A stretch of DNA of 32,785 bases. Source: Bacteroidota bacterium. Lineage in GTDB: Bacteria; Bacteroidota; Bacteroidia; B-17B0; Aurantibacillaceae. A model generated the notes under the pieces. That model was given only the letters and a program-made list of their open reading frames with translations, ran no database searches and was not told the origin of the DNA. Made by a program: the position numbers and the translations under genes. Shown here piece by piece: positions 1 to 32,785 of the stretch (positions within the stretch are counted from its first letter, which is position 1; each line of letters starts with the position of its first letter). The DNA is taken from assembly GCA_013816615.1 (NCBI GenBank), contig JACDED010000008.1:31335-64119 (forward strand), given 5' to 3'.

Positions 1-723
1 GCCCATATCCAGGGCATATACCTGTTTGGATTTTAAATTCTCAGGTACATCCCCGTTAATTATTCTATGCGCTAATCCTTCGGCTATAGCTGTTTTACCA
101 ACACCCGGCTCACCAACCAAAATTGGATTGTTTTTTGAACGGCGTGAAAGGATCTGTAAAACACGACGAATTTCTTCATCACGTCCAATAACGGGATCGA
201 GCTTGCCGTTACGTGCCTGTTGGTTTAAATTTACAGCAAATTTACTTAAGCTGTTGTAGGTTTCTTCCTGCGATTGACTTGTAACGCGTTCGCCTTTTCT
301 TAATTCGTTAATAGCAGCTTTTAGTTCTTTTTCTTTTATGCCCGCATCTTTCATGAGGTTAGCAGTGCTATCGCCGGCATTTAATAAACCAAGCAATAAA
401 TGTTCAATAGAAACATATTCATCCTTATACTCCTTTAAAAAGGTTGAAGCCTTTGCCAATGCCTGGTTACCGGCATTAGAAAGATAAGGCTGACCGCCAC
501 TTACTTTTGGATAAGAGTTTAAAACGCTATCAATTAATTTATTGAATGTTACCGGGTTGATATTTAATTTTTTTAGAATGAATGGCGTAACATTTTCATC
601 AACCTCTAAAATTGCCTTTAAAACATGGCCGGTTTCAATGGCCTGGTTACCATTAACAGTAGCTAATTGCAAAGCCTGTTGAATGGCTTCCTGTGATTTT
701 ATGGTATAATTATTTAAGTTCAT
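1..723 (-). CDS. clpB: ATP-dependent chaperone ClpB, N-terminal part (runs off window)
   Basis: This is the first 241 codons of the Hsp100 disaggregase ClpB, which works with DnaK to extract polypeptides from cytosolic aggregates. The ATG is at 723 and the frame stays open to base 1, so the 3' three quarters of the gene lie outside. Residues 1-145 form the double Clp-N repeat (TGHVLKAIL near 31-39, IEHLLLGLL near 106-114). A linker leads into the first AAA+ domain ([20 protein letters not shown] from 175), with Walker A GEPGVGKT at 204-211 followed by AIAEGLA. ClpA and ClpC share this layout, but the start [17 protein letters not shown] and the spacing fit ClpB best. The 136 bp upstream show no CIRCE-type repeat and no clear promoter box. 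Confidence 0.95.
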
Positions 724-859
724 GATATTATATTTTACTCTTAATAAGCATAAAGTGTTCCAATTTAAATTCAGGTAAATAAGGCGGCTTTTTTGAGATT
801 TTCATGACGCTTTGTCTCTCGAAATAAGGAATTTATGACGTAATTTCAGAAAAACGAAA

Positions 860-3088
860 CTAAAGCTTGAGGCCAACCACACAAACATCGTCTACCTGTT
901 CTAATAAACCTTTCCAATCCTGGAATTTATGATTTAAAATATCGGCTTGTTTATTTAAAGGAACATCACTTATAGAAATAAGCAGGTCATTTAAGGGTTT
1001 ATATTTAAATTTTTTCCCTCCTGCAAAAAGGCCTTTTGAAGGATCGGCACCTGGGCCACCAAATTGATCGGCATAACCATCGGTATATAAATAAAGTGAA
1101 TCTCCTTTTTGGTATTCGATCGAATAGAGGTTAAATTCCTGCTCTCTTTCTCCTTTGCCAACAGGCATTTTATCGCAAGATAATTTTGTAAGCGTTTTTT
1201 GTTGTGTTACCAATATTGGTGAATTATTGGATGCGGAATAGGTTGTTTTGTTTTTTAATTTATCAATACAAATAATAATGCCATCAAATCCATCTTTCTG
1301 ATCATCTTTACTAATGGAATTTATTAAACGTGTACGCACATAATTAAAAACTTTATTGGGTTCGTAAATATGTTTTTCGTTAATGGCCTCATTTAAAAAG
1401 TTCGTGTTCAATAAACTCATAAATGCACCCGGAACGCCATGCCCGGTTGAATCGCAGACTGCTAAAAAGAATAAATTCTCAGTTTCGGTTAAAACCGAGT
1501 GTGCCCAGTAAAAATCACCGCTTACAATATCTTTTGGTTTAAAATAAATAAAATGATCAGGTAAATTTTTTGTAATAATATCTTCGTTCGTTAAAAGAAT
1601 ATCCTGTATGCGTTTTGCATAATTGATGCTATCTACAATTTCTTTTTGCTTCTCTTCTATTAGATGTTTTTGATTTTCAACTTCCTTTTTTTGCTCTGAA
1701 ATGATAATGTTTTTTTGTTTACTGCTTCTAAACGCTTTAAAAATAAAAAAAGAGAAAATAAGCGTTAGCAATAAGATAAAGGAGATGCCAAGCGTAATGA
1801 ATTTTTGTTTGCGTTTTTCTTCTTTTGCTTTTTCATCCTTTAAAGCCTGTTCTATTTTATAATCCTGCTCTTTTTTTGAATATTCATATTCATAATCCCT
1901 TCTCAATGCATTACGTCTTACTTCGGCACTATTTAATTTTTTACTCAAACTGCTTAATCGCCTGAATAATTTTAATTCTTTTTCCGGTTCATCTAGATTT
2001 TTATAAAGGTTAAGTATGATCGAGCCATACTTTACTTCGTCTTGCACCGCACCTATTTGTTGCGAGATCTGGAGAACTTTTTCAAATTCTTTTACAGCTT
2101 CTTTTGGTTGGTTTTGCGATTGATATAATTGGGCAAGTGCGGCATGGTAAGTTTGTTTTACGGCAAGGTTATCTGTTTTTTGCACCAATGGTTCAACTTC
2201 GGTTAAATATTGTTTTGCCAGCGTGTGATTATTTATAATGATGTATAGTACGGCAAGGTTTATTTTTGATTTGCACATACCAGCAATGTCACCGATCTGT
2301 TCACGTAACGCTAATGCTTTTTTTAAGCAGGTAAACGCATAATCCATTTGCCCACTGTTTTTCGACAGAATTCCTATATTTTGAAATTCCTGTGCAATGA
2401 TTCGTTTATCGCCACTTTGAATGGCAGTTGATAAAGCCCTTTTAATATAGAAATACGCCTTAGAAGTGTCGCCTAAAAATAGATACACCTCACCAAGGTT
2501 ATTCAAAAGAGGGGTGAGACCATTTACATCTTTTATTTCTTCCTGGAGTTTGATAGTTTTATGATAGATCTCAATAGCCTCCAATATTTTGCCGCCATTA
2601 TACAGAAAATTGGCAATATTATTATTTGTTATTATCAGGTTGGTCTTGTCATTAATATCTTCCTGTATTTTAGCAGCATCTTTGTAAAATTTAAGTGAGC
2701 CGTTCGGCTTACCGGTATAGTTTTGAATAAAATAGCCATAGTTGTTTAAGCCCTGTGCTTTTTTTGAAAGAAACTTATTCTTTAAATATGTGTTCTGTTC
2801 TTTTGATGCAAGGTTAATGGCCATGCGATACATCAGGCTATTGTATTTTGGCCAAATACTTTCATCATTACAATTTTCAATTATCTCATTTAATAAATTA
2901 AGTTTTAAAGTATCTGAAGTTGTGCTTTTGAATAATTTTAAATTTTGTTCGATGATGATAAAATCATTTTTATTGGATTCTTTTTTTTCGATCGAATCAA
3001 CCAGATAAAATTTCTTATCTAAAAACTGCGCATGGTTTTTTGAGAATGTTAAAATGAATAAATATATAAATAGTAAGCGTTTTAGCAT
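860..3088 (-). CDS. TPR-containing membrane protein with SpoIIE/PP2C serine phosphatase domain
   Basis: A 742-residue signalling protein. A signal peptide (residues 1-20, cleaved before QFLDKK) is followed by periplasmic TPR repeats from about 120 to 400, a single membrane helix at 430-450, a charged coiled coil at 455-490 and a C-terminal cytoplasmic SpoIIE-type PP2C phosphatase domain. The phosphatase motifs are complete: GDFYW at 524-528, CDSTGHGVPGAFMS from 545, YTDGY at 668-672 and QVDDVCVVG at 731-739, which together provide the metal-binding aspartates. This architecture is common in Bacteroidota and resembles RsbU-like phosphatases that act on anti-sigma-factor antagonists. No partner kinase or antagonist gene lies next to it, so the target is unknown. 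It starts 41 bp after recR on the same strand and may share its transcript. Confidence 0.88.
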   Translation of the reverse strand: MLKRLLFIYLFILTFSKNHAQFLDKKFYLVDSIEKKESNKNDFIIIEQNLKLFKSTTSDTLKLNLLNEIIENCNDESIWPKYNSLMYRMAINLASKEQNTYLKNKFLSKKAQGLNNYGYFIQNYTGKPNGSLKFYKDAAKIQEDINDKTNLIITNNNIANFLYNGGKILEAIEIYHKTIKLQEEIKDVNGLTPLLNNLGEVYLFLGDTSKAYFYIKRALSTAIQSGDKRIIAQEFQNIGILSKNSGQMDYAFTCLKKALALREQIGDIAGMCKSKINLAVLYIIINNHTLAKQYLTEVEPLVQKTDNLAVKQTYHAALAQLYQSQNQPKEAVKEFEKVLQISQQIGAVQDEVKYGSIILNLYKNLDEPEKELKLFRRLSSLSKKLNSAEVRRNALRRDYEYEYSKKEQDYKIEQALKDEKAKEEKRKQKFITLGISFILLLTLIFSFFIFKAFRSSKQKNIIISEQKKEVENQKHLIEEKQKEIVDSINYAKRIQDILLTNEDIITKNLPDHFIYFKPKDIVSGDFYWAHSVLTETENLFFLAVCDSTGHGVPGAFMSLLNTNFLNEAINEKHIYEPNKVFNYVRTRLINSISKDDQKDGFDGIIICIDKLKNKTTYSASNNSPILVTQQKTLTKLSCDKMPVGKGEREQEFNLYSIEYQKGDSLYLYTDGYADQFGGPGADPSKGLFAGGKKFKYKPLNDLLISISDVPLNKQADILNHKFQDWKGLLEQVDDVCVVGLKL

Positions 3089-3129
3089 TTAAAGACTAAT
3101 ATAATAAAATTTAGGAAAATAAGGTGAAA

Positions 3130-3747
3130 TCATTTTTTCATCAGTGAATCGAATGGTATTCTATTGGTGATCGAACGGCCTAAAGTTACTTCATCAGCAT
3201 ATTCCAATTCATCACCAACCGCTATTCCACGGGCAATCGCACTGAGTTTAACATTAAATGGTGCCAGTTTTCTAAAAATATAAAAGGATGTTGTTTCACC
3301 CTCCATTGTTGCATTTAAAGCAAGAATAACTTCAGATATATTGCCGGCACTTATTTTATTTACAAGTGTTTCAATATTTAAGCTGGAAGGGGTGATGCCA
3401 TCAATTGGCGAAATAATACCACCCAATACATGATAACGGCCTTTATATAGGCCTGTATTTTCAATAGCCATTACATCCCTGTAATCCTGCACAACACAAA
3501 TAGTTGTTTCGTCACGTAATGGATTTAAACAAATGTCACAGGTATTTTGCTCTGAAATATTGTGACATTTTAAACAAAATTTAAGATCGGTTTTTAATTG
3601 TAATAATAATTTGCTTAAAGCCTCCACCTGGGGCTTATCCTGCTTAATGATGTGCAAAACATAACGCAGGGCTGTTTTTTTGCCAACGCCCGGTAGTTGA
3701 GCAAATGCTTCAACCGCTTGTTCTATTATTTTTGAACTGAATTCCAC
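3130..3747 (-). CDS. recR: Recombination mediator protein RecR (GTG start)
   Basis: RecR acts with RecF/RecO to load RecA at gaps during DNA repair. The 205 residues have the family layout: an N-terminal helix-hairpin-helix ([16 protein letters not shown] from residue 18), a Cys4 zinc finger (CLKCHN and CDIC near 58-73), a TOPRIM domain ([18 protein letters not shown], then the glutamate-rich [12 protein letters not shown]), and the C-terminal [18 protein letters not shown]. The length is normal. The start is GTG at 3747-3745: an in-frame TAA lies four codons upstream and the nearby ATG at 3749 is in another frame. A TAACTTTA (-7-like) box at 3752-3759 sits 4 bp before the start, suggesting a very short leader. 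Confidence 0.95.
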
Positions 3748-3862
3748 ATTGTAAAGTTAATTATTCTATGCTCATTTCACTTATTCACCTCCTGATTGTT
3801 TAGAACTATTTGGGTTAAAAGCCTATTAACACTCAAAAAAATTAATCTTTGTGATAATTAAC

Positions 3863-5392
3863 ATGTCGCCAACTTTACTCTTCATATTTGTAATTTCTTA
3901 CTTTCTAATTCTTTTGGCTGTTGCATGGTTTACGGGCCGCAATTCAACCAACGAATCTTTTTTTATTGGAAATAAGAACAGTAACTGGATCCTTGTTGCA
4001 TTTGGTATGATAGGCACAAGCTTAAGCGGTGTTACTTTTGTAAGTGTGCCCGGCGGAGTAGGGGCTGGCAATTTTTTTTATTTCCAAATAGTATTGGGTT
4101 ATTTGTTGGGGTACATGGTAATTGCTTTTGTATTAATTCCTCTATACTATAAATTAAATCTCACTTCCATTTATACGTATCTTGAAAAACGTTTTGGCGT
4201 TAATGCTCATAAAGCAGGCGCCTTCTTTTTTATTTTATCAAGATTAGTGGGAGCAACAGCCCGCCTCTATTTGGTAATAAGCGTTTTGCAGGTTTTTATT
4301 TTTGACAAACTAAATATTCCTTTTGAGTTAACCACGCTTGTTATTTTAGTACTTATTTTACTTTATACTTTTGAGGGTGGTGTAAAAACAATTATTTATA
4401 CCGATACTTTACAAACTACAGGAATGTTATGTGGACTTGTGGTTTGCATTGTTGTAATTGTAAAAGCATTGGGTCTTGATTATTCGCAGGCTTTTAGCCT
4501 TATGAATGAAAAAGGTTACACTAAGATTTTTAATACCGATATAAAAGCCGGTTCTTATTTTTTGAAACACATTGTTGGCGGTATGTTCATTGCGATTGCC
4601 ATGACTGGCCTTGATCAGGAAATGATGCAAAAGAACATCAGCGTTAAAAACATAAAGGATTCTCAAAAAAACATTATTTCATTCACGATCGTATTGGTAA
4701 TAGTTAATTTGTTATTTCTCTTTTTAGGTGGGATCTTATATTTATACGCCAGTAAAAATGGTATTACTGTTCCGCCAGATGATCTTTTTCCTACCATTGC
4801 ATTAAGCGATACATTTAGTGGCGCCATTGGTATTATTTTTATAATTGCGTTGATCTCTGCTTTATTTCCAAGTGTTGATGGTGCTATTACTTCCATCACG
4901 TCTTGCTTTTGCATTGATATTTTAAATTTAAATAAAAGTTCTGCCGACGAAAAAAAGAAAAAGAAGACCCGTTTAAAAGTGCATTTTTCATTCGCGGTCG
5001 TATTTTTCATAATGGTTTTAATTTTTAAAGCAATAAACGACAAACTGATCATTGATTTTATTTTAAAATTTGCAAGTATTACTTACGGTCCGCTATTAGG
5101 CTTGTTCTCTTTTGGTATTTTAACCCATAAAAATTTAAATGATAAACTTATCTGGGTTGTTTGTATAATTGCGCCCATACTGGCTTTAAGCCTTGATGTA
5201 ATGTGTAGCCCTGAATGGTATGAGAAAAAGCTTCATATATCTTTAGGTTTAAAAGATCTTTCAGAAAGTATCTTTCATGGCTATAAGATCGGAAACGAAT
5301 TGATCTTAATTAACGGGATCTTTACTTTTGCAGGATTGTTCTTTATTTCCAATAAAACTTCTCAAAAAGTGGTTGAAGCAAACCAGGCTTAG
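3863..5392 (+). CDS. Sodium:solute symporter (SSS) family transporter
   Basis: A 509-residue inner-membrane protein of the sodium/solute symporter superfamily (LeuT fold), with about 13 hydrophobic segments. Family landmarks are GRNSTNESFFIGNKNSNW after TM1, the glycine-rich GTSLSGVTFVSVPGGVG, the TM3-4 region TYLEKRFG, and the GLDQEMMQKN and SALFPSVDGAITS segments. The substrate cannot be read from sequence; relatives carry sugars, sialic acid, amino acids or vitamins. The frame is open from a GTG at 3851, but that GTG overlaps an ATCTTTG promoter-like box at 3845-3851, so the ATG at 3863 is preferred. The gene is divergent from recR and convergent with the GT2 gene, whose stop is only 7 bp away. 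Confidence 0.86.
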   Translation: MSPTLLFIFVISYFLILLAVAWFTGRNSTNESFFIGNKNSNWILVAFGMIGTSLSGVTFVSVPGGVGAGNFFYFQIVLGYLLGYMVIAFVLIPLYYKLNLTSIYTYLEKRFGVNAHKAGAFFFILSRLVGATARLYLVISVLQVFIFDKLNIPFELTTLVILVLILLYTFEGGVKTIIYTDTLQTTGMLCGLVVCIVVIVKALGLDYSQAFSLMNEKGYTKIFNTDIKAGSYFLKHIVGGMFIAIAMTGLDQEMMQKNISVKNIKDSQKNIISFTIVLVIVNLLFLFLGGILYLYASKNGITVPPDDLFPTIALSDTFSGAIGIIFIIALISALFPSVDGAITSITSCFCIDILNLNKSSADEKKKKKTRLKVHFSFAVVFFIMVLIFKAINDKLIIDFILKFASITYGPLLGLFSFGILTHKNLNDKLIWVVCIIAPILALSLDVMCSPEWYEKKLHISLGLKDLSESIFHGYKIGNELILINGIFTFAGLFFISNKTSQKVVEANQA

Positions 5393-5399
5393 GATCTGC

Positions 5400-6440
5400 T
5401 TAATTTAGAAATTTATCTTTTTCAAGATCAGTAAATTTTTTTTTGCCTTTTAAGAAGTGATCAAAAACAATATTTCCTTTATAAGTAAACGAACGGTTAA
5501 ATTTAAAATCTACTTGTTGTTTTAATTTTTTTCGTTTAGATAAAGTTTGAGGTAATAAAAAATAATAAGCAAAATGTGCACGTATAACCGCCCAAAAGTG
5601 TGAAGGCTGAGCTGCCGCTAAAAATTTAAATGCAGCAATGCTATCTAATATTAAACGGTAAAAGATCTTGATGAATAAATAAGCTGACGAATGGTTTTTG
5701 GTAAGTGTAATAAGGTTGTTCCTGAAATTTAAAAAAGTTTTTCGAGATGATAATTTATTTAATGTGCCGCCTCCCACATGATAAATTGTAGAGGCCGGTT
5801 GAACATAAATAGAGTAGCCAACATTTTTTAAGCGCCAGCAAAGGTCAATTTCTTCCATGTGCGCAAAATAATCATCATCTAAACCACCTACTTGCCAAAA
5901 AGCTTTTGTATTTACAAATAAACAAGCCCCCGTTGCCCAAAAAACTTCAGTTGAATTATTGTATTGACCGTTATCTTTTTCTAGTGAATTAAAAATTCTT
6001 CCCCTGCAAAACGGATACCCGTAAGTATCAATAAAACCGCCAGATGCCCCTGCATATTCAAAAAGATCCTTATCATTAAAATCAAGCAATTTAGGTTGGC
6101 AAGCTCCTATCTTTTCATCCTTTTGCATTAAAGCGATCACCGGCTCTATCCAATTAGCAGTTACTTCTACATCGCTGTTCAATAAAATATAATAATCGGC
6201 AGTTATTTGCTTTAGGGCCGTGTTGTATCCTTTTGCATAACCGCTGTTCTCATTGTTAACAACAATGTTTACCTGTGGAAAATTAGTTCTTAAAAACGCA
6301 ACAGAATCATCGGTACTTGCATTATCGGCAACATAAACTTTGTGGCCGGCAGAATGCTGCAAAACACCTGGTAAAAATCTTTCTAAAAAAAACTTTCCAT
6401 TAAAATTTAAGATCACAACCGCTACTTCAGGTACGTTCAT
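5400..6440 (-). CDS. Glycosyltransferase family 2 protein
   Basis: A 346-residue GT-A fold glycosyltransferase. The N-terminal VAVVILNFNG strand, VADNASTDDS (nucleotide binding, near 37-46), NSGYAKGYNTAL and the metal-binding LLNSDVEV (DxD-type, near 86-93) are all present. GGLDDDYFAHMEEIDLCWRL near 208-227 is the acceptor and catalytic-base region typical of WbbL/rhamnosyltransferase-like GT2 enzymes. The C-terminal 110 residues are basic and amphipathic, suggesting peripheral membrane attachment. A role in cell-surface polysaccharide or glycolipid assembly is likely; donor and acceptor are unknown. It starts 2 bp after the stop of the GWxTD gene and is presumably co-transcribed with it. Confidence 0.88.
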   Translation of the reverse strand: MNVPEVAVVILNFNGKFFLERFLPGVLQHSAGHKVYVADNASTDDSVAFLRTNFPQVNIVVNNENSGYAKGYNTALKQITADYYILLNSDVEVTANWIEPVIALMQKDEKIGACQPKLLDFNDKDLFEYAGASGGFIDTYGYPFCRGRIFNSLEKDNGQYNNSTEVFWATGACLFVNTKAFWQVGGLDDDYFAHMEEIDLCWRLKNVGYSIYVQPASTIYHVGGGTLNKLSSRKTFLNFRNNLITLTKNHSSAYLFIKIFYRLILDSIAAFKFLAAAQPSHFWAVIRAHFAYYFLLPQTLSKRKKLKQQVDFKFNRSFTYKGNIVFDHFLKGKKKFTDLEKDKFLN

Positions 6441-6442
6441 TC

Positions 6443-7948
6443 TTACCTTGGATTGCTGTAGATTTCATTAAACTGATTATCCTGTACGCCATTAGGATTT
6501 GTGTTGTCAGGATTGCCCATGCCGTTATTGTTCCTGCGTGTAACTTCAAAGCGCCAGCGATCGTTATATAATTCACCTTTCATATCACTATGAATAAGTG
6601 TGTGGCAATCATCACCAAGGTTTTTATTTACAAAAACAAATTTACGATTGGTGAAAAATTGTCCGTTTACTTTATCGGTTAAGCGATAATATTGCCAGAT
6701 CTCATATGGAAAAGTATTTGATTCCATATTTTGAATACTGCGCTGATCGGGTTTGCCATATTGTAAATAAACCCTGCCCCGTTCTGTATAATAACCTTTT
6801 TGTTTACCACATTTAAAAAGTACCATCACTTCTTGTACACTTTTATAATATTCTCCCCACATCTTTAAAGCATTTCCGGTATCAGCGGCACGTCGCTCCC
6901 AAAAATCGATCACAAAGTTTTTCATTAATTCGGGATCTTTTTTTATCGATTGGTTAATTACCCGTTCTTTATCGAGACCGTTTGCAATTGGCCATAAACA
7001 TTCAACAAACATTTTTAAAGTGTCAACATTGTTACAGGTGCCAAAATATTCTGAAACTGTTTTAGTTTCATTGTATTTATATTGAGTAGCAATATCTACA
7101 GGTTTATTAAGCCTTTGGAAAAAATATTTTCTTTGAAGCTGCGTAATATTCCTTTCGTCTTTAACTTCAATTACAAGGTTATAATTTCCGCTTCCAAGTG
7201 TGCTTATATTTAATTTTCCTAAAAGCGGATTTACTTTATCGGCTGTTTGTTTTCTAAAATCACCAAAGCTGTTCAATTTCTCAAAATTATCACTATACTC
7301 CAGATAATAAAGATAAATAAATGGTTTTTTGCTGCCCAGTGTAGTGTCGGCGTTATAGGTTTCAAAATAAAAGCTTAGCTCTTTAGTTGTTTCAGGAAAA
7401 TAATTTACATTATAAGGTACAAGATCGAACCCGCTTTTTGATAAGGCATTTGGCTCAGTTGTTTTTTTATAGCTTTCAAGCACCTGGATGCTGGAAGATT
7501 GAATTTGTTTTTGATCAAAAGCCAGTAATAAGGTTTGTTTTATGCGTGTTGGCTTTTTTGTTGGCTGGTTTTTATCAGTTAAGGTCATTTCAAGGGTATA
7601 CAAACCATTTGGCAATGAATAACGCTGATTATCAATAAATGCTGGTATATTTAAAGTGCCTGCATAAACAGGACCCATTAAATTATATTTATTTGCTTTT
7701 ACAATATTTGAGTCTTTTAATATCTTAACTTCAATGTTTACAGCACTTTGAAAGGTATTACCCGTTTTTTTTGGGTGGAGCGAGTTTCCAACAATTGTTA
7801 GATATGTTTCTAAGTATGGCTCGTTGGAAGGAGTATTAAATGCCCCTACATTAAAATAGGCGATCACCTGGCTATATGAAGGCACAGCCATTAAAAACAG
7901 CATTAAAAGAATAAAGAGCTGTTTCTGAATATTTTGAGGCTTTATCAT
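6443..7948 (-). CDS. GWxTD domain-containing secreted protein
   Basis: A 501-residue exported protein. The signal peptide (KQLFILLMLFLMAVPSYSQ) ends near residue 27. A large beta-rich N-terminal region (about 28-290) precedes the C-terminal GWxTD domain, seen as DFWERRAADTGNALKMWGEY near 348, an aromatic stretch, then ERGRVYLQYGKPDQRS near 390 and YEIWQYY. This domain is abundant in Bacteroidota and Acidobacteriota and has no established biochemical role. The first GWxTD residues are replaced (FWERRAADTG), which is common in the family. A TAACTTTA box on the minus strand at 7960-7967 lies 11 bp before the ATG, a plausible promoter for this gene and the following glycosyltransferase. Confidence 0.85.
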   Translation of the reverse strand: MIKPQNIQKQLFILLMLFLMAVPSYSQVIAYFNVGAFNTPSNEPYLETYLTIVGNSLHPKKTGNTFQSAVNIEVKILKDSNIVKANKYNLMGPVYAGTLNIPAFIDNQRYSLPNGLYTLEMTLTDKNQPTKKPTRIKQTLLLAFDQKQIQSSSIQVLESYKKTTEPNALSKSGFDLVPYNVNYFPETTKELSFYFETYNADTTLGSKKPFIYLYYLEYSDNFEKLNSFGDFRKQTADKVNPLLGKLNISTLGSGNYNLVIEVKDERNITQLQRKYFFQRLNKPVDIATQYKYNETKTVSEYFGTCNNVDTLKMFVECLWPIANGLDKERVINQSIKKDPELMKNFVIDFWERRAADTGNALKMWGEYYKSVQEVMVLFKCGKQKGYYTERGRVYLQYGKPDQRSIQNMESNTFPYEIWQYYRLTDKVNGQFFTNRKFVFVNKNLGDDCHTLIHSDMKGELYNDRWRFEVTRRNNNGMGNPDNTNPNGVQDNQFNEIYSNPR

Positions 7949-8025
7949 GGATTAAAACCTAAAGTTATTAAATTTTTTTTTCAAAATTGGTTTGACGGGT
8001 TAAAAAAAATAGTAATTTTACCCTC

Positions 8026-8113
8026 GGAGAAATGGCAGAGTGGTCGATTGCGGCAGTCTTGAAAACTGTTGTACCGCGAGGTACCTGGGGTTCGAATCCC
8101 TATTTCTCCGCCA
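8026..8113 (+). tRNA. tRNA-Ser (anticodon UGA)
   Basis: A complete class II cloverleaf with encoded CCA. The acceptor arm is GGAGAAA (8026-8032) paired with TTTCTCC (8103-8109), followed by discriminator G and CCA at 8111-8113. The anticodon arm CAGTCTTGAAAACTG gives loop CTTGAAA and anticodon TGA. A long variable arm (TACCGCGAGGTA) and the T-loop GGTTCGAATCC follow. The long variable arm and G73 discriminator agree with serine identity. A terminator hairpin follows 21 bp downstream. Confidence 0.96.
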
Positions 8114-8134
8114 AAAAGCTGGTAAAACAGAAGC

Positions 8135-8170
8135 AAAGCGCTGTAAATTTCAATATTTACGGCGCTTTTT
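8135..8170 (+). terminator. Rho-independent terminator of tRNA-Ser
   Basis: A 14-bp stem (AAAGCGCTGTAAAT at 8135-8148 with ATTTACGGCGCTTT at 8155-8168, one T-G wobble) and a 6-nt loop, ending in a T tract. It lies directly downstream of the tRNA. Confidence 0.88.
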
Positions 8171-8296
8171 GTTTTTGGTAATTTCATTATTTTCAAGATT
8201 ATTAAGCATACATATACAAAGCCGATGATTTATAAATGGCTTGATATTATTGATAAGTGGAAGAGATCTGTTTCTGATCTTAAACTCAAAAAACCA

Positions 8297-8620
8297 TTAA
8301 TGAATGAGTAGTTTTTTTGTGATCGTTTTTAAATCAGATCTAAAGTTTATAAAATAGTTTCCGGGGTTTAAAGTTTTCGTATTAAGCGTTAACTCTTCTG
8401 TATTTTCTGTTAGTGTATGCTCCAATACTTTTTTTCCTGTAATATCCGTAAAAGTTATTATTTCTCCTTTATTGAATTTACTTCCGTTTAATTTTAATAC
8501 GATCTTTTCTTTTGCTGGATTTGGATAAATAATAAAATCACTTTCATTTTTATTCTCTTTAAAACCAACTGTACTTATGCTTTGTGTAATAGTTATAATT
8601 TGATTTACGCTTACGTTCAT
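8297..8620 (-). pseudogene. Orphan T9SS type A C-terminal sorting domain (remnant of a secreted protein)
   Basis: The 107 residues are almost entirely a Por-secretion C-terminal sorting domain: FIIYPNPAKEKIVLKL, then FTDITGKKVLEHTL, LNPGNYFINF and the terminal basic KTITKKLLIH. Such domains normally end secreted or surface proteins of several hundred residues and target them to the type IX secretion system. Here there is no signal peptide and no passenger domain, and an in-frame TAG lies just upstream of the first ATG. It is best read as the surviving 3' end of a deleted gene. Alternatively it is a spurious short gene call; export without a Sec signal would not be possible. Confidence 0.7.
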
Positions 8621-8636
8621 AAGTCTCTATAGTTAA

Positions 8637-8747
8637 ATCTTGATCGCCTTTAACGCTAACGAAGTGGAGATAGAAAAAATAAATTTGCCAATAGGGCGAA
8701 CCTATGCTGAGCTTTTTAAAAAGAAAATGGAAAAGAGTGATCAGTAA
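8637..8747 (+). pseudogene. Short open frame, possible 3' remnant of an unknown gene
   Basis: The frame ATC TTG ATC... runs 36 codons to TAA at 8745-8747, reading ...NANEVEIEKINLPIGRTY, then AELFKKKMEKSDQ. Its composition looks protein-like, but an in-frame TAA precedes it and no ATG start exists (only TTG at 8640). The family is not recognised. It faces the T9SS remnant and supports the view that this intergenic region is gene debris. Low confidence; it may be chance. Confidence 0.25.
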
Positions 8748-9611
8748 TTATTTTTTCAAACTGCCCCAAACACCAAGCGGTAATTTAATTCCGCTTTTTG
8801 CATTAAGATATAATTCACCAATACTTAATTCTGATTTATTTTTTTGAGCAAAGGGGTTTAATAAATTTTGTGGTACCAAAGCGGAAAACCCTAATGAATA
8901 AGCGTTTAAAATTAAAAGATGCTCCTTAGGATCAAGTATTTGCAACACCCCGGTTATCATTTCAGATATATTATCTTCCAACTTCCATTTTTCTCCATTA
9001 GGTCCGTGGCCAAAAGCCGGAGGATCTAAAATAATTCCCTGGTAAAAATTACCACGTCTTACTTCTTTATTCACAAATTTTAAAGCATCATCAACCAACC
9101 AACGAATATTATCTAAATTAGAATTTTTCATATTCTCATTTGCCCAGGTAACAACCTGCTTAATACTATCCACATGTGTTACATCTGCGCCCGCTGCTTT
9201 TGCCGCTATTGATGCGCCGCCGGTATATGCAAATAAATTTAAGAATTTCGCTTTTGGTTTGTCTTTTAAAAAAGAATAGATCTTATCCCAATTCACAGCT
9301 TGCTCAGGAAAAATGCCAACATGTTTAAATGAAGTTAAGCCTAAACGGAATACAAGGTTTTGTGGTGCATAATTAATGGTCCACTGATCGGGCATTTGTT
9401 TTAGCTTTTTCCATTCACCGCTACTTGACGATTTTGGAACAAATTTAACATGCGCTTGTTTTTCCCATTCCTGGTTAGAATAGATCTTTGGCCAAACCGC
9501 CTGTGGCTCGGGCCTGATGGTAATATATTTACCAAAACGCTCCAGTTTTTCAAAATCGCCACAATCTATTAATTCGTAATCGGTAAAATGGGTTGGTGTA
9601 AGTAATTGCAT
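8748..9611 (-). CDS. Class I SAM-dependent methyltransferase, RlmI-like
   Basis: A 287-residue cytosolic methyltransferase. The N-terminal third (to about 110) is a beta-rich accessory region. The Rossmann domain has motif I FLNLFAYTGGAS (123-134), the acidic VDS (147-149) for the SAM ribose, and motif IV DPPAFGHGP (196-204). This layout matches the YccW/RlmI-RlmK branch of rRNA cytosine/guanine methyltransferases, although the protein is shorter than RlmI (about 396) and lacks the PUA domain. A 23S rRNA target is therefore an inference. A perfect TAAATTTG box at 9631-9638 on the minus strand lies 19 bp before the ATG. Confidence 0.8.
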   Translation of the reverse strand: MQLLTPTHFTDYELIDCGDFEKLERFGKYITIRPEPQAVWPKIYSNQEWEKQAHVKFVPKSSSSGEWKKLKQMPDQWTINYAPQNLVFRLGLTSFKHVGIFPEQAVNWDKIYSFLKDKPKAKFLNLFAYTGGASIAAKAAGADVTHVDSIKQVVTWANENMKNSNLDNIRWLVDDALKFVNKEVRRGNFYQGIILDPPAFGHGPNGEKWKLEDNISEMITGVLQILDPKEHLLILNAYSLGFSALVPQNLLNPFAQKNKSELSIGELYLNAKSGIKLPLGVWGSLKK

Positions 9612-9630
9612 GCTTTATTTTTAATGAGGG

Positions 9631-9638
9631 CAAATTTA
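9631..9638 (-). promoter_or_regulatory. TAnnTTTG (-7) box for the RlmI-like gene
   Basis: Reads TAAATTTG on the minus strand, an exact match to the Bacteroidota -7 consensus, 19 bp upstream of the ATG at 9611. No clear -33 TTTG at the usual spacing was found. Confidence 0.55.
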
Positions 9639-9726
9639 CACAAATTAAAACAAGCACGTTAACAACTTGCCTTTTTTACCCCGTAAAATGCCCTTAAATT
9701 CAGATATATTCGGTAAAATTATTATT

Positions 9727-11157
9727 ATGCAAACAAACAGATCGGCTTTAGTAACCTTGATCTCCGTTTTCTTTTTTTGGGGATTTGTAGCGGCCAGTAA
9801 CGATATTTTGATCCCGGTTTTTAAAGAAAAACTAAATCTTGAACAATGGCAAAGCCAGCTTATTTCGGTAGCATTTTATTTGGCATATACCGTTGGCTCG
9901 CTTATTTATATTGGTATTTCTAAATTATATGGCAGCGATATTTTAAATAAGATCGGTTATAAGAATGGCATTGCTTTAGGCTTGTGTATCTCTGCAGTGG
10001 GCACATTATTATTTTATCCTGCGGCGCAATTGGTTTCTTTTAATTTAATGATCAGTGGTTTATTTATTGTTGCATTGGGTTTTTCATTGCAGCAAACTGC
10101 AGCAAATCCTTTAGCCATTGTAATGGGAGATCCTTCAAAAGGTTCGCAAAGGTTAAGTTTGGCCGGCGGTGTAAATAATATTGGTACAACAATCGGTCCG
10201 CTGGTTGTAAGCTACGCCATATTCGGTGCTGTAGGCAGTGGTAATAAACTGGATGATATTGGCGCTGTTAAATTTCCGTATTTAATATTGGGGGCTGCTT
10301 TTTTGGTTGTGGCAGTGATCTTTAAATTTTCTTCGCTGCCAAATCAAATTCATGCAGATGAAAAAAATGATGTAATTGATAATCCTGCTTCAAAAAAAAG
10401 CTCATTGCATTATCCTCAGCTGGTTTTAGGAATGATAGCTATTTTTATTTATGTGGGGGTAGAGGTGGCAACGGCTTCTAACTTGCCGGAATACATGAAA
10501 CAATATATGGATATCGAAACAAGCCAGGCAGCACCTTATGTTTCTTTATTCTGGGCAAGTTTAATGATAGGCCGCTGGACAAGCTCTGCTGGCGCTTTTA
10601 ATGTTAAACCGACAACAAAACAAGTGCTTCGTTTTTTAATGCCCTATTTGGCTTTTGGTGTTTTTTTATTGGTAAATGCAATTGCAAAAAGCGATCTTTC
10701 AGTTTTTTATCCTTATGCGTTTGTAATTCTTGTAATGATAGGTGCAGATATTTTAAGTAAAGGAAATCCGGCAAGGCAATTAGTTATTTTCTCTGCTTGT
10801 GGTATTGCCGCTTTAATAATTGGTATGTTAACTACAGGTTTAGTAAGTGTGTACGCATTTATTAGTGTGGGTTTATTTTGTTCCACATTATGGCCTTGTA
10901 TTTTCACACTGGCTATTTCAGGTTTAGGTAAATATACCAACCAGGGTTCAAGCTATTTAATTATGATGATCATGGGTGGCGGTTTAATAAGCTGGTTGCA
11001 AGGCTGGCTAGCCGGAGATGATATGTTAGGGATCAAATGGAGTTATATAGTTGGTGTAGTTTGCTTTATCTATCTTGCATTTTATGGCTGGAAAACTGCT
11101 TCATTATTGAAAGCACAGGGTATTGACCTTGACGAGCAAAACAAAGCAGTTCATTAA
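9727..11157 (+). CDS. Sugar MFS transporter, FucP (fucose/glucose/galactose:H+) family
   Basis: A 476-residue inner-membrane permease with about 12 helices. Family landmarks are the first helix ALVTLISVFFFWGFVAASND, the AFYLAYTVGS motif of helix 2, and FSLQQTAANPLAIVMG, typical of the FucP/GluP branch. GVEVATASNLPEYM in helix 7 and the C-terminal IWLQGWLAG-like segment agree. The open frame extends back to a TTG at 9667 and an ATG at 9688, but the hydrophobic N-terminus and family length favour ATG 9727. Close relatives take up fucose, glucose, galactose, mannose or GlcNAc. The downstream GH92 mannosidase makes mannose a reasonable guess, but the two are separated by unrelated genes. Confidence 0.85.
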   Translation: MQTNRSALVTLISVFFFWGFVAASNDILIPVFKEKLNLEQWQSQLISVAFYLAYTVGSLIYIGISKLYGSDILNKIGYKNGIALGLCISAVGTLLFYPAAQLVSFNLMISGLFIVALGFSLQQTAANPLAIVMGDPSKGSQRLSLAGGVNNIGTTIGPLVVSYAIFGAVGSGNKLDDIGAVKFPYLILGAAFLVVAVIFKFSSLPNQIHADEKNDVIDNPASKKSSLHYPQLVLGMIAIFIYVGVEVATASNLPEYMKQYMDIETSQAAPYVSLFWASLMIGRWTSSAGAFNVKPTTKQVLRFLMPYLAFGVFLLVNAIAKSDLSVFYPYAFVILVMIGADILSKGNPARQLVIFSACGIAALIIGMLTTGLVSVYAFISVGLFCSTLWPCIFTLAISGLGKYTNQGSSYLIMMIMGGGLISWLQGWLAGDDMLGIKWSYIVGVVCFIYLAFYGWKTASLLKAQGIDLDEQNKAVH

Positions 11158-11204
11158 TTCTTCCTTTTATTAAGTAATTTGAATTTTATATTTAAATTTA
11201 CTTA

Positions 11205-12284
11205 ATGACCGAAATACTTGATTTTTTATTTTCCAGTAGCATATGGATGACCATAATTATTATGGTCGTGATATTCTTATGTGTAGGTTTTGCGTTTGTC
11301 AATCCTTTTAAAAACAAAAAACTTAATTATGCCTATAAGATCTTTTTATACGCCTTTGCTTTTTGTTTTATGATGAGCTTTCAGTTTGTATACTATGGTT
11401 ACACTAAAGACTTTAAATCCATTTACATTGATAAAACAACTATTTGTTTATACGAAGAATATGAACGTGGAGGCGAAGGCCCTTCTGAAAATGTAGCACG
11501 TATACATATTATTGATAAAACTACTGGTAAGAGAAAAGATCGTTTTTACAATGGATCATATGGGGAAATAATTGGCATGCGAAACGATACTTTATGTTAT
11601 TTAAAAGGTGATGATGTTGTTTTATTTGATGCTGTTTTGCTAAAAGAAATATATACTATTAAAAGAGAAAATTGGGGTAATGTTCTGGCAGATCTTAGTG
11701 TTGGGCTCGAGCACGTGTCGGGTAACAACGGAAGAGATGAAGGGGTTGATGTGTATGTAGTATTAAATTGTAAGAATGGTAGAACCTATTGGTTCGATCC
11801 TTTTTCAAAAAAAATTACAGAAAAAGAACCTAAAGAAAACCCTCGCCCGGTGTTTTCAAAAAAAGAATATGAGTTGGCAGTAATTGATAAACCCGGACAC
11901 GAGCGTTACTTTTTAAATGATGCTTATGCAAATAATAAGCTTAAGATGATCGTAATAGGTGAATATGGAAAAAAATTCCTCACCGCAACTGATTCGGCAA
12001 CATATATTGATCCCTTCTTTTTGTGTATCGATACTTTAAAAAAAGTATTTGTATTTGGTCATTATCTTACAACAGATCGTGAAGATTTTTATCTTGAAGC
12101 CAAAGATTTTTCTTTTAAAACCAAATGGAAAAAATTAAGTTCAGAAATAGCTTCAGATGATTTCAATAAACCTAAAGTTAATGTTTGGGAATACTTAGGC
12201 GGAATACTCTATTTTAATAATGGAGGTTTTGTAATAGCAATGGATACTGAAACAGGCAAAACAAATTGGACAACAAGATTATGA
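11205..12284 (+). CDS. Membrane-anchored protein of unknown function, tandem paralogue 1
   Basis: A 359-residue protein with two N-terminal membrane helices (about residues 10-32 and 46-66) and a soluble C-terminal part rich in short beta strands. Repeats of the type KTTICLYEEY, ARIHIIDKTTGK, DVVLFDAVLLKEI and GFVIAMDTETGKTNW look like blades of a PQQ/WD-like beta-propeller, in which a strand ends at an aspartate-threonine-glycine turn. No catalytic motif is seen. It is clearly related along its whole length to the next gene, which overlaps it by ATGA. The soluble domain probably lies outside the membrane. A TAAATTTA box ends 4 bp before the ATG, inside a short inverted repeat (TTAAGTAA at 11170-11177 with TTACTTAA at 11198-11205). 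Confidence 0.7.
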   Translation: MTEILDFLFSSSIWMTIIIMVVIFLCVGFAFVNPFKNKKLNYAYKIFLYAFAFCFMMSFQFVYYGYTKDFKSIYIDKTTICLYEEYERGGEGPSENVARIHIIDKTTGKRKDRFYNGSYGEIIGMRNDTLCYLKGDDVVLFDAVLLKEIYTIKRENWGNVLADLSVGLEHVSGNNGRDEGVDVYVVLNCKNGRTYWFDPFSKKITEKEPKENPRPVFSKKEYELAVIDKPGHERYFLNDAYANNKLKMIVIGEYGKKFLTATDSATYIDPFFLCIDTLKKVFVFGHYLTTDREDFYLEAKDFSFKTKWKKLSSEIASDDFNKPKVNVWEYLGGILYFNNGGFVIAMDTETGKTNWTTRL

Positions 12285-13363
12285 CAGAATATTTAGACAT
12301 TATATATTCCAGTTTTATTTTGCTGCTGCTGATCGCATTCATCCTTCTTTTTTTATTTATTTTTCTTTCAACAAAAAAACCATTTAAGAATAATACGCTT
12401 AATAAATTTTATAAAATGCTAATGTATGCATGTTCGATAGCATTTTTTGTAACGATACCTGCTTCTAATTTTGGCCATGCACGCAGCTTTGAAAAGATCT
12501 GCATAGGTGAGAAAACGATTTGTGTTTTTGAACCATCTATTCGCGCTATAGGTAAAAGTGTTGGCAAACAAGCGCGGTTAAATATAATTGATAAAGCAAC
12601 TGGTATAAGAATAGAACGATTTAGTGCCGGCAAACCGGGAAAACTGGTTGATATGCATAACGATACCATTTGCTATATGGAAGAAAAAGATATTGTTCTA
12701 TATGACGCAGCAAACCTTAAAGAAGTATACCGTATTAAAGAAGATGCCTGGGGAAATATATTAGCCGAGCTAAGTGTTGGAATTGAAAGTATAAATATAA
12801 CGGATCAGAATTCAGATTATCCTGTTAAACATTTTATACGACTCGATTGTCTGAACGGAAAAAAATATTGGTACGAACCTTTTTCAAAAGCAATAACCAA
12901 TAAGCAACCGGCAGATGAATATTTACCGGGTTTTTCTGATCGTACAACTGAGCTTTCAATAAAATATGCAGAAAGAGAAAGGAGCACTTATCTTGTTACT
13001 GCAAATAGTGGCGAAGGGAATTTACAATGTATATTTCCGGGACGTGATGCGGGAAAATTCTTTTCAAAGGTAGATTCTACAAACTATATTTCACCTTTTT
13101 TATTGTGTATTGATACAGTAAAAAGAGTATTTGTATTCGGACATTATTTAACTACTAAAAAAGAAGAATTTTATCTTGAGGCAAAGGATTTCGATTACCA
13201 TACAAAATGGAAAAAATTAAGTACAGAAATTGTAGCTGTGGATGAAGATACGAAGATAAATATTTGGCTGTTTGAAAAAGGTATACTTTATATTGGTATT
13301 GGCGGTTATGTTCTAGCGATCGAGCCGCTTACCTTTAAACCTTATTGGACAACTCAATTATAA
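12281..13363 (+). CDS. Membrane-anchored protein of unknown function, tandem paralogue 2
   Basis: A 360-residue paralogue of the preceding protein: the same two membrane helices, a PFKNNTLNKFYK linker like PFKNKKLNYAYK in copy 1, and the same downstream sequence landmarks (NIIDKATG, MHNDTICYMEEKDIVLYDA, EDAWGNILAELSVGIES, CIDTVKRVFVFGHYLTT, FYLEAKDF). The ATG at 12281 overlaps the upstream TGA in ATGA; the TTG start at 12266 would lie inside copy 1 and is not preferred. The two copies have diverged strongly between the landmarks, so this is an old duplication. The function is unknown; translational coupling suggests the two products act together. Confidence 0.7.
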   Translation: MTEYLDIIYSSFILLLLIAFILLFLFIFLSTKKPFKNNTLNKFYKMLMYACSIAFFVTIPASNFGHARSFEKICIGEKTICVFEPSIRAIGKSVGKQARLNIIDKATGIRIERFSAGKPGKLVDMHNDTICYMEEKDIVLYDAANLKEVYRIKEDAWGNILAELSVGIESINITDQNSDYPVKHFIRLDCLNGKKYWYEPFSKAITNKQPADEYLPGFSDRTTELSIKYAERERSTYLVTANSGEGNLQCIFPGRDAGKFFSKVDSTNYISPFLLCIDTVKRVFVFGHYLTTKKEEFYLEAKDFDYHTKWKKLSTEIVAVDEDTKINIWLFEKGILYIGIGGYVLAIEPLTFKPYWTTQL

Positions 13364-13368
13364 TAATG

Positions 13369-13376
13369 TATCTTTG
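13369..13376 (+). promoter_or_regulatory. TAnnTTTG (-7) box for the GH92 gene
   Basis: TATCTTTG, an exact consensus match, ends only 3 bp before the ATG at 13380. If it is used as a promoter, the mRNA would be leaderless or nearly so. It lies immediately after the stop of the upstream gene. Confidence 0.5.
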
Positions 13377-13379
13377 AAT

Positions 13380-16322
13380 ATGTTTTTTTGTATCCTAAAA
13401 CGATCTCTATTATTTTTATTACTGCTGCTTTTTATTACAACACGCAGTCAAACTAATTTATTTCAATATGTAGATCCTTTTATTGGTACAGGTGGGCATG
13501 GTCATACTTTCCCAGGAGCAGTTTTACCTTTTGGTATGGTACAATTAAGTCCTGATACCCGAATTGATGGAAGCTGGGATGGTTGCAGCGGTTATCATTA
13601 TAGTGATAGTATTATTTATGGGTTTTCACACACGCATTTAAGCGGTACCGGTGTAAGCGATTGGGGCGATATTTTAATAATGCCAACAGTCGGAAAACCA
13701 TCATGGGATAATAAAATTTATTCATCAAAATTCAATCATACAAATGAAGCGGCAAGTCCGGGGTATTATGCAGTAAGATTACAGGAGGATGAAATTAAAG
13801 CTGAATTAACAACTACATTAAGAACAGGCATTCATCGTTATACATTCCCAACAACAAACGAAGCCAATATTATTTTAGATCTTGTGCATCGTGATAAAAG
13901 ATTAAACAGCCAACTTGAAATTATTGACAGTGTTACAGTTGGTGGTTACAGAATGAGCGAAGCTTGGGCAAAGAACCAGGAAATTTATTTTGTAATTCGT
14001 TTTTCTCAACCCTTTAAAAAAACAGAATTTATTTTTCAAAATTCTTTTCGGGACCCTGTAAGTTTTAAAAAGAAAGGAAAAAGTGCACAGGGTGCCTATT
14101 TTCAATTTGATGTTGCGCAAGAAAAACCTTTAGTAGTTAAAGTTGGTATCTCTTCAGTAAGTATGGAAGGCGCTTTAAAAAATTTAGAAGCAGAAGCAAA
14201 GCATTGGGATTTTGATAAATATAAATTGGATGCACAAAATACCTGGAATGAGCAATTGAAAAAAATTGAAGTAAAAGATAAAGAAGAGGATCCAAATAAA
14301 TTAAAGATCTTTTATACCGCTTTGTATCACACTTCTATTCATCCGTCTTTAAATATGGATGTTGATAATCAGTACCGTGGCCGCGATGGACAAATTCATA
14401 CAGCAAAAGGGTTTACAAATTATTCTGTTTTTTCATTATGGGATACGTATCGCGCTTTACATCCTTTATTTACTATTATAGAACGTAAACGCACTGCAGA
14501 TTTTATAAATACTTTTTTAGTTCAATATCAACAAGGTGGCCGTTTACCAATGTGGGAGCTTTCGGGTAATGAAACAGATTGTATGATAGGTTTTCATTCT
14601 GTTTCTGTTATTGCAGACGCGATGGCAAAAGGTATTAAAGGTTTTGATCATAATCTTGCTTATCAGGCTGCAAAGTCTGCGGCAAGCTATACTGCCACAG
14701 GTATTCCAATTTTCAACAAAAAAGGTTTTTTACAAATTGATGATGAAAGTGAAAGTGTAAGCAAAACTTTAGAGTATGGTTATGATAATTGGTGCATTGC
14801 CCAAATTGCTGGAATGCTAAATAAAAAAGAAGAACAAAAAAAACAGTTGCAGTTATCACAAGCGTATAAAAATGTTTTTGATCCTTCAACAGGTCATATG
14901 CGCCCAAGAAAAAATGGCAATTGGCTTTCCCCTTTTTATGCCAGCGAAATTAATAATCATTTTACTGAAGGAAACAGCTGGCAATATTCATTTTACACAC
15001 CTCACGACATTAAGGGATTAATTGAATTACACGGCGGCAAACAAAAATTCGAAAATAAGTTGGACGAATTATTTATGACCGAAGAAAAATTAAAAGGACG
15101 AGAGCAATCGGATGTTACAGGTTTAATTGGTCAGTATGCGCATGGTAACGAGCCAAGCCACCATATGGCATACTTATATAATTTTGTAGGTAAGCCACAA
15201 AAAACAATTCAGATTATAAGGCAAATAAGCGAAAAATTTTATAAAGGCACACCCGATGGTTTAATTGGAAACGAAGATTGCGGACAAATGAGCGCATGGT
15301 ATGTTTTTAGCGCCACGGGTATGTATCCTGTTTGTCCCGGAACAACGCGATATATGTTAGGCACACCGCTGTTTAACGAAGTGAAAATAAATTTAGAGAA
15401 TGGAAAAAGCTTTACAATCACAAACATGCGTGAAAAAGAAATGATCATTAGTGGTTATACTTTAAATGGAAAAAAAGAAAGCCGTTCTTCTATCGATCAT
15501 AATTCTATTATGAATGGCGGTAAAATGAATTTTGATTATTCGCAACCAACGGACATAACAAATAAATATGGTGCAAATGAAAGTGCAACTTCAGTAAGTG
15601 TTTCAATTATTCCTGCACCTCTTATTATTTCAACGGCGCAGGTTTTTAAAGATAAAACTGAAATTAAGATCGAATCGCTTAATTCAAAATCAGGAAAGAT
15701 CTTGTATACATTAGATGGGAGCGAGCCTACAATGAGTTCTAAGGTTTATACAACATCTTTTTTTATTGATAAAAATTGCAGGATAAATGCAAAAGTTTTT
15801 TCAGGTAAAGAAAGCAGTGCAGTTACTGAAGCTAATTTTTTTAAATTAAAATACGGTTATGATATCGCAATTATTTCAAAACCAAATCCACAATATGCTG
15901 CAGATGGTCCGCAAACATTAATAGATGGCATTACTGCCGATCCGGATTGGCGCAAAGGAAATTGGCTAGGCTTTCAATACCAGGATTTTGAATGTTTAGT
16001 AGATCTAAAAAAGATCACATCGCTTGATCATTTTAGTCTTGAATGTTTGCAGGATAGCCGTTCTTGGATCATTTACCCTGGTAATGTTTCGTATTTTGGA
16101 TCTATGGATGGCAAAACATACGAACCAATTGCAAGTATAGATAACCAAATAAAAGCAGATGATTATAATTTGCAATTACAGCGTTTTGAAACCAATTTAC
16201 CATTTAAAGTAAATTACAGGTACATAAAAATTGTGGCGAAAAATTTTGGTAAGCTTCCCGATTGGCATGCAGGAAAAGGTGATGAAGCATTTATTTTTGT
16301 GAATGAACTCGAAATTAATTAA
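13380..16322 (+). CDS. GH92 family glycosidase (alpha-mannosidase) with C-terminal carbohydrate-binding domains
   Basis: A 980-residue secreted enzyme. A signal peptide (about residues 1-24, ending TTRSQ) precedes the GH92 fold, which starts at YVDPFIGTGGHGHTFPGAV. GH92 enzymes are calcium-dependent, inverting exo-alpha-mannosidases. The expected catalytic residues are present: the acid Glu530 in TEGNSWQYSF and the aspartate Asp633 in GNEDCGQMSAWY. After the catalytic domain (to about 735) come a chitobiase-type C-terminal domain (ILYTLDGSEPTMSSKVY, about 775-815) and an F5/8-type/discoidin-like module (about 850-980), both likely carbohydrate-binding. Linkage specificity cannot be read. There is no T9SS tail or lipobox, so periplasmic location is likely. 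The frame is open from TTG 13374, but ATG 13380 is chosen. Confidence 0.92.
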   Translation: MFFCILKRSLLFLLLLLFITTRSQTNLFQYVDPFIGTGGHGHTFPGAVLPFGMVQLSPDTRIDGSWDGCSGYHYSDSIIYGFSHTHLSGTGVSDWGDILIMPTVGKPSWDNKIYSSKFNHTNEAASPGYYAVRLQEDEIKAELTTTLRTGIHRYTFPTTNEANIILDLVHRDKRLNSQLEIIDSVTVGGYRMSEAWAKNQEIYFVIRFSQPFKKTEFIFQNSFRDPVSFKKKGKSAQGAYFQFDVAQEKPLVVKVGISSVSMEGALKNLEAEAKHWDFDKYKLDAQNTWNEQLKKIEVKDKEEDPNKLKIFYTALYHTSIHPSLNMDVDNQYRGRDGQIHTAKGFTNYSVFSLWDTYRALHPLFTIIERKRTADFINTFLVQYQQGGRLPMWELSGNETDCMIGFHSVSVIADAMAKGIKGFDHNLAYQAAKSAASYTATGIPIFNKKGFLQIDDESESVSKTLEYGYDNWCIAQIAGMLNKKEEQKKQLQLSQAYKNVFDPSTGHMRPRKNGNWLSPFYASEINNHFTEGNSWQYSFYTPHDIKGLIELHGGKQKFENKLDELFMTEEKLKGREQSDVTGLIGQYAHGNEPSHHMAYLYNFVGKPQKTIQIIRQISEKFYKGTPDGLIGNEDCGQMSAWYVFSATGMYPVCPGTTRYMLGTPLFNEVKINLENGKSFTITNMREKEMIISGYTLNGKKESRSSIDHNSIMNGGKMNFDYSQPTDITNKYGANESATSVSVSIIPAPLIISTAQVFKDKTEIKIESLNSKSGKILYTLDGSEPTMSSKVYTTSFFIDKNCRINAKVFSGKESSAVTEANFFKLKYGYDIAIISKPNPQYAADGPQTLIDGITADPDWRKGNWLGFQYQDFECLVDLKKITSLDHFSLECLQDSRSWIIYPGNVSYFGSMDGKTYEPIASIDNQIKADDYNLQLQRFETNLPFKVNYRYIKIVAKNFGKLPDWHAGKGDEAFIFVNELEIN

Positions 16323-16331
16323 TAGTATAAT

Positions 16332-16970
16332 ATGGTTTTTTTAAGAAAATTTTTACTGCTTGCTTTTATAACAGCAACTTTACAAACCTGTACCCTTTTT
16401 AAAAAAGGTATTAGTAAACCTGTTGTAATTGCAATGCCTGATAGATCAGTGCCTCTAAAGATAAGCTCTACAGCCTTTAATGCTAAGTACACAGTAAATT
16501 TATCGGAGAGTGCTGTGATCGAAAATTTTTTAAAAGGCTTTGACAGTGAAGCTAAAATCACAAAAAATGTAACCATTGTTACAGACGAGGCCAATGCAGA
16601 TTATATTTTGAGAATTACTTCTTTAGAAGTAGTTGAAAGTTCAAAAATTGAAAAGATAAGTGATGAAAAATCGCCTTACAACGGGCAGGAAATGGTTTTA
16701 AATACAATTGATGTTAATGTTGATGTTGAGATCATCAATGCAAAAGATAAGACCAAAAAATTAAGTAATTGTTATAATTCTAAAAGCAGATCTGAAAAGA
16801 TGAAGAATAACAGGGATGCCGGTGACCTGGTGATGGGAACAAATAAAGATCGTACGAATTACCGCACTAAATTACTGAACGATGATATTTGCACGAATCT
16901 ATCAGAAGATCTGGGTAGAAGGATCTGGGTACCTATAACCCGGAGAATAGCAAAAGCGCAAAAGAAATAA
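16332..16970 (+). CDS. Small exported protein of unknown function, possible lipoprotein
   Basis: A 212-residue protein starting 9 bp after the GH92 gene. The N-terminus MVFLRKFLLLAFITATLQTC is a signal peptide; the cysteine at residue 20 could be a lipid-attachment site, though LQTC is a weak lipobox. The mature part alternates strands and helices (KYTVNLSESAVIENFLKG, ADYILRITSLEVVES, IDVNVDVEIINAKDKTKK), reminiscent of small periplasmic LPS- or peptidoglycan-associated proteins, but no family is recognised. The C-terminus is strongly basic. Location next to the mannosidase suggests co-transcription but gives no function. Confidence 0.6.
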   Translation: MVFLRKFLLLAFITATLQTCTLFKKGISKPVVIAMPDRSVPLKISSTAFNAKYTVNLSESAVIENFLKGFDSEAKITKNVTIVTDEANADYILRITSLEVVESSKIEKISDEKSPYNGQEMVLNTIDVNVDVEIINAKDKTKKLSNCYNSKSRSEKMKNNRDAGDLVMGTNKDRTNYRTKLLNDDICTNLSEDLGRRIWVPITRRIAKAQKK

Positions 16971-16985
16971 TAGGTCACTAAGTAT

Positions 16986-17220
16986 TATTTTTTGGGCGTT
17001 GCCTGCGGCCCGGGCTTTCCGCTTCAAGTCCTCATTCCGCTCCGCTGCATTCCGGGCTTTCCGCTGCAATCCCTAACGCGGGATTACGGATGCTGCGCCA
17101 GGCCTGCCCGACTGAACGTCGTTCGGGCGGGGATGCGAAAGGTTTAGTTCTTTTGCCTGATAAGGCAAAAAACCGAGGCGACAGCCGAGCCTGTAGCAGC
17201 CCGTTAAGGCGCCCAAAATA
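16986..17220. repeat. GC-rich structured intergenic element, likely dispersed repeat
   Basis: This 235-bp stretch is far richer in G+C than its surroundings. Its ends form an imperfect inverted repeat (TATTTTTTGGGCG at 16986-16998 against GGCGCCCAAAATA at 17208-17220). Inside are further hairpins: GCCCGA/TCGGGC flanking ACGTCG, TTTTGCCT/AGGCAAAA, and GGGCTTTCCGCT occurring twice as a direct repeat. No credible protein frame exists. Similar GGGC-ended intergenic elements are familiar from Bacteroidota genomes, so it is probably a multicopy non-autonomous or RNA-forming element; only one copy lies here. Positions 17221-17324 hold only the ispG promoter. Confidence 0.6.
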
Positions 17221-17300
17221 AATAATCAAACTTCTAATTCCTTTTATTTATTTAACGAAAGAACAACAAACAGGCTTCTAAAAAAGCCCATTTCTTTTCT

Positions 17301-17308
17301 TATCTTTG
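17301..17308 (+). promoter_or_regulatory. TAnnTTTG (-7) box for ispG
   Basis: TATCTTTG, an exact match to the Bacteroidota -7 consensus, 16 bp upstream of the ispG ATG. Confidence 0.6.
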
Positions 17309-17324
17309 AAAGTCTTTTTAGTAT

Positions 17325-19265
17325 ATGAATTTCTCAAAAAAATATTGTAATAGCTTAACCGAATATTCTCGTTTTTTAACACGCGAAGTAACTATGGGTG
17401 ATCTTAAAATGGGCGGCTTAAATCCGATAAGGGTTCAAAGTATGACCACTACAGATACCATGGATACAATGGCAACTGTTGAGCAAAGTATTCGTATGAT
17501 TAAAGCTGGTTGTGAGTTGGTACGTATTACTGCGCCAAGCATGAACGAAGCAAAAAATTTAGAAGTAATAAAAAAAGAATTAGTTGCACGTGGGTATAAC
17601 ACACCAATTTGTGCGGATATACATTTTACACCAAATGCTGCAGAATTTGCCGCTAAAGTGATTGAAAAAGTGCGTGTAAATCCCGGTAATTATGCAGATA
17701 AGAAAAAATTTGAAACTATTGATTATACCGATTCCGCTTACGAGCAAGAACTGGAAAGAATAAGAAATCGTTTTACACCATTGGTAAAAATATGTAAAGA
17801 ATATGGTACTGCTATGCGCATTGGTACTAACCATGGTTCTTTGAGCGATCGTATCTTAAGCCGTTATGGTGATACACCATTAGGAATGGTAGAAAGTGCT
17901 TTGGAGTTTTTGCGCATTTGCGAGGATAATAATTATTTTAATATTGTTATCTCTATGAAAGCAAGTAATACACAGGTAATGGTGCAGGCCTACCGTTTAT
18001 TGGTTGCAAAAATGATAGAGACCGATCGTAATTATCCTTTGCACTTAGGGGTAACAGAAGCAGGAGACGGTGAAGACGGAAGAATTAAATCTGCAGTTGG
18101 TATTGGTACTTTATTGGAAGATGGATTAGGAGATACGATACGTGTTTCTTTAACGGAAGAGCCTGAATACGAAATTCCGGTTGCAAAATTATTGGCAGAA
18201 AGATATTCGCAAAGAAAAGAGCATGCGAAAATAAAGGAGATAAATTTTGAGCTACCATACGATCCATTTGAATTCAACAGAAATAAAACACAGGAAAGAA
18301 TAAATATTGGTAATCATAATGTACCACGTGTTATTGCCGATTATAGCATGAAGCCGGAAGTCAGTGCCGCCAGCTTGTTTGGAGTAGGGTATAATTATTC
18401 GGTGCCATTGGATAAATGGAATTTAACGGATCTTGCGGTTGATTATTTATTTTTAGGTGATAATAAAATTGATTTTGAGATTCCGGGAACCCTTGGATTA
18501 ATTTATAATTCACAAACCTGGTTAGCACAAAAAAGTAAAGACCGTTCTTATCCCTTATTTTGTGGTGACGAATATTTTGAAGTAAAAGAAAAGTCAACCG
18601 AATTAAATTTTGTTGCAGTAGATGTAACAGTTCTTACAAACGAGTTCATTCAAAAAATAAAAATCGAAAAAACGGTTTGTTTAATTTTAGATTCTTTCAA
18701 TAAACATACAATGCCTGAGCTTCGCCGGATGGCAATGGATGTTAAATTAAACAATTGTGAAGTACCTTTTATCATCAAATCAAATTACAGCAATTTAAGC
18801 GAAGAACAATTCCAGCTTTATAGCAGTACCGATAATGGTGGTTTATTATTGGATGGTTTCGGTGATGGCATCTGGATCAAACAGAAAGATTGTGTAAGTA
18901 CACAAGTTTGTAACTCTACTGCATTTGGTATTTTACAAGCTACTCGTAGCCGCATCAGTAAAACCGAATATATTTCTTGCCCGAGTTGCGGACGTACATT
19001 ATTTGATCTTCAGGAAACAACACAAAAAATTCGTGAGCGGACTGATCATTTAAAAGGCATTAAAATTGGTATCATGGGTTGCATTGTAAATGGTCCGGGC
19101 GAAATGGCCGATGCTGATTATGGTTATGTTGGTACGGGTGTTGGTAAAATAAGTTTATACAAAGGCAAAGAAGTTGTAAAGAAAAATGTGACTTCAGAAA
19201 CTGCTGTTGATGAATTAATTGGCCTTATAAAAGAGCACGGTGATTGGGTAGAGAAGGTGAGTTAA
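17325..19265 (+). CDS. ispG: (E)-4-hydroxy-3-methylbut-2-enyl diphosphate synthase (large, insert-containing form)
   Basis: IspG/GcpE carries out the penultimate MEP-pathway step, reductive conversion of MEcPP to HMBPP with a [4Fe-4S] cluster. The N-terminal TIM barrel starts at MGDLKMGGLNPIRVQSMTTT, followed by ADIHFTPNAAEFAAK, VRVNPGNYAD and NHGSLSDRIL. The C-terminal cluster domain holds Cys552 and Cys555 (CPSC) and Cys586 in GCIVNGPGEMADADYGYVG, with the ligand Glu593. At 646 residues it is the long form with a middle insert (about 290-530), as in plants and Bacteroidota, rather than the roughly 370-residue E. coli type. The product feeds isoprenoid synthesis, including the carotenoids encoded downstream, though no CarH-like operator is seen at its promoter. 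Confidence 0.96.
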   Translation: MNFSKKYCNSLTEYSRFLTREVTMGDLKMGGLNPIRVQSMTTTDTMDTMATVEQSIRMIKAGCELVRITAPSMNEAKNLEVIKKELVARGYNTPICADIHFTPNAAEFAAKVIEKVRVNPGNYADKKKFETIDYTDSAYEQELERIRNRFTPLVKICKEYGTAMRIGTNHGSLSDRILSRYGDTPLGMVESALEFLRICEDNNYFNIVISMKASNTQVMVQAYRLLVAKMIETDRNYPLHLGVTEAGDGEDGRIKSAVGIGTLLEDGLGDTIRVSLTEEPEYEIPVAKLLAERYSQRKEHAKIKEINFELPYDPFEFNRNKTQERINIGNHNVPRVIADYSMKPEVSAASLFGVGYNYSVPLDKWNLTDLAVDYLFLGDNKIDFEIPGTLGLIYNSQTWLAQKSKDRSYPLFCGDEYFEVKEKSTELNFVAVDVTVLTNEFIQKIKIEKTVCLILDSFNKHTMPELRRMAMDVKLNNCEVPFIIKSNYSNLSEEQFQLYSSTDNGGLLLDGFGDGIWIKQKDCVSTQVCNSTAFGILQATRSRISKTEYISCPSCGRTLFDLQETTQKIRERTDHLKGIKIGIMGCIVNGPGEMADADYGYVGTGVGKISLYKGKEVVKKNVTSETAVDELIGLIKEHGDWVEKVS

Positions 19266-19299
19266 GATTCATTCTCATTTATTTAAGGCACAAGAAAAA

Positions 19300-19998
19300 T
19301 TATAATTTTATATTATTCATTCCTCCATCAATTGAAAGAGTTTGAGAAGTGATCCAATTTGATTTTTCTGATAATAGAAATTCTATCGCATTCGCAATAT
19401 CAGTAGCTGATCCAATTTTTTTTAGTGGATTGCGTTTTTGAGAAGCTTCTAGTTTTTCAGGTGTATTAATAAATTTCTCAGACAGTGTGGTTTCTGTTAA
19501 AGAAGGCGCCACACAATTTACGCGGATTTTAGGCGCCAATTCCGCAGCGAGTGATCTTGTTAAGCCTTCTATTGCCGATTTTGCCGCGGAAATAGAGCTG
19601 TGATAAGGCATACCTTGTGTAGCGGCAACTGAGCTTATAAATACGATGGAAGGAGAGTTAACAGATTTTAAATTTTTTAGATATGCTTGTGTAAATGCAA
19701 TCGCCCCTAAAACGTTTATGTTGTAATCGTTTAAAAAATCTTTTTCAGTAAAAAGATGAAAAGGTTTTAGATTGATCGTTCCGGGAAAATAAACGATCCC
19801 ATCAATCCCATCAGTAATTTCAGGAAAAGAACCAAAGTTGTAATTATTTACTTCATATACAGAGTCATAACCTTCAATATTATTTTTTGTGCTAATACCC
19901 ATTACTATATTTTTTTTTTTGCGCAATAGATTTGCGGTTTCAATTGCTATTTTGCTTGATGCTCCTGCAAATAAATAACGCTTTTGTGGATCGTTCAT
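19300..19998 (-). CDS. Short-chain dehydrogenase/reductase-like protein lacking the catalytic tyrosine
   Basis: A 232-residue SDR-fold protein, last gene of the minus-strand light-cluster operon (ATGA overlap with the gene before it). Family features include NVLGAIAFTQAYL, IVFISSVAATQG (catalytic-serine strand), AAKSAIEGLTRSLAAELAP, RVNCVAPSLTET and the C-terminal SIDGGM. It is atypical in two places. The nucleotide loop reads FAGASSKIA instead of TGxxxGIG, and in the YxxxK motif Lys140 is present but the tyrosine position is Ile136 (HSSISAAK), with a tyrosine four residues earlier at 132. I recall the same substitution in SDRs beside DUF2805 genes in other bacteria, so it may be a subfamily trait. 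Sepiapterin-reductase-like activity is conceivable given the pterin genes, but unproven. Confidence 0.82.
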   Translation of the reverse strand: MNDPQKRYLFAGASSKIAIETANLLRKKKNIVMGISTKNNIEGYDSVYEVNNYNFGSFPEITDGIDGIVYFPGTINLKPFHLFTEKDFLNDYNINVLGAIAFTQAYLKNLKSVNSPSIVFISSVAATQGMPYHSSISAAKSAIEGLTRSLAAELAPKIRVNCVAPSLTETTLSEKFINTPEKLEASQKRNPLKKIGSATDIANAIEFLLSEKSNWITSQTLSIDGGMNNIKL

Positions 19999-20228
19999 CG
20001 TTTAGAAATTCTATTATAAGTAATTTGCCGTTGTAAGCTACTCTTAAACCTTTTAATCTCTTGCAAGCGTTTTTTTAAATGTTTTGTTTTACATAATTCA
20101 ACGCGTTTGCGCCATAATTTATAACTTTTAAATTTTAGACAATTCTTCATTAGTTTTTTTACATGGCTTTCATCTAATCCGAATTGAAATTTAATTGCGT
20201 CAAATGGTGTTTTATCTTCCCACGCCAT
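19995..20228 (-). CDS. TIGR03643/DUF2805 family small protein
   Basis: A 77-residue basic protein. The start MAWEDKTPFDAIKFQFGLDE, the middle KSYKLWRKRVELCKTKHLKK and the end ITYNRISKR match the TIGR03643 (DUF2805) family closely. The helical N-terminal half looks like a helix-turn-helix fold. The biochemical role is unknown, but family members are typically found beside photolyase/cryptochrome, SRPBCC and SDR genes in light-induced clusters. It begins directly after the TAG of the 41-aa frame (TAGATG) and overlaps the SDR start by ATGA, so it sits inside a tightly packed operon. Confidence 0.86.
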   Translation of the reverse strand: MAWEDKTPFDAIKFQFGLDESHVKKLMKNCLKFKSYKLWRKRVELCKTKHLKKRLQEIKRFKSSLQRQITYNRISKR

Positions 20229-20354
20229 CTAAATAATTCTGTTAATGTCATTAGTAGTTAATTCGTCTTTTTTTACGTCATGATTTTCCGAAGCATATGC
20301 CCATGGCGAGGGGAGGCCGCTATAATGGCAATATAAATTCAGATTTTCTTCCAT
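20229..20354 (-). CDS. 41-residue micro-ORF in the light-cluster operon, unknown
   Basis: Between the SRPBCC gene and the DUF2805 gene the minus strand encodes 41 residues beginning MEENLNLYCHYSGLPSPWAY and ending TTNDINRII. It is too short for most gene callers. Support comes from gene packing: its ATG overlaps the upstream TGA (TGATG) and its TAG directly abuts the next ATG, leaving no non-coding bases in the operon. The sequence has a Cys-His pair (YCHY) and a GLPSPWAY turn, no membrane helix, and does not look like DUF2256, the usual small zinc-finger neighbour in such clusters. I do not recognise a family. It could alternatively be the remnant of a longer gene. Confidence 0.5.
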   Translation of the reverse strand: MEENLNLYCHYSGLPSPWAYASENHDVKKDELTTNDINRII

Positions 20355-20821
20355 CATTTTTTTGAATTAAATAACTCTTCAACTTTTTGATGCCTATAAG
20401 CGAATATCTCTTTTAATTGCTTTTTTACAAATAAACTATTTACTAGTCTGCCTAAAAAACCAAATGGCAATCTGTAATGAACTATGTCAGCCATTTCAAT
20501 ACCTCCATCTACTTGTTTTAAAAAATGTTTGTGATGCCAAAATGCATAAGGGCCAAAGCGCTGTTCATCAACAAAGTAATAATTATGTTCTACATGCGTT
20601 ATTTCTGTTACCCACTTTATTTTAATTCCTAAAGCAGGTGTTACAGTATATTCAATTATTTGTCCTGCAGACATCTTATCCAAAGGTTTTGTTTCATTAA
20701 TGATCTTAAAATTCATGTAAGAAGGAGTTATAACAGCAAGGTTGTTTGGTGAGCTAATAAACTCCCAAGCTGTATCTATATCACTTTTAATATGCTGACA
20801 GCTTTCTATTTTATGTAACAT
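20354..20821 (-). CDS. SRPBCC (START/polyketide-cyclase-like) family protein
   Basis: A 155-residue helix-grip protein. It starts IESCQHIKSDIDTAWEFIS, has the central WVTEITHVEHNYYFVDEQRF followed by GPYAFWHHKHFL, then ADIVHYRLPFGFLGRLVNSL and the C-terminal helix KKQLKEIFAYRHQKVEELF. This matches the SRPBCC subgroup that also occurs fused to the epimerase YfcH (SulA-like) and is recurrent in LitR/CarH-controlled clusters. The ligand is unknown; a hydrophobic cavity for a lipid or pigment is the general expectation. It is the first gene of the minus operon, divergent from the pterin genes; a GAAATTTG box at 20835-20842 (7 of 8) lies 13 bp before its ATG, next to the inverted-repeat operator. 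Confidence 0.82.
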   Translation of the reverse strand: MLHKIESCQHIKSDIDTAWEFISSPNNLAVITPSYMNFKIINETKPLDKMSAGQIIEYTVTPALGIKIKWVTEITHVEHNYYFVDEQRFGPYAFWHHKHFLKQVDGGIEMADIVHYRLPFGFLGRLVNSLFVKKQLKEIFAYRHQKVEELFNSKK

Positions 20822-20834
20822 AGTTTGATTTTAG

Positions 20835-20842
20835 CAAATTTC
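20835..20842 (-). promoter_or_regulatory. -7-like box for the SRPBCC operon
   Basis: GAAATTTG on the minus strand, one mismatch to TAnnTTTG, between the SRPBCC start (20821) and the operator at 20853-20888. Operator binding would cover the upstream part of this promoter. Confidence 0.4.
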
Positions 20843-20852
20843 GCATATTTTA

Positions 20853-20888
20853 TTTTGTTTAACAAATATATTATTTTATTAAACAAAA
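20853..20888. promoter_or_regulatory. Predicted CarH/LitR-type operator 1 (divergent promoter)
   Basis: A perfect 10-bp inverted repeat, TTTTGTTTAA (20853-20862) and TTAAACAAAA (20879-20888), with a 16-bp spacer. From GTTTAA to TTAAAC the core spans 28 bp (20857-20884). It is centred between the divergent -7-like boxes at 20835-20842 and 20895-20902. The same core with the same 28-bp span recurs upstream of crtI. The MerR/B12 protein encoded at 22470 is the obvious candidate binder (inference). Confidence 0.65.
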
Positions 20889-20894
20889 ATGATG

Positions 20895-20902
20895 TAACTT
20901 TA
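20895..20902 (+). promoter_or_regulatory. -7-like box for the pterin operon
   Basis: TAACTTTA, one mismatch to TAnnTTTG, 7 bp before the ATG at 20910 and 6 bp downstream of operator 1. Confidence 0.45.
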
Positions 20903-20909
20903 TGCCTTA

Positions 20910-21326
20910 ATGGGCAATGATCGAATTTCGGTTTACAGGAAAGAGCATTTTAACGCCGCTCACAGGCTTAATAATGCTATGCTTAGCGTAGAAGAGAATA
21001 AAGCCGTTTTTGGAAAATGCAATAACGAAAATTTTCATGGGCATAATTATGAATTAATTATTAAAGTAACCGGTATTTTAGACCCTTTAACCGGTTATTT
21101 AATTGATATGAAGATCTTAAGTGATATTATAAAAGAGGAAATTATTGAAAGATTTGATCATAAGAATTTAAATTTAGATGTAATTGAATTTAAGGACCTA
21201 AATCCCACAGCTGAAAATATTGCTATAGTAATTCATAAGATCCTAAGAGCAAAGATCGAAACTAAGTATGAATTAAAGATTATTTTATATGAAACAGAAA
21301 GAAACTATGTTGAATACCCCGTATAA
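20910..21326 (+). CDS. 6-pyruvoyl-tetrahydropterin synthase / QueD family protein
   Basis: A 138-residue T-fold enzyme that acts on 7,8-dihydroneopterin triphosphate, the FolE product. Zinc ligands are His18 (FNAAHRL), His43 and His45 (HGH); the catalytic cysteine is Cys37, and the DHKNLN segment (83-88) and the purine-anchoring glutamate in YETERN are present. The cysteine motif is C-x5-HGH (GKCNNENFHGHNY), as in eukaryotic PTPS that makes 6-pyruvoyltetrahydropterin, rather than the C-x3-HGH usual for QueD of queuosine synthesis. A biopterin-type role is therefore favoured, but not certain. It is first in a plus-strand series with folE, DUF2452 and the MerR gene, behind operator 1. Confidence 0.85.
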   Translation: MGNDRISVYRKEHFNAAHRLNNAMLSVEENKAVFGKCNNENFHGHNYELIIKVTGILDPLTGYLIDMKILSDIIKEEIIERFDHKNLNLDVIEFKDLNPTAENIAIVIHKILRAKIETKYELKIILYETERNYVEYPV

Positions 21327-21339
21327 AGAAGATATAGTA

Positions 21340-22005
21340 ATGAATGAAAGTATAATAGAAGAAATTGGCAATGAACACATTAGCTCATCAATTGAAACGC
21401 CAATGGTGGAGAATGCTTTTGTTTTGAGTGATGAAGAGAAAATTGAAAAGATACAGATACATTTTAAAGCAATAATGGAAACTTTAGGGCTTGATCTGAA
21501 TGATGACAGTTTAAATGGAACGCCTCACCGTGTTGCAAAAATGTATGTAAAAGAAATTTTTAATGGGTTAGATCCTGCAAATAAACCTGCAATTAAATTA
21601 TTTGAAAATAAATATCAATACAACCAAATGCTGGTTGAAAAAGACATTACATTTTACAGTAACTGCGAGCATCATTTTGTGCCATTCTTTGGAAAGGCGC
21701 ATTTAGCATATATTTCTAATGGCAATGTAATTGGTTTGTCTAAACTAAATCGTATTGTACAATACTTTGCAAAACGACCACAGGTGCAGGAACGTTTAAC
21801 AATGCAAATTGCAAATGAATTAAAAGAAGCATTAAATACCGAAGATGTTGTAGTTGTTATTGAGGCAAAACATTTATGCGTTTCTTCACGAGGAATAAAA
21901 GATGAGAGCTCATCTACTGTTACCTCTTTTTATGGCGGAAAATTTAAGGAGGAACAAGCTAAAAACGAATTTCTCAATTATTTAAATCTAAAGAATATTC
22001 ATTAA
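21340..22005 (+). CDS. folE: GTP cyclohydrolase I
   Basis: FolE converts GTP to 7,8-dihydroneopterin triphosphate, the first step of folate and tetrahydropterin synthesis. From ATG 21340 it has 221 residues, the normal length. The zinc site is complete: Cys109 and His112 in YSNCEHHFVPFFG and Cys180 in HLCVSSRGI, with the GTP-binding TPHRVAKMY and IGLSKLNRIVQYFAKRPQVQ segments. The frame is open to ATGs at 21289 and 21307 that lie within the PTPS gene; ATG 21340, 13 bp after its stop, is preferred. folE genes are known members of LitR-controlled light regulons in several proteobacteria, which agrees with the nearby B12-type regulator. Confidence 0.94.
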   Translation: MNESIIEEIGNEHISSSIETPMVENAFVLSDEEKIEKIQIHFKAIMETLGLDLNDDSLNGTPHRVAKMYVKEIFNGLDPANKPAIKLFENKYQYNQMLVEKDITFYSNCEHHFVPFFGKAHLAYISNGNVIGLSKLNRIVQYFAKRPQVQERLTMQIANELKEALNTEDVVVVIEAKHLCVSSRGIKDESSSTVTSFYGGKFKEEQAKNEFLNYLNLKNIH

Positions 22006-22433
22006 TGATCAACCCTATTGATAAAGATAAAACTGCAGAAAATCCCGGACTAATCGCTTATCCACACACAATAGGAAGTGCAGTGATAAAGCCGGAAGAT
22101 CTTGGTAAATTAAAGTCAAGGGCACTTTCTGTAATGCGTGAACAAACGGATATGCACTTATTACAAATTCAAAAACAAGTAGAATTATTAATAAGCCAGG
22201 CAAATGCAATTCAAAAAAGGATAGAGATCAGCGAAACAATATACAATGCTGTTATTTCATTTGAGCCTTTAGTTGGACATACGTATTATTTGTATAAAAA
22301 GGAAAATGAATACAGAGTAATGATGATAGGGCCTGACGAGTGGGGCAGGTCAAAGAGAAATGAACCTCTTATATACATTAATACCGTAAAGTTATTAAGT
22401 GATCATACTTGGGAAATTTTACATGATCTATAA
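22005..22433 (+). CDS. DUF2452 (C1orf50-like) family protein
   Basis: A 142-residue soluble protein resembling DUF2452/C1orf50: an N-terminal GLIAYPHTIGSAVIKPED motif, a long helix (KLKSRALSVMREQTDMHLLQ to KRIEISETIY), and a C-terminal domain with FEPLVGHTYYLYKKENEYR, then MIGPDEWG. The molecular function of the family is unknown, although it is conserved from bacteria to humans. The ATG overlaps the folE stop by one base (TAATG), implying translational coupling with pterin synthesis. It is followed after 36 bp by the MerR gene. Confidence 0.8.
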   Translation: MINPIDKDKTAENPGLIAYPHTIGSAVIKPEDLGKLKSRALSVMREQTDMHLLQIQKQVELLISQANAIQKRIEISETIYNAVISFEPLVGHTYYLYKKENEYRVMMIGPDEWGRSKRNEPLIYINTVKLLSDHTWEILHDL

Positions 22434-22445
22434 TTTTTTATTTGC

Positions 22446-22453
22446 TAAATTAG
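22446..22453 (+). promoter_or_regulatory. Possible -7 box for the MerR gene
   Basis: TAAATTAG, one mismatch to TAnnTTTG, 16 bp before the MerR ATG. The regulator may therefore have its own promoter besides read-through from the pterin operon. No TTGTTTAAC-type operator lies here. Confidence 0.35.
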
Positions 22454-22469
22454 TACTCCATAAATAAGC

Positions 22470-23348
22470 ATGAGGTTATATCAGATAACAGAGTTAGAAC
22501 AATTAACAGGCATTAAAGCGCATACTATACGTATTTGGGAAAAGCGTTATAGCTTAATTGAACCTGACCGTACATCTACCAATTATCGCAGGTATAATGA
22601 TGAGCAGGTAAGAAAAATATTAAATGTTTCTACACTTCTAACAAATGGATATAAAATTTCTAAAATCGCGGCACTAAGTGAAAAAGAAATTCATGCTAAG
22701 ATACATGAAATGCAAGCGAACACAAATGAGGATGTAATTTTTACAGGGTTTATTAATGATCTTGTAGCTGCAATGATAATCTTTGACGAGCCTGCTTTTG
22801 AGAAAACATATTCCGCTGTTATAAACCGTTTAGGACTTTATGATGCAATGGTAGATGTGTTTTATCCTTTGTTAAATAAAATAGGTCTTTTATGGTCTAC
22901 AAGCGATGTTAGCCCTGCACAAGAGCATTTTGCATCGTGTTTGATCAAACGAAAAATAATGGCTGCAACTGATGGTTTGCCAGCTCCAAAAAACAAGAAA
23001 AAGAAATTTTTATTATTGCTCATTCCTGAAGAGATGCATGAAATAAGTTTGTTGTTTGCAAATTATATTATTCGTTCAAAAGGCTATGAAACAATATATC
23101 TTGGGCAGGATGTTCCTTATGAAAATATTTCAATGGTTGTAAAGCAAGCGAAGCCAAATGTCTTACTTACCTTTTTTACAACACCGCAGGATCCAAAGTC
23201 TGTTTATAGTGATTTTAAAAAGAATTTAAATTTTAACGAAAATATAAAGGTGCTTGTAAGCGGTCATGCAGGTATTACAGAGTATTTAAAAAATAAAATG
23301 TCGGCTATTATTATTTCCAAGCCTGCTGATCTGTTGGCCCATATTTAA
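22470..23348 (+). CDS. MerR-family regulator with B12-binding domain (CarH/LitR-like)
   Basis: A 292-residue regulator with a MerR winged helix (residues 1-70; YQITELEQLTGIKAHTIRIW, EKRYSLIEP, NYRRY), a four-helix B12-cap domain (about 85-175) and a cobalamin-binding Rossmann domain (about 178-292). The W-x9-EH signature of adenosylcobalamin photoreceptors is present as Trp142, Glu152 and His153. The lower-ligand histidine is His190 in EMHEIS, a variant of the E/DxHxxG motif, followed by GYETIYLGQDVP. In Thermus CarH the residue after the tryptophan is His132, which forms the bis-His photoadduct; here it is Ser143. B12 binding is likely, while the light response may differ. By family analogy it is a dark repressor of the crt genes, and the inverted repeats nearby are candidate sites. 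Confidence 0.88.
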   Translation: MRLYQITELEQLTGIKAHTIRIWEKRYSLIEPDRTSTNYRRYNDEQVRKILNVSTLLTNGYKISKIAALSEKEIHAKIHEMQANTNEDVIFTGFINDLVAAMIIFDEPAFEKTYSAVINRLGLYDAMVDVFYPLLNKIGLLWSTSDVSPAQEHFASCLIKRKIMAATDGLPAPKNKKKKFLLLLIPEEMHEISLLFANYIIRSKGYETIYLGQDVPYENISMVVKQAKPNVLLTFFTTPQDPKSVYSDFKKNLNFNENIKVLVSGHAGITEYLKNKMSAIIISKPADLLAHI

Positions 23349-23377
23349 TTAATTTAATTTTTACCTGTTGTTCTTTT

Positions 23378-23391
23378 ATAGGGTACCCTAT
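23378..23391. promoter_or_regulatory. 14-bp perfect palindrome downstream of the MerR gene
   Basis: ATAGGGTACCCTAT is fully self-complementary and starts 30 bp after the MerR stop. It has no T tract, so it is not an obvious terminator; it could be a protein-binding site. The 376-bp gap 23349-23724 contains this, operators 2 and 3, a TTATAG/CTATAA hairpin near 23561-23578 and the crtI promoter, but no credible gene. Confidence 0.35.
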
Positions 23392-23427
23392 GAATATTTG
23401 CTTTTTATGTATCTCTTAATTTATTTA

Positions 23428-23457
23428 TTGTTTAACACTATTCTATTTTAGTTAAAC
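23428..23457. promoter_or_regulatory. Predicted CarH/LitR-type operator 2
   Basis: GTTTAAC (23430-23436) and GTTAAAC (23451-23457) form a 7-bp perfect inverted repeat with the same 28-bp span as operators 1 and 3; the left side also shares the flanking TT. The nearest downstream -7-like box, TAGTTTCA at 23471-23478, is weak (6 of 8) and no gene follows it before crtI. Confidence 0.5.
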
Positions 23458-23625
23458 GTAAAATACCAGCTAGTTTCATGGTTTTTTCCAGGAAACTGAT
23501 TGTTTATTTTTGTTAAATATTTATCGCTCCTTTATTCCTTTTATACTATAACATTCAGACTTATAGGTACTTCTATAAATGACTTAAAATTTTTAATTTT
23601 TTGATATATCCGTGTTTTTGAAATT

Positions 23626-23667
23626 TTATTTTGTTTAACTATATTTGTTTTTTATTAAACAAAATAA
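23626..23667. promoter_or_regulatory. Predicted CarH/LitR-type operator 3 (crtI promoter)
   Basis: A perfect 13-bp inverted repeat, TTATTTTGTTTAA (23626-23638) and TTAAACAAAATAA (23655-23667), with a 16-bp spacer. The inner TTTTGTTTAA/TTAAACAAAA arms are identical to operator 1 and the GTTTAA-TTAAAC span is again 28 bp (23633-23660). It ends 5 bp before the TAGATTTG box, so a bound repressor would occlude the -33 region. Confidence 0.68.
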
Positions 23668-23672
23668 TATCA

Positions 23673-23680
23673 TAGATTTG
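23673..23680 (+). promoter_or_regulatory. TAnnTTTG (-7) box for the carotenoid operon
   Basis: TAGATTTG, an exact consensus match directly after operator 3. It predicts a leader of roughly 40 nt before the crtI TTG start. Confidence 0.6.
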
Positions 23681-23724
23681 CTGCGGTATTAAAGTTTAAA
23701 GTAAATTATAATTAATAAATCGCA

Positions 23725-25203
23725 TTGAAAAAGATTGGTGTAATAGGATCCGGGATCAGTGGACTAAGTGCAGCAGCGGTATTATCGTCTGCGGGACACG
23801 AGGTAATGGTTTTTGAAAAAAATCAAACATTAGGTGGTCGTATGCGTCAGTTTAACGAAATGGGTTTTGCGTTTGATATGGGGCCAAGCTGGTACTGGAT
23901 GCCCGATGTATTTGAACGTTTTTTTGCCCGTTTTGGGTATAAAAGCAGCGATTTCTATGAACTAAAAAAGCTCGATCCGGGTTTCCAGGTTATTTATAAT
24001 AACGAAGAGATCGTTAAAGTACCGGCTACATGGAGTGAATTGCTGGAGCTTTTTGAAAAGCATGAAACAGGAGCTGCTGTTAAACTTGAAAAATTTATGG
24101 CCGAAGCTGCCTATAAATATGATGTAGGAATAAATGAACTTATTTATCAGCCAGGGCTTTCATGGAGTGAGTTAATTACACCTTCAACCTTGAAGGGAGT
24201 ATTAAGATTACAATTATTCTCATCCTTTAGTAAACATGTAAGAAGATATTTTAAAAACGAAAAATTAATTTCTTTAATGGAATTTCCTATTCTGTTTTTA
24301 GGAGCAATGCCACAAAACACACCCGCACTTTATAGTCTTATGAATTATGCAGGCTTAAAGCAAGGTACATTTTACCCAATGGGAGGATTTAAAAAAGTTA
24401 TAGATGCCTTTGTGAAAATAGGAACTGAAAATGGCGCTCAATTTTTTACTTCCGAAACTATTGAGTCTATAAATAAAAAAGATGCATCACAAATAGAGCT
24501 GATAACCAGTTCAGGCAAAATAATTTTAGATGGTTTAATTGCAAGTGCCGATTACAATCATGTTGATTCAACGCTCATTAATAAGGAATTTAGAAATTAC
24601 GATGATGCTTATTGGGATAATAAGGTCTTCGCACCTTCATGTCTTATATTTTATATTGGAGTAAAGCAAAAAGTAGATCGGCTTGAGCACCATAACTTGT
24701 TTTTTGATGCAGATTTCCCTCAGCATGCTAAGGAAATATATACTGATCCAAAATGGCCAACTAAACCTCTATTTTATGTGTGTTGCCCTTCTAAAACAGA
24801 TCCATCTGTTGCTCCGGTTGGTATGGAGAATTTATTTGTTTTAATGCCAATTGCTCCTGGATTGGAGGATAACGGAAATATACGTCAGGAGTTTTTTACA
24901 CTGCTTATGCAAAGACTGGAAAAATTTACCGGGTGTAAAATAAGAGATAATATTCAATACCTAAAGAGTTATTGTGTAAATGACTTTAAGAAGGATTACA
25001 ATTCATATAAAGGCAACGCTTATGGTTTAGCAAATACACTTATGCAGACTGCTAATTTAAAACCTAAGATAAGGAACAAAAAAATAAATAATTTTTATTA
25101 TGCCGGCCAATTAACAGTGCCTGGGCCCGGGGTTCCACCCTCTATTGTTTCGGGACAGGTTGCCGCTGAACAATTATTAAAAAGCTTAAAGGCCGGTTTA
25201 TGA
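23725..25203 (+). CDS. crtI: Phytoene desaturase CrtI (TTG start)
   Basis: The FAD-dependent desaturase converts phytoene stepwise to lycopene at the membrane. The 492 residues begin with the dinucleotide fold KKIGVIGSGISGLSAAAVLS and the GRMRQ segment, and end with the carotenoid-oxidase signature FYYAGQLTVPGPGVPPSIVS plus GQVAAEQL. The length is normal. The start is TTG at 23725: an in-frame TAA at 23716-23718 excludes longer products and the next ATG would remove the FAD motif. The stop overlaps the crtB start by ATGA. Sequence alone cannot tell a 3-step from a 4-step desaturase, but the lycopene cyclase downstream suggests that lycopene is made. It is expressed from the TAGATTTG promoter behind operator 3. 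Confidence 0.93.
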   Translation: MKKIGVIGSGISGLSAAAVLSSAGHEVMVFEKNQTLGGRMRQFNEMGFAFDMGPSWYWMPDVFERFFARFGYKSSDFYELKKLDPGFQVIYNNEEIVKVPATWSELLELFEKHETGAAVKLEKFMAEAAYKYDVGINELIYQPGLSWSELITPSTLKGVLRLQLFSSFSKHVRRYFKNEKLISLMEFPILFLGAMPQNTPALYSLMNYAGLKQGTFYPMGGFKKVIDAFVKIGTENGAQFFTSETIESINKKDASQIELITSSGKIILDGLIASADYNHVDSTLINKEFRNYDDAYWDNKVFAPSCLIFYIGVKQKVDRLEHHNLFFDADFPQHAKEIYTDPKWPTKPLFYVCCPSKTDPSVAPVGMENLFVLMPIAPGLEDNGNIRQEFFTLLMQRLEKFTGCKIRDNIQYLKSYCVNDFKKDYNSYKGNAYGLANTLMQTANLKPKIRNKKINNFYYAGQLTVPGPGVPPSIVSGQVAAEQLLKSLKAGL

Positions 25204-26036
25204 AACAGATATTTGATAATGTTTCTGCCAAGTGCAGCAAAATAGTTACTAAGGAATATAGTACCAGTTTTTCGCTTGGGATAAATTTTCTGGATCAAAA
25301 AATGCATGACCCTATTTACGCGATCTATGGCTTTGTAAGATTTGCCGATGAAATAGTGGATTCTTTTCATGACTATGATAAAAAAAAGCTTTTAGAAAAA
25401 TTTAGAAACGAAACAGTTTCAGCTATTTCTGATAAGATCAGTCTAAATCCTATTTTAAATTCTTTTCAAAAAGTAGTTCACGAGTATAAAATTGATTGGG
25501 AATTAACGGATACTTTTTTAAAAAGTATGGAAATGGATCTCGAAAAACAAAATTATGATCAGGTTAATTATCAGACCTACATACTTGGTTCGGCAGAAGT
25601 TGTTGGTTTAATGTGTTTAAGAGTTTTTGTTAATGGTAATGATGAATTATATAAACACCTTAAGCCTTTTGCAATGAGCCTTGGGGCGGCTTTTCAAAAA
25701 GTAAATTTTTTAAGGGATGCTAAAGCAGATTTTGAAGTATTAGGCCGCATTTATTTTCCAGGTGTTAATATTGAAAATTTTGACGTTGATAGTAAAAAAA
25801 ATATTGAAGAGGACATAGAAAAAGATTTTAGACACGCTTTAGTGGGTATTAAACAACTTCCGGCAGAATCTAGAATGGGCGTTTACCTGGCGTATTACTA
25901 TTATAAACGTCTTTTTAATAAAATAAAATCTTTGCCTGCAAAAAGAATTTTAACCGAAAGAATACGGATACCAAATGCACAAAAATTCGGATTGATGTTT
26001 CAATGTATGATCAGGCACCAATTAAATATGTTATGA
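25200..26036 (+). CDS. crtB: Phytoene synthase CrtB
   Basis: Condenses two geranylgeranyl diphosphates to phytoene. The 278 residues show the squalene/phytoene synthase landmarks: STSFSLGINFL, YGFVRFADEIVD (first aspartate-rich motif), LGAAFQKVNFLRDAKADFEV (second motif) and GRIYFP. The overlap with crtI (ATGA at 25200-25203) and with the next gene (ATGA at 26033-26036) points to translational coupling. No GGPP synthase is encoded in the window, so the C20 precursor must come from elsewhere in the genome. Confidence 0.94.
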   Translation: MKQIFDNVSAKCSKIVTKEYSTSFSLGINFLDQKMHDPIYAIYGFVRFADEIVDSFHDYDKKKLLEKFRNETVSAISDKISLNPILNSFQKVVHEYKIDWELTDTFLKSMEMDLEKQNYDQVNYQTYILGSAEVVGLMCLRVFVNGNDELYKHLKPFAMSLGAAFQKVNFLRDAKADFEVLGRIYFPGVNIENFDVDSKKNIEEDIEKDFRHALVGIKQLPAESRMGVYLAYYYYKRLFNKIKSLPAKRILTERIRIPNAQKFGLMFQCMIRHQLNML

Positions 26037-26539
26037 AAAAGCTAGGAAAACTATTACTGATATTAATTGTTCCATTATTTATTAATGCAAAAGATACAGA
26101 CATAATTAAATTAAGAGATTTATATTATAAAGCTTCTACAAATAGAGCACAGGCGGAAGTGTTTTTTAATACAATTTCTTCTTTCTCAGCTATTGATAAA
26201 TCTTTAATAGAAGGCTATAAAGGCATGTCGTTTATGATAAAAGCAAATTTTGATTTTAATCCTTATTATAAATTAAGTTATTTTGTAAAAGGAAAAGGTT
26301 TTTTGGATGATGCAATTACAGGTGATCCTGAAAATATTGAATTACGATTTTTACGATTTTGCGTTCAAACGAATGCACCAGGTTTTCTTGGCTACAGCGG
26401 TAAAATAACAGAAGACAAGATTGTAATAAAAAAGTATTATCCAACTTTAGAAGATGTAGATTTGAAAAAGCGTATAAAAGACTATATGATTAATTCAAAG
26501 TCTTGTTCAAAGGAAGAAAAATTAATTTTTAGTAAATAG
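26033..26539 (+). CDS. Small exported protein in the carotenoid operon, unknown function
   Basis: A 168-residue protein. From ATG 26033, which overlaps the crtB TGA, it begins with a signal peptide (KLGKLLLILIVPLFINA, cleaved near 21). The earlier start at 26003 lies inside crtB and would spoil the signal. The mature part is helical (IIKLRDLYYKASTNRAQAEV, then IEGYKGMSFMIKANF, ELRFLRFCVQTNAPGFLGY), with TPR-like features. Proteins like this recur between crtB and crtZ in Bacteroidota carotenoid clusters, as far as I recall, but no activity is known. Periplasmic location beside membrane-bound pigment enzymes suggests an accessory or transport role (speculative). Confidence 0.7.
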   Translation: MKKLGKLLLILIVPLFINAKDTDIIKLRDLYYKASTNRAQAEVFFNTISSFSAIDKSLIEGYKGMSFMIKANFDFNPYYKLSYFVKGKGFLDDAITGDPENIELRFLRFCVQTNAPGFLGYSGKITEDKIVIKKYYPTLEDVDLKKRIKDYMINSKSCSKEEKLIFSK

Positions 26540-26561
26540 TTTATGATATTTATACAGACAA

Positions 26562-27026
26562 ATGCATTTTGTAATTAATATAGTTGTTGTAATCGCCGCT
26601 TTTATTGCGATGGAGGGTGTAGCATGGTTTTCGCATAAATATATAATGCATGGCCTGCTTTGGAAATTGCATAAAGACCATCACGTACCCAATCAAAATA
26701 ATAAATTTGAACACAATGATTTTTTCTTTATCATATTTGCAACACCGGCTATTATCTTTTTCATTATTGGGTTTAATGATTTTTCAATTCCATTTTGGGC
26801 TGCTATAGGTATTACATTGTACGGCCTGGCTTATTTTTTTATTCACGATCTGTTTATTCATCAGCGTATAAAAGTATTACGAAATGCCGATTCAAAATAC
26901 TTCAGAGTTATTCGTAAAGCGCACAAAGTTCATCATAAACATTTAAATAAAGAAGATGGTGAATGTTTTGGGATGCTTTGGGCTCCATTAAAATATTTTA
27001 AGGAAACAAAAAAGAATGCAGGCTAA
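26562..27026 (+). CDS. crtZ: Beta-carotene hydroxylase CrtZ
   Basis: A 154-residue membrane protein of the fatty-acid-hydroxylase type that adds 3-hydroxyls to beta-ionone rings, giving zeaxanthin. All histidine boxes for the di-iron centre are visible: HKYIMH (25-30), HKDHH (37-41), HDLFIH (95-100) and HKVHH (121-125), among four hydrophobic segments. The length is typical of bacterial CrtZ. Its 3' end overlaps the lycopene cyclase start by 11 bp. A hydroxylase with no ketolase in the operon implies a zeaxanthin-type product. Confidence 0.94.
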   Translation: MHFVINIVVVIAAFIAMEGVAWFSHKYIMHGLLWKLHKDHHVPNQNNKFEHNDFFFIIFATPAIIFFIIGFNDFSIPFWAAIGITLYGLAYFFIHDLFIHQRIKVLRNADSKYFRVIRKAHKVHHKHLNKEDGECFGMLWAPLKYFKETKKNAG

Positions 27027-27705
27027 ATTAACTTATCTTTTGGTTGATATTGGAGCGTTTTTAGTTCCTTTTCTTTTTAGTTTTCACCCTAAAATTAATT
27101 TTTATAAAGTTTGGAAATCGTATTTGCCAGCTAACTTATTTGTAACCTTAGTTTTTTTAATATGGGATATCTATTATACAAAAATTGGTGTATGGGGTTT
27201 TAACGACAAATATATTTTAGGAATAAAATTATTCAATTTGCCGGTAGAAGAAGTTTTATTTTTTATTTGCATCCCGTACTCAAGTATTTTTACTTACTAC
27301 TGTTTTAAATTGTTCTATCCAAAAGTTCAAACATATTCGTTTGGACTTGTTTCTGCGATCCTTGTAGCGATACTTGTTTTCGTCGGATTTTTCTCTCTTT
27401 CTAAGCTATACACAAGTGTTACGTTTATTTTACTTGCCATTTTAATTGTTTATTTGGCATTTGTAAAAAAGAAAGAATGGCTTTCGAATTTTTATTTAAT
27501 GTTTTTAATAATATTATTACCCTTTTTTATTGTTAATGGAATTTTAACCGGTACGGGCCTCTCTGAGCCTGTTGTTTGGTATAACAATTCGGAAAATTTA
27601 GGATTTAGAATTTTAACTATACCTATTGAAGACATTTTTTATGGTATGTTACTGCTGCTTCTAAATACTTTTTTATTCGAAAGTTTTCGCAAAAAAAATG
27701 CATAA
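27016..27705 (+). CDS. Lycopene cyclase (fused heterodimer-type, two CarR/CrtYcd domains)
   Basis: A 229-residue polytopic membrane protein containing two copies of the lycopene cyclase domain (TIGR03462). The paired signature is PVEEVLFF (76-83) in the first half and PIEDIFYG (203-210) in the second; actinobacterial CrtYc and CrtYd carry these domains on separate polypeptides. There are about seven hydrophobic helices. It should convert lycopene to beta-carotene before hydroxylation by CrtZ. It overlaps crtZ upstream and the glycosyltransferase downstream (8 bp). Confidence 0.9.
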   Translation: MQAKLTYLLVDIGAFLVPFLFSFHPKINFYKVWKSYLPANLFVTLVFLIWDIYYTKIGVWGFNDKYILGIKLFNLPVEEVLFFICIPYSSIFTYYCFKLFYPKVQTYSFGLVSAILVAILVFVGFFSLSKLYTSVTFILLAILIVYLAFVKKKEWLSNFYLMFLIILLPFFIVNGILTGTGLSEPVVWYNNSENLGFRILTIPIEDIFYGMLLLLLNTFLFESFRKKNA

Positions 27706-28816
27706 AGAAAAATTGCTAATATTTCCATTCGATCTCATGTCGCATTATCTTCGTTGTATTGAGTTGGCCAAGCAATATAAACACTATGAGATCTTGTTTG
27801 CCTATTCCAAAAAATATAATTCGTTTGTGAAAAAAGCGGGATTCGGATCCTTTAACGTAGAAACATTTAACCCTGTTGAAGTAATGAAATGTGCAGAGGA
27901 ATTTAATTTTTCGTGGCTAAATACAGAAAATATAAAAAGAGTTTTCAAATCACAAATAAAAATTATAAATGAACTAAAACCCGACATGGTTATTGGTGAC
28001 ACATCGCCAACTCTTAAAATGGCAACAGAGGCATGCCAAATTAAATATGTTGCTTTAATGAATGGATATATGTCTAAACATTATAACGGTGTAAGAACTT
28101 TATCAATTACTCATCCGGGATACAAGCATCTTATTAAACTTCCTGAAAATGTAAGAGACTTTATTACAAAATTTGCAGAGAAAATAGCTTTTAAAATTGT
28201 GCACAAACCATTCAGAAAAATACGTAAAGAAAATAATCTGAGTTATGTTTCAAATTATATAAATGAAATGGAAGGCGATGAAAATTTATTGTGTGATGAA
28301 GAATGGTTGTTTCCTCAAAATAAATTGCCACATAATTATCGTTTTATAAAACCATTGTGTTATGAATCAAATGATAGTGAAGATAATTTAATTTCTTTAT
28401 TAGACCCATTAAAACCTACGGTTTGTGTTTGCCTTGGGAGCAGTGGTAACTGGGTAGCATTAAATTTTTTATCAGATAAAAAATATTCGCTTGTAAATAT
28501 TATAGTAACGGGTGATCTTAAACAAACACTTGCAGGACAGCATATTTATCATCGGGAATTTGCAAATTTAAATGCCATTTTGCCCAAGTGCGCCTTTTTG
28601 ATTTGCCATGGTGGTAATGGCACAATTTATGAAGGGCTTAGGCACAAAAAATATATGTTATGTTTGACAAGCCATTTTGAACAGGAATGGAATGTACAAC
28701 GCCTTTCAAAATTAAACCTCGGTACAATGATCAATAATGCGCCTGAATTTTATATTAATAGAAAAATAAAAGAGGTAGTGGCAGAAAATAAAAAACCCAC
28801 TTACGAAAAATTGTAA
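27698..28816 (+). CDS. UDP-glycosyltransferase-like protein, candidate carotenoid glycosyltransferase
   Basis: A 372-residue GT1/GT-B fold protein, the last gene of the carotenoid operon. The N-terminal half begins KLLIFPFDLMSHYLRCIELA (acceptor domain). The C-terminal nucleotide-sugar site reads CHGGNGTIYEGLRHKKYMLC, followed by SHFEQEWNVQRL, the UGT/MGT signature in which His, Glu and Gln contact the donor. It is shorter than plant UGTs but near bacterial CrtX/MGT size. The overlap with the cyclase gene and shared terminator argue for a pigment substrate such as zeaxanthin; this is inference. The last codons form the left arm of the terminator stem. Confidence 0.78.
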   Translation: MHKEKLLIFPFDLMSHYLRCIELAKQYKHYEILFAYSKKYNSFVKKAGFGSFNVETFNPVEVMKCAEEFNFSWLNTENIKRVFKSQIKIINELKPDMVIGDTSPTLKMATEACQIKYVALMNGYMSKHYNGVRTLSITHPGYKHLIKLPENVRDFITKFAEKIAFKIVHKPFRKIRKENNLSYVSNYINEMEGDENLLCDEEWLFPQNKLPHNYRFIKPLCYESNDSEDNLISLLDPLKPTVCVCLGSSGNWVALNFLSDKKYSLVNIIVTGDLKQTLAGQHIYHREFANLNAILPKCAFLICHGGNGTIYEGLRHKKYMLCLTSHFEQEWNVQRLSKLNLGTMINNAPEFYINRKIKEVVAENKKPTYEKL

Positions 28817-28825
28817 GTGGGTTTT
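28792..28825 (+). terminator. Terminator of the carotenoid operon, overlapping the last gene
   Basis: A 13-bp perfect stem, AAAACCCACTTAC (28792-28804) and GTAAGTGGGTTTT (28813-28825), with an 8-nt loop and T-rich tail (CTTTT). The stop codon TAA (28814-28816) lies in the right arm, so translation reaches into the hairpin. The A-rich left flank could let it work in both directions. Confidence 0.85.
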
Positions 28826-28837
28826 CTTTTAAAGCTT

Positions 28838-28898
28838 TGTCATTTTCGACGTAAGGACAATGCTCTTATAAACATATCCTTCCTTCGTCAGGATGACA
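28838..28898. repeat. Small intergenic inverted-repeat element
   Basis: TGTCATTTTCGACGTAAGGA at the left and TCCTTCCTTCGTCAGGATGACA at the right are imperfect inverted copies (the right arm in reverse complement begins TGTCATCCTGACGAAGGA). TGTCAT...GACGAAGGA-type short repeats are common between genes in Bacteroidota. It lies between two convergent genes. Confidence 0.5.
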
Positions 28899-28904
28899 GA
28901 ATAT

Positions 28905-29888
28905 TTACCAACCTAAGATCCACGCAAAAATTAATGGGGCAACAATAGTTGCATCACTTTCAACAATAAACTTTGGTGTATTAATATCTAATTTACCCCA
29001 TGTAATTTTTTCGTTTGGTACCGCACCTGAATAAGAACCATATGAAGTTGTTGAATCAGAGATCTGGCAGAAATAACTCCAAAAAGGAATGTTTGTCATT
29101 TCCATATCCTGGTACAACATTGGCACAACACAAATAGGAAAATCACCTGCAATTCCACCGCCAATTTGAAAAAAGCCAACACCTTTGCCGCCGCTGTTCT
29201 TCGGATACCAGTCTGCTAACCATGCCATATATTCAATACCACTTTTCATGGTGCTTGCTTTTATTTCGCCTTTAATAACATACGAGGCAAAAATATTTCC
29301 CATCGTACTATCTTCCCAACCTGGTACAACCATTGGTAAATTACGCTCTGCAGCTGCAAGCATCCAACTATCTTTGGGATCAATTTCAAAATATTGTTTT
29401 AATTCTCCGCTTAATAAGATCTTGTACATAAATTCATGAGGAAAAAAACGTTCGCCATTTGTATCGGCATCTTTCCATATTTTATGAATGTGTTTTTGTA
29501 AACGACGGAATGCTTCTTCCTCAGGAATACAAGTATCTGTAACACGGTTGTAATGGTTCTCTAAAAGATCCCATTCATCCTGCGGCGAAAGATCACGATA
29601 ATTTGGAACACGTTTGTAATGGCTATGCGCCACTAAATTCATAATATCTTCTTCAAGGTTTGCACCGGTGCAAGAGATAATATCAATTTTTCCCTGGCGG
29701 ATCATTTCTGCTAATGATTTACCTAATTCAGCAGTACTCATAGCTCCTGCAAGAGTTACCATCATTTTACCACCTTCGGTTAAATGTGTTTCGTATCCTT
29801 TAGCAGCATCTACTAAAGCTGCTGCGTTAAAATGTTTATAATGAGTTTCTACAAATTTTGAAACGGGTCCTTTGTTTGCTGCTGACAT
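28905..29888 (-). CDS. Deoxyhypusine synthase-like protein lacking the canonical catalytic lysine
   Basis: A 327-residue cytosolic protein of the deoxyhypusine synthase family (PF01916). Conserved segments include VTLAGAMSTAELGKSLAEMI, IISCTGANLEEDIMNL, the DSTMGNIFASYVIKGE region and C-terminal SGAVPNEKITWGKLD and ESDATIVAPLIF, which bind NAD and spermidine in true DHS. The eukaryotic active-site lysine lies in a GxxKHH loop; here the equivalent reads GGGIAGDF. Bacteria lack eIF5A, so modification of that protein is excluded. Bacterial homologues have been linked to homospermidine-type polyamine chemistry, but without the lysine the mechanism here is open. A TATCTTTG box lies 21 bp before the ATG. 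Confidence 0.85.
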   Translation of the reverse strand: MSAANKGPVSKFVETHYKHFNAAALVDAAKGYETHLTEGGKMMVTLAGAMSTAELGKSLAEMIRQGKIDIISCTGANLEEDIMNLVAHSHYKRVPNYRDLSPQDEWDLLENHYNRVTDTCIPEEEAFRRLQKHIHKIWKDADTNGERFFPHEFMYKILLSGELKQYFEIDPKDSWMLAAAERNLPMVVPGWEDSTMGNIFASYVIKGEIKASTMKSGIEYMAWLADWYPKNSGGKGVGFFQIGGGIAGDFPICVVPMLYQDMEMTNIPFWSYFCQISDSTTSYGSYSGAVPNEKITWGKLDINTPKFIVESDATIVAPLIFAWILGW

Positions 29889-29909
29889 AATTCTTTAATT
29901 TTTGAAAGG

Positions 29910-29917
29910 CAAAGATA
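29910..29917 (-). promoter_or_regulatory. TAnnTTTG (-7) box for the deoxyhypusine synthase-like gene
   Basis: TATCTTTG on the minus strand, an exact consensus match, 21 bp upstream of the ATG at 29888. Confidence 0.58.
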
Positions 29918-29966
29918 AAATTTTTATGGGAAACGGGTTTATTAAATTTAAGTTAAATAAGGTCTT

Positions 29967-30024
29967 GCCACAGATTTCACTGATTTACACAAATTCTATC
30001 CTTTTAATCTGCGCAATCTGCGGC
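29967..30024. repeat. Intergenic inverted-repeat element (GCCACAGATT...AATCTGCGGC type)
   Basis: GCCACAGATTTCACTGATTT on the left and AATCTGCGCAATCTGCGGC on the right form an imperfect inverted repeat. Arms of the kind CCACAGATT...AATCTGTGG are widespread intergenic repeats in many bacterial genomes. It sits upstream of the deoxyhypusine synthase-like gene and downstream of the outer-membrane-type gene, and could act as a hairpin terminator for the latter. Confidence 0.55.
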
Positions 30025-30063
30025 TAATATTTCATTAATAATTGCAGTTTTGCTGCAATAGAA

Positions 30064-30774
30064 TTAATTTAAGAGAACCTGTTGTACATCTCTTCGGTAT
30101 TTTTTCTTTTGAAGACCCAAATACTTGATATCCCTGTATATCTGGCGAAAATCAACCCATACGCCGAGTGAATAATATAAACCGTCGTAATCCAGTAAAC
30201 TTTGTTTGTAAGGAATGTAGCGGTAACCGATCATCGATGAAATTCCGATCCACCTCACAGGCTTTGCAATAAATTTAACGCCGGCGCCCAATGGTACAAA
30301 CCATTTTTCAATTTTACTCAAACCTGTGGCGCTGGTATCGCGAAGTTTTGCCTGGAAACCACCAACACCTATCTCAAATGGAAGATCTATCTCAAGATAG
30401 CGGCGGTTCAATAAAAAATACTCATAAAATGCATTTATGTAACCAAAGCGGTTAAATTCAGAAACAGCACTTAAAGGTGTATTGGTTTTTGAAAATTTGG
30501 TTAGTGTATATAACCCAAAGCCAAAAGTATGGTACTCATTAACAATAACTCCCAATTGAAAACCGCTAAGGTTAGTTAAGTTGGTTGTAAGAAAAGAATT
30601 ACGGCTATCGATATTGGCGTAAGGGCGTAATTTTTTAAAGCGGTATGTGTGGGCAGAATCTACTATTAATTTTTTTGTCAGAGAATCTATTTTCTGTTTT
30701 TTGATAGAATCGTTTTGAGAAAAGGAGTTTTCAAAAAGAAAAAGTACAATTATGACCGCCAAAAAATATCTCAT
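30064..30774 (-). CDS. Exported outer-membrane-type protein of unknown function
   Basis: A 236-residue protein with a signal peptide (RYFLAVIIVLFLFENSFS, cleaved before QNDSIKK). The rest has alternating aromatic and polar strands typical of an outer-membrane beta-barrel: FQLGVIVNEYHTFGFGLYTL, YINAFYEYFLLNRRYLEIDL, IEKWFVPLGAGVKFIA, GISSMIGYRYIPY and LYYSLGVWVDF. About eight strands fit the length. The C-terminus is a basic tail rather than a terminal aromatic strand. No family is recognised. It stands 111 bp downstream of the tyrosine phosphatase gene with no clear promoter box. Confidence 0.65.
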   Translation of the reverse strand: MRYFLAVIIVLFLFENSFSQNDSIKKQKIDSLTKKLIVDSAHTYRFKKLRPYANIDSRNSFLTTNLTNLSGFQLGVIVNEYHTFGFGLYTLTKFSKTNTPLSAVSEFNRFGYINAFYEYFLLNRRYLEIDLPFEIGVGGFQAKLRDTSATGLSKIEKWFVPLGAGVKFIAKPVRWIGISSMIGYRYIPYKQSLLDYDGLYYSLGVWVDFRQIYRDIKYLGLQKKKYRRDVQQVLLN

Positions 30775-30885
30775 TATTTATTAGACGATACAATTTTGAA
30801 AAAGTTTAAATATGTGTGCATTTTATGCATCAGGCAAAACGAAAATACATAAAAAAGATGAGTTGAATTTAGGGTAAAAAGTTAA

Positions 30886-31348
30886 TTATACAGAAAACTG
30901 CTTGCTAAATGTTTCGCAGGCCTTATATACCAATTGAAAAACATCTTCAAAGCTTTGCTCAGTGCCGTAATAAGGATCTGGTACTTCCATATTTTTTCCG
31001 GGATAAACAGTATTAAGAAAAAGGCAAACTTTATCTTTTTGTTTTTGATCCTTTGTAAGGGCAATCACATTGTTTAAATTATTTTGATCCATCACATAGA
31101 TCTTATCAAAATTATCGAAGTCATTTATATGAAATTGTCTTGCTCTTAATTGTGAAAGATCAACGCCATTCTTCTTTGCGTTTGCAATGGTTCTGTTATC
31201 GGGTGTTTCGCCAATATGATAACTGGCTGTTCCGGCAGAGTCTATTTCTACCAATAAATTGTTTTTTTTGTTTAAGATGAAGCATAATGCCTTCTGCCAA
31301 AGGCGAGCGGCAAATATTACCCAAACAAACAAAAAGAATTTTTTGCAC
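30886..31348 (-). pseudogene. Low-molecular-weight protein-tyrosine phosphatase, frameshifted in an A8 run
   Basis: The gene starts at GTG 31348 (4 bp after the preceding stop) and reads QKILFVCLGNICRSPLAEG, the complete LMW-PTP P-loop (Cys8, Arg14). After HLKQK the frame breaks at eight A residues (minus strand; T tract 31262-31269). Removing one A restores NNLLVEIDSAGTASYHIG and the rest of the protein, including the general-acid DPYY, for a normal 153 residues. As given, the 5' frame ends soon after the slip and the 3' frame has no proper start. This is either a sequencing or assembly indel, a recent inactivation, or a slippage-controlled gene. The intact enzyme dephosphorylates tyrosine in proteins, or arginine in some relatives. 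Confidence 0.88.
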
Positions 31349-31352
31349 GGAA

Positions 31353-32785
31353 TTATTTTTCTTTTGTAACGGTTTTTAAATTTAAAAGATTCATAGAGTT
31401 GCTTCCTAAACCTTTTACTTTATGATTTACCAAACGAATAACCTGGTCGTAATACAAAGGAATAATTGGAGCATCATCAATGATCATACGATCCATTTTT
31501 TGATACAGCTCAATTTTTTTGGCTTCATTTGTTTCTTTTTGTGCTTGTTCGAATGCAGCATCAAAAGCAGGATTATTGTAATGGAAATAGTTTGAGCCTT
31601 GCGGTGAGAAATTTTTACTATAAAAAATATTCATAAAATTTTCTTCATCGGCATAATCGCCTACCCATGATTTTTTAAACATAGCGTACTCGCAATTATT
31701 TACTGCCTGGCGCAAAACTGAAATTTTTTCGAGGCTTATCTGTAAATTGATATTGCATTGAGCTAATTGCGATTGAATAAATTCTGCCTGTTCTTTATAA
31801 TTTCCAACATCAGGCGTATGTAAAGTAATTTCGGGTAAACCTTCTCCGTTAGGGAACCCGGCGTCTTTTAATAATTCTCTTGCAAGATCAGGATTGTATG
31901 AATAGCCTTGCACTTTTGTTGGGTCATAACTTTTCATCCCTTTAGGAATAAAGCCCGCATGAGCAGGCGTACCAATATTGTTTCTTAAGTAGGTGATTAA
32001 TTTATCTCTATCGAAAGCACAATTAATTGCCTGGCGAATTGATTTTAAAATTAAAGGCGAATTACGAACTGAAGCAATTTTATCATCAATTAAAATACCA
32101 ATGTAATCTGTTTTTAAGAAGGTTTGTTTTTGCAAATAAAATTTGTTGGTGTACACATCTCTTAATCCTCCATCCTTATCCAAAACTTCATTTATATTAA
32201 AGGCATCGGCTCCGCTCAGCATATCAAATTTGCCATTTAATAATTCCATAAAAGCAGTTTCTTTACTTTTAATAAATGAAATAGATACAGCATCGAGGTA
32301 AGGCAATTTTGTACCTTTACTATCCACTTCAAAATAATTTTGATTTTTTACAAGGATAAGCTTTGTACCTTCTTCCCACATTTTAAATTGAAAAGGGCCT
32401 GTACCTACCGGGTTTCTTCTAAAATCCTGTTTGTAATATTCGATAGCTTCGTAGGGAAGTACACTAAAGAATTTTTGCGTAAGCACACTCAAAAAAGCAC
32501 TGAAAGGTTGTTTTAAACGAATGATAAGTGTTGAATCGTTCTTTGCTAAAAAACCTTTGTATTCTGTTTTATCACTTCTGTCAATGTTGTTTAATAAAGT
32601 AGATGCGCTGCTAACTTTACTATCGTATAAACGGTGAAAACTGTAAACAAAATCCTTTGCAACTACTTTTCTGCCCTTGCCACCCTCAAAACAAGGGCTA
32701 TCATGAAAATGAACATCGGTTCTTAAATTAAAAGTGTAAGCAAGACCATCTTCACTAACGCTAAATTTGTGGGCAATGCAGGGCG
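31353..32785 (-). CDS. Peptide ABC transporter substrate-binding protein (SBP family 5), 3' part
   Basis: The frame is open from the window edge to a TAA at 31353, covering about 477 residues; the N-terminus and signal sequence lie outside. Family 5 (DppA/OppA) landmarks are in order: KFSVSEDGLAYTFNLRTDVH, KVVAKDFVYSFHRLYD, NPVGTGPFQFKMWEEGTKLI, AINCAFDRDKLITYL, NPDLARELLKDAGFPNGEG, and YQKMDRMIIDDAPIIPLYYD. Such proteins bind oligopeptides in the periplasm and deliver them to an ABC permease; some bind nickel or haem instead. A shorter frame beginning at TTG 32492 is internal and not the true start. It is followed immediately by the LMW-PTP gene. Confidence 0.92.
   Translation of the reverse strand, partial: PCIAHKFSVSEDGLAYTFNLRTDVHFHDSPCFEGGKGRKVVAKDFVYSFHRLYDSKVSSASTLLNNIDRSDKTEYKGFLAKNDSTLIIRLKQPFSAFLSVLTQKFFSVLPYEAIEYYKQDFRRNPVGTGPFQFKMWEEGTKLILVKNQNYFEVDSKGTKLPYLDAVSISFIKSKETAFMELLNGKFDMLSGADAFNINEVLDKDGGLRDVYTNKFYLQKQTFLKTDYIGILIDDKIASVRNSPLILKSIRQAINCAFDRDKLITYLRNNIGTPAHAGFIPKGMKSYDPTKVQGYSYNPDLARELLKDAGFPNGEGLPEITLHTPDVGNYKEQAEFIQSQLAQCNINLQISLEKISVLRQAVNNCEYAMFKKSWVGDYADEENFMNIFYSKNFSPQGSNYFHYNNPAFDAAFEQAQKETNEAKKIELYQKMDRMIIDDAPIIPLYYDQVIRLVNHKVKGLGSNSMNLLNLKTVTKEK

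Follow-up and report, generated by a model that had tools for sequence, protein, structure and literature searches.

Introduction

CarH of Thermus thermophilus (TtCarH; structures 5C8D/5C8E and the 8C31 series) joins a MerR-type helix-turn-helix (HTH) to a four-helix cap and a Rossmann B12 fold, and is encoded beside carotenoid genes, in a cluster that also has a photolyase gene. Its tetramer binds tandem 11-bp direct repeats (PMC9304148); elsewhere, CarH sites are likewise direct repeats or differ in form. In the light state, His132 is the upper ligand of a bis-His complex. When this cap residue is replaced (H132A), adenosylcobalamin (AdoCbl) and the dark tetramer are kept, and photolysis leads to hydroxo-Co(III) at 352 nm, the bis-His light state of the wild type being reported near 359 nm; the illuminated mutant was found to be mostly still tetrameric, although the same paper cites an earlier study with disassembly (PMC10442372).

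Some light-responsive B12 domains lack the cap His naturally. According to two reports (PMC11796333, PMC10979010), these include CtMerR of Chloracidobacterium thermophilum (8JBS/8JBT), a member of another phylum, with Arg, and the photocobilins SasPcob, with Gln, and AbDPcob, with Tyr (8J2W-8J2Y), which share the AdoCbl cap-Rossmann module but have a bilin-binding domain in place of the MerR HTH. The reports describe a Glu of CtMerR that reorients to make a water-mediated contact with cobalt, in a light structure that is anaerobic only (PMC11796333), and a SasPcob light state that is monomeric and ligated by water or hydroxide (PMC10979010, PMC11796333). A photoreceptor without bis-His ligation therefore has precedents; loss of the cap His could still weaken light release unless compensated, since TtCarH H132A stays largely tetrameric after light (PMC10442372).

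Two other branches of the family are relevant. The class II LitR repressors of Pseudomonas (PplR1, PmlR2) lack the full B12 module, PmlR2 acting with a LOV partner; their light regulon includes photolyase, folE, and short-chain dehydrogenase genes, and their site is T(G/A)TACA-N12-TGTA(C/T)A (PMC9758184). Myxococcus CarA has the LitR/CarH fold but not the Trp of the Wx9EH motif, and is B12-independent; its dimers bind inverted repeats at a crt promoter.

The carH-like gene and its neighborhood

The DNA considered here (the window) is a 32,785-nt stretch of a Bacteroidota genome. Its carH-like gene closes a probable operon with pterin genes and lies just upstream of a crt operon (Table 1), whose final glycosyltransferase gene suggests a glycosylated carotenoid. 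A deoxyhypusine/homospermidine-synthase-like gene (28905-29888) is convergent with the crt operon. An Rfam scan of the window found one tRNA only, and no cobalamin riboswitch. As to AdoCbl supply, the genome has PduO-type adenosyltransferase and methylmalonyl-CoA-mutase-family genes.

Table 1. Features of the window near the carH-like gene; assignments of sites and operons are predictions.
Feature	Position	Strand	Remarks
Short-chain dehydrogenase (SDR)	19300..19998	-	a separate operator copy lies ~400 bp 5' of its homologs in related genomes
SRPBCC-like protein	20354..20821	-	no Pfam match, family name assigned by the analyst; divergent from operator
Candidate CarH operator, exact TGTTTAA-N16-TTAAACA	20856..20885		divergent intergenic region SRPBCC< / PTPS>-folE-DUF2452-carH
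PTPS, 6-pyruvoyl-tetrahydropterin synthase-type	20910..21326	+	first gene of probable carH operon
folE, GTP cyclohydrolase I	21289..22005	+	probable carH operon
DUF2452 protein	22005..22433	+	directly 5' of carH
carH-like gene	22470..23348	+	MerR HTH, residues ~3-70; four-helix B12 cap domain, W142-x9-E152-H153; Rossmann B12 domain, lower-ligand H190; S143 at cap position; S193 in ExHxxG
Second candidate operator, TGTTTAA-N16-TTAAACG (last base G)	23429..23458		5' of crtI
Bacteroidota-type promoter match TTTG-N19-TATATTTG	23617..23647	+	for crtI; overlapped by operator 23632..23661
Candidate CarH operator, exact TGTTTAA-N16-TTAAACA	23632..23661		5' of crtI; overlaps promoter
crtI, phytoene desaturase (NF058655 CrtID)	23725..25203	+	first gene of target operon
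crtB, phytoene synthase	25200..26036	+	crt operon
crtZ-type hydroxylase (FA_hydroxylase)	26562..27026	+	crt operon
Lycopene cyclase	27016..27705	+	crt operon
Glycosyltransferase	27698..28816	+	last gene of crt operon

The carH-like ORF begins with ATG and encodes a MerR-type regulator of 292 amino acids with a CarH fold. It matches the Pfam families MerR_1 (PF13411, E 1e-15) and B12-binding_2 (PF02607, E 2e-8); in the same scan its Rossmann part gave no match to the Pfam B12-binding domain. Residues 21-27 of the recognition helix read RIWEKRY, of the RxWERRY type, with R21, W23, E24, K25, and R26 invariant in 63 homologs.

The original prediction, made from this sequence before any comparison, was that the protein keeps the Trp-x9-Glu-His motif and the lower-ligand His, but has Ser both for the cap His and for the Gly of ExHxxG; it proposed alignment with characterized CarH proteins as a check. 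Alignment with full-length Thermus CarH (pTT27, L118), at ~20-26% identity, bears out all of these residue assignments: W142 corresponds to W131, S143 to H132, E152 to E141, H153 to H142, M189 to R176, H190 to H177, S193 to G180, G205 to G192, and D214 to D201. A phmmer alignment gives the identical register. The Wx9EH of the four-helix cap domain and the lower-ligand His of the B12-type Rossmann domain are both present. Three canonical TtCarH features are not: the His following the Trp, the upper ligand of the bis-His light state; the Arg176-Asp201 dimer salt bridge, of which the Arg is lost (M189/D214 here); and the strict CarH motif D/ExHx2G/P-x41-SxT/V-x22-27-GG (as given in PMC9304148), here ExHxxS, with T234 for Ser and SG for GG. 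The product thus belongs to the AdoCbl-binding branch of the broad LitR/CarH family without being a canonical CarH.

Three motifs of the SignatureFinder signature for light-responsive B12 domains are kept (GxxW at 139-142, EH at 152-153, and GxxxP at 212-216), and the fourth, GxxH, reads E187-E-M-H190, without its Gly, a residue that makes a main-chain contact according to the authors. Against the NCBIfam equivalog for TransRegCarH (NF052513) the protein scores 97 bits, with a cut-off of 400 that is also unreached in all 14 control genomes, Thermus composti among them. An AlphaFold model computed with 62 homologs (mean pLDDT 91) has TtCarH as its closest solved structures, along its entire length (Foldseek E 2e-18); its cap and Rossmann domains match TtCarH with Z 21-22 and an rmsd of ~2.2 Å, with CtMerR (Z 21) and the photocobilins just behind. 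Together, residue conservation and the predicted fold make AdoCbl binding a well-supported expectation.

The cap position in Bacteroidota homologs

Homologs were taken from named genomes, relatives of the window's genome, a phylum sample, and plasmids; the 80 named-genome loci are best matches to the query, and the separate phylum sample was added to lessen that bias. Among the 187 Bacteroidota homologs of the main clade, residue 143 is never His. Gln is the most frequent (96), followed by Leu (21), Ser (20), Thr (10), Gly (8), Ile and Ala (6 each), Met and Arg (5 each), Val (4), and others; residue 193 is Gly in 132, Ser in 31, and Ala in 16. Over the whole homolog set, His at the cap position is restricted to Thermus and a single protein of Persicobacter, which has no EH. 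The original prediction had allowed that a different His might align with the cap; none does, and a search for a relocated cap His across the 187 found more than 50% His only in columns 18 (in the recognition helix), 153, and 190. Cys157, one helical turn past His153, was considered as a thiol ligand, but while it is Cys in 17 of the 45 members of the query's branch it is Asn in most homologs, and it is not proposed.

That branch was defined in a tree built without column 143. Many of its members adjoin crt genes, and position 143 is variously Ser, Thr, Ala, Arg, Ile, and so on, the query's nearest kin having Ser, Thr, Ile, or Val. Lack of the cap His is a trait of the branch as a whole and not the oddity of a single protein, contrary to the rarity that the original prediction implied: the substitutions at 143 and 193 are real, but ordinary in Bacteroidota. 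One genome (G030) has two CarH-like paralogs (contig C1:917353 and C1:2399923), of which one falls in the query's branch and the other in the Gln/Leu branch.

While position 143 varies freely, W142, E152, H153, and H190 are all kept in 177 of the 187. This bears on whether the regulator might be B12-independent, like Myxococcus CarA, with the B12 domain a relic and light sensed by some other component, for instance a partner protein or an ECF sigma factor. The degeneracy of the Rossmann motif (ExHxxS, T234 in place of Ser, SG in place of GG), the missing Pfam match for that domain, and the co-occurrence of an ECF sigma gene (below) could all be read in this way, but CarA homologs are marked by loss of the Wx9EH Trp (PMC9304148), which is kept here, and such conservation of Trp, Glu, His, and the lower His would be hard to explain without AdoCbl. 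A CarA-like regulator accordingly seems quite improbable.

A candidate operator

A conserved inverted repeat, TGTTTAA-N16-TTAAACA, emerged when the region 5' of crtI was compared with those of relatives; beyond it, direct alignment of these regions fails because distant loci carry other downstream genes. The copy upstream of the carH operon implies autoregulation. The copy nearest crtI overlaps a promoter match, the geometry expected of a repressor; this is the single exact match in the window to TTTG-N19-TAnnTTTG, which we take to be the Bacteroidota housekeeping promoter consensus (0.66 expected by chance over the whole window). By count, palindromes with up to two mismatches are not beyond chance in the window (8, vs. 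4.15 expected), so that the case for an operator rests on exactness, position, and conservation.

Conservation is considerable. At the carH loci of relatives, allowing one mismatch, there are 139 palindromes with a 16-bp spacer and 17 with 17 bp, vs. 0-9 for each other spacing from 6 to 26. Among named-genome loci, 64 of 79 have the palindrome within 800 bp of carH, compared to 0.3 in Markov shuffles, with Gln, Leu, Ser, Thr, Gly, or Arg at the cap position, and it accompanies carH with or without adjacent crt genes. Ser143 was considered as the mark of a functional split and rejected, the frequency of operators near carH being similar for Gln (33/41), Leu (9/10), Ser (11/12), Thr (4/5), and Gly (3/4). 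Where operators are paired, their spacings cluster at 41-44 and 60-65 bp, or about four and six helical turns, with few others, which suggests cooperating dimers. Tandem pairs ~63 bp apart are found at loci L023, L052, L062, L063, L064, L068, and others, and ~42 bp apart elsewhere.

There is thus a strong, if computational, case for TGTTTAA-N16-TTAAACA as the operator of the CarH-like regulator. It differs from the TtCarH site in being a palindrome with a 16-bp spacer, and from the Pseudomonas LitR site in both half-site and spacing. In the openly available papers searched, no characterization of a Bacteroidota CarH and no report of this operator or its regulon was found.

Distribution and putative targets across genomes

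The genome to which the window belongs (4.68 Mb) has TGTTTAA-N16-TTAAACR without mismatch only at the three window sites and at C103:11662, where it precedes an ECF sigma factor gene and, after that, one for DNA photolyase (L220:1501-3030, G000 contig C103). A different 30-bp sequence, TGTTAAATATGCTTTATTTTTATTTAAACG, recurs ~20 times in this genome (G000), mostly at contig ends, and probably belongs to a multi-copy mobile element with no link to CarH.

Of 100 related genomes, 63 have CarH, and 55 of these carry the exact palindrome, as do 3 of the 37 others, in a test that ignores phylogeny; within the window's genus the figures are 31/31 and 1/9, and several further genera show the same contrast. 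The exceptions are thus eight CarH-positive genomes without an exact site and three CarH-negative ones with it. The ECF-sigma gene is distributed similarly (51/63 vs. 2/37), and its pairing with the photolyase gene recurs in many CarH-positive relatives. A search for it in 17 CarH-negative relatives found none, a result that can be interpreted because the same query found the gene in 51 of the 63 CarH-positive genomes.

If the palindrome were instead the site of a different regulator, carH could be merely a frequent neighbor of that regulator's targets. The operator assignment is computational, co-occurrence is no proof, and three of the 37 CarH-negative genomes have one exact site each. Such a regulator would, however, have to track carH among close relatives of one genus and lie near it at most loci whether or not crt genes adjoin; the half-site TGTTTA also resembles the footprinted TGTACA half-site of another LitR-family protein (PMC9758184). 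We consider this explanation very improbable.

At 41 exact-site loci distal to carH, an ECF-sigma homolog adjoins the site in 18, joined by a photolyase gene in 17, and crtI-crtB in three. Other genes at such sites include SRPBCC, SDR, folE, a second photolyase/cryptochrome-type gene, and rhodopsin (PF01036). At L257:1726-2438 the gene immediately after an exact operator is of the bacteriorhodopsin family (PF01036), which suggests CarH-type control of rhodopsin there. Six distal sites precede genes for large DUF4397-like secreted proteins (L253, L259, L262, L267, L269, L272), of which one is confirmed by Pfam; a type IX secretion tail is present in L262, the one scanned. These are possibly light-induced secreted proteins. 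A Caballeronia plasmid (L124) has a DUF4397 gene after a B12-MerR gene.

The nature of these targets helps to separate the two readings offered by the original prediction. That the protein is a photoreceptor whose photoproduct differs is plausible, with precedents in H132A, CtMerR, SasPcob, and AbDPcob; that it senses B12 and not light is disfavored, because the putative operator precedes carotenoid genes and the ECF-sigma/photolyase operon. In the latter case the protein would bind AdoCbl but report B12 (or redox) status: without a cap His, photolysis would leave DNA binding intact, and derepression would follow when AdoCbl is scarce. Ser143 and the mostly tetrameric state of illuminated TtCarH H132A (PMC10442372) are in keeping with this, as are the other AdoCbl users in the genome. 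The predicted regulon is nevertheless photoprotective, with rhodopsin and cryptochrome/photolyase genes added in relatives, and SasPcob, with the Gln that is commonest at the cap in Bacteroidota, still becomes monomeric in the light (PMC10979010, PMC11796333). A B12-status regulator is therefore considered unlikely.

Proposed mechanism

The reading preferred here, and in our judgment quite probably the correct one, is a repressor that depends on AdoCbl, acts in the dark on a photoprotection regulon, and is released by light through a water-capped state independent of bis-His ligation. Homology, fold, residue identities, operator-regulator co-occurrence, and target genes were computed; AdoCbl binding, repression, light release, the light-state ligand, and the oligomer are inferred. 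In the dark, the protein would bind AdoCbl: His190 would provide the lower ligand, and Trp142 and Glu152/His153 would pack against the adenosyl group. So loaded, the protein would oligomerize and repress promoters with TGTTTAA-N16-TTAAACA: those of its own operon (PTPS-folE-DUF2452-carH), the divergent SRPBCC gene, the crt operon, and the ECF-sigma/photolyase operon. This step draws on homology and the operator evidence.

In the light, the Co-C bond would be cleaved and the adenosyl group lost. Because position 143 is Ser, a bis-His state of the Thermus kind would not be possible; the His190-Co(III) form would most likely be capped by water or hydroxide, which Glu152 may hold in place, as a Glu does in CtMerR. 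Loss of adenosyl packing would then release the protein from DNA. Here the argument is from homologous proteins and the photoprotective nature of the regulon. Points against the overall reading are the tetramer retained by H132A after light, the lost Arg176-Asp201 salt bridge (M189/D214 here), the degenerate Rossmann motif with no match to the Pfam B12-binding domain, and the 8 + 3 operator exceptions.

Implications

More broadly, it is somewhat likely that the AdoCbl photoreceptor-repressors of Bacteroidota make up a large branch whose members never enter the bis-His state, bind a palindromic operator (sometimes as pairs ~42 or 63 bp apart) instead of direct repeats, and control a phylum-wide photoprotection regulon of carotenoid, photolyase, ECF sigma, and pterin genes, to which genes for rhodopsin and DUF4397 secreted proteins are sometimes added. 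In Pseudomonas, LitR is already known to control photolyase and folE, through a different site; what is added here, as a well-supported prediction, is the Bacteroidota DNA site and its photoprotection regulon. The putative operator provides a short DNA for binding tests, with target genes named ahead of experiment.

The role of the cap His in CarH is contested, two studies of H132A disagreeing on tetramer dissociation in light (PMC10442372). Natural relatives that lack it throughout a phylum, on a seemingly similar photoprotection regulon, make the question testable, and the many naturally capless CarH proteins are possible candidates for green-light switches whose recovery differs.
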